Of a DNA stretch of 55,613 bases, positions 1-55,613 are shown piece by piece. The notes beneath the pieces are model-generated. The model saw nothing but the letters and a program-made list of their open reading frames with translations. It was not told the DNA's origin and did no database searches. The translations under genes and the position numbers were made by a program. Each line of letters starts with the position of its first letter. Within the stretch, counting starts at the first letter, position 1. This stretch comes from Candidatus Bathyarchaeota archaeon. Its GTDB lineage: Archaea; Thermoproteota; Bathyarchaeia; 40CM-2-53-6. The stretch covers positions 1 to 55,613 of the forward strand of contig VBBS01000031.1 in assembly GCA_005888745.1 (NCBI GenBank). Direction: 5' to 3'.

Positions 1-2
1 TG

Positions 3-407
3 AATGACATTCAAGACTTGTACGCTGATGATGTCTCGATGAAGGTCCTAAAGAAAAACCCGATTCTCGAACCAGGCCAGATGAGCAGTTTTCTCCAAGA
101 CTGGGTAAAAGACGAGCCTATTGAATCCGGCGAACCGAAGAGAGATCGTTGGGCGAACGCCTCGGTCATGGTCCATAATGCGCGTGCAATCGGTCAGATG
201 ACGAGACACAGCATAGAAGATACAGGTGGAAAAGCTGCTGCCTCGAACAAGAGATTTCTCTCACAAATGCCATTATCAACCGCAAGCGAGTTCCAGTACT
301 TCCAGGACCTAATGGTCAATCTGAAAGAAAACATGACTAGAGATCAGTACCGAAAGCTTCTCGCCGATTACCTGAACCGGTTTTTGGAAGTAGCCGAAAA
401 GAACTAA
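3..407 (+). CDS. hypothetical protein, 5' end cut by window edge
   Basis: The reading frame is open from the window edge to a TAA at 405-407, so the N-terminus is probably missing. A TTG at 18 and an ATG at 39 are the first in-window start options. The visible part is about 130 residues, hydrophilic, without membrane segments or cysteines. Its C-terminal half is likely helical. I do not recognise the family. It sits 22 nt before the aIF1 gene on the same strand and may share its transcript. Confidence 0.6.
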   Translation, partial: NDIQDLYADDVSMKVLKKNPILEPGQMSSFLQDWVKDEPIESGEPKRDRWANASVMVHNARAIGQMTRHSIEDTGGKAAASNKRFLSQMPLSTASEFQYFQDLMVNLKENMTRDQYRKLLADYLNRFLEVAEKN

Positions 408-429
408 TGCGCGGTCGAAACTGTCCAGG

Positions 430-729
430 GTGACAGCATTGAGCGAAGGATTCGACTTCAACAGCGCACTGAAAGAACTCGACAAGAGCGAAACCCACCT
501 CACCGTAAGAGTCGAGTTTCGCAGATGGGGAAAACCCGTAACCGTCGTACAAGGACTACCAAAAACTGGACGGTCTTTGGCCGAAGTTGCTCACAAACTG
601 AAAGAGCGATTGGCAACCGGAGGGACAGCCAAGGAGGGCGTCATAATACTCCAAGGTGACCATCGAGCGAGAATCAAGGGAGAACTTGTCAAGTTAGGGT
701 TTCCTGACGACCACATAGAGGTCTTCTAG
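430..729 (+). CDS. translation initiation factor aIF1 (SUI1 domain)
   Basis: This 99-residue protein matches the archaeal aIF1/eIF1 fold, which binds the small ribosomal subunit and helps select the start codon. The basic strand with 'RRWGKPVTVVQGL' (about residues 31-43), 'ERLATGGTAKEG' and the closing 'LQGDHRARIKGELVKLGF' are the usual SUI1 landmarks. Length is typical for archaea. The start is GTG at 430; no ATG is available upstream in frame. A more divergent SUI1 paralogue lies at 18427-18732. The family assignment is strong, and this copy is the better candidate for the essential factor. Confidence 0.93.
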   Translation: MTALSEGFDFNSALKELDKSETHLTVRVEFRRWGKPVTVVQGLPKTGRSLAEVAHKLKERLATGGTAKEGVIILQGDHRARIKGELVKLGFPDDHIEVF

Positions 730-736
730 CAACGTT

Positions 737-934
737 GTGCATGAAGCCTTATGTCGAACCGACCGTTTCCAACTTTCCAAGCGGGGGAGATTGGTTCTCC
801 TGATTGAAGGCGAGCAATACGCCTGCCCGAATTGCGACCGCGAAATAGACAGTTGTCAGTGCGCATGCCCCTACTGCGACGAGAATGAAAACTGTGATTG
901 CGCCATCGGACACGATAAGGCAACGGGAGGCTAA
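737..934 (+). CDS. small cysteine-rich (zinc-ribbon-like) protein
   Basis: This 65-residue protein carries two CxxC pairs and extra cysteines in its second half ('CPNCDREIDSCQC', then 'CPYCDENENCDC'). That suggests one or two bound zinc ions. The first half has no recognisable motif, and the real start may be the in-frame TTG at 792, giving a protein of about 47 residues. Only 7 nt separate it from the aIF1 stop. Its TAA (932-934) directly abuts a GGGAGG ribosome-binding site (925-930) that seems to serve the next gene. Function is unknown. Confidence 0.55.
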   Translation: MHEALCRTDRFQLSKRGRLVLLIEGEQYACPNCDREIDSCQCACPYCDENENCDCAIGHDKATGG

Positions 935-978
935 CAATCATTAGCCGTAATTTTGTTAAGGTCAACGATCTGTCTTGG

Positions 979-2910
979 ATGACAGGCGGGCCGCAGGGAA
1001 GTGGAGTCGATTCATCAGCTAACATTTTCGCCGGAGCATGCGTGCTGGGAGGGCTCTGGACCTTCGGGCTCAGAGAATACTACTCCAGCATCAAAGGGCC
1101 TCACAGCTACTTCGAAGTTAGAGTCAACAGCGACAGGATTCGGTCCCATGTAAACAACGTTGATGTACTGGCGACGTTCGATGTTGAGACACTTATCCGC
1201 CATGCTGAAGAGGTATCCCCGGGCGGAGGAATACTCTACGATCCCACCTTCTCCAATATCGAGATCGACAAGGTCGACACGATCGAGACCCCTGTTGTAT
1301 TGAGGATCAAGGCGAGACTGGCAAAGCAGGGTCTGCCTGGAACCGTCACTGGAATACTCGACGAATCGAGGAAGAGAGGCGTCAAACTATTCCCAATCAA
1401 TTACAATGACATTATTGCCAAGACGGCGGCACAGATTGGAGAGCACCAGCTGAGCAAGCTCTCAAGAATCGTCAACGTTCTCTCAGTCTCAGCCTCCTTT
1501 GCAATCCTCGGTTTCAACGAGACCTACCTCAACCAGTCCATTGAGAGAGCGTTCGCAAGCAAGAAGAAGGTCGTCGACATGAACGAGATAGGTGCAAAGC
1601 TCGCCTACGATGCGGCCAAGACGCAATTGAAACAACCGTTTCCATTCCAGCTCCACCCTATTCAAAACCAACCGAGGTTGTTGCTAATGGGGGTTGAAGC
1701 GATTGCACTTGGGAAGCTGGTGGGCGGTTGCAGGGTCCAAACCTATTACCCGATAACCCCTGCTGCTGACGAGAGCGAGTTCCTAGAGTCGCACGGAAAC
1801 TTCGACATCTCGGGGGGAAACAATCCGGGCCAAAAAGGCTCGATTCTAGTTACACAGACGGAGGATGAGATCGCTGCCATAACCATGGCGACAGGAGCCG
1901 CGTTGACAGGAGCGAGAGCCGCAACGTCCACGTCGGGTCCGGGCTTTTCCTTGATGGTTGAGGGCTTGGGTTGGGCGGGTATGAACGAGGTTCCGCTCGT
2001 GATAACCCACTACCAGAGAGGTGGCCCGGCGACGGGACAGCCAACGAGACACGAGCAGGGAGATCTGAAGTTCGTCCTCAGCGCCGCCCACGGAGAATTT
2101 CCGAGAATCGTACTATGCTCAGGGGACATGGAGGAAAGCTTCTACGATGCAATCAGAATTTTCAACTATGCCGAACGATTCCAGATGCCCAGCATCCATC
2201 TAATCGATAAGGGATTAGCGAACAACAGCATGACCATCTCGCCACCAAAGGCCGATCTTGTCCCAATTCAAAGGGGAAAACTGATCCAGGGAGACCATCA
2301 GGGAAATGGTGATGGGGAACCGTACAGAAGATTTGCTTTCACTCAGGACGGGGTCTCGCCAAGAGCAGTTCTCGGAATGCCAGGCTATCGGTTCTGGAAC
2401 ACTGGAGATGAGCATGACGAGATGGGACACATCGAGGAAGACCCGGACAACAGGGTGAAAATGATGACGAAGAGGATGACAAAGCTGGAAACAGCGGCGA
2501 AGGAGATTCCTGAACAGGAGAAGGTGAACTTCTTCCCCTCCTCCAAGAAACAAGCCGACATTACAATCGTAAGCTGGGGATCCCCGAAGGGACCAATACT
2601 AGACGCGATGAAACTACTGGAGAGAGACGGGATTGGAGTAGAATTTCTACAAATAAGACTCGTCAGTCCCTTCCCGAGTGATGCCGTGAAGCAAAAACTG
2701 GCGACAGCCAAACTCATTGTGGACATTGAACAGAACTATTCAGGTCAGATGGCAGCCGTGATAGCGGAAAAGACAATGATAGAAATCAAGAATAAGATCG
2801 TGAAATTCAATGGCAGACCGATGTCACAGGACGAGATCTACCAATCAGTCAAACAAGTAATATCAAATCCTGGACAAAATAGGAGAGTCGTACTAACCCA
2901 TGGCGCTTAA
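979..2910 (+). CDS. 2-oxoacid:ferredoxin oxidoreductase, fused gamma-alpha subunit
   Basis: This is the large subunit of the two-subunit archaeal enzyme that oxidatively decarboxylates 2-oxoacids (pyruvate, 2-oxoglutarate and others) to acyl-CoA and reduces ferredoxin in the cytoplasm. The gamma-type domain comes first ('[15 protein letters not shown]', about residues 3-17). The alpha domain follows from about residue 235 with the '[10 protein letters not shown]' signature, and the C-terminal part carries the CoA-binding-type domain. Length (643 aa) fits the fused family. The ATG at 979 is probably not the true start: in-frame codons upstream read VNDLSW, as in relatives, and GGGAGG at 925-930 is well spaced for ATC 937 or ATT 940. 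The beta subunit overlaps its end by 11 nt, so translation is probably coupled. Exact substrate cannot be read. Confidence 0.93.
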
Positions 2911-3892
2911 GCTCACTGACCTGAAGACCGAAGTCCACAACGACTGGTGTCCAGGGTGCGGAGACTTCGGGATCGAAGCTTCCTTGAAAATGGCTCTCAC
3001 TGAGATGCCGGTGGACATCAACAAGGTTGCGCTGTTCTCGGGAATCGGTTGCTCCAGTAAACTTGTCCACTTCACCAACGCCTTCGGAATCCACACGCTA
3101 CACGGCAGAGTCCTAGGTTACGCGCAAGGCGCCAAACTCGCGAACCCCGATCTAGAAGTAATCGCGGTCGGAGGAGACGGTGACGGACTAGGAATAGGAG
3201 TAGGACACTTCGTGCATGCGGGGAGGCGGAATATAGACATGGCCTACATCATTCACGACAACGGCGTCTACGGCTTGACCAAAGGACAAGCTGCACCAAC
3301 ACTGCATCTGGGAATGCAGACGAAATCGCTTCCCGAGCCGAACATCAACTCTAGCATCAATCCGATTATGCTCGCGCTCGCATCTGGCTTCACCTTCATA
3401 GCACGCAGTTATGCGTACAATACTAGACATCTCAAGGAGATGATCAAGAAGGCCGTCGCCCACAAAGGCTTCGCCCTGATAGACGCGCTGCAACCATGTC
3501 CAACATACAACGACATCAACACGAAAGAATGGTACGGCGGAGAGGATCGTATTGACCCAGCGACAAAGAGACCGATGCCACGAACCTATGACCTAGAGAG
3601 CACAGGTTACAACGGCAGAATAACAGCGGACATGAGCGAGGACGATGTTGACAAGAACCTTCTCCAGGTCATAGAGAAATCCAGAGAATGGGGAGACAAG
3701 ATCCCGATAGGCGTCTTCTACCAGAACGAGACAGTGCCAATATACGAGGAACGGATAAGCGAACGAAATCCCAGCTACCTGAAAGAGCCACCTGCAAAAC
3801 AACAGCTCGCCAAGAACGACGGAAAGTCGGTCGTGAACCTCGCCAACCTGTCAAAGGGATTACTTTTCGAAAGCTTGGTTCCTGCGCAGTAA
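2900..3892 (+). CDS. 2-oxoacid:ferredoxin oxidoreductase, beta subunit
   Basis: This is the thiamine-diphosphate and 4Fe-4S binding partner of the preceding gene. 'WCPGCGDFG' (about residues 17-25) and 'GIGCSSK' supply cluster cysteines. '[10 protein letters not shown]' followed about 30 residues later by '[12 protein letters not shown]' is the GDGx(25-30)N thiamine-diphosphate and Mg2+ site. Length (330 aa) is normal. ATG at 2900 lies inside the 3' end of the alpha-subunit gene. No separate ferredoxin-like delta subunit is present, as expected for the two-subunit type, which uses external ferredoxin. Confidence 0.95.
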
Positions 3893-3930
3893 CTGGGTCG
3901 TTGTCTGTAGAGTTCTATTACTCGAAAGTT

Positions 3931-4521
3931 CTAACGAATTAGTGGGGATCTCACGCGTTCTCCAACGCGCTCCACCACTACAGTCCCAAAGAAGGCTCCA
4001 ATGGCGCCGACTAGAGGGTTGGTCACGAGAGCAATGATCGAAGTGATCAGAATAAATTCTAGCCCTTGTCCTTGGAAGAAGCCTATTGCTTGTAGGATGA
4101 TAAGCCCGGAGATGGCCATTGCAAGGTTGCCAAGCGCGCCAGCGATAACGAAGCGTTTCCTCGATAATCTGTCTATCGTATGGTCGCGTGTGTAGAGCGC
4201 CAGGTCGAAAATTATGCCATTAGGAATTAGAGCGAGGGTAATCGCGACCGGCGCATTGGGCTCTCCCAGAAGTATGAGACCGTTTACCGTGCCTAGGAGG
4301 GTGGCGCTCCATCGTTTTCCGGTCATCGAGACTACTATTGTGAAGAAGGCTGAGATCAGAAAGAACAGATCCAGTTCTAGGATTGTATGTCCAAATGTTA
4401 CACCGGACGCGTACCCGTAGACAAGATACAACCCTGTCAGTCCGGCAACGAGAGCCAAGTCGCGGCTCGTGAATGTGCGAAGCTTGTCGTTCACTGTCCT
4501 ACGTTCTCCATAAGATTCCAT
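3931..4521 (-). CDS. integral membrane protein, possibly ECF-type transporter S component
   Basis: This protein of about 196 residues has five to six hydrophobic segments. The N-terminal 'FTSRDLALVAGLTGLYLVYG' and C-terminal 'LVGAIGAFFGTVVVERVG' resemble the first and last helices of substrate-binding (S) components of energy-coupling-factor vitamin importers. The usual partner ATPases are not nearby, so it would have to use a shared ECF module. The chosen ATG at 4521 lies about 25 nt after a TATA-like element (around 4543-4550), which fits leaderless translation; a TTG at 4533 is the alternative. The gene converges on the oxidoreductase genes. Family assignment is tentative. Confidence 0.75.
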   Translation of the reverse strand: MESYGERRTVNDKLRTFTSRDLALVAGLTGLYLVYGYASGVTFGHTILELDLFFLISAFFTIVVSMTGKRWSATLLGTVNGLILLGEPNAPVAITLALIPNGIIFDLALYTRDHTIDRLSRKRFVIAGALGNLAMAISGLIILQAIGFFQGQGLEFILITSIIALVTNPLVGAIGAFFGTVVVERVGERVRSPLIR

Positions 4522-4731
4522 AGGTGTAGGCAAAACTAGCGGTGAAATATGAACTAGAGGTATTCACATTACCCTAGGCTTACTACCTGGAGCGAGCCGC
4601 GACCAACTCCCCTTGACGAGCTACCGGGTCCTGGTCTACGATTATCACTTTTCTAACAGTATCTCGTCCAGAAGTCTCCCGGCTTTCGCAGGAGTGAGAC
4701 TTGAGGGTTGACAAGAAATGGAGGGGGAGGG

Positions 4732-5370
4732 TTAGGGGGTATAGCCCTTATTGGGAAGGACTACCAAGTATCCGAACATGCCGCCCTTTTGGTGGTAGAA
4801 GCAGAAGAACTTGTAGACTCCGGGGACGGTGACTTGGCCAAGCCATCCGGTGGAGGTAATATTGTAACCCGGTGCACCGCTGACCGTATTACCGAACCCG
4901 TTTGTTCCACTGAAGACGCCATATTGCTTAGTGTTGCAAGCGTAAGTGTTGCCATTTCTGTCTGAGCAGCTCTGTCCTGGCCCTGCTGTGAAAACCTCCA
5001 TCGGGGTGAGAAACGGGCCGCTTGTCAACCCATTTGCACTGTTATTCAGGACGAATTGAGCGCTGCCTGGAAGGCCGCGGAGTGCTAAGCCGATTGTAAA
5101 CGTATGAGCGTCGATAGTGTCGTTGGTGATCAAGATAATTGTCAGATTATCCCCCTGTGCGACAGTAATGTATTGAGGTTCGAACCTATCTTGGGTTGCT
5201 TCGAAAGCGGTGGTCCATTCCACTCTGATGGCCTTGTCCGAAGGTGTCACGCTTACGGCGAGCGAGGACAATTGGGATGCGGATGCCCCGAGAACAAGGC
5301 CGACGATGCCGATGGCTAAAGCCATACGTCCGGTTGATGAAGACGCTTGAGATCCTGTAGATTGTGACAT
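4732..5370 (-). CDS. blue-copper (type I) cupredoxin, membrane anchored or secreted
   Basis: This 212-residue protein begins with a short basic/polar stretch and one hydrophobic segment (about residues 16-38), either a signal peptide or an anchor. A plastocyanin-like domain follows. The copper ligands are visible: His in 'DAHTF' (about residue 88), then Cys-x2-His-x4-Met in 'FCFYHQKGGM' near the C-terminus. A roughly 60-residue insertion with a Cys pair ('SCSDRNGNTYAC') precedes the ligand loop. Near the oxidase genes it is a natural candidate for electron carrier to the terminal oxidase in place of cytochrome c. A TATA-like box lies at 5404-5412 and a GAGGG site precedes the ATG. Confidence 0.85.
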   Translation of the reverse strand: MSQSTGSQASSSTGRMALAIGIVGLVLGASASQLSSLAVSVTPSDKAIRVEWTTAFEATQDRFEPQYITVAQGDNLTIILITNDTIDAHTFTIGLALRGLPGSAQFVLNNSANGLTSGPFLTPMEVFTAGPGQSCSDRNGNTYACNTKQYGVFSGTNGFGNTVSGAPGYNITSTGWLGQVTVPGVYKFFCFYHQKGGMFGYLVVLPNKGYTP

Positions 5371-5403
5371 TTTCCCTCAAGTTATGGTTGGCACCGCTTT
5401 AGG

Positions 5404-5412
5404 CTATTTAAC
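5404..5412 (-). promoter_or_regulatory. TATA box of the blue-copper gene
   Basis: On the minus strand the element reads GTTAAATAG. It lies about 37 nt before the ATG at 5370, which predicts a short leader containing a GAGGG ribosome-binding site. Confidence 0.5.
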
Positions 5413-5500
5413 AATAGTTCAGGGCGATAAACAATCGATGGAAACTCCTTCAGATGCTGCCTACAGTAGATTCGGTTCTTGGGAAATCGAATCGTCGTCG

Positions 5501-5941
5501 CTAAATAACAGCCAGCTTGCCTAGCATGAAAGTGTGCACAGTACAGAACACGTTGCAGTAAATGGTGAAGCTTCCCGCGTCCCGGGCTACGAAGGACACC
5601 TTGTAGGCGTCCCCTGGTCTCAATGTGACTCCTCTATCAAAATAGTGACTTACGGCGAAGCCATGGGCCTGAACCGTGTCCAGATTGCAAATCAGGATGT
5701 TTATGGTGTCGCCTTTCTGAAAAAACAGGGTTATCGCAGGGGTCCCCGGGGAAGCCCGATGTATGCTGTCGTTGAGTCCAGAATTATCGAGAATCAATAG
5801 GACGTAACCTGGGGGTCTATCGCAATTCTGGACGGAAGAGACTCTCGACATAATGTTGTTCGAAAGATCGAAGGGCACCAGGGCAAGAACCCCAGTCACT
5901 GCCAGGACGGATACAACTATGATGGCGAGAAGCTTGAGCAT
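5501..5941 (-). CDS. membrane-anchored CuA-like cupredoxin
   Basis: This 146-residue protein has an N-terminal hydrophobic helix (residues 2-25) and then a cupredoxin domain facing outside. The C-terminal loop 'YCNVFCTVHTFM' has two cysteines as in the dinuclear CuA centre of oxidase subunit II. However, the spacing is C-x3-C-x2-H-x2-M, whereas coxB in this cluster has C-x3-C-x3-H-x2-M. The upstream His is in 'QAHGF'. It stands divergently from coxB and may be an accessory copper carrier or an alternative subunit-II-like protein. The fold is convincing; the exact copper centre is not. Confidence 0.82.
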   Translation of the reverse strand: MLKLLAIIVVSVLAVTGVLALVPFDLSNNIMSRVSSVQNCDRPPGYVLLILDNSGLNDSIHRASPGTPAITLFFQKGDTINILICNLDTVQAHGFAVSHYFDRGVTLRPGDAYKVSFVARDAGSFTIYCNVFCTVHTFMLGKLAVI

Positions 5942-6114
5942 CAGGATCCTAATCAGCCTCAGCTTGCAAGAGCTGCCATCTCACCCCAGTTGCTATTTGA
6001 ACAGTGTGGACTCGAGATTCGGCACGGACATTCAGGTTCCGACAAGCGTACATTCTCGGCAACAGGTTTTTCGTGATTCTTCGATTCACCCTACAGGCTG
6101 TGCTCGACAGCTAG

Positions 6115-6123
6115 ACTTATATC
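6115..6123 (+). promoter_or_regulatory. TATA box of the oxidase operon
   Basis: The element ACTTATATC lies about 50 nt before the ATT at 6172 and about 95 nt before the TTG at 6214. A transcription start near 6145 rules out coxB start codons upstream of about 6145. Confidence 0.4.
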
Positions 6124-6213
6124 GGCACCGGGGAGCGAACGGACCTTCCGGGGGCGCGGGCTGAACTGACGATTGCAGCGCCGACCGCGACGACTTGGCA
6201 GTCCCTCTATGAT

Positions 6214-6744
6214 TTGTACTGGATACTAGCCATCGTGGCCGGCACGATCACGATTGGTGCCCTGGTATTCTTCACCGTCAAGTACCGGAGCAAGGCGGGC
6301 ACACATGCGCCATCTCAAGCAGATGAAAGGACTCCCCTTAGACCCGTCGTCATCATCATTGTCATCATGGCGATCATACTCAGCAGCGCAGCCTTCGAGA
6401 GCTTTCAAGCCATCGGGGTCTATAACAGTAAGCTGAATGATCCGGACGCCATTCACGTTAGTGTTGTTGCTCAGAGGTTTTCGTGGAGCTTCAACTGTAC
6501 GAGCGGCTGCGGAGTTGCGAGCGTGCTAACGGTCCCGCACAACACTACCATCGTACTCGACATAACTTCAATAGACGTATTCCACTCGTTTGGTATACCC
6601 GCGCTCCGAATAAAGGCCGATGCGATACCGGGGAGGACTAACTCCATCTGGTTCAGTGCTCCGGTCGGCACCTACAGAATACAGTGCTACGAACTCTGCG
6701 GCAACGGTCACGCGTTCATGATCGCGAAGCTAAACGTAGTCTAG
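6214..6744 (+). CDS. coxB: haem-copper oxidase subunit II (CuA)
   Basis: Subunit II accepts electrons from copper carriers through its CuA centre. Two membrane helices (about residues 2-22 and 46-64) precede a cupredoxin domain. CuA ligands are His in 'VFHSFGIP' and Cys, Cys, His and Met in 'CYELCGNGHAFM'. At 176 residues it is a short version. TTG at 6214 places the start at the edge of the first helix. The upstream in-frame codons also look homologous (AAPTATTWQSLYDLYW), so initiation at CTG 6166 or ATT 6172 is possible. The fused subunit I-III gene follows after 11 nt, with AGGAGG across the coxB stop. Confidence 0.92.
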   Translation: MYWILAIVAGTITIGALVFFTVKYRSKAGTHAPSQADERTPLRPVVIIIVIMAIILSSAAFESFQAIGVYNSKLNDPDAIHVSVVAQRFSWSFNCTSGCGVASVLTVPHNTTIVLDITSIDVFHSFGIPALRIKADAIPGRTNSIWFSAPVGTYRIQCYELCGNGHAFMIAKLNVV

Positions 6745-6755
6745 GAGGCGGACAG

Positions 6756-9071
6756 GTGAACACGGCATGGCTGAAAAGGTGGCTGTTCACAACCAACCAC
6801 AAGGAAGTCGGCATCCTCTATCTTGTAACCTCCTTCTTCTTCGCCTTTCTTGCAGGAATACTAGCTTTCTTGATGAGAACCCAGCTTGCATTCCCTTCAG
6901 AAACCGTTCTAGCGCCACCACAGTACAATGAAGCAGTGACCATGCATGGTCTGCTCATGGTCCTCTGGTTCCTTTCACCGCTTGGAATTGCTTTCGCGAA
7001 CTACTTCGTCCCCCTCCAAATAGGAGCCAAGGATGTGGCCTTCGCACGGCTCAACGCAACCAGCTACTGGCTCTACGTCTTCGCCGGATTCGCAGCTTTC
7101 GTCAGCTTCTTCGTCCCAGGAGGCGCACCGGCCGGAGGATGGACAAACTACGCTCCCCTCACCTCAACCCAATACCAGCCTGGGATAGGGGAAACCCTAG
7201 GAGCAGCAGGGCTCATCGTCATCGCCGCATCCAACACAGTAGGCACGATAAACATACTCGTGACGATATTATTCCATAGAGCCCGTGGAGTAACATTCCT
7301 CAAACTACCGATGTTTACAATGTTCACGTTCTGGACCATGCTCCAGTTTCTCTGGGCATTTCCCTCCCTACTCGCAGGGCTGATCATGCTGGAAGCGGAC
7401 AGGCTTCTCGGGACATCCTTCTTCACATCCGCCGCAGGTGGTTCAGTGCTGTGGGATCACGTCTGGTGGTTCTTCGGTCATCCTGAGGTATACATTGTTC
7501 TGCTTCCTGCTTTCGGAATCGCTGCTCAGATAATCTCAACATTCGCCGGTAAACCAATCTATGCTAGAAAGCCCCTCTTCGCCGCCGTGGGTGTTATCGT
7601 TCTGCTAAGCTACATGGTCTATGGGCATCACATGTTCTTGACCGGGATCAACTTGACTGAGAGAGAGATCTTCACGATAAACACGGAAACAATATCGGTC
7701 CCGTTTGGCGTACTCATGCTCTCGTTCATCGGCACACTCTACAAGGGCTCGCTCAGGCTGACTACTCCTATGCTCTTTGCGCTGGGCTCGGTCGTCATCT
7801 TCGTAATCGGCGGTCTCTCAGGCGTGTTCAACTCCTCATTGGCTCTCGACATAGCGTTGAGAGGCACCTATTTCGTCGTGGGTCATTTCCACTACGTGAT
7901 GGTTGGAGCATCCGAATTTGGCCTGTTCGCCGGGATCTATTATTGGCTCCCGAAAATGACGGGAAGAATGTATAATGAGAATTTGGGAAAGACTCACTTC
8001 ATTCTATCTTTCGTCGGGTTCAACCTCCTTTTCTTCCCAATGTTCTACCTACAAGACATGCCCAGGCGAATCGTCACATACTCTCTGGACACGGGATGGG
8101 GACCAGCCAATTTCCTCTCAAGTGTCGGCGCCTTCATCTTCATCCCATCACAGCTACTCCTCGTCGTCAACATGATCATGACCCTGAGGGGTCCTCGTGC
8201 GCCCGCAAACCCATGGAACTCGACAGACAGAGAATGGTCCACTGGGACCACGATGCACCCTTCGACAGGTCTGGGCAACGGCTTGGGAAATGTCATTGAA
8301 CACTTGTCATCAGACACAATTCCTGAAGCATCTCCTCTCAGTTCGAGGCCAATAATTCTCTGCCTCGGGCTCGCCGTAAGTGTAGCCGGGGTCGCATTCG
8401 GATGGCCCGTCATCATAGTCGGTGTCCTGATCTTCGCGTGGGGTATTGGAGGCTGGGCGTGGGATGACTATCATGGCAAGTTCACATTACCCGAGGAAGA
8501 GGAAGGTGAACGCTGGCCTTTCAGCAAGGTTTCAAAGAACAAGCTGGCCATGTGGACGTTTCTAGGATCAGAAGCTGTCCTCTTCGGAGTACTACTTGGC
8601 AGCTACGCCTTCATCAGATTGAACTTCCCCTACTGGCCTCCTCCTGGAAGTCTTCATAGCATAACCCTCGGAACGACGGACACAATTCTAATCCTGACAA
8701 GTAGCCTTGCATTGTTTCTCGGGCTTCAATCGATAAGGAACGGCAACAATGCGCGCCTCGTCGGTTGGCTTGGTGCCACGTTTGCCTTGGGAGTAGCCTC
8801 CCTAGCGATAAAGGGGAGCGAGTGGTACAACATGATAACAGGGTCACCCACTCCATTCGCTGGCCTCCCAGAAAGCACCTTCTTCGTTACTACAGGCATT
8901 CATGGAGCGCACGTTCTGGCCGGATTACTTCTAATCCTCTACGTGATGCGGAAAGCCTCCGCCGGAGGATTCTCGGCCAAGAATTATGGAACCGTTGAGA
9001 ATCTCAACCTCTACTGGTCCTTCGTGAGTAGCGTCTGGCTGGTCGTATTCGCACTGTTCTATCTAATCTGA
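6756..9071 (+). CDS. coxA: haem-copper oxidase, fused subunits I and III
   Basis: This is a 771-residue fusion. The subunit I part (to about residue 540) holds all redox ligands: His64 in 'MHGLLM' and His379 for the low-spin haem, His377 for the high-spin haem, and CuB ligands His242 ('GHPEVY', with the cross-linking Tyr) and His291/292 ('GHHMF'). From about residue 590 ('NKLAMWTFLGSE') it is a subunit III with about five helices. It reduces O2 to water and pumps protons across the membrane. The GTG at 6756 follows AGGAGG at 6743-6748 and gives the usual N-terminus 'LFTTNHKEVG'; the frame is open further upstream, inside coxB. Confidence 0.95.
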   Translation: MNTAWLKRWLFTTNHKEVGILYLVTSFFFAFLAGILAFLMRTQLAFPSETVLAPPQYNEAVTMHGLLMVLWFLSPLGIAFANYFVPLQIGAKDVAFARLNATSYWLYVFAGFAAFVSFFVPGGAPAGGWTNYAPLTSTQYQPGIGETLGAAGLIVIAASNTVGTINILVTILFHRARGVTFLKLPMFTMFTFWTMLQFLWAFPSLLAGLIMLEADRLLGTSFFTSAAGGSVLWDHVWWFFGHPEVYIVLLPAFGIAAQIISTFAGKPIYARKPLFAAVGVIVLLSYMVYGHHMFLTGINLTEREIFTINTETISVPFGVLMLSFIGTLYKGSLRLTTPMLFALGSVVIFVIGGLSGVFNSSLALDIALRGTYFVVGHFHYVMVGASEFGLFAGIYYWLPKMTGRMYNENLGKTHFILSFVGFNLLFFPMFYLQDMPRRIVTYSLDTGWGPANFLSSVGAFIFIPSQLLLVVNMIMTLRGPRAPANPWNSTDREWSTGTTMHPSTGLGNGLGNVIEHLSSDTIPEASPLSSRPIILCLGLAVSVAGVAFGWPVIIVGVLIFAWGIGGWAWDDYHGKFTLPEEEEGERWPFSKVSKNKLAMWTFLGSEAVLFGVLLGSYAFIRLNFPYWPPPGSLHSITLGTTDTILILTSSLALFLGLQSIRNGNNARLVGWLGATFALGVASLAIKGSEWYNMITGSPTPFAGLPESTFFVTTGIHGAHVLAGLLLILYVMRKASAGGFSAKNYGTVENLNLYWSFVSSVWLVVFALFYLI

Positions 9072-9081
9072 TGTGAGACAC

Positions 9082-9348
9082 ATGAACAAGATAACACCGA
9101 TCGCAGCCTGGTCCTACCTGGTCATCGCGACACTCTTGGAGGCCGCTCTTGCCAACAAAGGTCTATCCCTCAGCACCACCTACACGAACATCGCTATCGG
9201 CGTGCTCGCCGCCAGCCAAGTTGCAACCGTAGGTGCCATCTATCTGGGTCTAAAATACGAGCCACGGGCGGTTGTCGGCATCGCAGTAGCATCGCTCTTC
9301 TTTGCAGTCCTCGCCGTCGTACTCGCTTTAGGATCCCTTGGACACTAG
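9082..9348 (+). CDS. small membrane protein, oxidase subunit IV-like
   Basis: This 88-residue protein has three hydrophobic segments separated by short loops, the pattern of the small subunit IV of prokaryotic haem-copper oxidases. It directly follows the fused subunit I-III gene and precedes a cupredoxin, so a structural role in the complex is likely. The ATG at 9082 is preferred; GTG at 9073 would add three residues. Sequence alone does not identify the family; the assignment rests on size, topology and position. Confidence 0.7.
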   Translation: MNKITPIAAWSYLVIATLLEAALANKGLSLSTTYTNIAIGVLAASQVATVGAIYLGLKYEPRAVVGIAVASLFFAVLAVVLALGSLGH

Positions 9349-9795
9349 GTGAACCGCATGACCGCCCCCGAGTACCAGCAGAATACCGTCGTCCTGTCTG
9401 CCCTTCTTCTAATCAGCATAACTCTCGGAGCCAGTATGTTTTACGTTCTGGTTTTTCCGGCCAGACCGAAGCCAATCTCCTGTTCGACCGCCACGTGCAT
9501 AGACATTCCAACAGGAGTATCGTCAGATAGCACCCTGAACTTCTTGCCCTCAACCACAAGGATCGTCGCCGGAGGCTTTGTAGAATGGAAGAACAGAGAT
9601 GACTCTCCTCACACAGCTACATCGTTGGCCACGGCCGGTTCCGTTCCGAGCGGAGCGACAAAATTCGACTCAGGCGAAGTAGACAATGGAAATACCTTCT
9701 TCGTGCAGCTCAATGTTCCTGGAAACTACTCGTATCACTGCATATTCCACCCCAACTGGATGAAAGGAACTATCATCGTAAAACCAGTTAGTTAA
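9349..9795 (+). CDS. plastocyanin-like blue-copper protein
   Basis: This 148-residue protein has an N-terminal membrane anchor (about residues 14-35) and a plastocyanin-type domain. Copper ligands are His in 'DSPHTA' (about residue 87) and Cys, His and Met in 'YHCIFHPNWM'. A Cys pair ('SCSTATC') near the anchor may form a disulfide. The GTG start abuts the TAG of the preceding gene, so it belongs to the oxidase operon. It is probably the direct electron donor to CuA. Confidence 0.88.
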   Translation: MNRMTAPEYQQNTVVLSALLLISITLGASMFYVLVFPARPKPISCSTATCIDIPTGVSSDSTLNFLPSTTRIVAGGFVEWKNRDDSPHTATSLATAGSVPSGATKFDSGEVDNGNTFFVQLNVPGNYSYHCIFHPNWMKGTIIVKPVS

Positions 9796-9880
9796 CCGAT
9801 CCTGTAATCTAGAGCCAGACCGGCTCGACTGCAAAAGATGGGCGCTAGTGAAGAGACAAACGTGGCTCTGGAAAAACAGT

Positions 9881-10336
9881 CTACTTGTGGCTGGTCATCC
9901 ATTTCTTCTCTTCTTTGTTGGGAGTAAGTTGGCAACCAGATGACCAGAGGAATGTTCTAGCGGTCGAAGGGCCGACGTGCTGGAATCTATCTTGCACGTC
10001 CGTCTGCAATCGCTCCTCGTCCTTGGCGTAGGAGTCGATGTACTTCTTGACTGAACCGAACTCTTTCTGCAGTTTCAGGAACTCGCCAGCGTTATGAATA
10101 GTGGCTCTTATTTTCTTCTCATTACGAACGATTCCCGTGTTGCCCATCAAGGTCTTGACGTCTTTCTCATTGAACTTCGCGACTATGGGAAGGGAGAATT
10201 GCGCGAAAGCTTTCTGGAAATCAGGCCACTTATTCTCGACCACACTCCAGTTGAGGCCTGCTGTGAAAACCGACTTGGTCAATCGTTCAAAGTATTCAGC
10301 GTCATCTTTCGGTGGTTTCATGCTCCTGGGCGACAT
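9881..10336 (-). CDS. DNA-3-methyladenine glycosylase I (Tag)-like protein
   Basis: This 151-residue protein matches the helical core of Tag-type base-excision glycosylases: 'AEYFERLTKSVFTAGLNW', 'IVRNEKKIRATIHNA' and a C-terminal helix-turn region ('FQHVGPSTARTFLW'). It lacks the N-terminal Cys/His zinc site of bacterial Tag and is shorter than the usual 180-190 residues, so it is a reduced archaeal version. A TATA element at 10361-10368 about 29 nt before the ATG points to a leaderless mRNA. It is divergent from the winged-helix gene. Substrate range is inferred from the family. Confidence 0.78.
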   Translation of the reverse strand: MSPRSMKPPKDDAEYFERLTKSVFTAGLNWSVVENKWPDFQKAFAQFSLPIVAKFNEKDVKTLMGNTGIVRNEKKIRATIHNAGEFLKLQKEFGSVKKYIDSYAKDEERLQTDVQDRFQHVGPSTARTFLWSSGCQLTPNKEEKKWMTSHK

Positions 10337-10360
10337 GTCGCTATCACGATGGGCTTTGCG

Positions 10361-10368
10361 ATATTTAT
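10361..10368 (-). promoter_or_regulatory. TATA box of the Tag-like gene
   Basis: The minus strand reads CATAAATAT. Its distance of about 29 nt to the ATG at 10336 predicts a leaderless transcript. Confidence 0.5.
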
Positions 10369-10446
10369 GCCCGGCTCTTTTCTAGGTCAAGTCAGGCTTA
10401 CTTGATACGCTTGGAGCAACCTACTTGGTAGCTCTCTACTACCAGG

Positions 10447-10454
10447 TTTATAAT
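10447..10454 (+). promoter_or_regulatory. TATA box of the winged-helix gene
   Basis: TTTATAAT lies about 29 nt before the ATG at 10479, again suggesting a leaderless transcript. It is about 80 nt from the divergent TATA box of the Tag-like gene. Confidence 0.5.
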
Positions 10455-10478
10455 CAGGGCACGCGGTTAGAACCATAG

Positions 10479-11117
10479 ATGGTCACCACGGAAGAGGACC
10501 TCGGTCGATTCTCACAGATTGAGCAGTCTGAAGACATCGACCTCACACCGAGAGACAGCAACATCCTCCACGCAATCCAGGATGAAGGCTTGACAGTCTT
10601 CGCCTTCGATGGACTGAAGCGTTTGCTCGGGGTTCATCAGGAAATGTTGTCAAGGGTCCTCGACAGGCTGGAGGATGAAGGTCTCCTAGAGAAGGTATCT
10701 GAAGGGTACAGACTAACTGATAGGGGGAGCCACCAGGTCGCTCATCCTCTAAGTTCGACTCAACCACGGATCCCAATTGTTCAATCTCTCCTGCCGCATG
10801 ACATTGATGTTCAAAGGATAATTGCCGGCCTCAAAGGTCGCTGGTTCGGCAGCCTACGCTGGCTAGGTTATTCGCAGACTGATGAGGGCTTGGTTCTGAA
10901 ATGGATCACCGAAGAAGACAACATCCAGATAGATGCAAAGTTCACCGAAAATTACCTCGGTATCGACGCCAAGGTAGGAGAGGAAAAGGATGTCAGTCAA
11001 GCAGTGAAGGCCTCCCACCAGCTGATGGGCCATATCTCACGGCTCTACAGCGGACCAAGGCGTGGCCGGAACCTCTTGACACCGGTCGCGTTCTTTCCAG
11101 ACATGTCTTTCGCCTAG
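10479..11117 (+). CDS. winged-helix DNA-binding protein (paralogue of 25685-26242)
   Basis: This 212-residue protein has an N-terminal winged helix (about residues 25-90) containing 'FDGLKRLLGVHQEMLSRVLDRLEDEGLLEK', which is read as helix, turn, recognition helix and wing. A second domain opens with 'LKGRWFGSLRWLGYS' and 'LKWITEED', shared with the protein at 25685-26242. The pair defines an archaeal regulator family with a conserved effector-like C-terminal domain. The ligand and targets are unknown. The C-terminal tail is longer than in the paralogue. Confidence 0.82.
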   Translation: MVTTEEDLGRFSQIEQSEDIDLTPRDSNILHAIQDEGLTVFAFDGLKRLLGVHQEMLSRVLDRLEDEGLLEKVSEGYRLTDRGSHQVAHPLSSTQPRIPIVQSLLPHDIDVQRIIAGLKGRWFGSLRWLGYSQTDEGLVLKWITEEDNIQIDAKFTENYLGIDAKVGEEKDVSQAVKASHQLMGHISRLYSGPRRGRNLLTPVAFFPDMSFA

Positions 11118-11188
11118 ATTGTGACCCGGCTTCAGCCTTCCCGGTCAACAAATAGCTCCACCAACCCTTACAAGGGTAAGGTGAAAAA

Positions 11189-12112
11189 ATGAGTAAACAA
11201 ACAAATTCGTCAGCGATACTTGAATCAATCTCCGATGCAATAGTCGATGTTACAGAGAAAGTCTCTCGATCCGTTGTCCGGGTAGGAGCTGGAAGATGGA
11301 GAGGCGGAACAGGAACCGTCTGGAGCAAAGACGGACACATCGTCACAAGTAACCACGTTATCGGCGACATGCGCGAAGTCGAAGTAGGCTTCAGCGACGG
11401 AACCAAGCACACGGCCAAAGTTGTGGGACGAGACCCATTCTCGGACATTGCACTATTGAAAATCGATTCGAACAATCTCACACCAGTTGAACCTGGAAAC
11501 TCTGACAATCTCAAAGTAGGACAATTCGTCCTCGCGGTAAGCAACCCCTTCGGCAGACAACCAAGCGCCACATCGGGAATTGTAACAAATCCAGCGTACA
11601 GCGTACGCGGATGGTGGGGATCGACAATGGACAAGGTCGTCGTCACAGACGCACGCCTCAACCCAGGATACTCCGGCGGACCACTCGTGGACGCGAGGGG
11701 CAGAATGATCGGGATCAACGCTGCATACGCCAACAACCGCGGAATCTCAGTACCAGTCAACACAGTCAAGGGCGTCGTCGACAAGCTAATGCACGATGGA
11801 AAGATTAAACGCGCGTACATGGGCATCACAGCAGACAGCATCAACCTCCCTGACAATCTATCCAAGCAAGCCGGTATCGGCCAGGATGCTGGACTGATCG
11901 TCTACGGCGTGGACCAGGATAGTGCCGCGAAGAAAGCAGGCCTAGCAATAGGCGATGTCATCGTGAAACTCGACGGGAAACCGGTTGAGAGCCTCATCGA
12001 CCTTCGCGGACTACTAGACGACAAAGCCATCGGAAGACACGTCAACATATCAGTTCTACGCGGAGAGAAACTGACGCAGCTGACGATAACACCAACAGAA
12101 GCAGAAGAATAA
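11189..12112 (+). CDS. HtrA/DegP-type serine protease with one PDZ domain
   Basis: This 307-residue trypsin-like protease has catalytic His56 ('TSNHVI'), Asp86 ('DPFSDIALLKI') and Ser162 ('NPGYSGGPLVD'). A single PDZ domain (about residues 205-300) follows. There is no signal peptide or membrane segment, so it acts in the cytoplasm unless exported in another way; many bacterial HtrA proteins are periplasmic or anchored. The oxyanion loop has GYSGG rather than the common GNSGG. Its role is probably removal of damaged proteins. A GGTGA ribosome-binding site precedes the ATG. A hairpin with a T-tract follows. Confidence 0.92.
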   Translation: MSKQTNSSAILESISDAIVDVTEKVSRSVVRVGAGRWRGGTGTVWSKDGHIVTSNHVIGDMREVEVGFSDGTKHTAKVVGRDPFSDIALLKIDSNNLTPVEPGNSDNLKVGQFVLAVSNPFGRQPSATSGIVTNPAYSVRGWWGSTMDKVVVTDARLNPGYSGGPLVDARGRMIGINAAYANNRGISVPVNTVKGVVDKLMHDGKIKRAYMGITADSINLPDNLSKQAGIGQDAGLIVYGVDQDSAAKKAGLAIGDVIVKLDGKPVESLIDLRGLLDDKAIGRHVNISVLRGEKLTQLTITPTEAEE

Positions 12113-12130
12113 ACAAACCCCAAAAACAGC

Positions 12131-12166
12131 GACTCTGGCCGCAAAAGCCAGGGTCAAACCCTTTTT
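12131..12166 (+). terminator. hairpin plus T-tract after the HtrA gene
   Basis: CTGGC and GCCAG form a short stem with a CGCAAAA loop. A T6 run follows at 12160-12165. This is 20-50 nt beyond the protease stop and before a convergent gene. Confidence 0.55.
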
Positions 12167-12434
12167 TCTGTGAGTATCCCATTTTTCGGACGAGTCCGAA
12201 AGACTTTGCGCGAAAGATGAGATGCGTCCTAAGATTCGAGGTCAAAGGCTTAGGTCGTCGGACTTGCGGCCCTTGTAGGGAACACGGCATTTAGCGCCTC
12301 AAGGGGAGATGATCTGTCGCATAAATGTCTGAGCGACTAGGGTCAGTTCAAAGATGGATCGCCGAAATCGCGGCATTCTCCAATACTCAATTATTACAAC
12401 CCTCAATGAATTTGATCAAAGTGCCCATGACTCT
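12167..12434. other. intergenic stretch without a recognised gene
   Basis: This lies between the HtrA terminator and the stop of the convergent membrane-protein gene. Short open frames occur on the plus strand but continue as antisense of that gene and show no family features. No RNA gene was seen. Confidence 0.5.
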
Positions 12435-13526
12435 TCAGCAGGGGGGAAGCTCCAAATTTGGATGTGTTCTGCTTCCGCTGTCTATGTCTACGCCTTGCTG
12501 GGTAAATGCCCACAGAAGGGTGGTGTAATGCCGCTCATACGTGATCATAAGCGGATAAGTTGCGTTCACAGGAGGGAAGGAAACGATGAGTATGAGATAA
12601 CCGGTTGCATGTGCGGGAATCAGCGATTCTGCCTGTGCCCGAATCAAGGGGGCACCGGTATAGTTGTAAGTGGTTTTCCATACGACATATACAGGAGCAT
12701 TTGTCGGGTTTGTTAGACCAAGAGTTTCGTTAAGTCCCTGCGGGCTCGGCGGAAACGTTGCGCAAGTCAGCTCAAGACTTGCGACAGTTTCATTCGCGTA
12801 CCCCCAAAGCCCGCTTATCGCTCCTAGAAGAACAATAGCGAGGATTATGATCAATGTAACATGTTGCGTAAAGACCCTAACGGTCTGTCCGTAGAGGTGC
12901 GGCAAACTTCCTCCAGACTTTGGCGCGATCCAAGAGACAACGACTAGGGCCGCTCCCGCCGTGACGGGGATTAGGACTAGAGTGACGGCTAGGGGCAGTT
13001 GAGTGGGAAGAACTGTAAACAGAAATAGTCCGGTCGCCGTTGCGAGAAGAGGTACGGAGACTAGATAGCCCTTGACGGTTATGGGGTAGAGTAGAGTGCC
13101 CAGAACGGCTACCAATCCGGCAAGGGTCATCATGTTAATAGTCGAATAATAGTTGAAGGCCTGCTTTCCCGAGCAGAAAACTGGAAGGAAAGGAGGGACA
13201 TTCAGGCAAGGGTCTGGGGGGGCAAGCAGATAGTGGAAAACGGTAATCGCTATAGGTAGTAAAAGCAACAGAAATGCGCCGAGGGAGAGAAGTAGGAAGG
13301 CAACTCGTTCTAAGAAGGATATCTCGGAAAAGCGCGTTACCGTGAGGAGAAAACTGAAGAGAATGGCTAGACTGGCGAGACCGAGAACAACGTATGGGGA
13401 TGACGGCGTTATAGCAATGACGAGGAGCGTGCCAGCTATCGTTATGAGGAGGAAGAAAATGCTCGCGGGGGGTAAGCTCGCGATAGTCCGGAACATCGCG
13501 CCGCGTTCTGACCCAGAAGAACACAT
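12435..13526 (-). CDS. polytopic membrane protein of unknown function
   Basis: This 363-residue protein has six or seven hydrophobic segments in the first 240 residues. A domain of about 120 residues then lies probably outside, with several N-glycosylation-type sequons ('NETVAS', 'NETLG', 'NYTG', 'NATY'). Start is ATG 13526; ATG 13496 ('MFRTIAS') is an alternative. A Cys pair ('CLNVPPFLPVFC') lies in the loop after the third or fourth helix. I recognise no family. It is convergent with the HtrA gene and divergent from the gene at 13717. Confidence 0.75.
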   Translation of the reverse strand: MCSSGSERGAMFRTIASLPPASIFFLLITIAGTLLVIAITPSSPYVVLGLASLAILFSFLLTVTRFSEISFLERVAFLLLSLGAFLLLLLPIAITVFHYLLAPPDPCLNVPPFLPVFCSGKQAFNYYSTINMMTLAGLVAVLGTLLYPITVKGYLVSVPLLATATGLFLFTVLPTQLPLAVTLVLIPVTAGAALVVVSWIAPKSGGSLPHLYGQTVRVFTQHVTLIIILAIVLLGAISGLWGYANETVASLELTCATFPPSPQGLNETLGLTNPTNAPVYVVWKTTYNYTGAPLIRAQAESLIPAHATGYLILIVSFPPVNATYPLMITYERHYTTLLWAFTQQGVDIDSGSRTHPNLELPPC

Positions 13527-13716
13527 CTTTACTTCATCAACATCGTCGGAATGTTCAAAGCTATTAGTTTAGCCTGTGACAAACAAGCTCTATGCACTTT
13601 GGGAAGGTCGTTTGACCATCGCCCAAGGGCAAACGCAAAATGCGTGTGAGGAATCGTGTCCAGCCAGAGTCTCTAGTAAACGTTGATAGGAAAGCAGCGT
13701 TCATTATAGGTCAAGA

Positions 13717-14268
13717 ATGTCATCCGAATCCGGTACTAGCCCGAAGCAGCCTCCGTCATCATTAGATCTTACGAGCATGACTCCGATGGAGTTCACAGTA
13801 ATTGCTGAGCCTTGGACAAAGTACAAACTGGAGGATCAGACCAAGCTCTTCGTGAAGCTTGTAGTTGTCAAAGTGGTGAGAGGACTGAATGAGCAGGGAC
13901 AACCTTCCTACAATATGAACGCACAGAACATTATTGCGACTCATGGCGCTCCAAATCTTAGAGGCCCGCCCTCGACGACTCAGCTTAACCTGGCGGACCC
14001 GTCAAGTTACAAGGTCGTTGCAAGCCTGGATTTTGATCGGATGGGCGAGGAGAAGTGGAACGAGTATCACCTTACCGACGGAACCGTGTTGAAAGCGAGG
14101 CTCGAACTGTCCAACGTGTCTAGAATAGACAAGTATCAAGGCGATGGCGACCCAGTGTATCTAGTGAATACGAGTCAGCCACTCGTCAGGTTCAAAGTTT
14201 CTGAACAGGTTCTGAAATCAGTTAGAGTCCCCGTTCGGCAGCCTGATGTCAAGGCACCTTATGGCTAG
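13717..14268 (+). CDS. hypothetical soluble protein
   Basis: This 183-residue protein starts at ATG 13717. It is rich in alternating beta-type segments ('LFVKLVVVKVVRG', 'YKVVASLDFDRMG', 'GTVLKARLELSNVSRID', 'PLVRFKVSEQVLKSVRV'), suggesting a beta-sandwich or barrel. No cysteines, signal peptide or membrane helices are present. It is flanked by genes on the other strand and is therefore probably transcribed alone. No function can be given. Confidence 0.72.
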   Translation: MSSESGTSPKQPPSSLDLTSMTPMEFTVIAEPWTKYKLEDQTKLFVKLVVVKVVRGLNEQGQPSYNMNAQNIIATHGAPNLRGPPSTTQLNLADPSSYKVVASLDFDRMGEEKWNEYHLTDGTVLKARLELSNVSRIDKYQGDGDPVYLVNTSQPLVRFKVSEQVLKSVRVPVRQPDVKAPYG

Positions 14269-14350
14269 ACCTCTCCTCTCTTAGATAATCAACCCCGGTT
14301 TACGGAATCTAGCTGCTGACAGGAAATTGGTCCACACCACTTTGTTTGGT

Positions 14351-14770
14351 CTAGGACCCTATCGCAGCTTTGATCTTTCTGCCTATCTGCTCTAGGTCGG
14401 TTTCGCTAGCCATCTTTCGTTCAGGGAAACCACCGGGCAGCTCGTGAATGTAGCGTGGGATAACGTGAACGTGCATGTGGAATACCTCTTGGGACGCAGC
14501 TCGACCGTTTGACTGGCCAATATTGATCCCGTCGGCTTTAGAGGCTTTCATCACTCCTCTCATGACCTTGGCCACGGAAACGAAGACCCTCCCCACTTCT
14601 TCGGGCGGCATCTCAACCATGCTTGGATAGTGTTTCTTCGGGACCACCAGTGTATGTCCGGGATTCAGAGGGTGGATGTCGAGGAATGCGAGAGAATGTT
14701 CGTCCTCGAAAACAGTTACGGCTCCCGCTTTTTTCGAGACGATCTTGCAGAAGATGCAGTCTTCATTCAT
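14351..14770 (-). CDS. HIT-family nucleotide hydrolase/transferase
   Basis: This is a 139-residue HIT protein. The catalytic triad motif 'HMHVHVIPR' (H-x-H-x-H) lies near residue 98. The N-terminal 'CIFCKIV' supplies two ligands of the structural zinc common in this family. Such proteins hydrolyse dinucleotide or nucleoside phosphoramidate bonds. The ATG at 14770 overlaps the end of the upstream adenosyltransferase gene by 8 nt, so the two are co-translated; the frame is open further upstream but those residues belong to the overlap. Confidence 0.92.
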   Translation of the reverse strand: MNEDCIFCKIVSKKAGAVTVFEDEHSLAFLDIHPLNPGHTLVVPKKHYPSMVEMPPEEVGRVFVSVAKVMRGVMKASKADGINIGQSNGRAASQEVFHMHVHVIPRYIHELPGGFPERKMASETDLEQIGRKIKAAIGS

Positions 14771-15305
14771 GTGTCCATTCCTCTTCCTTGACCTTGTCTC
14801 GCTGGTTTGCCAACCTGGCAAGATCGAAAAGGAGGCTTGATAACCGGTTCACGTATGGAATCGCGTCCGGATTAATCGCCTCTACCTTGGCGAGTGCTGC
14901 AACCCGTCTCTCGGCCCTCCGACAGACGGCTCTCGCGACGTGAAGCTGAGCCGCGGCAACGCTTCCAGTTGGAAGGATGAATCTCCGCAAAGGCTTCAGT
15001 CCAGTGTGAATCGAATCAATTGTTCTTTCCAAATTGTCAACATGGGTTTTGCCGATGCGTGGAACGTTGGCGCTGACAAGTTCTGAGGCAAGGTCTCCGC
15101 CTAACGTGAAGAGATCCTCTTGCACGTTTTTGAGAATCTTCTTGGTTTTCGCATCCTTTACGATCGCGCTTGCCAATCCTATCTGCGAGTTCAGCTCGTC
15201 AATTGCTCCGTACGCTTCTACTCTCGGGTTCTCTTTTCCCACCCGGGTCCCGCCGTAGAGACCAGTCTCGCCTCTGTCGCCTGTTCGCGTGTATCCTTTC
15301 GTCAA
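14763..15305 (-). CDS. cob(I)alamin adenosyltransferase, PduO type
   Basis: This enzyme transfers the adenosyl group of ATP to cob(I)alamin, giving adenosylcobalamin. At 180 residues it is a full-length PduO/CobA2-type four-helix protein. The ATP-binding start 'YTRTGDRGETGLYGG' and 'GAIDELNSQIGLA' are diagnostic, as is the helix with 'ARAVCRRAERR' followed by 'PYVNRLSSLLFDLAR'. The TTG start overlaps the TGA of nreA (TTGA), so nreA, this gene and the HIT gene form one tight operon. Confidence 0.94.
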   Translation of the reverse strand: MTKGYTRTGDRGETGLYGGTRVGKENPRVEAYGAIDELNSQIGLASAIVKDAKTKKILKNVQEDLFTLGGDLASELVSANVPRIGKTHVDNLERTIDSIHTGLKPLRRFILPTGSVAAAQLHVARAVCRRAERRVAALAKVEAINPDAIPYVNRLSSLLFDLARLANQRDKVKEEEWTHE

Positions 15306-16567
15306 GCCTGGGAATTCACGTACCGATCCAGAATGGATTGTTGCTTATAGTAGCTTAGCAAACGGCTCGCATTCGCCCAATTTCGATAGGGAATTAGCAG
15401 TCTCTTTCGCGCCTCCGAGAGAGCATCCTCAAGCGTTGTAAACCGGAACGGGTCTCCTGCAAGCGCTCTTCTAGCGAGCTCCCTGAACCTCCAGACTCCA
15501 AGTGGAACCCATTCCTTTGTGACTTCGAGGAAGACGATTGCTCCAGCTTGTCGTCGAACCTTGTTCAGATATTCCAGGACGGGGAGCCGTGAGGCATGAT
15601 AGGCGCCGGCGATATTGGTCGGATAGTCTTTCCTTCCCTTGTTGACTTCGTAATCGCCGAAAACCTCTGGCCTCGGCCCTGTCAACCAGCCTTCAAGGGC
15701 TTCGAACATCCAGCTAGTAGGGAGCAGAAGGACGTGTACGTTGTTGCCGACAGCGCGGGCGCTGAACAAGCGGAACTCGTCCAGCCGAGGATGATCTAGG
15801 ACCCTTCGCCGGAGGTCTTTCGATAGGATATCGTCAATCGCAGTAATGCTCCATTCTGTCGGGACCAGCCTGCGCTTTCGGCTAGCTCCAAGGAGACCGA
15901 TGGAGAACATTCTGACAATGTGCTGCTGTGAAATTCCGTTCTGGTAGAGAGATTGGGCTCCTTCGTTGGCGGGAAGGTCAGTGTCGGACACGACTCTGTC
16001 GATTTGTCGTGGGACATCTGGGTTGCTGGCGAGGCTGAGCCGTTCTACAACTCCCGATGGCCCGTGAGGCGAGCTTCTTGTTAGTAGGTTGATTTTCACG
16101 TACGGTTTCTTCTTCAAGACCAGCTCGGTGTCAGTTGGGGTCTCTGACATCACGATCTCCTGGACAAGTGACAATGTCTTGTCCGGGTTTCTTGCGTCCT
16201 GGACCTTCACCGTGGACTTTCCCCGAACCAGACCAAACCGATATCGTATCAGCTCGTCTATCGACTTGTCAAGCCAACGGTCCGGAGCATCGAGCAAGGA
16301 CGGGTCCGGCTCCTGCAACACAGGGACCAGAGGACCTGCTAAGAGGTTAGGATAACCGTAGCTACCTAGAAAGACTCCAGGGGGAGAAGGTCCGAAAAAC
16401 TCGGTCTTCCCAACCACTTTCTCGATATCAACGAGACTCTTCGCCCTAAGAAAGACTGGACAACGGGAAGAATTCTGGACACAAACCAGCCGATTGCCCT
16501 TGCAGATCTCACACGATACCTCGTGACTCTGCTCGCTCCGTGCAGGTCGGTAGAGTGTCTCCTGCAA
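15302..16567 (-). CDS. nreA: archaeal DNA-repair protein NreA
   Basis: This 421-residue protein matches NreA, reported in archaea to act in DNA-damage tolerance with the sliding clamp. An N-terminal zinc site ('CEICKGNRLVCVQNSSRC', about residues 19-36) is followed by the conserved 'FLGSYGYPNLLAGPL'. A PIP-like motif ('QQSILDRYV') lies in the last 15 residues and would bind PCNA. The start is TTG. It is the first gene of the operon with the adenosyltransferase and HIT genes and is divergent from the radical SAM gene at 16666. Confidence 0.9.
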   Translation of the reverse strand: MQETLYRPARSEQSHEVSCEICKGNRLVCVQNSSRCPVFLRAKSLVDIEKVVGKTEFFGPSPPGVFLGSYGYPNLLAGPLVPVLQEPDPSLLDAPDRWLDKSIDELIRYRFGLVRGKSTVKVQDARNPDKTLSLVQEIVMSETPTDTELVLKKKPYVKINLLTRSSPHGPSGVVERLSLASNPDVPRQIDRVVSDTDLPANEGAQSLYQNGISQQHIVRMFSIGLLGASRKRRLVPTEWSITAIDDILSKDLRRRVLDHPRLDEFRLFSARAVGNNVHVLLLPTSWMFEALEGWLTGPRPEVFGDYEVNKGRKDYPTNIAGAYHASRLPVLEYLNKVRRQAGAIVFLEVTKEWVPLGVWRFRELARRALAGDPFRFTTLEDALSEARKRLLIPYRNWANASRLLSYYKQQSILDRYVNSQA

Positions 16568-16665
16568 ACCTATGGCCTGCCGGGTAAGGAAAGCAATTTC
16601 AAGTCGGAAAGATCAATCTATTCCTAGCGAGGTCGAGTTCAAATCCGTTTCCCGCTGATCTCCTG

Positions 16666-17736
16666 GTGAAAGCAACGATCAAGGAAGCTCTCCTCTACCA
16701 GCCACTGGCCGATTCAAGGGTCCGATGCACAGCATGCGCTCGATACTGCAACATTCCAGAGGGAAAGGTCGGCTTTTGCGGGGTCCGACAAAACATCGGA
16801 GGGAAACTCCAGCTCCTAGTCTATGGAAAAGTGATCACAGGGCACATCGATCCAATCGAGAAGAAACCAGTCGTCCACTACATGCCAGGGTCGAAAATCT
16901 TCTCTATCGCAACGACTGGGTGCTCGTGGATTTGCTCGTATTGCCAAAATCATGACATAAGTCAGCGGAGGAAGGTGGAGGGAACAGACTTGATGCCTCC
17001 GGATGTAGTGAGCTTGGCGCTAAGCCATGGTTGTCAGGGCATTGCGTATACCTATAATCAGCCCACGATTTTCATGGAGTTCGCCCGCGACATCGGAGTC
17101 GAGGCGCGTAAGAACGGGCTCATCAACATATTCGTCTCCAATGGATTCGATACCCCTGACACTGTAGCGATGATGGATGATTTTCTAGACTGTATAACAG
17201 TTGATTTCAAAGGAAGTGGGGAGACAAACTTCGTCAGAAAATATATTGGAATACCGGACGCGCAGCCAATCTTCCAGACAATACAAGAGATTAGGGACAG
17301 GGGAAAGACCCACATCGAGATTACGGACCTGATCATCCCGGAGATAGGAGATAATCTCGACGAAGCGCGAAAACTGAGCCGTTGGCTCTGCGATAACCTG
17401 GGGCCAGATGTGCCGGTCCACTTCCTCCGATTCCATCCCGACTACAAGCTCATGCATCTACCCAGCACGCCGGTGAAAACTCTGGAAGAACACTGCAGAG
17501 TAGCCAGAGAAGAGGGACTGCGATACGTCTACGTCGGGAATGTTACGGGACATCCGTGGGAACATACCTACTGTCCAGAATGCAAGAACATAGCGATCAA
17601 ACGATACGGGTTCGACATTACTGGATGGAATCTAGATGACAAGAACAGATGCACGAGTTGCGGATACCAGCTACCGATATTTGGCCAGCTCAGCTCCTCA
17701 GTCAGCGAAGATCGATTCTTACCCGTTGTCAACTAA
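16666..17736 (+). CDS. AmmeMemoRadiSam-system radical SAM enzyme
   Basis: This 356-residue protein is a pyruvate-formate-lyase-activating-type radical SAM protein of the AmmeMemoRadiSam group. The cluster motif is Cys86-x3-Cys90-x2-Cys93 ('CSWICSYC'). It is preceded by a Cys-rich N-terminus (Cys21, 24, 28, 38) and followed by a C-terminal zinc ribbon ('CPEC ... CTSCG'). The group is named from its frequent association with AMMECR1 and Memo proteins, neither of which is in this window. The reaction is not known to me. Start is GTG. The 3' end overlaps the convergent gene by 4 nt. Confidence 0.9.
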   Translation: MKATIKEALLYQPLADSRVRCTACARYCNIPEGKVGFCGVRQNIGGKLQLLVYGKVITGHIDPIEKKPVVHYMPGSKIFSIATTGCSWICSYCQNHDISQRRKVEGTDLMPPDVVSLALSHGCQGIAYTYNQPTIFMEFARDIGVEARKNGLINIFVSNGFDTPDTVAMMDDFLDCITVDFKGSGETNFVRKYIGIPDAQPIFQTIQEIRDRGKTHIEITDLIIPEIGDNLDEARKLSRWLCDNLGPDVPVHFLRFHPDYKLMHLPSTPVKTLEEHCRVAREEGLRYVYVGNVTGHPWEHTYCPECKNIAIKRYGFDITGWNLDDKNRCTSCGYQLPIFGQLSSSVSEDRFLPVVN

Positions 17737-18290
17737 CTGCTGCTGAGGCTTTCTAGTTCCAATTCCGGATATTTATTCCGGTTCAACTCGTGGTTAGTTG
17801 CTGAGAGCAGAATGTGGACCAGTTCATCAGGGGGAACCCTTCTGACTCCCTTCAAATGGTGGAGCAGAAGTTCTACCCGGCCGGGTTGGAACGTTAGCCT
17901 TGCCAAGTACTGGTCCTGATGGACCTTGTGTCTCTTACCATCATCGACAATGTAGTGAAGGTGAAAGACCAGGTCCAACGTTCTGAACGTTCCTTTCTCC
18001 TCTATTCGTTGAATCACTCTCTCTGCTTCCTTGTCGTCAAGAATGTCAAATCCGTCCTTATTCCCCACTCCGAACTTGAACACGACGCTTCCGGATTGGT
18101 ACCCGGGAGTATCTGCGACGGTGATGTCTATAGGTTTTTTCTCTTGAGCAAGCGATTGGAGGCCTGCGAAGATCGCCTTTTGCAAACTTTCAGTGTTGAT
18201 ATCGTAAAGCCATGAAGCCCGGGCATGGTAAACGGTCGGGAAACGTTCCAGTGTCCCAAGCCAAGGGTCATCGTCTAGACTCTCGTTCAA
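17733..18290 (-). CDS. hypothetical protein
   Basis: This 185-residue soluble protein uses a TTG start (no ATG or GTG upstream). It has alternating helices and strands, with a His-rich stretch ('FHLHYIVDDGKRHKVHQDQY') and the C-terminal helix 'PPDELVHILLSATNHELNR'. There is no membrane segment or cysteine pair. I do not recognise it. It converges on the radical SAM gene with overlapping stops. Confidence 0.7.
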   Translation of the reverse strand: MNESLDDDPWLGTLERFPTVYHARASWLYDINTESLQKAIFAGLQSLAQEKKPIDITVADTPGYQSGSVVFKFGVGNKDGFDILDDKEAERVIQRIEEKGTFRTLDLVFHLHYIVDDGKRHKVHQDQYLARLTFQPGRVELLLHHLKGVRRVPPDELVHILLSATNHELNRNKYPELELESLSSS

Positions 18291-18426
18291 GATGAGTCCG
18301 CCTAATACCGTGGGGTCACTATGAGGATTTGTTCACAATTAACCGTTCTATCCGAAGACAGGTTCGTGAGAGCGGTCTTCGGTAAGGTAAAAGAGCCTCG
18401 ACCCGCCCTAGTGACCAAGATGTCTT

Positions 18427-18732
18427 TTGTCAACAAAGAATGAAGATCTTGAGTTTCGGGACATACTGAAGCACCTTGATCGAGAATCCGCCCATTTTGT
18501 CATCCGGCTAGAGACGCATCATTCCGGACGGCTCGTGACCGTTATCCAGCCCCACGATCTGATCAGGGACAGTTTTGACATGCCCGGACTGGCGCACCGG
18601 CTGAAGCAGAGCCTTGGAACAAGCGGCGACATAGAAAACGGCCGCATCATCCTCCACGGAGACCATCGAGAACAAGCCAAGAACGAACTTGTGAAGCTAG
18701 GAGTCTCCCCCGACAACGTCGAAATGATCTAG
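18427..18732 (+). CDS. divergent SUI1-domain protein (second aIF1-like)
   Basis: This 101-residue protein has the same architecture as aIF1 at 430-729. The C-terminal half is close ('GRIILHGDHREQAKNELVKLG'), but the basic loop is altered ('HHSGRLVTVIQ' in place of 'RRWGKPVTVVQ') and the glycine loop reads 'LGTSGDIENG'. The weakened basic loop may mean reduced ribosome binding or another RNA partner. TTG at 18427 is the only start after an in-frame stop at 18412. It is a lone gene between two minus-strand genes. Confidence 0.82.
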   Translation: MSTKNEDLEFRDILKHLDRESAHFVIRLETHHSGRLVTVIQPHDLIRDSFDMPGLAHRLKQSLGTSGDIENGRIILHGDHREQAKNELVKLGVSPDNVEMI

Positions 18733-18743
18733 ATAACAAAACT

Positions 18744-19358
18744 CTATCGTGTGCCTGGATGGGCGATTGGGATCTTCCAGCCCCTCCAAACGCTAACCAT
18801 TCGAAGAACGAACGTTGCCAGGGCAGCTATGATCTCAGCTGATGGTCCGAGCGCTTGGGCTTGATCGGCCAGGGCGACTATGATCGCGCCTAGCAGGGAT
18901 GCGACAGCGTATATCTCACTCCTCAGCACCAACGGCACTTCTGCCGCCAGTACGTCCCTCAGCGCTCCACCGCCAATACCTGTGAGCATGCCTAGCAACA
19001 CGGCGGGCACTGGGCTCAGAGCAGCTGCGAGAGCTATGGTAGTACCAGTGACTGTGAAGATAGCTAGGCCTGCTGCATCGAATGCGGTAACGAACCGGCT
19101 CCATCGCACGATCTGGCGGAAGTCAAAGAAGACTAAGAGCCCCGCGACCCCGGCGGCCGCGAGATAGCGCCAGTCAACCAGTGTCGTTGGGGGAGTTCGT
19201 CCGAGGATCAGGTCCCGCATTATTCCACCGCCAAGCCCGGTTGCTACCGATAACACTAGGACCCCGAACAGGTCCATTTTCTTCCGAACTGCAAGTATTC
19301 CACCAGTCAAGCCGAACGCGAAAGTTCCTATGAGGTTGAGTATCAGCGTCTCGTCCAT
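18744..19358 (-). CDS. TRIC-type cation channel family (UPF0126) membrane protein
   Basis: This protein of about 204 residues has seven hydrophobic segments arranged as an internal repeat. Each half carries 'GLGGGIMRD' or 'GIGGGALRD', the hallmark of the UPF0126 family, whose members are prokaryotic homologues of trimeric intracellular cation channels. ATG at 19358 ('MDETLILN') is preferred over the TTG at 19385. The stop lies 12 nt from the convergent SUI1-like gene. The assignment is firm, while the transported ion is inferred. Confidence 0.9.
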   Translation of the reverse strand: MDETLILNLIGTFAFGLTGGILAVRKKMDLFGVLVLSVATGLGGGIMRDLILGRTPPTTLVDWRYLAAAGVAGLLVFFDFRQIVRWSRFVTAFDAAGLAIFTVTGTTIALAAALSPVPAVLLGMLTGIGGGALRDVLAAEVPLVLRSEIYAVASLLGAIIVALADQAQALGPSAEIIAALATFVLRMVSVWRGWKIPIAHPGTR

Positions 19359-19499
19359 TTCATCTGACCCCTTCAGGATGCCCAATGTTCAGCAGTATCA
19401 CATAACATGAACAGGATTCATCATCATGACAAGGGGTCAAGCGGTGGAGAATCAGACTGAGGGGAGAATGGTATCGGTCGCGAAGTTTCCGCAGAACCA

Positions 19500-19913
19500 T
19501 TACAGAAGCTTGTGGACGACTCGGAGGCAGGCGTTCATCACGTAAGGAATCTTGTTCTTTGAGAGCATTTTCTTCGCTTCCTCGTTTTCGAGTCCGAGTT
19601 GTGCCCAGAACGCGAAGGGTCTACCATACTTCATTCGCATCTCTATGACCTGCTGTGCAACCTGCGGTAGTTCTTCGCTGGGACGGAAGACGTCCACGAT
19701 ATCGACCTTTTTCGCCAGTTCCGGCGGCAGGTCGATGAGGCTCTTGTGGGCTTTCTCGCCTAGAATCTCATCAGCTGTAGGATTCACTGGGATGATCGTG
19801 TAACCATGTTCTTTCATGTACGCAGGTACCGTGTATGCTTCCTTCTCAGGGTTCTTCGAAGCGCCCACTACAGCGATTACGTCGTATTTTTTCAGGATTT
19901 CTCTTGGAGATAT
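19500..19913 (-). CDS. CoA-binding (YccU-type Rossmann) protein with non-canonical start
   Basis: The conserved part is about 137 residues: 'REILKKYDVIAVVGASKNPEK' with the Gly-rich nucleotide loop, 'YTIIPVNPTADEILG', 'VDIVDVFRPSEELP' and 'FWAQLGLENEEA'. This is the small CoA-binding domain family, related to the CoA-binding half of succinyl-CoA synthetase. The only canonical in-frame start is an ATG at 20156, which would run 154 nt into the transporter gene upstream and add about 80 unrelated residues. I placed the start at ATA 19913, which gives the usual family length; ATC 19988 is another option. Confidence 0.8.
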   Translation of the reverse strand: MSPREILKKYDVIAVVGASKNPEKEAYTVPAYMKEHGYTIIPVNPTADEILGEKAHKSLIDLPPELAKKVDIVDVFRPSEELPQVAQQVIEMRMKYGRPFAFWAQLGLENEEAKKMLSKNKIPYVMNACLRVVHKLL

Positions 19914-20002
19914 GGTCGTGCTGGGACTGCGGGTTTGGGACGTTATGCTTGCCTCTACTTTAGCCTGTTGTCCGGTGGCTAAAAAGATGCTTCGGGGGAG
20001 AG

Positions 20003-21211
20003 CTAGCTCTGAGGTCGAATATTCTTGAACTGAGTATAAAACAGCGTGATGGATATCACGTAGAATACAGTGGCTAAGTAGAAGGGAATATCGAATCTCC
20101 CTGTTGCTAGTATCAGACCGCCAATCACGGTGGTTATGCTGTTGGGAATTCTCCAAACGACAGTGTTGATAGAACTCGCTAGTCCTCTCTCCTCCTGGGA
20201 CATGACCCCCATCAGATAGGAATCACCTAGCGGTCCTGCCATGTTCATCAAAGCCGCTCGAATGATGTAGAGACCGCCGGCCAGTCTAACGTCCGGGACG
20301 AGCGCTAGACTCAGCATGAAGACTGTCGAGAATCCTTGCGTAGCAACGATCGCTTTGACTAATCCAAACCGGCCAGAGATTCTAGGACTCGCTACAGCAG
20401 CGAGCGCTATTGTCAAGTTGGACAGTGAGAGCAGGGGTCCGCTAAACGTGTCCGGGGTTCCGAACTTGAGGAAAAGCCAAGTCGGAATCAGTGGAATAAT
20501 GAACCCTGCTCCGAGTCCGATGAGGCTGTTGATCCCGGAAAACTTGAGGAGAGTCGGGAAATTCTTGCCTCTTATCAGTTTTTTCGGATTCAGTGTTTCT
20601 TTGTAGCCCTTGAGGATACGAAACAGCCAAACCGGCGTTATGGCTGAGACCAGTCCCATTAACACAAGTAGGTCTTGATGTATGATGATGGAGCTGAGTC
20701 CTGTCAGAGATTGGAGCGTCGGAATCAGTGTTGGCAAGAGGAACCCGAACGCTATGGATCCGTTACCAATGATGAATGAGAGAGAGAAAGATGCGTCCCG
20801 GTTATCCAGGCTCGTCTGGTCAGCGATTATCGCGTTCCACGTTGAGAGCGCGGCGGACTCGGCTATTCCAAGAATTATCGCTGCCACGACTAGGACGACT
20901 ACATTTATCGTGAGGGCGATTAGGATGATGGGAATAGGAACCAAAGAGGTCCCGATCAGGAGTAGTTTCTTTCGACCTCTTCTGTCGGAGAGTATTCCGA
21001 GGGGTATTGAGAGGAGAACCATTGCGCCCTCCAGCCCAAGGAGGAGTCCGACGACGCCGGCGCTGATCCCTAGTTCGGGGAAAAATGCGGTTAGGTAGAC
21101 TAGGAGGTAACCTATCGCAACATTGTTGAAGACAAGGGCGATGATGAGCCACTTTAGTTTTCTAGGAATCTTGGAGAAGAATCCACGTTTCTCTTGGACC
21201 TCGTGATTCAT
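20003..21211 (-). CDS. MFS transporter
   Basis: This 402-residue protein has 12 predicted helices and the major-facilitator motif A ('GILSDRRGRKK', about residues 72-82). A related but weaker copy follows in the second half. The substrate cannot be told; proximity to another MFS gene suggests a duplicated exporter pair, although the two are not close to each other in sequence. ATG at 21211 is a clear start. It lies 35 nt after the stop of the other transporter on the same strand and is followed by the CoA-binding gene. Confidence 0.88.
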   Translation of the reverse strand: MNHEVQEKRGFFSKIPRKLKWLIIALVFNNVAIGYLLVYLTAFFPELGISAGVVGLLLGLEGAMVLLSIPLGILSDRRGRKKLLLIGTSLVPIPIILIALTINVVVLVVAAIILGIAESAALSTWNAIIADQTSLDNRDASFSLSFIIGNGSIAFGFLLPTLIPTLQSLTGLSSIIIHQDLLVLMGLVSAITPVWLFRILKGYKETLNPKKLIRGKNFPTLLKFSGINSLIGLGAGFIIPLIPTWLFLKFGTPDTFSGPLLSLSNLTIALAAVASPRISGRFGLVKAIVATQGFSTVFMLSLALVPDVRLAGGLYIIRAALMNMAGPLGDSYLMGVMSQEERGLASSINTVVWRIPNSITTVIGGLILATGRFDIPFYLATVFYVISITLFYTQFKNIRPQS

Positions 21212-21246
21212 CTCGGCTCTCCGGCAGTGGCCGGCATGAATCGGGG

Positions 21247-22419
21247 TTATTTAATCGGAGCCGGGCTAACGTGTCCAGAAGTCAGAGTTCGTGGGCTGTG
21301 AGCTTGCCTTTTCAAAAAGAGTTGTGACAGCGTAGCGGAACCAAGGGCGGCCGCAAGAGCGAAGAGAATGACTGACTGGAGTTGAGTGGCGTCTGCGATT
21401 GCTCCTCCGATCAATGGGCCGAGGCCGCCTCCGAGACTAATCGCCGACTCCAAGATTCCCAATCCCTTTCCTCTATCAGCGATCGACGTATAGTCTGAAA
21501 TGAGGGCTGCGGCTGAGGCCTGGATTAACGGATAGATCGGAAGAGTCCACAAAATAGTCACCACAACAGTGTTAGTGACAAAATAGATCGTCGCAAAATA
21601 GGTTGCATACCCGACCGCTCCCAATACGAACATGGGTTTCCTGCCAATCCTGTCATCCAGCGGACCTACAATCCGAAACGCAATCGCTCCGAAGACCGTC
21701 GTCGCGGTGGCGGCGAGACCCGCCATCAACCTGGACCCGTTGAGGGAGTCGACAAGGTAGATTGTGAAGAAACTGTTGAAGGAAGAGGATGAGATGAGCG
21801 CGAGGATTGATATGCCGCAGAGGATCAGCACATTTCGTTGCTTGAGAAGACTCCAATATCCCTCTGGTCGGATCAAGGACTTCGCGATAGTAAGACCTTG
21901 TTTGGTTAGGAACGAAACGACTAGGATTCCTGCGTAGCCATAGAGTGCTCCCAGGACATAGAGGTAGATTGGGTCGAGGAATTGGAAAAGTACTCCTCCC
22001 ATGAGAGTTGCTGATGCATAACCTAGTGAGGCTGCTGTCCAGAATTCTCCTATAGCCCGGCCGTACTGGGCGGATTTGTCAGTCGCCAATGCGGCAAAGA
22101 TCGGGATGAAGCTTGAGGAGAAGAGGCCCATCAGTGCAACCACGAACACGAACTGTGCAGGGTCTCTCAGAAACGGGAAGAGAGTGAATCCAACACCTTG
22201 GACCAGGAACGACAAGGCGAGAATCCTCGTCCCCTTTCCAGTCCTGTCCAGAATACCTCCCCAGACAGGAGAGAGGACGATGGTCTCGGTCGCGGGAAGA
22301 AAGGAGACCAGGGAAATTAGCGAGAAGGATGCTCCTAGCGATCGAAGCTGGATTGGCAGAAAGGCCCAGATTATCCCTGTCGGGCCGAACGCTAGGGCGG
22401 TTGATAATTTAACAGCGAT
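21247..22419 (-). CDS. MFS transporter lacking a canonical start codon
   Basis: The frame encodes a complete major-facilitator protein of about 390 residues. The first helices ('STALAFGPTGIIWAFLPIQL'), motif A ('GGILDRTGKGTR') and the second-domain copy 'GPLDDRIGRKP' are all there. However, the first ATG, GTG or TTG in frame is the TTG at 22215, which lies after motif A and would delete two helices. The frame is open up to a TAA at 22474-22476, which ends a small ORF on the same strand. ATC at 22417-22419 is the best-placed alternative start. Substrate unknown. Confidence 0.82.
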   Translation of the reverse strand: MAVKLSTALAFGPTGIIWAFLPIQLRSLGASFSLISLVSFLPATETIVLSPVWGGILDRTGKGTRILALSFLVQGVGFTLFPFLRDPAQFVFVVALMGLFSSSFIPIFAALATDKSAQYGRAIGEFWTAASLGYASATLMGGVLFQFLDPIYLYVLGALYGYAGILVVSFLTKQGLTIAKSLIRPEGYWSLLKQRNVLILCGISILALISSSSFNSFFTIYLVDSLNGSRLMAGLAATATTVFGAIAFRIVGPLDDRIGRKPMFVLGAVGYATYFATIYFVTNTVVVTILWTLPIYPLIQASAAALISDYTSIADRGKGLGILESAISLGGGLGPLIGGAIADATQLQSVILFALAAALGSATLSQLFLKRQAHSPRTLTSGHVSPAPIK

Positions 22420-22473
22420 TCGCTGGTCCGTAACTACCCGCCCACGAGATGGCGAAGAAGAATATCTAAGAGA

Positions 22474-22638
22474 TTATTTTGAAGGTGTCGCCTGGATGAG
22501 ACGTCTGATCTCTTCGCTTATCCTGCGACGCTCATTATCATCCATCGCCATCATCCATTCTAGCTTGAGCTTGAACACACGATCCTCAATGCTAACGTTC
22601 TCCTTCTGCACCGTGTTTACCATGCTTGTCGACGCCAT
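22474..22638 (-). CDS. small helical protein (54 aa) upstream of MFS gene
   Basis: ATG at 22638 opens a 54-residue charged, helical protein: 'VFKLKLEWMMAMDDNERRR' is followed by 'ISEEIRRLIQATPSK'. A TATA element (22671-22680) lies about 37 nt before the ATG, so the ORF has a plausible promoter and a very short leader. Its stop is 55 nt before the likely start of the transporter, so it could couple translation to that gene or be a small partner. A longer plus-strand frame covers the same DNA but looks like antisense. Reality is likely but unproven. Confidence 0.5.
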   Translation of the reverse strand: MASTSMVNTVQKENVSIEDRVFKLKLEWMMAMDDNERRRISEEIRRLIQATPSK

Positions 22639-22670
22639 CGTCCGGTATCATGCTCATTCTCGATCGTGGG

Positions 22671-22680
22671 AATATAACAA
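22671..22680 (-). promoter_or_regulatory. TATA box for the 54-aa ORF / MFS operon
   Basis: The minus strand reads TTGTTATATT. It lies between the UbiA stop and the ATG at 22638, with archaeal spacing. Confidence 0.45.
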
Positions 22681-22700
22681 GTTCTGAACCTATAACCAGG

Positions 22701-23678
22701 CTATAGGCCCACAAGTCCCCCAATCACAAACCCGACAATCGCCAAGACACCAAACGCTAGGTGCAGAATTATCGTGTTAGCATTAGCAGGTATTATCGCA
22801 TGCGGATCTTTGTAGTTAGCCCTCAATATCCTGACCGCTTTCAGCGCAAACGGGAGACTGAACAGGGCAATGAGCGTTGTATAGCTCGTGATCGGGAATG
22901 ACCCGAAGATCTTCAGAACTGCATAAAGGAGAACTAGAAAGTAGGATGTTGCCAATAATCCAACGTAGACAGCAACTGACCGGAGGTAGCCTAGCCTCAA
23001 AACCAGGGTCTTCTTTCCAACCGCTTTGTCCGCGTCCATGTCAGGAAACTCGTTGATCCACAACACCGCTGCAATAAGCAGCCCGACCGGGATTGACGCA
23101 AGTAGCGGGACGGTCGCGGATGCGAGGGATCCGGTTTGAACGTAGAATGCGCCCAAAGTCATAACGGGTCCGAAATTCAATCCAACAAGAAACTCTCCAA
23201 CTCCACGGTAAGCCAGTTTGAAAGGAGGCCCCACGTAGAAGTAGGTGGACACGACACCTATCAGTCCGAACCAGAACAACTGGTACAATCCGAGGGCGAA
23301 AATGAAGTAGAATCCTATGAGGGACCCGAGGATCAGACAAGAAGTTGAAACGATCAAATGGGTTGATGGCTTGATCAGGTCGGCTGTCAATATTCGTCCG
23401 CCGCCAGCGAACGGATTCTGGTGTCTAACTTGAAGATCGTTTCCGCTCTTGAAATCAAAATAGTCATTGAACATGTTACTGGCGATCTGAATTAGACTGG
23501 CACCCAGCAACGTCAGCAGGAAAGTGGGCCAGGAGAATTTGCCTACTATCTCCCATGCAACGACGCCGCCGAGTATGACGGGCACGAAGGTCGCCTGTAA
23601 GAATGGGACCCGCATCGCCTTGAGCCACAATCCGATAAAAGGCGACTTCTTCGCATTGACGCTTGGGCTCGAGGACAT
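22701..23678 (-). CDS. UbiA-family prenyltransferase, MenA-like
   Basis: This 325-residue membrane protein has about nine helices. The two Asp-rich motifs that bind the prenyl diphosphate through Mg2+ are visible: 'NMFNDYFDFKSGND' (about residues 68-81) and 'NEFPDMDADKAVGKKTL' (about 208-224). The form of both motifs and the 'RVPFLQATFVPVILGG' start resemble MenA, which prenylates 1,4-dihydroxy-2-naphthoate to make menaquinone; other aromatic or lipid acceptors are possible. With a geranylgeranyl reductase 500 bp away, a role in quinone or isoprenoid lipid synthesis fits. A quinone would feed the oxidase in this window. Confidence 0.9.
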   Translation of the reverse strand: MSSSPSVNAKKSPFIGLWLKAMRVPFLQATFVPVILGGVVAWEIVGKFSWPTFLLTLLGASLIQIASNMFNDYFDFKSGNDLQVRHQNPFAGGGRILTADLIKPSTHLIVSTSCLILGSLIGFYFIFALGLYQLFWFGLIGVVSTYFYVGPPFKLAYRGVGEFLVGLNFGPVMTLGAFYVQTGSLASATVPLLASIPVGLLIAAVLWINEFPDMDADKAVGKKTLVLRLGYLRSVAVYVGLLATSYFLVLLYAVLKIFGSFPITSYTTLIALFSLPFALKAVRILRANYKDPHAIIPANANTIILHLAFGVLAIVGFVIGGLVGL

Positions 23679-23776
23679 ACCTGGCTATCTCCCTGTTTCG
23701 AAAAAAGCCGGTTCGCCGGAGGTGATATAAGGCGGTTCTGTCAAATCTTCGATTGTTCGATGACTTGGCTTGCTCT

Positions 23777-24098
23777 CATCGACTCCGGGGATTACCGTCG
23801 TCGGGTTCCCCTTCATTGCTTCACCTGAGAGCCCTTGCGCCTCAGAAGCACGTAGCCCCGTCTTGGCAGTGAACGGTCGAACCTCAACCGCCCCCTCACG
23901 CCCGTAGCGTGGTAGCTTGGCCGATTGCAGGGCAGGGATTTTACGGTGGCCAACCAACCGGCTAACCCAGTTCAGACCCGTCACATGGTCGGAGTCACTC
24001 CCCTCATCCCATGATGATAGGCTCATACGACGACCGCCTATCATGTAACGAGTCATACCAAGAACATAACGATTGGAGAAGACCGATGCTACCACCAA
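23777..24098 (-). pseudogene. tnpB 3' relic / omega-RNA-like element end
   Basis: The minus strand retains a frame whose tail ('EAQGLSGEAMKGNPTTVIPG') matches the tail of the intact TnpB ending at 38330 ('EAQGGAVEAMKGNPTPTVIHG'). The nucleotide match is stronger than the protein needs, and it ends at the octamer AGTCGATG (complement of 23777-23784). No RuvC or zinc-ribbon part remains. In IS605/IS1341-type elements the tnpB 3' end doubles as the guide-RNA scaffold, so this may be a decayed element or a stand-alone guide RNA. The frame also holds 'KLPRYGREGAVEVRPF', typical of such tails in my recollection. Confidence 0.6.
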
Positions 24099-24209
24099 AC
24101 GGCAACCGACGAGTTGACAGTGCCTATAAGGCTAATTCCCCAGGTTTATTGAGCTGAGAGGCAAAAGGCTAAAGCGTGTTCACAAGTCCACGATAGGCTC
24201 CCAAACGTC

Positions 24210-25625
24210 GTGAAGAATTTGGCCGAAAACTGGGACGTAGTAGTTGTTGGTGCTGGCATAGCGGGCTGTATGACAGCCGGCACAATAGCCCTGAAGGGCA
24301 AAGGAAACGTAAGCGTTCTCCTTATGGATCGAAACCCGCCTACAGAAGCGGGGAAGAAAACGGTTCTGGGCTGGGTCTGCGGCGACGCAGTCGGCGAGCA
24401 CCACATCAAGTACATTCACGAACACATCGGCACTACCTACGGCAAGCCCGAGATGGAAAACCGGGTAACCGCAGTCTACGTCTACTCCCCAGACATGAAA
24501 GTAAGGGTCCCATTCGAGGGACCCGGATACGTTCTAGACAGGCCAAAGTTCGCGAAACGCCTACTCGACGATGCTCTGAAAGCTGGCGTCGAATTTCGTG
24601 GCAACGTCCAGGCAACCGAGCTAATCCAGGATAACGGAACAATCGTCGGGTTACACGGTCAGACGGTTGGACCAGGCGTCAACCAGCCGTTCGAAATCCG
24701 CTCCAAACTCATCATCGACACCTCCGGAATGTCCACCAAGCTGCGTCGGAATCTTCCGATTCCAAGTCATATCGAGAAGGAGATCAACAAGGACGATGTG
24801 GAGCCGACAGCGCGCCTCAACGCGAAACTACGGGACGGAGTTGAAGTGGAACCGTTCCATTGCGACATATACCTCGACGCTGAAAAAGCCCCTGGCGGCT
24901 ATCTCTGGCTCTTTCCAAAATCCGAAGACAAGGTCAACATTGGCCTAGGCATCCAGCAGAAGAGAAGCTCGAAACCGCTAAGCGCGCTCCTGAAGGACTG
25001 GCTGGCATCAGATGACCGGTTCAAGGATATCCAACCATTGAGCGATGACAGCAACCTAACGGGCTCCTGGCAGGTATCAGTCCGACACCAGAACGACTGT
25101 CTAGTCGCTAACGGTTACATGATCTGTGGAGACGCAGCATGGTTTCCAAACCCGATCAGCGCCGGCGGCATCGGCCCGGGATTGATTGGAGGAGTCATGG
25201 CTGGAGAAGCAGCCGTCCGGGCGATAGAGGCGAACGATTTCAGCGAGAAGCAGCTCTGGCAGTACAACCTAGACTTCGTAAACCACTACGGCAACAAAAC
25301 AGCCGGGTTGGAAGTGTTCCGGATGTACCTTCAGACACTCAACAATGACCAGATCAATTACGGAATGAGACACTTCCTCTCATCAGACGAGGCCACCGAA
25401 ATATCGCTCGGAGAAATGCCCCATCTCTCCGCCGCCAAGAAAATCGTCAAACTCTTCAGAGGACTGGGATCATACAAGGCCTTCAGTGGACTCGTGTTCA
25501 CGATGGCTAGGATGCGAGCGCTCAACGAACTATACCAGAATTATCCAAAGGACCCGGCACAATTCGATTCTTGGAAAGCAAATGTTGACTCGATCTTAGC
25601 TCTGGGCCGAGCTCGTTTCCACTAA
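24210..25625 (+). CDS. geranylgeranyl reductase family FAD enzyme
   Basis: This 471-residue flavoprotein begins with the dinucleotide-binding fold ('WDVVVVGAGIAGCMTAG', about residues 8-24) and has 'GYVLDRPKFAKRL'. The substrate-cavity motif 'GGYLWLFPK' and the second FAD motif 'GDAAWFPNPISAGGIGPGL' are characteristic of archaeal geranylgeranyl reductases, which saturate the isoprenoid chains of membrane lipids or the side chain of menaquinone. GTG at 24210 is the start. Neighbouring UbiA and radical SAM genes fit isoprenoid metabolism. Which substrate it reduces is not readable. Confidence 0.92.
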   Translation: MKNLAENWDVVVVGAGIAGCMTAGTIALKGKGNVSVLLMDRNPPTEAGKKTVLGWVCGDAVGEHHIKYIHEHIGTTYGKPEMENRVTAVYVYSPDMKVRVPFEGPGYVLDRPKFAKRLLDDALKAGVEFRGNVQATELIQDNGTIVGLHGQTVGPGVNQPFEIRSKLIIDTSGMSTKLRRNLPIPSHIEKEINKDDVEPTARLNAKLRDGVEVEPFHCDIYLDAEKAPGGYLWLFPKSEDKVNIGLGIQQKRSSKPLSALLKDWLASDDRFKDIQPLSDDSNLTGSWQVSVRHQNDCLVANGYMICGDAAWFPNPISAGGIGPGLIGGVMAGEAAVRAIEANDFSEKQLWQYNLDFVNHYGNKTAGLEVFRMYLQTLNNDQINYGMRHFLSSDEATEISLGEMPHLSAAKKIVKLFRGLGSYKAFSGLVFTMARMRALNELYQNYPKDPAQFDSWKANVDSILALGRARFH

Positions 25626-25646
25626 ACCGCGAACGGTAACGTCGTC

Positions 25647-25656
25647 GATAAATAAG
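25647..25656 (+). promoter_or_regulatory. TATA box of the second winged-helix gene
   Basis: GATAAATAAG lies about 34 nt before the TTG at 25685, predicting a leader of under ten nucleotides. Confidence 0.5.
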
Positions 25657-25684
25657 GCCGCCGGACAGGCCCACTTAGAAGCAA

Positions 25685-26242
25685 TTGCCTTCTTCAGAAA
25701 TCGGCCCATCCTTTGACTCAAGACCACTAGACGATCAGACACTCGTAATGAACATGCTATCCTCCGAGAACGACGCGATCTACAGCTTCCAGGGAATGAA
25801 GAGAAGACTTGGACTACACCAAGAGAAGCTTACACGGATCCTCAAACGACTCGAGGACGACCATCTTGTCCTAAAGACGGACGAAGGGTACAAGGTCCTG
25901 CACCATCCTCGAAGGACGACACGCCACCTTGACGAGGGAGAGCCCGTTATTCGCGGCCAGCTCCCGCGAGGAATCGACCCCAGCATCCTCACCTCCAAAC
26001 TCAAAGGCCGGTGGTTCAAGAACTTCCGCTGGCTAGGATACTCCACCCACCCATCAGGCCAATCGCTCTACTGGATCACCGAGGACGGAAGATTCCAACT
26101 AGTAGTACGGCTTGCCCCCGCGGAGATTCTGGTATGGAGCCAACCAACAAACGAGCTTGAAGAGCATTCCTCGATAGCGGCGGGATACGAACTCTTCGAC
26201 AGAATCAGCCGTATTCTTCCCGAAACCGAAGACAACAGCTAG
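25685..26242 (+). CDS. winged-helix DNA-binding protein (paralogue of 10479-11117)
   Basis: This 185-residue protein has a winged helix (about residues 18-75, 'FQGMKRRLGLHQEKLTRILKRLEDDHLV') and the family-specific second domain beginning 'LKGRWFKNFRWLGYS' with 'LYWITEDG'. The start is TTG; ATG at 25748 would remove part of the first helix. Its relationship with the protein at 10479 is evident along the whole length. It stands alone after the reductase gene. Targets unknown. Confidence 0.8.
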   Translation: MPSSEIGPSFDSRPLDDQTLVMNMLSSENDAIYSFQGMKRRLGLHQEKLTRILKRLEDDHLVLKTDEGYKVLHHPRRTTRHLDEGEPVIRGQLPRGIDPSILTSKLKGRWFKNFRWLGYSTHPSGQSLYWITEDGRFQLVVRLAPAEILVWSQPTNELEEHSSIAAGYELFDRISRILPETEDNS

Positions 26243-26320
26243 TTCTAGCCTTATCCGTTGACTGGATACCCCCCTCCCCAGTCAATATCCCACACCCTCA
26301 CTTGGTATAGGTAGAGAAAC

Positions 26321-26479
26321 ATGAGAAAAAGAACCTCCATAACAGTGCGATACAGCTCAGGAATCTTTCGGCAGGACTGGCAGCCAATGGAGCGACATCC
26401 CAGACCCTTAAAGCGCAGAAATCCCAACGAGATGGGCAAAGCGCCGGACAGAGTGCTCAACGCACCTTCACTTGCCTGA
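26321..26479 (+). CDS. possible small basic protein (52 aa)
   Basis: ATG 26321 to TGA 26477-26479 encodes a 52-residue protein that is very rich in Arg, Lys and Pro. A TATA-like TTGGTATAG lies shortly before. Nothing else in the 426-nt gap between 26243 and 26668 looks coding. There is no ribosome-binding site and no recognised family, so this may be chance. Confidence 0.25.
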   Translation: MRKRTSITVRYSSGIFRQDWQPMERHPRPLKRRNPNEMGKAPDRVLNAPSLA

Positions 26480-26680
26480 TTCGATACAGATTCGGAGACT
26501 GCGATTTTTCGACCCGTCGAGGACCCAACCTACCGCTTAAACTATCGTTTTCCTCCAGCTTAGGTGCACGGACTAATCCCAACTTGGCCTCATCGGCAAG
26601 GTATGGTTTTAGAAAGAAAGTTTACACAGTGACCTCGCCAATCTAACACCAGAGAGCATCTGGTTTAGTTGACGGTCGAA

Positions 26681-26947
26681 ATGATTGTTGGTCGTCCTGT
26701 TCTTCTCTACGACAATGATTGTGGAATCTGCACTCGATTTGCGCACGTTGCAAGTTCTCTCTCGAGGGGTTGGGTGGACACGGTCGGATTGTTTACCGAG
26801 AGAGGGAAGAGGATAAAGTCGGAGTTCTTTCGTCCTATTGATAGACCGGATGAGATGTTTTGGCTCATATTCCGAGATACGGGTTATGGCGGTAGGAGCG
26901 GACTCTTACCCTTGGCTCGAGAGGTAATCAGAGGGAGACTGCTTTGA
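26681..26947 (+). CDS. DCC-family thiol-disulfide oxidoreductase-like protein, short
   Basis: This protein of 88 residues belongs to the DCC (DUF393) family, named for its Asp-Cys-Cys motif. 'LLYDNDCGICTRFAHVAS' holds the redox CxxC near residue 18. The family is usually 110-140 residues long; this copy stops after 'LPLAREVIRGRLL' and so lacks the C-terminal helices. A natural short form or a truncation are both possible. ATG 26681 is chosen; TTG 26669 would add four residues. Confidence 0.65.
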   Translation: MIVGRPVLLYDNDCGICTRFAHVASSLSRGWVDTVGLFTERGKRIKSEFFRPIDRPDEMFWLIFRDTGYGGRSGLLPLAREVIRGRLL

Positions 26948-27056
26948 GCGAGCGAACGGGGGAAAGTTGCCCTAGACCGAGAAACGCAGTCCAGCGGGTT
27001 CTTGGAACCCTGCGAAGAGGAAGAGTTGTCAAGAGAAAGAGAACTGAGGTTTCCCT

Positions 27057-28607
27057 CTAGTTCAGTCGAAGACTCTTGTCAGCATCATATCCCAGTGATC
27101 GTCCCCAAGCTTTGATGCTATCCAAGATCTTCTTCGAGCCGAACCAACATAACGTCGTGAAGATAGCTTTGAAGGCCGGGTTCAGCTTCATGAGCGTCGG
27201 CGGCATCGAGTGTAGCTCTAGTACCGTATGTCTCCAGCTTCTGTAGATGACCCAGAACCTCGCCTCATCAATAGCCTCATCAATATTGAAGAAGCCCTTG
27301 TTCTTCAAAACACCCAGCGGGACAAAGCTGAGAGGCGTGACGGTGAAGTGTGCTCTGTTCCCGATCTCTTTTCGGAGACCATGCTCCATCTTATCGATCA
27401 ACCGGACAGTCTCGATCGCATCGTCAGCGGTTTCTCCGGGCAACCCGACTATGACCGTGTAGGCTGGGAACCAATAGTTCTCGTTGAAGATTCGTGTGCC
27501 ATTGTAGATCACTTCCTGCCATTCGCTAGGGCTGAACGGTTTCACCTTCAAAGGCATGTATTTGCGGATAAGCTCTGTAGACCCTGTCTCGAGTCCTGAC
27601 TGAATTCCGATATACTTGTCATCCTTCGCACGGACCGTATCAGATATTTCCTTGATTAACTCTGGATCGGCTGCCGCCGGTGCTGTTGTTCCATGGGTCG
27701 GGTTCGCGTAAGTGATGCCACCCTGAGTCATTACTGTCTTGAATAGGTCAACAACCGCCTCGTGGTTGGGCATGAACCCGTTCTTGTCTTCAAGCTTGTA
27801 GAGGAAAATGTCTTCGCTGTGAATCCACACGTTCGGGTTTCCAATCTTCCTGTTAACCGCGATCTCCCTCTCAATCTTGTCGGCTGGGTAGTATTTTGCC
27901 GTGCGAAGGTTTGGCTCGCAGAACTGGCAGTTGCGGCCGCAGCCTCTCATGACTTCGACAAGCCCGTGAGTTGAAGCTCCAACGATGTCGGGGATCTGCT
28001 CTAGCTTTGGTCCACGGGGGACGTGGATGAACTCTGGTGCGCCGTTGAATTCTATGTCGTTGTAGATGTCTTGTATGACATGGTCGCACTCTCCGATCAC
28101 GGTATGGTTGACGCCAAGAGCCCTGGTCTGTTCGTCCTTGGTTTCCATCTGCCAAGCGCCTGATCCACCGAGGACGAGTTTGGCCTTGGGAAACCGTTTC
28201 CTCGCTCGGTTAACCTCATAGACCAGCTCAAGGAATTTCCTCTTGGTGTACGCTGTCAATTGACCCCCGTCAGTGAACATCATGCTGACGGGTCCGAGTC
28301 CCAAAGGATCCATGGTAGATATTCCGATTATCCGGGTGTCCTCATCGACGAACTTGGATACATGCTCAGGATGGGCGACCACGACCTCCTCGGGCTTGTA
28401 CGTCCTAAGAATTGACGCTTCCAGCTTTCTGAGCCCGTAGGGCGCCATCTGCGCAACTCCGTTGTTGTGTTTTACCTGCGGGGAGAGGAAGTCAAATACG
28501 ATTCGGGGGACTTTTTCTGCAGGCGCGCAGCTGAAGAAAGGGAGCAGGGGTATACCCCAGTACTCGCTCATCTGGGTTGCGTCTGCCGTGAGCACTATTC
28601 TAGCCAT
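27057..28607 (-). CDS. radical SAM protein with N-terminal B12-binding-like domain
   Basis: This 516-residue protein has an N-terminal region of about 200 residues with the layout of a cobalamin-binding Rossmann domain. It includes 'IIGISTMDPLGLGP' and 'KLVLGGSGAW' but no clear DxHxxG. A radical SAM domain follows with Cys223-x3-Cys227-x2-Cys230 ('CGRNCQFC'). The C-terminus is helical. Related archaeal enzymes act on C-H bonds of lipids, including the GrsA/GrsB ring-forming and Tes enzymes of tetraether lipids; nearby isoprenoid genes make this attractive, but I cannot assign it. It is transcribed away from a 357-nt gap shared with tnpB. Confidence 0.85.
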   Translation of the reverse strand: MARIVLTADATQMSEYWGIPLLPFFSCAPAEKVPRIVFDFLSPQVKHNNGVAQMAPYGLRKLEASILRTYKPEEVVVAHPEHVSKFVDEDTRIIGISTMDPLGLGPVSMMFTDGGQLTAYTKRKFLELVYEVNRARKRFPKAKLVLGGSGAWQMETKDEQTRALGVNHTVIGECDHVIQDIYNDIEFNGAPEFIHVPRGPKLEQIPDIVGASTHGLVEVMRGCGRNCQFCEPNLRTAKYYPADKIEREIAVNRKIGNPNVWIHSEDIFLYKLEDKNGFMPNHEAVVDLFKTVMTQGGITYANPTHGTTAPAAADPELIKEISDTVRAKDDKYIGIQSGLETGSTELIRKYMPLKVKPFSPSEWQEVIYNGTRIFNENYWFPAYTVIVGLPGETADDAIETVRLIDKMEHGLRKEIGNRAHFTVTPLSFVPLGVLKNKGFFNIDEAIDEARFWVIYRSWRHTVLELHSMPPTLMKLNPAFKAIFTTLCWFGSKKILDSIKAWGRSLGYDADKSLRLN

Positions 28608-28949
28608 TCATCTATACCTCAAACACACTTTGCTTTAGTTAGGATTAGGTCTCTCTTCCGACCGGTCTTCCCTAAAACAACCTGTTTTCGAAGTGCTATG
28701 TATTTTAAACTAGCGTTTCATTTCAACCGTAAAATCATCAATCGCCCTTGTTAGGATACCTTTCAGGGTAGAAAGCTATCCTTCTTTCCGATGAGACGTA
28801 GAGAGGGCCGCAACTCATCCGAGACTGTACAGAAAGTGGGTTGTTCGGCAAAAAAAAGTTTGGAGTTCAGCAGATTCTCCGCAGAACTCTCTCAATGAAG
28901 ATCCAGTACCTATCCCGTTCCCTGATCGGATCTCTTCGACAGGTTCTGT
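28608..28949. other. intergenic stretch between radical SAM gene and tnpB
   Basis: Both flanking genes lie on the minus strand. This gap therefore holds the promoter region of the radical SAM gene (AT-rich GTTTAAAATAC around 28698-28708 and a GAGGT site near the ATG) and the sequence beyond the tnpB 3' end. No other gene is supported. Confidence 0.4.
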
Positions 28950-28972
28950 CAAGTTGTCTGTTGCTCAACTTG
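28950..28972. repeat. inverted repeat at the tnpB 3' end
   Basis: CAAGTTG and CAACTTG form a perfect 7-bp stem with a 9-nt loop. It overlaps the tnpB stop codon and lies just beyond the conserved AGTCGATG octamer. It may fold in the guide RNA or act as a terminator. Confidence 0.55.
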
Positions 28973-30101
28973 ACTGACCTCCATCGACTTTGAGGATTAG
29001 GGTCACACCATTCGGTTCCCGTTCCTCTACCATTGCTTCACTTGGAGGCCCCTTCACCCTGAACCTCAGGGCTGCGGATAGAACGTTGCGGGCCGCGTTC
29101 ACATCACGGTCTATGCACCCGCAACGGGGACATTCAACTATTCGGCTCTCCTTGGCGAACACTTGGTCACCGCACTTCGAGCACTTTGAAGATGTCCCTC
29201 GCGGACTGACATAATGGACTGGGAGGCCCTCCCATCTTGCTTTGTAGGATAGTTGGCGCTGGAATTCGTAGAAGCTACATGCGTTCATGCGAAATCGGTA
29301 GTGTTTGTTCTGGCTATTGCCCCTGCGGTAGAGCTTCCGGATGCCTTTGATATTTTCAAGTACGATGCCCAGACTGTTCTGTTTCGCTTGGCGGACGATT
29401 GATGCGGACGCGTTGTGGAGGACGGGGTTGACCCTGTTCCGTTCTATTCTGCCATATTTTCCATAGATATATCTTCGAATACGCGCATCGTTTCTATGGA
29501 ACCTGCTCTTCGTCATTCGACATAGCGCCTTGGATAAGGTTGCCTTGTCCAGGCTATGGCGGGAAGTTTTGCCCGCTGTATCTGCCATAGTCACATTGTC
29601 CAGATTACGGTCGATAGCCAACAGTCCTGTCGTCTTGACTGGCGCGATCTCCTTCGAATAGGCTATGTTCAGGCTGTCCGGGGTCAGTGTGACGGACCGG
29701 ATATTTGTTCTGTCCAGAACGGAGACTGTGTGGGGGTTGACTTCTATCTTGATCTTGCTTGGGAGGTTCAGTATGCTCTTCTTCACTCTCAGCCCGTAGC
29801 ATGCGGCGGTGACCAGGGAAGCTCGTCTGCAGTAGGAGATTTCAACGTGATGGTCTCGCAGGAGTTTTCTATAATTCGTCAGTATTCCGGCGGCCCTGCT
29901 TATAGCGCAGAGCTTGTAGGCAGTTGTGATCTGGTATTGTCTGAGTTTCGAATAGGAGGCTTTGCTTAGACTCTTCATCGAGCGCCTGTTCTCCTTCAGA
30001 CCTATGGTTATGCACTGGTTTACTATTCCGCGGAAGGTCTCCATGAAACCCATTAGTTCGGAAGATGGCCGATAGCTCTGCTTAACCGTCTTCACAAGCA
30101 T
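28965..30101 (-). CDS. tnpB: TnpB RNA-guided nuclease of IS605/IS1341-type element
   Basis: This 378-residue TnpB is complete. RuvC residues Asp164 ('AIDRN'), Glu249 ('VLENIKG') and Asp333 ('DRDVNAARN') are intact, as are the zinc-ribbon cysteines 307, 310, 324 and 327. TnpB proteins use an RNA from the element's 3' end to cut matching DNA. No TnpA transposase is next to it. The C-terminal tail ('PPSEAMVEE') overlaps the conserved element end. It shares 'YKLCAISRAAGIL' and overall layout with the TnpB at 37128 but is clearly diverged from it. Confidence 0.93.
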   Translation of the reverse strand: MLVKTVKQSYRPSSELMGFMETFRGIVNQCITIGLKENRRSMKSLSKASYSKLRQYQITTAYKLCAISRAAGILTNYRKLLRDHHVEISYCRRASLVTAACYGLRVKKSILNLPSKIKIEVNPHTVSVLDRTNIRSVTLTPDSLNIAYSKEIAPVKTTGLLAIDRNLDNVTMADTAGKTSRHSLDKATLSKALCRMTKSRFHRNDARIRRYIYGKYGRIERNRVNPVLHNASASIVRQAKQNSLGIVLENIKGIRKLYRRGNSQNKHYRFRMNACSFYEFQRQLSYKARWEGLPVHYVSPRGTSSKCSKCGDQVFAKESRIVECPRCGCIDRDVNAARNVLSAALRFRVKGPPSEAMVEEREPNGVTLILKVDGGQSS

Positions 30102-30256
30102 GTCTCATCCACCGAAGGAGTTGGCAATTCTCTTCGACACATGAAACGCCTTGGGCCGGGGAAGTAGAAGGCTTGGAGAGCAGGGAGAATCTGACGGGGG
30201 TCTCCATCTCTAGTGAGCGATGTCCATAAAAGAGACGATGCTTCCTTGACAGCATC

Positions 30257-30712
30257 ATGCAAGCGACCACCAGTATCCAAGCAGGAATGCACGCTCCAGA
30301 GTTCACCTCTCTCTTGACGACAGGCGATGTAGTGAAGCTCAATGATTACAAGGGAAAGAAAGTTGTTCTTTACTTCTATCCGAAAGACGATACTCCTGGC
30401 TGTACCATCGAGGCTTGCGGTCTCAGGGATCAATACGCGAAAATTCGCGAGCTAGGGGCCGAGGTTCTGGGCGTGAGCGTTGATAATGTCTCGTCCCATC
30501 AACATTTTACGCAAAAGTTCAATCTTCCATTCCAATTGGTAGCGGATTCCGACAAGAGCATCACGAAGGCCTATGGAGTTCTGAACGAGAAATCCAACAT
30601 GGCCAGACGGGTTACGTTCATCATCGACGAAAAAGGGGTCGTCGAGAGAGTATTCGATCCCGTTAAAGCTGATGCTCACACGCAGCAAGTAATCGATGCT
30701 CTATCCCAATAG
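30257..30712 (+). CDS. bcp: peroxiredoxin, BCP type
   Basis: This 151-residue thiol peroxidase reduces hydrogen peroxide and organic hydroperoxides in the cytoplasm. The peroxidatic Cys49 lies in 'DDTPGCTIEAC', and Cys54, five residues on, is the usual resolving cysteine of atypical two-Cys BCP enzymes. ATG 30257 gives a normal N-terminus. The gene is divergent from tnpB. It fits the aerobic lifestyle suggested by the oxidase. Confidence 0.94.
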   Translation: MQATTSIQAGMHAPEFTSLLTTGDVVKLNDYKGKKVVLYFYPKDDTPGCTIEACGLRDQYAKIRELGAEVLGVSVDNVSSHQHFTQKFNLPFQLVADSDKSITKAYGVLNEKSNMARRVTFIIDEKGVVERVFDPVKADAHTQQVIDALSQ

Positions 30713-30824
30713 CTGTTCGCGCCCTCCAAAAGACCCAACTAGCACGGCTCGTAGGAGCCCATCCACCCCTAGTCTCATCTAGGGATCTGCTTGGGAAGCT
30801 TGCTAGAAGCCATATGATGAACGC

Positions 30825-31535
30825 CTAGATTTTCACTAAACTGTCGTCCTGAAATAGCGTCTTCTGCTGGCCAAAGCTCTCGTAAACCTTTCGAGGTATC
30901 GAGATATCTGCGAGATACAAATCCCCTACATAAGGTGAAGCACTCGGGGAAAGGAACCCAGTCTTGGGCAGCGCCAAAGTAACAGTTGCGGTCGCCTTGA
31001 TACATGGGTCATAGATCTCACCCGTCGTCGCGTTCATCCCTGAGGGAAGATCCAGAGCCAAGATTGGCCGACCAGTTCCGTTGGCATTCTTGATCATCAT
31101 AGCTACCCTGTCCCGAGGATTTCCCTCCAGCCCATACCCAATGAGCCCATCGATCAGCAGATCATAATCCCTCAGAACATAGTCTGCTGATAGAATCGGG
31201 ATTTCCATTTTTTCGAGGATATCCCACTGTCTGAGTGGCGCGCTCTTCATTCTATCTTTGGCTGTTCCAGCAATTACCTCGACATTGATGCCCCAATTCG
31301 CTAGGTGTCTCGCAGCAACCATCCCATCACCACCATTGTTGCCCCCTCCGACAAGACAGGCGACGCGCTTCCCGATAGTTGTCCGTGGCAACATGCGCGT
31401 GACCAATGTGGCAGTGGCTCGGCCCGCGTTTTCCATCAGCATGAGAACATCGACATGGAACTCTCGAATCGTTACGTCGTCTATCCTTCGCATCTCGTCA
31501 GCCGTAACATAGACGACTCCCGCCTTCTCTTGCAC
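30825..31535 (-). CDS. nnrE: NAD(P)H-hydrate epimerase (YjeF N-terminal domain)
   Basis: This 236-residue protein is the stand-alone YjeF N-terminal domain that epimerises damaged NAD(P)HX. 'CLVGGGNNGGDGMVAARHL' (about residues 60-78) is the signature, followed by 'LLIDGLIGYGLEGNPR' and 'ILALDLPSGMNATTGE'. The partner dehydratase domain, fused in many archaea and bacteria, is absent here and must be encoded elsewhere. Start is GTG 31535. Confidence 0.92.
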   Translation of the reverse strand: MQEKAGVVYVTADEMRRIDDVTIREFHVDVLMLMENAGRATATLVTRMLPRTTIGKRVACLVGGGNNGGDGMVAARHLANWGINVEVIAGTAKDRMKSAPLRQWDILEKMEIPILSADYVLRDYDLLIDGLIGYGLEGNPRDRVAMMIKNANGTGRPILALDLPSGMNATTGEIYDPCIKATATVTLALPKTGFLSPSASPYVGDLYLADISIPRKVYESFGQQKTLFQDDSLVKI

Positions 31536-31630
31536 GTTCTCCCATCACTCTGTCGAGCAGATATACCCAATGTATCACGAATGAGGAATATTCAAAACTT
31601 GAACAAATAGAACGATAACAAGGTTGAGAG

Positions 31631-32812
31631 TTGCAGCTCCTAATTGATGATGTTCAGCTCTGGGATGGTACTGGCTCACCCGCGCAGCCCAAGATGTCCG
31701 TCGAGATTCGTGATGGGCGAATCAAATGGATAGGACCCGCATCCCAATGGCAAGGTAGCCGAACTAGTGTTCGAGTTGTTGACGGCAGAGCTCGAACATT
31801 GATTCCGGGTCTCATGGATTGTCATGTTCACTATAGCAGTCCAGGCGGGCCCGAATGGATCGCGCGATTTACTGATCCTCTTCCTGAGATATCTATGCGT
31901 GCGGTTGAACTAGCTGAGACGAGTTTACGAAGCGGGGTTACAACCGCGCGTGACGTGGGTGCGCCCGAGGGGGTCAGCATCAGGCTCGCACGAGCCGCTC
32001 GAGCAGGGGAGGTTCGCGCCCCGAACATTCGTGCTGCGGGAACTTGGATTGCCCACCGAGGCACCTACGTTTCCTTCGCAAGGCTATTCAAAGAAGCCGG
32101 CGAGCTACGAAACGCGATCAAGACAGAGATTGAGGCTGGAGCAGACCTCATCAAGGTTGCACTAGCAGGCTGGAATGAGGGCGCACGTCCACAAGACGCG
32201 CCGGATATTCCATTCGACAAGAAACTCCTCGCTGTAGCCGTCGAAGAAGCCCACAAGGCAGGATTCAAGATCGCATGCCACGCCAACGACGCCGCAAGCT
32301 GTCGAATAGCCGCCCATGCCGGTGTTGATTCGCTTGAGCACGGGATGTTTCTCGAAGCACAAGATCTTGAAGCCATGGTGAAATACAAAACGTACCTCGT
32401 CCCGACAATGTCAGTCTGGGACGCCATGCTCTACTACGCACGCGCAGTTGATTGGCCTGAAGCCCGCAGGAAGAGAGCGGAGGATCTGCGGCAAGGTTCG
32501 CGTGTAGCTGTCACGGCCGGAATCAAGGCTGGTGTGAGGATAGCATTGGGGACAGATGCTGGTGGTGGAGCTGCACGTCACGGTCGAATCGCTAGAGAAG
32601 CTGAATTGATGGTCGAGTGTGGGATGGAGCCGCGCGATGCTCTCATTGCTGCGACGTCCAGCGCAGCTGCTTTGATAGGCGAAAGCGAGCGCGGGACGAT
32701 CGAGGCAGGAAAGATTGCAGACCTGGTCTTACTAGACGCGAATCCTCTGGAGAACATCGGAGCACTGCGGTTAATCGTGGACGTGTTTCAAGAAGGAAGG
32801 CGTGTAGGGTAA
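31631..32812 (+). CDS. amidohydrolase-family metal-dependent hydrolase
   Basis: This 393-residue TIM-barrel enzyme resembles imidazolonepropionase- and prolidase-like amidohydrolases. Metal ligands are the HxH of 'MDCHVHYS', Lys in 'DLIKVALAG', His in 'ACHAND', His in 'LEHGMF' and Asp in 'LGTDAGGG'. The small N-terminal and C-terminal strands ('DGRIKWIG', 'GKIADLVLLDANPLENI') form the flanking beta domain. The start is TTG. The substrate is not evident. It is divergent from nnrE. Confidence 0.9.
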   Translation: MQLLIDDVQLWDGTGSPAQPKMSVEIRDGRIKWIGPASQWQGSRTSVRVVDGRARTLIPGLMDCHVHYSSPGGPEWIARFTDPLPEISMRAVELAETSLRSGVTTARDVGAPEGVSIRLARAARAGEVRAPNIRAAGTWIAHRGTYVSFARLFKEAGELRNAIKTEIEAGADLIKVALAGWNEGARPQDAPDIPFDKKLLAVAVEEAHKAGFKIACHANDAASCRIAAHAGVDSLEHGMFLEAQDLEAMVKYKTYLVPTMSVWDAMLYYARAVDWPEARRKRAEDLRQGSRVAVTAGIKAGVRIALGTDAGGGAARHGRIAREAELMVECGMEPRDALIAATSSAAALIGESERGTIEAGKIADLVLLDANPLENIGALRLIVDVFQEGRRVG

Positions 32813-32900
32813 GTCGCTTTTTCATAGAACGTAACAGCGCTCCTAATACCGCTGCTCCCGCCTCTGAATCCTCGGAATGGGCTTAGAAGTCAGAAGTCTA

Positions 32901-33022
32901 TGGTGGACCGGGCGGGATTTGAACCCGCGGCCTTCCGGAATCTAGACCATCAACTGGTTTGCAAACCGGACGTTCTTCGGCCTGACCACACTTGTCAGCA
33001 TACCAGGCTGAACTACCGGCCC
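32901..33022 (-). tRNA. tRNA-Ala (UGC) with two introns
   Basis: The ends pair as GGGCCGG with CCGGTCC, giving the G3:U70 alanine identity pair, and CCA is encoded. The anticodon stem TCCGG/CCGGA encloses TTTGCAA (anticodon TGC), interrupted by a 20-nt intron (32939-32958) at or next to position 37/38. A second, 24-nt intron (32975-32998) splits the 3' strand of the D-stem (GTTC pairs with G and AAC across it); its ends pair as CTGAC/GTCAG. The T-arm is GCGGG-TTCAAAT-CCCGC. Removing 44 nt leaves 78 nt including CCA. Exact splice positions can shift by a base or two. Confidence 0.9.
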
Positions 33023-33049
33023 ACTCGGCCGAACCCGATATTCTACCGG

Positions 33050-33058
33050 GTTAAAGCC
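33050..33058 (-). promoter_or_regulatory. TATA-like box of tRNA-Ala
   Basis: GCTTTAACC on the minus strand lies about 30 nt before the first tRNA nucleotide, the usual distance for an archaeal tRNA promoter. Confidence 0.45.
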
Positions 33059-33192
33059 TTTGACGAAGCGGCATACTTGAGTGAAACATCAGACGACCGC
33101 GAGTCAAAAAATAAGCATGCTTTTCTAGACCCTCCGGGGGTGGTCGATTTTCCCGCGCCCGGATCTTCGCGAAATCGTTCCCAATTGGATTG

Positions 33193-33317
33193 TGGGGCCG
33201 CCGGCGGGACTTTCCCACCTACCAGGGGTGTTTTGAACCCGCCCTAGAGACTCCATAGGCCAAGGCGTTTCGACACGTCTTTCAGGCCTCTGCGCTACCA
33301 AGCTACGCTACGGCGGC
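33193..33317 (-). tRNA. tRNA-Phe (GAA) with anticodon-loop and T-loop introns
   Basis: GCCGCCG pairs with CGGCGGC, the acceptor stem common to archaeal tRNA-Phe. The D-arm is GCGT-loop-GCGC. The anticodon stem GAGGC/GTCTC holds CTGAAA-A (anticodon GAA) with a 27-nt intron (33253-33279) after position 37. A four-nt variable loop (TAGG) and T-stem GCGGG/CCCGC follow. The T-loop TTCAAGT is split by a 22-nt intron (33211-33232). Removing both leaves exactly 76 nt with CCA. Position 73 is C, not the expected A, and G precedes position 1. GCCTT is an alternative partner for GAGGC but would leave an oversized variable loop. Confidence 0.8.
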
Positions 33318-33609
33318 CACGCGGGAGACCGGCTGGTATGGAGGAATATGTAAGTTTGCAAACTCTCTCCGACAAAATCTTGCACTGGTCTTGGTAATGC
33401 TATCGCTTGCCCGGTCGAATCTGCCTCTGAAAAGTTACACTAATCCATCTATTTCTCCAACGGACAGAATGTGTTATTTCAATGAACATGATATTGCTCG
33501 GGTACAAAACGACCCTGGGCCCAGCGTACCCCGTAGACGATGAGCTTTAGATTTCTACAAAACGGCTATGAAATCCCTGACCATGTAACAGCCTCTCTAG
33601 ATGTAGAAA
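33318..33609. other. intergenic stretch upstream of tRNA-Phe
   Basis: On the minus strand an AT-rich TTACATATT lies about 30-35 nt before the tRNA-Phe 5' end and is probably its promoter. No gene is seen in the rest. Confidence 0.4.
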
Positions 33610-33867
33610 ATGGCAACCGCGAAAAATGAGCTCCTCCTGCTCAGGACCTTCAGGCTCGCCCTCCCTGCTGCTCTACTGGCTACCCTCCTTTGGACACTTG
33701 AATTCGGAGATTCCACGAGACAATGGATATACAACGGACTTGGCGCAAACGCCAACAACATCGTCTTCATCATCGGGCTAGTGCTCGTTGTGGGACTCTA
33801 CTGGTTCATGGGCGTGTACGAGCGGAAGATCCTCTACGAGAACCGGCACACCAGACCCGCGTTCTAA
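33610..33867 (+). CDS. small two-helix membrane protein
   Basis: This 85-residue protein has two hydrophobic segments (about residues 13-30 and 49-69). A basic C-terminal tail ('YERKILYENRHTRPAF') probably lies in the cytoplasm. ATG 33610 is the only sensible start. It stands 136 nt before nfo on the same strand. No family is recognised. Confidence 0.65.
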   Translation: MATAKNELLLLRTFRLALPAALLATLLWTLEFGDSTRQWIYNGLGANANNIVFIIGLVLVVGLYWFMGVYERKILYENRHTRPAF

Positions 33868-34003
33868 CCCAGCAGCAGAAACAAACCAACGCTTCCTCCT
33901 CTATTTTATTCCAGTCTCCAAATTCTTCAGGAACATTTCTTCTCTGAGAGCCAAAGCTATCTACCACGAGACCTGCCTGACAAGCGGGCTGTAGAACACG
34001 GGT

Positions 34004-35974
34004 TTGAAGGTTGGAGTACACGTCTCCATTTCAGGTTCCATCGACCAGGCCGTCGACCGGGCCAAGGAAGAAGGCTGCGACACCTTCCAGGTGTTCACAC
34101 GAAACCCTCGCGGCTGGAAATTCGCCGACCTAGACCCTGACGAGGTCAAGAGCTTCAAGGAAAAACTAGCCCAATCCAAACTCGGACCAGTCGTCGACCA
34201 CATGCCTTACCTTCCCAATCTGTCCTGTCCTGAAGACGAGCTCTACGAAAAATCCACTGCGACACTCTTGGCAGAAGTAGACCGTTGCGGTACCCTCGGG
34301 ATACCTTACCTCGTCTGCCATCTTGGCAGCCACCTGGGAATGGGAAGAGACGTTGGCTTGCAAAGAATCACCGACGCCCTGAACATAGCTGTCAAACGCG
34401 TCAAGAAGGATCCCTGGATACTGTTGGAGAATATGGCAGGACAGAGGAACAGTATGGGCTCCAACTTTCCCGATATCAGAGAGATCATCGACGGAGTGAA
34501 AAAGAAGGAACGATTGGGCGTCTGTCTAGACACTTGCCTTCCTCCCGGTTCACTGGTATTAAGCAATGATGTACCTACGCCAATCGAGGAAGTAAACCCA
34601 TTCGACTCGGTGGTAAGTTCAGATGGACGACCCGACCGAGTCGTAGCTATTTTGCAACGACAATATTCCGGGAATCTTATCTCAATCAAGCCCGAAGGAT
34701 TGCCTTGGATTCAAGCGACTTCGGAGCATCCTGTTCTCTGTCTCAGACCAAATGGCTGGCGATCCTTGGACTCGGCACCATGGAGAATCAGGCTGGTCAG
34801 TCAACCGACATGGGTCCATGTCAAGGAATTGAGGCCAGGTTGTTTTGTAGTCATGCCGAAACTCGCATCCGATTACACCACGCATGTAGACTTTCGTCGA
34901 TACATCGGGGCGGCGACTCGGCGATTCAGCTTTCCTTCGGTTTTGCCAATCACCGGTGCTTTTGCTGAACTATTGGGACTCTACCTAGCCGAAGGCTTCA
35001 CTTTCATGGGGCACAATGAAAGGGGAGACATTGGAAAAGTGTACTTTGCATTTGGTCCGCACGAGACCACTCTCATAGAGCGGGTCGAGAATCTCGTTGA
35101 AGAACTATTTTCCCTGAAAACTTGGATCGACGACAGCGGAACCGCAACGAAAGTATGCCTCGGCTCAAACATCTTGACCCGCTTCTTCAGGGACACCTTC
35201 GGGACCAAGGCTGCGACTAAGAAAATTCCGCTCCTTATAATGAGAGCACCTCCGGACTGCATCAAAGCTTTCCTCCACGGCTATCTGCTGGGCGATGGGT
35301 GTAAGGACCGGAGAGGAGTACGATACACTACCAGCTCAAGGACCGTCGCATACCAGTTGATACATCTCCTGGCGAAAATCGACGTTCGTGGAACTATCTC
35401 TAAGCATAGACCTACTCAGAGCTCAATTGGAGGAAGGATTTTGACGTCTCTCGGATGGTATACAGTCCACGTGGCGAGCCACGAGGCGCGGAAACTGGGA
35501 TTTGTATATGAATTTCCCACAGCCGCCCCACGTCGAATCATAAGAGACTCGAGACACTTTTACGTACCTGTGAGAGAAGTGAGGGTTGAAACGTATCAAG
35601 GTATCGTCCACAATCTAACAACCGAAAATGGAACATTCACCGCTCCTTTCGTTGTAACGCACAACTGCCACGCCTACGCCGCGGGTATGGATCTTCATAC
35701 CGAGAAGGGCGTGGGTCAGACTCTAGCGAGTTTCGACAAAGATATTGGTTTTGACAGGTTGAAAGTGGTTCATCTGAACGATTCCCGCGGGGGACAAGGG
35801 TCCGGACTTGATCGCCACGAGCATATTGGTATGGGCTACATCGGGGCAAAGGGGTTCAAGGCAATTCTGCATCACCAAGTCATCCGAGAACTGCCCTGGA
35901 TTTTGGAAACGCCTGAGGATGAGAGGCGTGGTGATAAGGGCAACTTGGAAGCGGTTCGCAAGATAGCAAAATGA
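34004..35974 (+). CDS. nfo: endonuclease IV (AP endonuclease) precursor with intein
   Basis: The spliced product is 279 residues (precursor residues 1-177 joined to 555-656), the normal size of Nfo, which cuts DNA at abasic sites. Expected zinc ligands are present: His66, His106, Glu142, Asp176, then in the C-terminal part His179, His213, Asp226, His228 and Glu258 (spliced numbering). The intein sits between Thr177 and Cys178, inside 'LDT/CHAYAAG', so the unspliced protein cannot assemble its metal site. Start is TTG 34004. The stop overlaps the ATG of nth, making a repair operon. Confidence 0.94.
   Translation: MKVGVHVSISGSIDQAVDRAKEEGCDTFQVFTRNPRGWKFADLDPDEVKSFKEKLAQSKLGPVVDHMPYLPNLSCPEDELYEKSTATLLAEVDRCGTLGIPYLVCHLGSHLGMGRDVGLQRITDALNIAVKRVKKDPWILLENMAGQRNSMGSNFPDIREIIDGVKKKERLGVCLDTCLPPGSLVLSNDVPTPIEEVNPFDSVVSSDGRPDRVVAILQRQYSGNLISIKPEGLPWIQATSEHPVLCLRPNGWRSLDSAPWRIRLVSQPTWVHVKELRPGCFVVMPKLASDYTTHVDFRRYIGAATRRFSFPSVLPITGAFAELLGLYLAEGFTFMGHNERGDIGKVYFAFGPHETTLIERVENLVEELFSLKTWIDDSGTATKVCLGSNILTRFFRDTFGTKAATKKIPLLIMRAPPDCIKAFLHGYLLGDGCKDRRGVRYTTSSRTVAYQLIHLLAKIDVRGTISKHRPTQSSIGGRILTSLGWYTVHVASHEARKLGFVYEFPTAAPRRIIRDSRHFYVPVREVRVETYQGIVHNLTTENGTFTAPFVVTHNCHAYAAGMDLHTEKGVGQTLASFDKDIGFDRLKVVHLNDSRGGQGSGLDRHEHIGMGYIGAKGFKAILHHQVIRELPWILETPEDERRGDKGNLEAVRKIAK
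34535..35665 (+). mobile_element. intein with LAGLIDADG homing endonuclease inside nfo
   Basis: This is a 377-residue in-frame insertion. It begins with Cys ('CLPPGSLVLSN', block A), has 'TSEHPVLC' (block B, TxxH), and two dodecapeptide motifs, 'LLGLYLAEG' and 'FLHGYLLGDG', with their acidic residues. It ends 'FVVTHN' before the Cys of the second extein (blocks F and G). All residues for self-splicing and for DNA cleavage are intact, so it may still be mobile. Confidence 0.93.
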
Positions 35975-36687
35975 AAACGCCAGTTGATTTACAATCAGCC
36001 GGCGCGATTCACCGCATCATCCAAGACGCTGCGGGAGCAGTCGACCGGGCGCGAAAGGATGATCCCACGGCTTTGCAGGAGATTAGCGATTCGACTGACG
36101 GTGATCCGTTCAGGGTCTTGATCGCGACCGTGCTGTCTCATCGAACCAAGGATCCTGTTACAGCTCTCGCTTCCTCCAGGCTCTTTGCCCGGTTTCCCAA
36201 TGTCAAGAGCCTGGCCGCTGCAAACACCAGGACTGTCGCGCGACTCATCAAGCCAGTAGGCTTCTACAATACTAAGGCTCGGACTGTCAAGAAGATCTCT
36301 AGGATCTTGCTCGACAAGTATGCTGGCAAGGTTCCTGAGAATATGGATCAATTGCTTGAGCTCCCCTCTGTTGGGCGTAAGACTGCTAACTGCGTCTTTG
36401 TCTACGGGTTCAAGACACCCGCAATTCCTGTCGATACTCACGTTCATCGAATCTTCAACCGGATTGGAGTAGTTGGGACCAAAACGCCAGAGGATACCGA
36501 GAAGGAACTTACTCGGCTAGCGAATCGGAAAGACTGGCTGCCGCTCAACGAGGTCTTCGTAAAATTCGGCCAACTCGTCTGCAAGCCGATAGGGCCCCAT
36601 TGTGCGGGCTGTCCCCTAAACGACAGGTGCAAGTATTACAAGACTGACTATCTTCCTCACCTCAGGAAAAAACTGCGACAAAACTAA
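35971..36687 (+). CDS. nth: endonuclease III
   Basis: This 238-residue DNA glycosylase/AP lyase removes oxidised pyrimidines. The helix-hairpin-helix 'LPSVGRKTANC' contains the catalytic Lys137, and Asp155 follows in 'VDTHVHR'. The 4Fe-4S cluster cysteines 204, 211, 214 and 220 have the family spacing C-x6-C-x2-C-x5-C. Its ATG overlaps the nfo stop (ATGA), so glycosylase and AP endonuclease are made together. Confidence 0.96.
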   Translation: MKTPVDLQSAGAIHRIIQDAAGAVDRARKDDPTALQEISDSTDGDPFRVLIATVLSHRTKDPVTALASSRLFARFPNVKSLAAANTRTVARLIKPVGFYNTKARTVKKISRILLDKYAGKVPENMDQLLELPSVGRKTANCVFVYGFKTPAIPVDTHVHRIFNRIGVVGTKTPEDTEKELTRLANRKDWLPLNEVFVKFGQLVCKPIGPHCAGCPLNDRCKYYKTDYLPHLRKKLRQN

Positions 36688-36749
36688 AGTAGCACTTCCT
36701 GTCGCTCATACCAAATAGTTACGGTCTAGTTGTCCATTTGTCGGTTCGG

Positions 36750-36932
36750 CTAAGCGACTGTTTGGATCGCGATTCTCAGACTGGCAGAGCCATTCGTCGA
36801 TCTTAGTCTCTCTACATCGAATGTCATATGACAGAGGCCGCAGGTGTGGTCGTGACCAACCGGGTCGTAACACTTGTCAAGTCGAGCGCAGAAAGGACAT
36901 TTCACGCGGTTGCTGGAATCATAGGTTTTCAT
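36750..36932 (-). CDS. small zinc-ribbon protein
   Basis: This 60-residue protein has two CxxC pairs ('CPFCARLDKC' and 'CGLCHMTFDV') with an intervening 'GHDHT', a typical zinc ribbon or treble-clef mini-protein. An AGGAGG ribosome-binding site lies 6 nt before the ATG, the strongest in this part of the window, which argues that it is a real gene. It is convergent with nth and divergent from tnpB. Role unknown; RNA or protein binding is usual for such ribbons. Confidence 0.7.
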   Translation of the reverse strand: MKTYDSSNRVKCPFCARLDKCYDPVGHDHTCGLCHMTFDVERLRSTNGSASLRIAIQTVA

Positions 36933-37127
36933 TGCTGCCTCCTTTATGGTTCATAGCGTTGGCATAATCCAATAGTTTTGACCAGTTGTTCAGGTGAATT
37001 TACGGGCTTGTTCAGCCTTCTTGAATGTCGAAGTCACGCTCGTCGAGCAGTTGGAACGGGTTCTGTTAACTCTTCGTCGGATGCCTCTCTGGCTTATGCC
37101 TATGATCCCGGCTCTTGTTGTCGTATC

Positions 37128-38330
37128 GTGTTGGCTGTCAAGTCTGTCTGGCAGTACTACGCTCCAGTGGGCGATGTTCTCCTGTTGCTGGACCTGTTCA
37201 GACGGATGGTTAACGATTCCATACGTATCGGTCTATTGAACGATGCGTCTTCGCTGAGAAAGCTTTCTCTACTCTCCTACAACCAGCTTTCCTGTTATGA
37301 CTCTCCTGGCTGTTACAAGCTCTGCGCCATCTCGAGAGCAGCAGGAATACTGGCTTCTAGGAAGAAGTCTTTGAAGAGAGGCTTTCCCACCAGGACTCCT
37401 TACGCTGTGAGACCACTGTTGGTCTCTTGTTACAATTTCAGAGTAAAGAATGGAGGTCTGGAGGTTCCGATCGCAAGAGGGAAGCGCCTCAGCATATCGC
37501 TAACCAAACATACGTTAGATGTCATCTCCCAGCCAGGGGTCAAGGTTCGCTCTTTCACTCTCACACAGAACAAGCTCTGCCTCTGCATCGCCCTAGACGT
37601 TCCCATGATAGAATGTATCTCCACTGTCGGCGTAGACCGTAATCTGCGCAATCTAACTGTTGGAAACGACCAAGAGACACGTCACTACGACCTGTCAGAA
37701 ACCGTAAGAATAGCCAGCACCACAGTGCACATAGCCAGGTCTTTCAAACGCGACGATGCTAGGACAAAAGCGGGTATAGCGTCGAAGTACGGGCGACGAA
37801 GGACCGCGCGGACGAGACATCTGCTCCATAATGCCACCAAGACAATCGTCGCCCTAGCAGTCCAACGGCGAACCGCAATCGTTTTGGAAAACATTCAGGG
37901 CATACGTGCTCTTTACCGCAAGGGTAACGGTCAGGGAAGAAAGTATCGGGGCAGAATGAACGGTTGGAGCTTCGGGGAAGCTCAGCGACAGATCGAATAC
38001 AAGGCGCGCTGGGTCGGACTACCGGTTATCCGTTTGTCTAGGCGTGAGACCAGAGGTTCCAGTGTGACTTGTCCGAGATGCGGGGAGAGACTCCAATCGG
38101 ACAAGAAACTGAAACGCAAGCTCTGGTGCAGTAAGTGTAGAATAATGATGGACCGAGACACGGTGGCAGCGGTCAACTTGTCTCGGCGGGGACGGGTGAG
38201 GTTCGCACGTTCCCGGCCTCCCATCATCGAGGCGCAAGGCGGAGCAGTTGAAGCAATGAAGGGGAACCCGACGCCTACGGTAATCCACGGAGTCGATGCC
38301 CCGAAGCTAACTCAACCAAACAAGAGTTAA
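37128..38330 (+). CDS. tnpB: TnpB RNA-guided nuclease of IS605/IS1341-type element (second copy)
   Basis: This TnpB is about 400 residues long. RuvC residues Asp170 ('GVDRN'), Glu254 ('VLENIQG') and Asp344 ('DRDTVAAVN') are intact, with the zinc ribbon 'CPRCGERL ... CSKC'. GTG 37128 or TTG 37131 aligns with the N-terminus of the other TnpB; the frame is open further upstream but unlike TnpB. The tail 'EAMKGNPTPTVIHGVDAP' overlaps the conserved element end, finishing with AGTCGATG at 38291-38298. No TnpA accompanies it. Confidence 0.92.
   Translation: MLAVKSVWQYYAPVGDVLLLLDLFRRMVNDSIRIGLLNDASSLRKLSLLSYNQLSCYDSPGCYKLCAISRAAGILASRKKSLKRGFPTRTPYAVRPLLVSCYNFRVKNGGLEVPIARGKRLSISLTKHTLDVISQPGVKVRSFTLTQNKLCLCIALDVPMIECISTVGVDRNLRNLTVGNDQETRHYDLSETVRIASTTVHIARSFKRDDARTKAGIASKYGRRRTARTRHLLHNATKTIVALAVQRRTAIVLENIQGIRALYRKGNGQGRKYRGRMNGWSFGEAQRQIEYKARWVGLPVIRLSRRETRGSSVTCPRCGERLQSDKKLKRKLWCSKCRIMMDRDTVAAVNLSRRGRVRFARSRPPIIEAQGGAVEAMKGNPTPTVIHGVDAPKLTQPNKS
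38249..38298 (+). ncRNA. conserved omega-RNA-like 3' scaffold end of tnpB
   Basis: The segment TGAAGCAATG ... AGTCGATG recurs at 28982-29040 and 23777-23823 (both minus strand). It includes a GGAAC-CCGA core and a TAATCC block. In tnpB elements such conserved 3' sequence is the guide-RNA scaffold, and the bases after it form the guide. Sequence after AGTCGATG differs among the three loci, as expected for guides. Confidence 0.45.
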
Positions 38331-38348
38331 CAGAACGAGACGGAACCT

Positions 38349-38382
38349 GTAAATAGCTGCCGTCCAGTATAACATACGTCAT
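38349..38382 (+). promoter_or_regulatory. sufB promoter: TATA box and palindromic operator candidate
   Basis: TGTAAATAG (38349-38357) is followed by the near-palindrome ATAACATACGTCAT (38369-38382). The latter should cover the transcription start, 18-31 nt before the sufB ATG. It differs at only two of 14 positions from the perfect palindrome at the sufC promoter (46509-46522). Confidence 0.6.
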
Positions 38383-38399
38383 AAAGAGAGAAGGATGCG

Positions 38400-39800
38400 A
38401 TGGCTAACAAGAGTATACTCGACCTAGACTATGCGAAGTACGACTTCAAGGATACTCAGAAGCCCATCTTCAAGTCCGAGAAGGGACTCTCTCGCCAGAC
38501 TGTCGAGCAAATTTCTGATATGAAGAAAGAACCTGAATGGATGAAGAAATTCAGGCTACGAGCTTACGATCATTTCGTACAGCGTCCCATGCCAACCTGG
38601 GGCGGAAACCTCTCCCACATCGATTTCAACGACATCTACTACTACCTAAAACCCACCGACAAGGTGGAGAAGAGCTGGGACGACGTCCCAGAGAAGATCA
38701 AGAAGACCTTCGACAGGCTCGGAATACCCGAAGCCGAGAAAAAGTTCCTAGCAGGAGTAGGCGCTCAATACGAATCAGAGGTTGTCTATCACAGCCTCCT
38801 GAAACATTTGGAGGATAAGGGTGTAATCTTCTGCGACACTGATACCGCCCTCAAACTACACCCGGAGATTGTCAAGAAATATTTCGGAACAATCATTCCG
38901 CCAGAAGATAACAAGATGGCCGCGCTCAACAGCGCTGTCTGGAGCGGTGGCAGCTTCATTTACATTCCCCAAGGCGTTAAAGTCGATTTGCCACTGCAGG
39001 CATACTTCAGAATCAATGCGGCAAACATGGGACAGTTCGAGAGAACCTTGATCATTGCGGACGACTACGCAGACGTACAGTACATCGAAGGCTGCACCGC
39101 TCCGGTATATTCGACAGATTCGCTCCACTCCGCGGTCGTCGAGATAATCGCGAAGAAAGGAGCTAGGGTCCGTTATACAACTCTCCAGAACTGGTCTTCT
39201 GACGTCTACAACCTCGTCACCAAGAGAGCCTATGCTTATGAAGACGCGAGCGTCGAGTGGATCGATGCAAACGTCGGCAGTAAACTCACAATGAAATATC
39301 CGTCTGTCTACCTCGTCGGGCCAAGAGCGAAAGCCGAGATTGTCTCGGTAGCATTTGCAGGCAAGGACCGCCAGCAGGACACAGGCGCAAAAGCAGTCCA
39401 CCTCGCTCCCTACACCAGCTCCAGAATCACAGCAAAATCCGTCAGCAAAGATGGAGGACTAACCACCTATCGAGGACTAGTCCACGTTGCCAAGGGGGCA
39501 GTTGGAGTAAAATCCAGCGTTCGTTGCGATGCCTTACTAATGGACGCGCAATCGAAAACATCAACCTACCCCTACATGGAAGTCAACGAGGACGACGCAA
39601 CAATAACCCACGAAGCAACAGTTGGAAGGATAAACGAGGATCAGCTGTTCTACCTCATGTCAAGAGGCTTAACCGAGACTCAAGCCCTCAGCATGATAGT
39701 CACCGGATTCATGGAACCATTCACCAGAGTACTACCGATGGAATACGCGGTCGAGTTTAACCGGCTGATCGAGATGGAAATGGAAGGCGCCGTCGGCTAG
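38400..39800 (+). CDS. sufB: Fe-S assembly scaffold SufB
   Basis: This 466-residue SufB is part of the SufBCD complex on which Fe-S clusters are built in the cytoplasm. The beta-helix core and C-terminal region are typical: '[19 protein letters not shown]', 'YIEGCTAP', '[19 protein letters not shown]' and the conserved '[19 protein letters not shown]'. ATG 38400 follows AAGGA. sufD follows after 56 nt. SufC lies 6 kb away on the other strand. Confidence 0.96.
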
Positions 39801-39856
39801 CCACCGAATCAAACCAAAGCTTCTAACAGGCCCAGCAATCAACAGGGTAGCCAGCC

Positions 39857-41278
39857 ATGGGCAAGTCCCTCGCCAGTCCCACGGAAAGCATGATCAAAGA
39901 AGTCTCAGCGTCATTCTCCGAACCACAAGATCTCAGCAGGGAGAGATTCGTCGCTCTCGACTACTTCAACAAGCTACCTCTGGAAAAATCTACGCTCTAC
40001 ACAAAGTACGTGGACATTTTATCCGGGCTTACGCTGGACTCGTTCGAACCCGGTCTACCCTCGCAACTCAAAGCGATACCCCAGGAGATCGCCCATCTCG
40101 TCAAGGAAAGAGATGAGCCGACTCTGTCGCTCCAGGTCGACTCTCAGATGGTCCGCACAGAAGCCCACGGGACCCTCGAGAAGGAAGGAATCATATTCTC
40201 AGACATAAATTCAGCCCTCACCAACAATCCGGAACTAGCTCGAACTCACTTCACCAAGGCGATTCCCCCCGACGATGACAAGTTTGCAGCTCTAAACAAC
40301 GCCTTCTTCACCGCAGGCACATTCCTATACGTCCCGAAAGGACTCAGCGTCAGGATACCCTTCCGAAACATCGTCCTGCTCAAGACCCGTCGCCAAGCAG
40401 CATTCACTCACAACATCATCATTGCCGAAGAGAACAGTAAACTGAGTTTTCTACAGGAAGCTTACTCAAAGCTCAACCCCCGGCAACATGGTCCTGCCCT
40501 CTACAGCGAGGTGACCGAAATCTACGTCGGCGAAGATGCGGAGGTGAACTTCGCCAGCCTCCAAAACTTCGAAGGCGATGTTCATTCAACAATCAATAGA
40601 CGATGTGTTGGCCAGAAGGATTCTCGCATGAACTGGACAATCGGCCACATAGGCGGCGGGACCACACGTTCGAGAGTAGAGAGTGTCCTAAACGGACCCG
40701 GCGCAGCCGCGGAAGATGTCGAAATCGTTTTCGGGTCAGAGGCTCAGCGAGTCGACGCGGTCACCGATCTTACACATAGGTCCACCAACACAACGGGACA
40801 CGTGCTGGCGCGGGGAGTGTTGAGAGACTCAGCACGTACAATCTTCAAGGGCATGATACGAATCGAAGAAGGGGCGAAGAATTCGAACTCGTACCTGGCA
40901 GAACACGCAATGATCTTCAGCAAGAAGGCAAGAGCCGACGCAATACCAGGGCTCGAGATCATGACAAACGAGGTGAAGGCTACTCACTCGGGATCAGTTA
41001 GCCAGGTGGACGAGGAACAGATTTTCTATCTCATGTCTCGAGGCTTGTCCCAGAGCGAAGCCCAGAGAATGATCATCATCGGATTCTTACATCCCGCCGT
41101 CCAACGCATACCTCTAAGAACAGTCAGAGCTGCGATACAATACCTCATTGAGGAAAAGTGGCTGGGAAGGGGAGGACAAATCCCTCCAAGCCCCGAACAA
41201 TTACCGGAATTCGAGGAAGAGCCGGAGAAAGAAATCGTCTCTGCCGATCTGTTCGAGAGGCACTACAAGTACCGGTAG
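39857..41278 (+). CDS. sufD: Fe-S assembly protein SufD
   Basis: This 473-residue SufB/D-family protein is less conserved than SufB. It carries 'AGTFLYVPKGLSVRIPFRN', 'GQKDSRMNWTIGHIGG' and 'SGSVSQVDEEQIFYLMSRG'. Position after sufB and lack of the SufB cysteine region identify it as SufD. The C-terminal tail is long and acidic ('PEFEEEPEKEIV'). The Rieske-type gene begins 8 nt after its stop. Confidence 0.93.
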   Translation: MGKSLASPTESMIKEVSASFSEPQDLSRERFVALDYFNKLPLEKSTLYTKYVDILSGLTLDSFEPGLPSQLKAIPQEIAHLVKERDEPTLSLQVDSQMVRTEAHGTLEKEGIIFSDINSALTNNPELARTHFTKAIPPDDDKFAALNNAFFTAGTFLYVPKGLSVRIPFRNIVLLKTRRQAAFTHNIIIAEENSKLSFLQEAYSKLNPRQHGPALYSEVTEIYVGEDAEVNFASLQNFEGDVHSTINRRCVGQKDSRMNWTIGHIGGGTTRSRVESVLNGPGAAAEDVEIVFGSEAQRVDAVTDLTHRSTNTTGHVLARGVLRDSARTIFKGMIRIEEGAKNSNSYLAEHAMIFSKKARADAIPGLEIMTNEVKATHSGSVSQVDEEQIFYLMSRGLSQSEAQRMIIIGFLHPAVQRIPLRTVRAAIQYLIEEKWLGRGGQIPPSPEQLPEFEEEPEKEIVSADLFERHYKYR

Positions 41279-41285
41279 CAACTCT

Positions 41286-41597
41286 TTGGGAACTCTCATC
41301 AAGGTGTGTTCAGTCTCCGAGCTTCCTCCGGGGTCGATGAAGGGGATAGAACACGATGGCAAGAGGATCCTCGTCGTCAACGTTGAAGGAACTGTTCACG
41401 CGTGGGACGGGACATGTACTCACGAAGAGTACGACTTGTCGATGGGTTTTCTCACCGGGGACAGCGTCACATGTGCACTACACTTGTCGCGGTTCAATCT
41501 GCTGACTGGGGAGGCCGTCAATCCGCCTGCGGAGAAGCCGTTGGCTAGGTATGAGGTAAAGATAGCTGAAGGAGATATTCTAGTCGAAGTAGCATAG
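41286..41597 (+). CDS. Rieske-type ferredoxin
   Basis: This 103-residue small Rieske protein carries a 2Fe-2S cluster bound by 'CTHEEYDLSMG' (Cys-x-His) and 'CALHLSRF' (Cys-x2-His). The second box usually reads CPCHGSxF; here the flanking cysteine and glycine are replaced, which removes the disulfide of high-potential Rieske proteins and fits a soluble ferredoxin. TTG 41286 or GTG 41304 is the start; the frame also runs back inside sufD. It is co-transcribed with sufBD and may donate electrons to cluster assembly. Confidence 0.88.
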   Translation: MGTLIKVCSVSELPPGSMKGIEHDGKRILVVNVEGTVHAWDGTCTHEEYDLSMGFLTGDSVTCALHLSRFNLLTGEAVNPPAEKPLARYEVKIAEGDILVEVA

Positions 41598-41772
41598 ATC
41601 TACACATCGACTTCTCTCATTCCGAGACCCCTTCTGCCTTCCATTCTTACCCTCCCACGCTGTTTCAAGTTACATGGCCCTTTAGTCAATTCGCCCTGAT
41701 TCCCACACCAATTACCGAACGGTTTCGATGTGGACTTAGCGGAACGAGGCGGAAATTGGAAGGAGGGTAATC

Positions 41773-43362
41773 TTGTCGCGGCTGAGACGATACTTCCTAC
41801 TTTCACTCCTACAGGCGGTTCTGTTCATGACGTTGTTCAATTCTCCCGTTCGCGCGCTAAACGAAACTTACACTCTTACGGCGTCAACGGCTCGATTGCA
41901 AGAGAGTAGCACGGCAAATGCTCTCCTAACTCTGAACGTGTCTAACGCAAACACCCTGGCGAACTATGGGTTCATGTGGCATGTGAAAGACCCAAGCGGG
42001 ACCACTTCTCAAGCTAACAATCAAACAAGTGCACCTCACGCCGCATCTTTCGTAGAAAGCGTTGCTTATCCAGCGAGATTCGGCGCTAATGCGAACCTCG
42101 ATCTGGTGGGCATTTACACGGTATGGGTCAATCAGACTCAGCCACCTCTCGTGGGTTCGACGGGCGTCGGGACGACTATTCAATTCAAAGTGGGCCTAAC
42201 CGACAGTACGACATATCAGCGGACTCTCCTCGTTACAATCAGAGCCTCAGGCTACAAACCCAGTCTAAACGTAACAATCACGATTTCCAGTCAAAGCGGG
42301 CTTGCACCCAATTTCCCTACAAACAAGCTAGCTGACGGCAACGGAAACCTCTCCTATGTTTGGTCGATTCCCACGTCGATTCCTACAGGCAATTGGACCG
42401 TATCCCTCACTGGGACCCCAACGAAGAATCCACTTGATGCGCAGTCATTCACCATTTTGCCGGCGAACGTGACGATCAGCTCCCTGACGCTGAGCCGGAG
42501 CCTTTTGAAGGCGTCTCAGACGGAAGATTTCCGTTTCTCAGCAACGTATCCAAACGGTTCTCGGGTCAAATCGGGCGGGGCTAGCCTCCTTCTCGTCGAG
42601 GCTGATGGTTCCACCTCTCATTATGTCGCAATGTCCTATAGTACTGGTCTGAACCTGTTCCACGGGACATACCAGATTCCCCTGAGCAGCCAGTTTGGAC
42701 CATGGGTTGCCACAATCGAGGCTAGCACATTCGACGACACACATGGAAACAAGGGTCCAGTTTCGGGCGTATTCAAACCGTTTACAGTTACGCCGGCGAC
42801 CTTGACAGTTTCAGTTGTTACCGCGTCCAACAACTATACCACCGCTGAGATTGTGGCGATCTACGCATCGGTCCTGACTCCCGCAGGGGATAACTTCACA
42901 AGCGGAACAGTTACCGCCACAACATACTATTCCACACGCCCGATCGGCAGCCCTCTACAATTGTTCTACGACCAGAGCCGGGGCAGATGGGCAGGAAGCT
43001 ACATGGTCAACTCAACTGATCCTTCTGGGATCTGGCAGATACAAGTCAACGCGACGGATGCGTACGGCAACACGGGAGAAGGATCCACTTCAACATTAGT
43101 TAGTATTCCTAGTGCACCGCAACAAAGTTCAACGTTCAACTATCTTCTAGTTGTGGTGTTAGCGCTGCTCGGCGGCCTGGCGGTTCTTGTTTCTTGGATG
43201 ATATTCGGACGGCGAAGAGTCCTGAGAAAAGTGTTGAAAGTGGATCTTGAAGCGATTCACGCAGAGGCGAAAAAGGTCGAGAACCAGGATTTCTTCAAGA
43301 AAGTTCAGGAGCAATTGAGGCGACAGAAAGTGGGGAGCGAGGACGGTAACCACAGGGGGTAA
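41773..43362 (+). CDS. secreted Ig-like domain protein with C-terminal membrane anchor
   Basis: This 529-residue protein begins with a signal peptide (residues 1-29, cleavage near 'VRALN'). Several beta-sandwich segments of 90-100 residues follow, with many N-x-S/T sequons. A membrane helix (about 457-480, 'YLLVVVLALLGGLAVLVSWM') and a basic, helical cytoplasmic tail of about 50 residues end it. The TTG start has GGAGGG at 41762-41767. It lies between the two suf arms without an obvious link. It is probably a cell-surface protein of unknown partner. Confidence 0.85.
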   Translation: MSRLRRYFLLSLLQAVLFMTLFNSPVRALNETYTLTASTARLQESSTANALLTLNVSNANTLANYGFMWHVKDPSGTTSQANNQTSAPHAASFVESVAYPARFGANANLDLVGIYTVWVNQTQPPLVGSTGVGTTIQFKVGLTDSTTYQRTLLVTIRASGYKPSLNVTITISSQSGLAPNFPTNKLADGNGNLSYVWSIPTSIPTGNWTVSLTGTPTKNPLDAQSFTILPANVTISSLTLSRSLLKASQTEDFRFSATYPNGSRVKSGGASLLLVEADGSTSHYVAMSYSTGLNLFHGTYQIPLSSQFGPWVATIEASTFDDTHGNKGPVSGVFKPFTVTPATLTVSVVTASNNYTTAEIVAIYASVLTPAGDNFTSGTVTATTYYSTRPIGSPLQLFYDQSRGRWAGSYMVNSTDPSGIWQIQVNATDAYGNTGEGSTSTLVSIPSAPQQSSTFNYLLVVVLALLGGLAVLVSWMIFGRRRVLRKVLKVDLEAIHAEAKKVENQDFFKKVQEQLRRQKVGSEDGNHRG

Positions 43363-43389
43363 ACGAGGTCGCGGGGTTATTTCACAGAA

Positions 43390-43800
43390 TTAGAGGATTG
43401 ATGGTTCTTCCTTGGTAGCATCAGTGGAACCGATGTAATCGTAGACTCCAGTCTTCAATACTTTCAGAGATAATAGGGCGCATTTCAGTCTCACCGCCGT
43501 AAGCTGTCCACCTATCAGCGATAGAACGTCTTCCTTGGAGATCTTGCGGACATCATCAACGGTTTTCCCCTTAACGAGCTCTGTCAGCATAGAGGCCGAG
43601 GCTTGGCTTATCGCGCAGCCTTGCCCGTTGAACTTCACATCTTTCACAATATTCCTCTCGTCGAGCTCAAGTTGCATCTCGACTACGTCTCCGCACAACG
43701 GGTTCGTGTCTCTCGCGTGAATCTGAGCACGGGGCAAGCTGCCCTTGTTCCGGGGATAGCGGTAGTAGTCGAGAATTATCTCGGAATAAATAGAGCTCAT
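43390..43800 (-). CDS. sufU: Fe-S scaffold/sulfur transfer protein SufU (IscU type)
   Basis: This 136-residue protein has the three conserved cysteines: Cys36 ('NPLCGD'), Cys62 ('GCAISQASAS') and Cys107 ('RLKCALLSLK'). The Gly-rich insertion around 'KEDVLSLIGG' before the last cysteine fits SufU, which accepts sulfur from SufS and in many cases binds zinc. ATG 43800 overlaps the end of sufS by 4 nt, so the pair is translationally coupled. Confidence 0.94.
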   Translation of the reverse strand: MSSIYSEIILDYYRYPRNKGSLPRAQIHARDTNPLCGDVVEMQLELDERNIVKDVKFNGQGCAISQASASMLTELVKGKTVDDVRKISKEDVLSLIGGQLTAVRLKCALLSLKVLKTGVYDYIGSTDATKEEPSIL

Positions 43801-45041
43801 ATCTTGAATATTCTTCCCGCCCGTTTCACAGATTCTGCAAGCCGGTCGATTTCCTCCTCATTGTTGTAGACATAGACGCTTGCCCGGGTCGTGGAAGAGA
43901 CCCCGAGTCGTTCCATCAGCGGCTGTGCACAATGATGACCTGACCGCACGGCGATCCCGTCTTCGTCCAGAAGAGTTGCCATATCGTGAGCATGAACATC
44001 CCCCAAATTGAAACTTATCACCCCAGCTTTTGTCCCCGGATTCTCGGGACCATAGATTCTAATGCCCTTCACCTTGCCCAGTCTGTCATGCGCGTATTCT
44101 GTCAATTCCCGTTCGTGCCCTTGTATGTTGCGCAGTCCTAGCTCTGACACATAATCGACGGCTTTTCCTAAACCAATCGCCCCAGCTATGTTGGTGGTTC
44201 CCGCTTCAAATTTGTAGGGAGAATCCTTCCAGGTTGATTCGTAAAGGTGGACTTCTCGGATCATCTCGCCGCCTCCGTGATAAGGAGGCATTTCTTCGAG
44301 CTGCGTTTTTTTCGCAAATAATACTCCTATCCCCGTTGGGCCGCACATCTTGTGTCCTGAGAAAGCAAGAAAGTCGCAATCTAGATCTCGAACATCTACC
44401 GGGATGTGGGGAACAGATTGGGCAGCATCAACGAGGACTGGACAGCCCTGCTTGTGTGCTTCTCGGACGTACTCACGAACCGGATTGATCGTTCCGAGAA
44501 CGTTCGACACGTGAGTCATAGTAACGAGTTTGATTCCCCCTGATTCCAGGTGCAGTCGAAAATCGTCATGGATCAGATGGCCATCATCGGTCAACCCTAC
44601 GTACTTCAGATGCGCACCTCTCTCCTTGGCGAGTAGTTGCCATGGGACAATGTTGCTGTGGTGCTCCATCTCGGTAAGAATGATCCCATCTCCAAGACCA
44701 ATGTTTGTCCGGCCCCAGGACTGGGCGACTAGGTTGATGGCCTCTGTGGTCCCGCGAACAAAGATTATCTCGCTCGGACTGCTCGCGTTTATCAGCCGAG
44801 CAATCTTGGCCCTTGCCTCTTCATAAGCCGCAGTCGCCTCTTCGCTGATCTTGTAGACTCCACGATGAACGTTAGCATTGTACTCGTTGTAAAAACGGGT
44901 CAGCTCATCGATTACGTCTCGAGGTTTCTGGGTCGTGGCCGCGCTGTCTAGATATGCTAGCGGCTTTCCATTGATAATGCGTTTGAGGATCGGGAAATCA
45001 TGTCTGACCTTTTCGACGTCGTACGGTTCCTTTCCGTGAAT
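43797..45041 (-). CDS. sufS: cysteine desulfurase SufS, no canonical start codon
   Basis: This pyridoxal-phosphate enzyme releases sulfur from cysteine for cluster assembly. It starts its homology at 'PYDVEKVRHDFPILKRIING' and shows the PLP lysine in 'FSGHKMCGP' and the active cysteine in 'RSGHHCAQP'. About 414 residues is normal. No ATG, GTG or TTG exists in frame between the stop of the upstream hesB gene (45121) and the conserved region. The frame continues into hesB, where the residues are its shadow. ATT 45041, about three residues before 'KEPYDV', is the best-placed start. Confidence 0.9.
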   Translation of the reverse strand: MHGKEPYDVEKVRHDFPILKRIINGKPLAYLDSAATTQKPRDVIDELTRFYNEYNANVHRGVYKISEEATAAYEEARAKIARLINASSPSEIIFVRGTTEAINLVAQSWGRTNIGLGDGIILTEMEHHSNIVPWQLLAKERGAHLKYVGLTDDGHLIHDDFRLHLESGGIKLVTMTHVSNVLGTINPVREYVREAHKQGCPVLVDAAQSVPHIPVDVRDLDCDFLAFSGHKMCGPTGIGVLFAKKTQLEEMPPYHGGGEMIREVHLYESTWKDSPYKFEAGTTNIAGAIGLGKAVDYVSELGLRNIQGHERELTEYAHDRLGKVKGIRIYGPENPGTKAGVISFNLGDVHAHDMATLLDEDGIAVRSGHHCAQPLMERLGVSSTTRASVYVYNNEEEIDRLAESVKRAGRIFKI

Positions 45042-45120
45042 GTATGCTGTCGCCTGTTTTTGCGTAGCGTATCCCCTGACAGTGCTCTGCGCAAGCTGTC
45101 CGGGAAAAGTTAGGGGAAGC

Positions 45121-45501
45121 TTAGTAGTGGGCGTGGTGCTCTTCGGGACTGCGAGCCCCGGTAGCCTGTTCCTTGCCTTTCGGTACGAAGCTATGGCCGC
45201 AACCGCATGTGAGGTAGCTTTCGGGGAAGTTGAACTTGAAGCCCCCACCCATCTCCGTCTCAACATAATCGATCTCGGCGTCTCCGAGAAGGTCCGCGCT
45301 CTTCGGGTCAGCTACAATGTTCACACCGTTCTTGTGCTCGATGACATCGCTGTCGCTGGTTTTATCCAGCTTCAGACCGAACTGGTATCCCGCGCATCCT
45401 CCTGCTTTGACGAAGATTCGTAGGGCGAGGGACGGGTCGCTGACCTGTTTCAAATAGTCCTGGACCTTGACCGCTGCCTTCTCAGTTATGCTAATTGCCA
45501 T
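45121..45501 (-). CDS. A-type Fe-S carrier (HesB/IscA family)
   Basis: This 126-residue carrier delivers assembled clusters to target proteins. The three cysteines are Cys36 ('GGCAGYQFG'), Cys99 and Cys101 ('LTCGCGHSF'). The tail after residue 105 is a His-rich extension ('SPEEHHAHY') not seen in most relatives. ATG 45501 has a TATA element (45531-45540) at leaderless-like distance. It is followed by sufS and sufU on the same strand. Confidence 0.93.
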   Translation of the reverse strand: MAISITEKAAVKVQDYLKQVSDPSLALRIFVKAGGCAGYQFGLKLDKTSDSDVIEHKNGVNIVADPKSADLLGDAEIDYVETEMGGGFKFNFPESYLTCGCGHSFVPKGKEQATGARSPEEHHAHY

Positions 45502-45530
45502 ATTCTCTACCTAGTGCTAGCTCAGGGCTC

Positions 45531-45565
45531 CCTTTTTAACCCAATCCCTTCTAAGAAGGCTTGGG
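45531..45565 (-). promoter_or_regulatory. hesB promoter: TATA box and upstream inverted repeat
   Basis: The TATA-like GTTAAAAAGG (45531-45540) touches an imperfect inverted repeat (45540-45565) made of CCCAA/TTGGG outer arms and CTTCT/AGAAG inner arms. The repeat could be the sufC terminator, a regulator site, or both, since sufC ends at 45608 on the same strand. Confidence 0.5.
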
Positions 45566-45607
45566 TTCGGTAACGGGGTTGTTTCAAGACGGTTTATCCC
45601 AAGACGC

Positions 45608-46429
45608 TTATTCGGTAGGGTGACCATTACCCTGTTGAGGAACCATGGAATCCGTAACCTCACCGACTTCCTTCTTTATCCAATCATAGCCTCTTGCCTC
45701 CAGAACGTCTGCGAGCTCGGGTCCGCCTGACTTTACCATTCTGCCGTCGAGGAGGATGTGCACGTGGTTGGGTTTGATGTATCGTAGGATTCTCTGGTAG
45801 TGTGTGATGATCATGACGCCCATTTCGGGGCCTACGAGCTTGTTCACGCCTTCGGCGACGATTTTGACGGAATCTATGTCCAGTCCGGAGTCTGTTTCGT
45901 CCAGAACGGCTATTTTCGGCTGTAAAACTGCCAGTTGGAGTATTTCGCAACGCTTCTTCTCACCCCCGGAGAACCCTTCGTTAAGGTATCTTGTTGCGAA
46001 AGAGTCGTCCATATCGAGAAGCCTGAGCTTCTCCTTCAAGAGCTTTCTAAACTCGAGAACCGAGACCATTTCTTGGCCCAGGTCACCTCGCTTTCCTCCC
46101 TGCCGGACAGAATTGTAGGCAGTTCGGAGAAAGGTGGAAAGTGATACTCCTGGGACTTCATACGGGTATTGGAATGCGAGAAACACGCCTTTCCTGGCTC
46201 TGGCATCTGGTGCTAGGTTCAGGAGCGTTTGTCCGTCAAAACTGATGTCGCCTTTTGTCACCTTGTATTTGGGGTGTCCCATTATAGTCGAGGCTAGCGT
46301 GCTCTTTCCAGAGCCGTTTGGTCCCATGATCGCGTGTATTTCGCCTTGTTTGACTTGAAAGTCGACTCCTTTCAGTATCTCTTTTCCTTCAATGGAAGCG
46401 TGCAGGTCTTTGATTTCCAGCTGGCTCAA
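45608..46429 (-). CDS. sufC: Fe-S assembly ATPase SufC
   Basis: This ABC-type ATPase forms the SufBC2D complex. Walker A is 'GPNGSGKST', the signature is 'FSGGEKKR' and Walker B is '[11 protein letters not shown]'. The TTG at 46429 gives '[18 protein letters not shown]', the normal SufC N-terminus, and is preceded by AAGGA. ATG codons at 46510, 46522 and 46537 would add 27-36 residues but lie at or before the predicted transcription start set by the TATA box at 46520-46527. It may head the left-facing arm with hesB, sufS and sufU. Confidence 0.93.
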
Positions 46430-46508
46430 TTCCTGATCCTTCTCACTTTCTCGCTTGGGTTCTATACGTGCCTTGTTTTCCCCTTTTTCGTGGCCCGACG
46501 AGAGCGGC

Positions 46509-46528
46509 ATGACGTACGTCATATTTAA
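46509..46528 (-). promoter_or_regulatory. sufC promoter: TATA box and perfect palindrome
   Basis: The TATA box TTAAATAT (46520-46527) runs into ATGACGTACGTCAT (46509-46522), a perfect 14-bp palindrome. Twelve of 14 bases recur at the sufB promoter (38369-38382), suggesting one regulator for both suf arms. Confidence 0.65.
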
Positions 46529-46648
46529 GGGCTCCAAAACCGCGCCAAGGAAATCTGTGACTTCACTCCGAGCCTCGCAGTTACGCCCTGATTATCGCTA
46601 GCAGCGCAGTTGTGGAACTAGGGACATCTTCCCAGAGCCTAGAGGAAA

Positions 46649-47245
46649 ATGAGTTACTTGCCAGAGTTCTTCATCGTTCTAGGGATCTTTGTTTTCCTCG
46701 CAATGAGTTTCCTAAGCGCCCTTCTCGATGACGACCTGCCTTCGACTCTCCCATACCTCTTTCAGGGAGCGGCCGCAGGGGGCCTCGGATTGTTTCTGAT
46801 CAATCAGACATTCATTAATGGCGGAATATTGAGCCGAGTTCCGACCGACCCGACACGCTTCTGGATAGGCGTTGCCTACTTAGCTTCAGCCGTTTCCATG
46901 TCGGCCGGCCTTAACGTCTATCTTGCAATAGTTCGTCGGAAGATGGCTCTGTCATCGATCCTCTCGGGTGCAGTGACAGTGCCCACTTTCATGGTCTCGG
47001 CCATCCTTGTTTCTTCCTTTCTAGGAACTGGGGGAGAAGTAGGCTTCTCTCCCGCAACAGTTCTGATTATGGCAGTGTCGGCGTCCCTAATCAGTGTAAG
47101 CATATTCGGCTTCCTGCGTGAAGGGCACCTGCATTTCAGAAACTCATCTGGTGGAGGAGGAGCATTGTCGACGAGCCCAGTATCCCTGCCCTCAGTGCAA
47201 GGAGAAGATGACTGGGAGGAATCTCCGAAGAAAGAAAGCGAGTGA
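46649..47245 (+). CDS. membrane protein with C-terminal 'FGFLRE ... WEESP' module (1)
   Basis: This 198-residue protein has five hydrophobic segments and a cytoplasmic-looking tail. The last helix and tail ('VLIMAVSASLISVSIFGFLR', 'HFRNSS', then an acidic 'DDWEESPKKE') are repeated in the next gene. ATG 46649 has an AGAGGAA site before it. It is divergent from sufC. No known family was recognised; it could be part of a surface-protein assembly or anchoring machine. Confidence 0.75.
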   Translation: MSYLPEFFIVLGIFVFLAMSFLSALLDDDLPSTLPYLFQGAAAGGLGLFLINQTFINGGILSRVPTDPTRFWIGVAYLASAVSMSAGLNVYLAIVRRKMALSSILSGAVTVPTFMVSAILVSSFLGTGGEVGFSPATVLIMAVSASLISVSIFGFLREGHLHFRNSSGGGGALSTSPVSLPSVQGEDDWEESPKKESE

Positions 47246-47255
47246 GGGAAGGAAG

Positions 47256-47660
47256 ATGGAAAGTCTCAGAGAGATCTTCGCTCGGAGACACAAGGTATCT
47301 CTCAGATGGGGGCTCTTACTACTCTCAGCACTGTTCATCAGCAGCGCGACAGCTCTCGTCTACGACAAGATGGTATACGAGAGACCGCTCAACGTAGGCA
47401 GCGCGGTCACAGGTTCAGGGTCAACAGCACCACCAGGAGTAACCTTCTCGCCACCGACAATACTGATTCTCGCAGTGTCAGTGTTCATAATCAGTCTAAG
47501 CGTGTTCGGGTTCCTTCGTGAAGCACGCAAGCACTTCAGAAACACATCCGTTGGACACGGATCATCGGCAACGGGTCAGGGGTCCACGCCTCCGGACGAG
47601 GCTGAATGGGAGGAGTCTCCGAGGAAAGAGGAGGAATCCTCCACCGCTTCATCGGGATAG
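47256..47660 (+). CDS. membrane protein with C-terminal 'FGFLRE ... WEESP' module (2)
   Basis: This 134-residue protein has two helices, one near residues 16-35 and one near 70-90, joined by an outside loop rich in Gly, Ser and Pro. The second helix and tail ('ILAVSVFIISLSVFGFLREA', 'HFRNTS', 'EWEESPRKEEE') match the preceding gene, so the two share a duplicated module. ATG 47256 is preceded by GGAAGGAAG; the frame is open upstream but overlaps the first gene. Spacing of 10 nt suggests an operon. Function unknown. Confidence 0.75.
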   Translation: MESLREIFARRHKVSLRWGLLLLSALFISSATALVYDKMVYERPLNVGSAVTGSGSTAPPGVTFSPPTILILAVSVFIISLSVFGFLREARKHFRNTSVGHGSSATGQGSTPPDEAEWEESPRKEEESSTASSG

Positions 47661-47755
47661 TACCACTTCTGGTCGTATCCGGTAACACAGTATAGAAGAA
47701 AGCGTTCAACGCGCATCGCGGAAGATATGGAGAGCGAAGGAGGTGAGAGAACAGA

Positions 47756-48418
47756 ATGAAGTTTCTCAAAGTAGAATGGACAAAAAAGAGAGGTGCTATT
47801 GCTCTCTTAGCAACAGGTTTAGTTGTCACAAGTTTCATTCTCGGTGGCTACATAGCTACCGGGAACTTGAATCCATGGGGCAACAGACACTACTACCAAA
47901 TACTGAACGCGAACTTCCAGGAATGTCACACTCTAAGCGGAGTACAGGCATGTACGAGTGAACACAACGTGCTCTACAACGCTGGCGCACTATGGGTCCA
48001 GCAGGTCACATCGGGCGAGACCCCAACCGGGGGGGTGTGCGCGCCGTCGGCCACCTGCGGCTTCAAGTATATCGCCATGTCAGCGGGCACCACTGCACCC
48101 GTCGCCACCGACTCGGTTAGCGGCGCGACGAACGGCGACTGTGGTAAGCCCACGGACACCGAGCTAACAACGAACGGCTTTGCACGAGCCGTGGGGATAG
48201 TCACGGACATCTCTGGCTCATCGCCAAAGTCTTCGACCGTGGTTCTCACCTTCACCGCCACCGCCACGCAAGCTGTCGCAAAGTCATGCCTAGTCAACCA
48301 GTCCACCGCAGCCAACGCGGCTAACCTCCAGCTAGCCACCGCTACCTTCACCTCGATCACGTTGCAAAACCTCGACACGATACAGATAACATGGACCATA
48401 TCTTGGACTTGGACCTAA
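47756..48418 (+). CDS. secreted/anchored protein with virion-like beta domain
   Basis: This 220-residue protein has a basic start and one hydrophobic helix (about residues 14-36) that acts as signal or anchor. The outside domain reads 'FKYIAMSAGTTAPVATDSV', 'TNGFARAVGIVTD' and ends 'TATFTSITLQNLDTIQITWT'. That order (short 'I-A-x-G-T-T-A-P-x-x-T-D' strand, 'NGxARA', final 'L-x-N-x-D-T-I-x-I-T-W-T') recalls a domain I know from tailed-virus structural proteins. Four or more cysteines suggest disulfides. A strong GGAGGTGA site precedes the ATG. It may form surface appendages or display a domesticated virion module. Confidence 0.75.
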   Translation: MKFLKVEWTKKRGAIALLATGLVVTSFILGGYIATGNLNPWGNRHYYQILNANFQECHTLSGVQACTSEHNVLYNAGALWVQQVTSGETPTGGVCAPSATCGFKYIAMSAGTTAPVATDSVSGATNGDCGKPTDTELTTNGFARAVGIVTDISGSSPKSSTVVLTFTATATQAVAKSCLVNQSTAANAANLQLATATFTSITLQNLDTIQITWTISWTWT

Positions 48419-48493
48419 GGCGTGTCACGCACGCCACTGAAAAAGGCTAAACCCGAAACTCGGATGTTTCAATCTCCGAGTAATCGGCATCAA

Positions 48494-48518
48494 CTGATAC
48501 TATGACTATCGGTATCAG
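48494..48518. repeat. inverted repeat
   Basis: CTGATAC and GTATCAG form a perfect 7-bp stem around an 11-nt loop, 75-100 nt beyond the stop of the preceding gene. It may be a terminator-like or regulatory hairpin, but lacks a T-tract. Confidence 0.4.
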
Positions 48519-48832
48519 CCTCAATTTCGGCATTTATAACTCTGAGGACCCAGTTTCCTTCAGAGAGTTTATTGAGTCGGGAAAGATAAGGACGGTAATT
48601 GATACGAGCCTGGTCGTTGATGCAGAACTCGGGAAACGGCTCCGATAACTCTTCGGGTGTCTGCTAAATTGGGCTATGTTGATTTGGATGCGGTTCTCGG
48701 CAGGTGGATAGAGCCCTCAGCAGCGCGTCTAGCCCTGGATCTGCATTGGGCCAGGAAAAGTTCACGCAGGGGAAGCTGTAGTGTGGCCGAATCAGTCATG
48801 GTATTGATGGTCTACTCTTAGAGAGAAATCCT
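48502..48832 (+). pseudogene. possible broken small gene
   Basis: An ATG at 48502 opens 48 residues ('NSEDPVSFREFIESGKIRTV' and 'DTSLVVDAELGKRLR') ending at 48648. A second frame, open from 48645, continues with protein-like sequence ('VSAKLGYVDLDAVLGRWIEP', 'ARLALDLHWARK') and stops near 48822. The quality of both pieces suggests one gene interrupted by a frame change. It could also be two chance frames. No family recognised. Confidence 0.3.
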
Positions 48833-48849
48833 AGAGGGGCGGGAGCGGG

Positions 48850-49672
48850 TTGGTGGGTAGTGGATAAACTATTTCCTCGGTTTCCACGCGTGGAATCCGT
48901 GGAATCTCTCGACTCTGATAGAGTCTGGTTGATAGACAGAGACCCATCTTCCTTCATCTCAGCAGACTAGCGGAAGAAAGCCACGCCCAGCATGGTCCCC
49001 TTTTTTTGCGAACATGTCAGCAGCACCCACCTACGCTATCCTGCCTGAAGCGTCAAAGCAAAAGACGATACTCGATAACCGGAAGAATTATCGGAACCCC
49101 TTACCCACAACCACAGCAGCTAGTCAAGAACCCAGAAAAAGAAAGGCCAATCTTCCCGGTAGCCCCGGCTAGTTCGCATATTGCAGGAAGAGTCGACCGA
49201 TCGCTAGGTAAAGGTCTATCTCCGGGGGCGGATCCACAGTGAAACACAGCTTAACGAGGAAAGCCTTTCCGGTCTAAGAAAAACAATTCTCTCAAGCAAG
49301 AGTAGACACGATCGTGGATAGAGCTTTACCGAATACTATACACGTAGACCGGAATCCCCGACTAGACCGGAGCCTTACGAATTGTACGAAACCAGGTTTT
49401 TTGATAAGGTGCTAGACCAAAGAGAAATACGTTGGGTAGTCGGCCGACCGAAACATAACAAGAAGAAAGCCCGCTAAGTTTTCTTTAGCTTTTCCGAGAT
49501 TCCACGCGAGAGTCGGCCACTTTGCTTTTGCTTCCAGTTCCGAAGGACAACATTACGTGTTACAACACGTGTATTCCCACCCAGCACACCCCACTCAAAG
49601 ATGGAAGCATCGTAGGCGTCAATGCGTTTTATTTGGAGGGGAGTCTAAGCGCGAAAAGTTTCACTGACTGCA
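48850..49672. other. long intergenic region with hairpins and a T-tract
   Basis: No convincing gene lies here. It holds the perfect palindrome TTCCACGCGTGGAA (48882-48895), the hairpin GACTCT-GAT-AGAGTC (48911-48925) and a T7 run (49001-49007) that could end a transcript. A TATA-like GTTTTATTTG (49624-49633) lies about 45 nt before the next ATG. A 78-residue frame at 49006-49242 has no protein-like features. Confidence 0.4.
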
Positions 49673-50986
49673 ATGCTGATCCTTGCAATCGTTGCAGCTG
49701 TAAGCATGCCTGTTGGTCATGCAACTAACAACGTTCACACTTTCTTCACGACCGCGACGACTGTTGGAACATGTGGGACACTGTGCAAAGGATTGTCTAC
49801 TACTTCTGGAACCGGTTCGACTTCGACTGTAGAGACGAGTCTTGCGATTGGTTCAGGTCCCGCTTTGGATGCGAATGCTAATGCGATGAAGACTGGGACT
49901 TGGAGTTCTGGAACGACTTTCACGATTACAGGATTGTCTACGACTACTGCGGCTGACGAGTTTATTGCAGTGATTGTTACAAACGCTCAAGCGATTACAG
50001 TTTCAAGTCTCGCAACTACTGGAATTACCTGGGATGCTTCTGCGGCAGTGAATTCGGCTCCTGCCTCTTGCACGTTTAGAGTTACTGCGTGGAGAGGATT
50101 TTCGACTGCGACTCTTACGACTCAAACAACGACTGTCACATTGAGCACTACTCCGGCTGGTGCGAGCGGCGAAATCATTGCATTCTCTGGAACCAATGAC
50201 CCGACGAACACTTGGAATCCTTTCGATAAGGCGGCTACTCTTAACAACGTTGGTAGTCAATGTTCTGGAGGGAATAGTACTCCGACTATTACTACGACTT
50301 CTGCGACTTTGAACGCTGACGACATGGTTATTGGCGCGTTCGGTAGTTCGCAGTCGGTGACTGAGACTGCTGGTACTGGTTTCACTCTGGACTTGACTGT
50401 TGCCGCTGCGGGTCAGAGCCTCGCGATGGAGCATAAGACTGTTACTACTACTGGTACTCAGACATGTGATTTCCCGACGAGTACAAATCGCTGGGATGTC
50501 TTTTGTATCGTTCTTCAGTCGGCTCCGAAATATTACATAATCGAGCCTGAGACTTCTGCATCATTGACTGGAACACCTTCAACCGCCGCTAATGGCTTTA
50601 GTGGGACGGGTTGGGTTTACGATGTTGCTGGTATCCAGAACGGATTGTTCGACATTCAATCTGGAACATGGCAGATCGACTTAACCGGAGCAGTAGGTTC
50701 TACGACTGGAACTCCTGTTGCTCGATACTTCGTTACCGCATGGTCTTGCACTACAAACAGTTGCACGACTGCAACTCTCCTGTGGAAGAATTGGGACACC
50801 GCAACCAACGTAGCAAGTTCGACAACTGCAACACCCAGAACATATACAACCGGGAGTCAGTCACAGATTACTTGGACAAGTGGTAACTTCTTAGCGTTCG
50901 AAATCTGGGTTGCGTGGCAATACTCTGGAACTACTACGACTACTACAATGACCGAGACAACAATCAGAGTCTTAGTGGATCACTGA
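49673..50986 (+). CDS. giant surface adhesin, N-terminal part (signal peptide and beta domains)
   Basis: This 437-residue frame starts with a signal peptide ('MLILAIVAAVSMPVGHA') and then Thr/Ser-rich beta-sandwich sequence in two blocks (about residues 20-280 and 285-425). The second block includes 'GWVYDVAGIQNGLFDIQSGT' and 'LAFEIWVAWQYSG'. It has no membrane anchor of its own. Its stop lies within the first codons of the repeat frame at 50914-55479, one base out of phase. I think both frames encode one protein, joined by a frameshift or split by a base error. Confidence 0.75.
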   Translation: MLILAIVAAVSMPVGHATNNVHTFFTTATTVGTCGTLCKGLSTTSGTGSTSTVETSLAIGSGPALDANANAMKTGTWSSGTTFTITGLSTTTAADEFIAVIVTNAQAITVSSLATTGITWDASAAVNSAPASCTFRVTAWRGFSTATLTTQTTTVTLSTTPAGASGEIIAFSGTNDPTNTWNPFDKAATLNNVGSQCSGGNSTPTITTTSATLNADDMVIGAFGSSQSVTETAGTGFTLDLTVAAAGQSLAMEHKTVTTTGTQTCDFPTSTNRWDVFCIVLQSAPKYYIIEPETSASLTGTPSTAANGFSGTGWVYDVAGIQNGLFDIQSGTWQIDLTGAVGSTTGTPVARYFVTAWSCTTNSCTTATLLWKNWDTATNVASSTTATPRTYTTGSQSQITWTSGNFLAFEIWVAWQYSGTTTTTTMTETTIRVLVDH

Positions 50987-53900
50987 CTTCAACCTCAGCT
51001 CTTGCTAAGATGACTTCTATGTTCAAGTCGCTTACTGGCTCACTGAGTTCAGTCTCAAGTTTTGTTGAGAAGACCTCAATCTTCAAAGCGCTCGCGGCTT
51101 CAATCACGCTCACAATGGGTAACATGGTCGCCGATGTGAATTCTGGACAGTTGACTTGCAACTCCAGTCCTCGTTCTTGTTCAACCCCTCTCACTGCAAC
51201 TTGGAATCTGGGTTCGGGTGTTGCCAGGCGGAGTTCGCTGTTCAGGTCTCTGACTGGTGCGCTGTCTTCGGCTTCGGGTCTTGCAGAGAAGAGCACGCTC
51301 TTCAGGTCTCTGACCGGTTCTCTGAATCTTGCTGCTTCCGAGACTAAGGGTCTTGCTAAGGTCTTAACCGGTTCAATGGTTTGGGCTTCAGGTTTTGCTG
51401 AGAAGTCTTCGCTGTTTAGGTCTCTGACTGGTTCGCTGTCTCTTGCGGGTTCTCTGTTCGCTGGTCGCGCTGTAATACTGACTGGTTCGCTGGGTTCAGC
51501 CTCGGGCTTGGCCGAGAAGAGCTCGCTCTTCAGATCTTTAACAGATTCGCTGGCTTCTACTTCGGGCTTTGCTGAGAAATCCTCGCTGTTTAGGTCTCTG
51601 ACAGATTCATTGTCTTCGACTGCTGGTCTAGCTGCGAAGAGTTCATTTCTTAGGTCCCTGAGCGGTTCGCTGGGTTTCGCTTCTGGTTTTGCTGAGAAGA
51701 GCTCGTTGTTCAGATCCTTGTCTAGTTCTCTAGGTTTGGCGAGTTCTATGTTGAAAGGTCGTACTATAGGCTTGAGTGCTTCACTTGGTTCATCCTCAGT
51801 CTTTGCCGAGAAGATTTCGCTGTTTAGATCCTTGACAGGTTCGCTATCTCTCGCTATTTCTGAGACTAAAGGTCTAGCTAGGGTTTTGACTGGTTCACTG
51901 GGGTCCGCCTCAGGTCTTGTTGAGAAGACTTCGTTCTTCAGGTCTCTAACTAGTTCAATATCTCTCATTGCTTCTCAAACGAAAGGTCTGGCCAAGAGTC
52001 TGAGCGGTTCTCTGGGTTCCTCATCAGGTCTTGCAGAGAAGAGTTCGTTCTTCAGGTCCTTTTCTGGCTCATTGAATCTTGCGAGTTCTATATCTAGAGG
52101 TCGCACTGTAGGCTTGGCTGCTTCGCTTGGTTCATCCTCGAGTTTTGCAGAGAAGACCTCGCTGTTTAGATCCTTGTCTGATTCTCTAGGTATGGCGAGT
52201 TCCGTGTTTAAAGGTCGCACTGTATCCTTGAATATTTCACTTGGTTCAAACTCAGTCTTTGCGGAGAAGACTTCGCTCCTCAGATCCTTGTCCGGTTCGT
52301 TGTCTCTGGTGACTTCTGAGACTAAGGGTTTCATCAAGTCGTTGACTGGTTCGGTTGGTTCAACCTCGAGTCTTACGGAGCGGAATTCGTTTTTCAGGTC
52401 TCTGACTGGTTCGCTGTCTCTTGTGTCTTCTCAGGTTAAGGGTCTTACTAGATCGCTGAGCGCTTCGCTTGGTTCGGTCTCTAGTCTTGTTAAGAAGAGT
52501 TCGCTCTTCAGGTCTGTGAGTGCCTCGTTGAATCTTGTTGGTTCGGAGGCTAAGGGTTTGCTCAAGTCTTTCAGCGGTTCGCTTGGTGCGGCCTCAAGTT
52601 TTGCAGAGAGATCCTCGTTTTTCAGATCCTTGTCTGGTTCTCTAGGTTTGACGAGTTCTCTGTTTAGAGGACGCACTATAAGCCTGAGTACGTCGCTGGG
52701 TTCATCCTCGAGTCTTGCTGAGAGATCCTCGTGGTATAGATCGGTTTCTGGTTCGCTAACTGTGGCCTCAAGTATTGCTGAGAAGAGTTCACTGTTTAGA
52801 TCCCTGAGCAGTTCGCTGACTTCAGCTTCTGGGTTCGTCGAAAGATCTTCGCTCCGCAGGTCTCTTAGTGCTTCGCTGTCTCCAGCCTCAAGTATTGCTG
52901 AGAAGAGTTCACTGTTCAGATTCTTGACTGGCTCTCTGGGTCCAGCCTCAAGTATTGCTGAGAAGAGTTCACTGTTATTCCTGACTGGCTCTCTGGGTCC
53001 AGCCTCTAGTTTTACTGAGAAGAGTTCGCTCTTCAGATCCCTAACCGGTTCGTGGACTACGACTTCGGGTATTGCTGAGAAGACTTCCTTCCTCAGGTCT
53101 CTAAGTGGTTCGCTAGCTCCAGCTTCCAGTTTTGCTGTGAAGAGTTCTTTGTTTAGATCCTTGGCTGGCTCGCTTGGTTCGACCTCGAGTCTTATGGAGC
53201 GGAGCTCGTTTTTCAGGTCTCTGACTGGTTCAGTGTCTCTGGCTGCTTCTGAGACTAAGGGTCTTGCTAGGTCTCTGAGCGCTTCGTTTGGTTCGGTCTC
53301 TAGTCTTGTTGAGAAGAGTTCGCTGTTCCGTACTTTGAGTGCCTCGTTGACTCGTGTTGGTTCGGAGACTAAGAGTTTTATCAAGTCTCTCACCGGTTCG
53401 TTTGGTTCGGCCTCGAGTTTCGCTGAGAAGACTTCGTGGTTTAGGTCCTTGTCTGGTTCTCTAGGTATGGCGAGTTCCCTGTTCAGAGGAAGGATTGTAA
53501 GCCTAACTGCGTCACTGGGTTCAAACTCAGCCTTTGCCGAAAAGTCTTCATTCTTCAGGTCGCTGAGTGACTCGTTCGGTCTTGTGAGTTCTTTCTTTAG
53601 GGGTCGTACTGTAAACTTGAGCGCTTCGCTTGGCTCATCCACGAGTCTTGCTGAGAAAACTTCGTTCTTCAGATCTGTGAGTGCCTCGTTGAATCTCGTC
53701 GGTTCTGAGGGTAAGGGTCTTGCTAAGGGTTTGAGTGCTTCCCTAGGTTCAACTTCGAGTTTTGCGGAGCACATTTCGTTGTTTAGGTCCTTCACCGGTT
53801 CTATAGGTCTTGGAAGTTCTCTCCTCAGAGGTCGTGCTGTGAACTTGAGTGCTTCATTGGGTTCAACCTCGAGCTTGGTGGAACACACTTCACTCTTCAG

Positions 53901-55479
53901 GTCTCTATCTGATTCGTTGGGCTTTGCAGCTTCTTTCTTCAGGGGTCGTACTGTGAACTTGAGCACCTCACTAGGTTCGGTCTCAGGCATTGCCGAGCAT
54001 ACTTCGGTCTTCAGGGCTCTGACTGGCGCGCTCAGTTCAGCCTCAGTTTTTGTAGAGCACACTTCATTGGTTAGGTCCCTTTCCGGTTCGCTTGCCTCCG
54101 CCTCAAGTCTTGCCGGCAGATCTTCGCTCTTCAGATCTCTGATCGGTTCGTTCTCCTTGCCTTCCGGTTTTGCTGAGAAGAGTTCGCTGTTCAGGTCTCT
54201 GAGTGCTTCACTCGGTCCAGCTTCGAGCGTTGCCGATCATTCTTCGCTGTTCAGGTCTTTGAGTGCATCGCTTACTTCAGCTTCGAGTCTTGCCGAAAAG
54301 AATTCATTGTTTAGGTCTTTGAGCGGTGGGCTAACTTTGAGTGGTTCTCAGACCAAAGGTCTTGCTAAGGTTTTGACCAGTTCGCTGGGAACAGTCTCAG
54401 TCTTCATGGAGCATATTTCGCTATCTAGGTCTCTTGCTGGCTCCCAAGGGCTTGGAGCTTCCATGTTGAAAGGTCGCACTGTAAACCTGAGTTCTTCCAT
54501 AGGATCTGTTTCAGGTCTTACTGAGAGGTCTTCATTCTTCAGGTCGCTGAGTGACTCGTTCGGTCTTGTGAGTTCTTTCTTTAGGGGTCGTACTGTAAAC
54601 TTGAGCGCTTCGCTTGGCTCATCCACGAGTCTTGCTGAGAAAACTTCGTTCTTCAGGTCCTTAACTAGTTCAATGTCTCTTATTGTTTCTCAAACTAAAG
54701 GTCTCGGCAAGAGTCTGAGCGGCTCTCTAGGTTCCTCATCTGGTCTTGCGGAGAAGAGTTCGCTGTTCAGGTCTCTGAGTGCCTCGTTGACCCCTGTTGG
54801 TTCTGAGACTAAGGGTCTTGCTAGATTTCTGAGCGCTTCGCTTGGTTCAAGCTCTGGTCTTCTGGAGCGAAGTTCGTTCTTCAGGTCTCTGACTGGTTCG
54901 CTTGGCTTTGCGAGTTCCCTGTCTAGAGGTCGCACCGTAAACCTGAGTTCTTCCATAGGATCTGTTCCAGGTCTTACTGAGAACCGATCATTCTTCAGGT
55001 CTCTGGGTGATTCATTGGGCTCCGCAGCTTCCTTCTTTAGAGGCCGCGCAATTTACTTGAGTGCTTCCCTAGGCTCAACTTCGAGTATTGCTAAGCAGAA
55101 TTCGTTCTTCAGATCTCTGACTGGTTCGCTAACCCTAGGTTCTGGGTTTGTCGAAAGATCTTCGCTCCACAGGGCTTTGACCGGGTCGTGGATTATTGGT
55201 TCTCGTTACGGGAGAGGTTCGTTCATTGCTGAGAACCTTCAGGCGAACTTCAACACGAGAGCACCCCTCTCTGGACACTCTGACTGTTCCGAGAACTTAA
55301 TCCTCAACTGTGGCAGTTCAACCGCCTCCTTTGCTTTTCTAGTACTTGCTGTTGGAGTTTCAATTTTCGGTATTTACGCAGTTAAACAACGTCGGCGACA
55401 TCGTGCTTCCCCCGGAGGGCAGAAGGATGAGAAAGTAGTCGTCGATCCGGAAGGCTGGGAAACGAAGGACAAGGACTAG
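50914..55479 (+). CDS. giant surface adhesin, repeat stalk and membrane anchor
   Basis: This 1521-residue frame is almost wholly built from Ser/Leu-rich units of about 19 residues ('AEKSSLFRSLTGSL' and 'RGRTVNLSASLGS' types). It ends with a Cys-containing segment, one membrane helix ('FAFLVLAVGVSIFGIYAV', about 1461-1478) and a basic then acidic tail. It has no signal peptide, and the GTG at 50914 has no ribosome-binding site, so export depends on joining to the preceding frame. A beta-rich stalk holding the N-terminal domains away from the cell is the likely architecture; related repeat proteins occur on other archaeal surfaces as far as I recall. Confidence 0.8.
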   Translation: MAILWNYYDYYNDRDNNQSLSGSLTSTSALAKMTSMFKSLTGSLSSVSSFVEKTSIFKALAASITLTMGNMVADVNSGQLTCNSSPRSCSTPLTATWNLGSGVARRSSLFRSLTGALSSASGLAEKSTLFRSLTGSLNLAASETKGLAKVLTGSMVWASGFAEKSSLFRSLTGSLSLAGSLFAGRAVILTGSLGSASGLAEKSSLFRSLTDSLASTSGFAEKSSLFRSLTDSLSSTAGLAAKSSFLRSLSGSLGFASGFAEKSSLFRSLSSSLGLASSMLKGRTIGLSASLGSSSVFAEKISLFRSLTGSLSLAISETKGLARVLTGSLGSASGLVEKTSFFRSLTSSISLIASQTKGLAKSLSGSLGSSSGLAEKSSFFRSFSGSLNLASSISRGRTVGLAASLGSSSSFAEKTSLFRSLSDSLGMASSVFKGRTVSLNISLGSNSVFAEKTSLLRSLSGSLSLVTSETKGFIKSLTGSVGSTSSLTERNSFFRSLTGSLSLVSSQVKGLTRSLSASLGSVSSLVKKSSLFRSVSASLNLVGSEAKGLLKSFSGSLGAASSFAERSSFFRSLSGSLGLTSSLFRGRTISLSTSLGSSSSLAERSSWYRSVSGSLTVASSIAEKSSLFRSLSSSLTSASGFVERSSLRRSLSASLSPASSIAEKSSLFRFLTGSLGPASSIAEKSSLLFLTGSLGPASSFTEKSSLFRSLTGSWTTTSGIAEKTSFLRSLSGSLAPASSFAVKSSLFRSLAGSLGSTSSLMERSSFFRSLTGSVSLAASETKGLARSLSASFGSVSSLVEKSSLFRTLSASLTRVGSETKSFIKSLTGSFGSASSFAEKTSWFRSLSGSLGMASSLFRGRIVSLTASLGSNSAFAEKSSFFRSLSDSFGLVSSFFRGRTVNLSASLGSSTSLAEKTSFFRSVSASLNLVGSEGKGLAKGLSASLGSTSSFAEHISLFRSFTGSIGLGSSLLRGRAVNLSASLGSTSSLVEHTSLFRSLSDSLGFAASFFRGRTVNLSTSLGSVSGIAEHTSVFRALTGALSSASVFVEHTSLVRSLSGSLASASSLAGRSSLFRSLIGSFSLPSGFAEKSSLFRSLSASLGPASSVADHSSLFRSLSASLTSASSLAEKNSLFRSLSGGLTLSGSQTKGLAKVLTSSLGTVSVFMEHISLSRSLAGSQGLGASMLKGRTVNLSSSIGSVSGLTERSSFFRSLSDSFGLVSSFFRGRTVNLSASLGSSTSLAEKTSFFRSLTSSMSLIVSQTKGLGKSLSGSLGSSSGLAEKSSLFRSLSASLTPVGSETKGLARFLSASLGSSSGLLERSSFFRSLTGSLGFASSLSRGRTVNLSSSIGSVPGLTENRSFFRSLGDSLGSAASFFRGRAIYLSASLGSTSSIAKQNSFFRSLTGSLTLGSGFVERSSLHRALTGSWIIGSRYGRGSFIAENLQANFNTRAPLSGHSDCSENLILNCGSSTASFAFLVLAVGVSIFGIYAVKQRRRHRASPGGQKDEKVVVDPEGWETKDKD
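50968..55197 (+). repeat. tandem protein-coding repeats, about 57 nt per half unit
   Basis: I estimate 70-75 half units of roughly 19 codons. Two classes alternate: class A 'EK-S-S-x-F-R-S-L-x-x-S-L', and class B with either 'K-G-L-x-K-x-L-x-x-S-L-G' or 'R-G-R-T-V-x-L-x-x-S-L-G'. Several units are nearly identical at nucleotide level (for example 53581-53660 and 54553-54640), which points to recent copying. Confidence 0.85.
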
Positions 55480-55491
55480 AAATGAAATGTT

Positions 55492-55505
55492 CGGTTTTGA
55501 AACCG
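55492..55505. repeat. short hairpin after adhesin stop
   Basis: CGGTTT and AAACCG form a 6-bp stem with a two-base loop, 13 nt after the stop codon. Confidence 0.4.
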
Positions 55506-55562
55506 GACCGGGGCTCCTCGACTTGGGAGGGCACCTGGCTGTTAACCGCTAAATAGCCTGGG

Positions 55563-55586
55563 AACTGGTCTCTAAACCGGTTTTTA
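55563..55586 (+). terminator. candidate terminator downstream of the adhesin
   Basis: AACTGGT pairs with ACCGGTT (one G-T pair) and the stem runs into a T5 tract. It lies about 85 nt after the stop codon. Confidence 0.5.
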
Positions 55587-55613
55587 TTGATTGGATAAGA
55601 TGGAGAAGGCTTC

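Follow-up and report, generated by a model that had tools for sequence, protein, structure and literature searches.

A conserved palindrome at suf, sulfur-gene and metal-uptake promoters in one Bathyarchaeota family is the probable operator of an autoregulated XRE-type repressor

The window, a stretch of 55,613 nucleotides from a Candidatus Bathyarchaeota archaeon (contig VBBS01000031.1), contains two arms of a suf system for Fe-S assembly on opposite strands, each preceded by a 14-bp palindrome. This raises the question of whether the two palindromes represent a common operator and, if so, which genes and which protein it would serve. The control of Fe-S homeostasis in bacteria is well described. 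In the titles, abstracts and passages searched, which cover few of the subscription journals, no account was found of a suf regulon in archaea for which both the operator and the regulator had been defined.

Two palindromes in the window

The preliminary description of this DNA had reported a perfect palindrome touching the TATA box of sufC and a related copy at the predicted transcription start of sufB, and both were recovered as described (Table 1). The first bases of the sufC palindrome run into the TATA box on the minus strand. Measured from the first base of the TATA-like element, the sufB palindrome starts 21 bp downstream, and since archaeal transcription is expected to start about 25 bp from TATA, it is located at the expected start, in line with the earlier prediction. 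The half-sites of both window sites have the form ATRAC-N4-GTYAT. As inferred from relatives, sufC likely starts with the TTG at 46427-46429, which follows the palindrome by about 80 bp, rather than with the first TTG of the open reading frame at 46537.

Table 1. Features of the suf region, with positions as numbered in the window
Feature	Position	Strand	Remarks
Putative operator at sufB promoter, ATAACATACGTCAT	38369..38382	+	mean column identity 0.99 (15 aligned promoters); flanking blocks 0.48-0.66
Putative operator at sufC promoter, ATGACGTACGTCAT	46509..46522	-	perfect palindrome; mean column identity 0.97 (13 aligned promoters)
sufB TATA-like element, TGTAAATA	38348..38355	+	preceded by a GAGACGGAACC block, present in many relatives
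sufC TATA box, CTTAAATA	46522..46529	-	minus strand reads CTTAAATATGACG from 46529 down, into the palindrome
sufB, Fe-S assembly scaffold	38400..39800	+	TIGR01980 sufB, 710.4 bits (cut-off 346.4)
sufD-like gene	39857..41278	+	PF01458, PF19295; likely same operon
Rieske-type ferredoxin ORF	41148..41597	+	PF00355; overlaps sufD if begun at the listed start, true start probably more internal
sufU/IscU-like scaffold	43390..43800	-	PF01592
sufS-like cysteine desulfurase ORF	43797..45266	-	PF00266; overlaps carrier ORF, true start probably inside
sufA/HesB-like carrier	45121..45501	-	PF01521
sufC, Fe-S assembly ATPase	45608..46429	-	TIGR01978 sufC, 356 bits (cut-off 212.8), a score for the longer ORF 45608-46537

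The window alone provides weak evidence for an operator, because the 4 matches obtained with 3 mismatches allowed, against a shuffle mean of 1.58, were equalled or exceeded in 7 of 100 shuffles. The degenerate form ATRACRTAYGTYAT, which was partly fitted to both sites, had 2 matches in the window and none in 100 shuffles.

Conservation and target genes

The decisive test lies outside the window. The consensus ATRACRTAYGTYAT was identified in all 18 genomes of the genus, at 70 places in total, whereas the reversed-pattern control gave none. Outside the genus, all 3 additional genomes of the family had it as well, as did 3 of 40 more distant genomes (G021, G051 and G057), each of these at one place; the surroundings were read in G021, where the sole exact site was inside an open reading frame. 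Among the sufB relatives in named genomes, the best 80 of 152 loci comprised 12 loci of the family, all of which had the site, and 68 mostly bacterial loci with no exact copy in the DNA examined.

Both a genome-wide count and a comparison of suf upstream regions had been suggested as checks in the preliminary description, and both bore out the proposal. In the genome of the window, 9 places were within 2 mismatches of the exact palindrome, as compared to 2 for the reversed control, and the copies of the exact consensus were few and located at promoters where the surroundings were readable. The sites at sufB and sufC were retained across the genus and their flanks diverged. In promoter alignments anchored on the already-known sites (15 sufB, 13 sufC, 10 rhodanese, 12 ORF125, 18 regulator and 9 ZIP promoters, leaving out the G010 sufB site and second rhodanese sites), identity ranged from 0.93 to 0.99 within the site and from 0.44 to 0.83 in the flanking blocks. 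The genus-wide conservation at promoters supports the earlier suggestion of a new operator common to both suf arms, and on these sequence comparisons we regard the palindrome as a well-supported candidate operator. It was also noted that the copies at C20:104542 (one mismatch) and C33:132857 (one of the nine) in the genome of the window were inside open reading frames, and that the copy at C20:3969 was intergenic.

By our own tally, which probably includes double counts at contig ends of one rhodanese site in G000 and one sufC site in G010, the 70 places were located at the promoters of genes for rhodanese (23), SufB (15), SufC (14), ORF125/cysteine-synthase-like proteins (13), a ZIP transporter (2), a beta-carbonic-anhydrase-like protein (2) and OsmC (1). 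Indirect assignments account for 5 of the 70 places: G010:C120 and G001:C32 were placed solely by their coordinates beside sufB or sufC matches, G010:C50, at the end of a contig, by the order of its genes, G002:C98 via the short flank preceding a stretch of N, and G002:C42 via a gene remnant. The variant ATRACRTARGTYAT was found at 28 places in the genus, all of them at the gene for the candidate regulator described below (17) or at the genes for the ZIP transporter (7), rhodanese (2) and SufC (2), and its reversed control at 4 places.

In the sister genus, represented by G019, exact sites were located at rhodanese, cysteine-synthase-like, ORF125 and sufS genes, and the sulfur-gene targets included a PALP / JAB / ThiS-ThiF-rhodanese cluster. 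One site in G018 was beside an Alba gene, and one in G020 was at a contig end, where the target was not readable. The predicted regulon is wider than the suf genes to which the preliminary description had limited it, and also includes rhodanese, the cysteine-synthase-like gene, the ZIP transporter and the regulator itself.

A cysteine-rich candidate regulator

The candidate regulator is a 149-amino-acid protein of the XRE/Cro helix-turn-helix (HTH) type with a conserved cysteine-rich end, the gene for which is located away from the window (G000:C20:118051-118497). One copy was identified in 17 of the 18 genus genomes and the protein was also found in G018, whereas it was not found in 2 of the 21 site-bearing family genomes, namely G011 (52% complete) and G020 (80% complete). 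A variant of the operator with one mismatch was located just upstream of the TATA box in 18 of 18 close orthologues, a count that includes locus L246. Since the gene for this cysteine-rich protein carries a conserved control site of its own, the protein is likely the sensor, and we consider it the likely regulator of the operator.

The assignment to the XRE/Cro type is based on a match of the candidate (P0003) to HTH_3 (PF01381) at 23.0 bits, which only equals the cut-off of 23, and on HTH_3 matches at E <= 0.01 in 10 of 10 aligned family members. The solved chains that best matched the family profile were Cro, Noc, HipB and similar proteins, with weak matches (E 0.008-0.1) to the HTH part only. 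For the candidate, the cysteine-rich C-terminal region gave no Pfam match near the cut-off, and no specific named model scored above its cut-off in the member scanned. In a comparison of 38 homologues (29 + 9, without the G015 copy), C5, C91 and C94 co-occurred in 36 and C104, C119 and C122 in 35, with C or H at position 107. In G019, about 3.5 kb separate the gene of a 43% homologue from the sufC-sufB-sufD genes downstream of it, and sufC is preceded by the variant ATAACACACGTCAT; this homologue was without C5 and C91, although the genome retains exact sites.

The motif co-occurs with the regulator gene in near as well as distant relatives. Among distant homologues that were chosen by protein alone, ATRAC-N3/4-GTYAT was matched in 6 of 12 promoters and not in the other 6 (shuffle mean 0.02, maximum 1). 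In a second set chosen in the same manner, 5 of 10 promoters had half-sites and 5 had no match (shuffle mean 0.019, maximum 1); this set used 10 of 11 loci (L319 was dropped and the own gene L314 left out), with L315 being the same gene as L263 of the first set and the L321 stretch beginning too far upstream for a real promoter. Three genomes of family f20 contained the exact ATGACATACGTCAT at the promoters of regulator homologues, and family f21 had variant sites. The broader pattern ATRACRYRYGTYAT was matched at 10 places in 3 of 9 genomes of other families, all 3 from genus g13, as compared to one control place apiece in two of these 9 genomes. Of the 10 sites, 3 belonged to the regulator homologue, and none of the remaining 7 was at an obvious sulfur gene. 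Matches to the cysteine-rich XRE-type family were obtained in 111 of the 121 genomes sampled from the phylum, a number that includes the genome of the window and some matches to longer proteins.

Proposed mechanism, alternatives and known regulators

We consider it probable that the palindrome is the operator of an autoregulated XRE-type repressor, which in this one archaeal family would control Fe-S assembly, sulfur mobilisation and metal uptake along with its own gene. Bound as a dimer to ATRAC-N4-GTYAT, either beside the TATA box or a short way downstream of it, the regulator would keep TBP/TFB or RNA polymerase off the promoter. As its cysteines became less occupied by Fe-S or metal, it would release the DNA and thereby increase metal supply, sulfur supply and cluster assembly. 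Binding and repression by the candidate, and the signal to which it responds, are what we infer from the sequence patterns; the signal is probably Fe-S or metal status.

The signal could instead be cysteine, sulfide or persulfide, with the cysteines holding structural zinc or reacting with sulfur, and we retain this as a tentative possibility. It would suit the many sulfur-gene targets, such as rhodanese, the cysteine-synthase-like gene and the cluster in G019, and C104, C/H107, C119 and C122 seem to resemble a zinc knuckle, whereas C5/C91/C94 behave as a separate unit, and metal and clusters are indicated by both suf arms and by the ZIP sites, present in 9 of the 18 genus genomes. As for the direction of control, repression rather than activation is suggested by the position of the sites, which touch TATA from downstream at sufC, rhodanese and ORF125 and lie over the expected start at sufB, as is typical of repression. 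The regulator's own site is placed differently, immediately upstream of TATA and over the expected TFB recognition element, and dual archaeal regulators of such a kind are known; still, we think it rather unlikely that the sites activate, or that they repress downstream of TATA and activate upstream of it at the regulator gene.

It is also conceivable that the operator and regulon are real and that another DNA-binding protein binds, with the XRE-type gene merely as one of the targets. A 247-amino-acid HTH protein encoded divergently from the ZIP transporter shares its site in two genomes, the candidate was not detected in two site-bearing family genomes, and the family-level search for alternative regulators, such as those of the SufR, DtxR, Lrp and TetR types, was confined to the Rrf2 type. 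However, the 247-amino-acid protein, which has a weak rubrerythrin-like match, was present in just 3 of the 18 genus genomes and was rejected as a master regulator, no Rrf2 protein reached the cut-off, and in other families homologues of the candidate bear the same half-sites at their own promoters, which would not be predicted of a mere target; we judge a different binder to be improbable. Chance palindromes or a chromosome-partition site would be a highly implausible explanation: the palindromic sites are few per genome and the archaeal partition protein SegB binds a 13-bp palindrome, but the sites here touch TATA boxes and precede sulfur genes. In the available part of the source, SegB sites have the sequence TCTAGASTCTAGA and for the most part fall within genes (PMC12284271), whereas both the motif and the promoter placement differ here, and SegB and other partition sites were rejected. 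The available part of a ParB/SerK paper had no bearing on the palindrome.

A single palindrome ties metal uptake, the supply of sulfur and the assembly of clusters together in one Bathyarchaeota family and points to one protein, whose family has matches in most of the genomes sampled from the phylum. The sensing of Fe-S or sulfur status in these archaea can thus be tested directly, for which a single protein and a single 14-bp site suffice.

The preliminary description had matched the palindrome to none of the iron and Fe-S regulator sites of DtxR/IdeR, IscR and SufR, which held against the published RisR site and the Rrf2 search. IscR and RisR are likewise Fe-S regulators of suf/isc operons, and the accessible text describes RisR as binding a palindrome in both promoters with the core GAC-N7-GTC and the motif T(t/g)GAC-N7-GTCC(t/a) (PMC9973013), whereas the palindrome here has the spacing ATRAC-N4-GTYAT. 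Rrf2 proteins (IscR, RisR, CymR, NsrR) exceeded the curated cut-off of PF02082 in 0 of 41 genomes, as compared to 12 of 14 known genomes used as a control, and an Rrf2 binder was rejected on this count; matches below the cut-off (E <= 0.001) were obtained in 21 of the 41 genomes, and the three examined by eye were other HTH proteins. In bacteria, CymR, which is an Rrf2 protein, controls sulfur genes jointly with cysteine synthesis, and the predicted regulon resembles such regulons in this respect. DtxR/IdeR proteins have a Fe_dep_repress domain and a TTAGGTTAGCCTAA-like site, which is unlike the palindrome here.

SufR is an ArsR/DeoR-like winged-helix protein with C-terminal Fe-S cysteines, encoded divergently to sufB and with a CAAC-type site; the candidate differs in being of the XRE/Cro-type HTH_3 and in its wider regulon. 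Cro-like XRE repressors share the helix-turn-helix type with the candidate, the cysteine-rich C-terminal region of which is outside the match. The logic proposed here is that of the cyanobacterial SufR, which is described in the passages available as repressing the suf operon and itself and as coordinating [4Fe-4S] clusters (PMC7058544). More speculatively, the cysteine-rich XRE-type family may be the archaeal counterpart of IscR and SufR, an ancient autoregulated sensor of Fe-S/sulfur status. Its cysteines would form two separable sites, one of them tying the C-terminal part to the DNA-binding domain, and the half-site ATRAC/GTYAT would have been kept across several families.

The palindrome in the window and in its own genome

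The preliminary description had proposed an operator, a 14-bp palindrome, at the sufB and sufC promoters, and both sites were confirmed in the window. A search allowing up to 3 mismatches gave 4 matches in the window compared to a shuffle mean of 1.58, and at least 4 matches were obtained in 7 of 100 shuffles, so the window alone cannot decide. The degenerate form ATRACRTAYGTYAT, which was partly fitted to the 2 window sites that it scores, matched twice in the window and in none of 100 shuffles.

In the 2.2 Mb genome (75 contigs) to which the window belongs, 5 exact copies of ATRACRTAYGTYAT were identified, which probably represent 4 loci, as contigs C39 and C63 have ends that are almost identical to each other in reverse-complement orientation. 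The sites other than sufB and sufC were located at a rhodanese gene, where another near-palindrome follows 27 bp beyond the first, and at an ORF of 125 amino acids (ORF125) upstream of a PF00175/PF10418 oxidoreductase. The palindrome was preceded by TTAATAT at both genes, just as it was preceded by TTAAATAT at sufC. The oxidoreductase contains an Fe-S binding domain.

The TnpB-type gene located directly upstream of the sufB promoter was absent at this promoter in 3 aligned relatives. Similarity to these relatives begins again at position 38337 in the window, and the TATA box and operator of sufB are therefore intact. TnpB-like genes were also observed in G016 (table) and, by eye, in the region around sufC in G013 (L149). 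An Endonuclease IV-like gene in the window contained a LAGLIDADG-bearing, intein-like insert.

Coordinates of the features discussed in the text
Feature	Genome or locus	Position	Family matches and remarks
Endonuclease IV-like gene with intein-like insert	Window	34004-35974	PF01261; insert PF14528 above and PF14890 below cut-off
TnpB-type gene	Window	36978-38330	PF07282
Palindrome copy at candidate regulator	G000, contig C20	117996	One mismatch
ORF125	L007	5154-5531	No family above cut-off in Pfam or NCBIfam
ORFs between ORF125 and cysteine-synthase-like gene	L007 (window genome)	5565-7817	Include a PIN-like ORF (by eye)
Operator and carbonic-anhydrase-like gene	G002, L089	2380-2520	Apparently just the final part of the gene
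TnpB-like gene adjoining ZIP operator	G016, L304	1569-2792	PF07282
Gene for 247-aa protein	L088, also L099	1689-2432 (L088)	Weak HTH and rubrerythrin matches below cut-off

Conservation and target genes in the genus and family

Conservation of the operator at the suf genes of relatives was borne out, with ATRACRTAYGTYAT present in all 18 genomes of the genus. It occurred at 70 places, 2 to 5 per genome, compared to none for the reversed pattern, and the sites were promoter-proximal wherever the surroundings were readable. Most of the site regions were read for the downstream gene; 5 sites were assigned from the proximity of their coordinates to SufB or SufC matches, from gene order, from the flanking sequence, or from the remnant of a gene. 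The target genes, the families of which were checked with Pfam and NCBIfam, encoded rhodanese (23 places), SufB (15), SufC (14), ORF125 or a cysteine-synthase-like protein (13), ZIP transporters (2), beta-carbonic-anhydrase-like proteins (2), and OsmC (1). In aligned promoters, the column identity was 0.93 to 0.99 within the site versus 0.44 to 0.83 in flanking 25-bp blocks. Most of the relatives with names are assemblies of Candidatus Bathyarchaeota, which we infer from the sample names to originate from soil.

In most relatives read, the conserved regulon protein ORF125 and the cysteine-synthase-like protein were encoded by divergent genes that share a single site; in the window genome, further ORFs separate the two. 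The apparently truncated carbonic-anhydrase-like gene that follows the operator in G002 looks like a deletion or a misassembly. The reading frame of sufB in G018 (L026 / L155) was interrupted shortly before its end; either an error in the assembly or a genuine break may account for this.

The search was extended to 43 genomes beyond the genus, including the 3 remaining family genomes, each from a different genus; these 3 contained 5, 4, and 2 places. Among the 40 genomes outside the family, 3 contained the form, at one place each. The majority of the 11 family places, 9 in total, were located at rhodanese, sufB, sufC, sufS, ORF125, or cysteine-synthase-like genes, while one adjoins an Alba gene and one is located at a contig end. 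The cysteine-synthase-like gene in G019 heads a PALP / JAB / ThiS-ThiF-rhodanese cluster, and hence the targets have changed while the sulfur theme was kept.

A candidate regulator with a cysteine-rich C-terminal part

The starting point for finding a candidate regulator was a palindrome copy in a divergent promoter, with a PF01883 Fe-S assembly gene on one side and a gene for an XRE-type protein of 149 amino acids on the other. This protein contains an N-terminal HTH_3 domain, the score of which equals the Pfam cut-off. Its C-terminal part is rich in cysteine and has no assigned family. The protein was present in a single copy in 17 of the 18 genus genomes and in G018, a 43% homolog was identified in G019, and no copy was detected in G011 or G020 among the family genomes searched. 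In all 18 close orthologs, the variant ATRACRTARGTYAT was located immediately upstream of GTTTAAATA or GTTTATATA. Within the genus, ATRACRTARGTYAT was found at 28 places in 17 genomes, at the genes for the regulator (17), ZIP (7), rhodanese (2), and SufC (2), compared to 4 places for the reversed control.

Distant homologs selected by protein similarity alone provided an independent test of the operator-regulator pairing. The motif ATRAC-N3/4-GTYAT was identified in 6 of 12 promoters of more distant homologs (shuffle mean 0.02), with 3 of these 6 representing one genus, and in 5 of 10 promoters from a phylum-wide search (shuffle mean 0.019), with one of these 5 belonging to a gene already included in the set of 12; it was absent from the other 6 and 5 promoters, respectively. 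In the promoters from the phylum-wide search, 3 genomes of family f20 contained exact ATGACATACGTCAT, one f21 genome contained 2 close variants, and tandem copies were observed in G112 and G171. The broader pattern ATRACRYRYGTYAT matched in just 3 of 9 genomes from other families, all in genus g13; its control gave matches in 2 of these 9 genomes. Of the 10 places in g13, 3 were at the regulator homolog and 7 were without a clear theme.

The cysteines C5, C91, and C94 were all present in 36 of 38 homologs. The exceptions were the G019 homolog (L257), which lacked C5 and C91, and L325, which lacked all 3; both retained a second cysteine set. Three of the 38 homologs contained only the first set. 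This pattern of loss and retention suggests 2 separable putative metal sites: site A (C5, C91, and C94), which would connect the HTH-bearing end with the C-terminal part, and site B (C104, C/H107, C119, and C122).

Proteins of the Rrf2 family were also searched for, and none of 41 genomes contained a match reaching the cut-off, with weak matches in 21. A protein of 247 amino acids, present in 3 of the 18 genus genomes and encoded divergently from a ZIP transporter gene in 2 genomes, is possibly a separate iron-sensing regulator. No description of the operator or the 149-aa protein was found in the portion of the literature covered, which included parts of PMC12284271, PMC9973013, PMC12704722, PMC7058544, and PMC9628965.

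Proposed mechanism and comparison with bacterial regulators

We propose that an XRE-type dimer would bind the palindrome where it touches the TATA box, or at the sufB start, and thereby block initiation; at the regulator gene itself, the site lies just upstream of the TATA box. Repression would be relieved by a drop in the occupancy of the cysteines by Fe-S or metal. The targets supply metal (ZIP) and sulfur (rhodanese and cysteine synthesis) and, with both suf arms, provide for assembly, roles that fit relief of repression at low occupancy. Such derepression would resemble that described for the bacterial regulators SufR, RisR, and IscR (PMC7058544, PMC9973013, PMC9628965).
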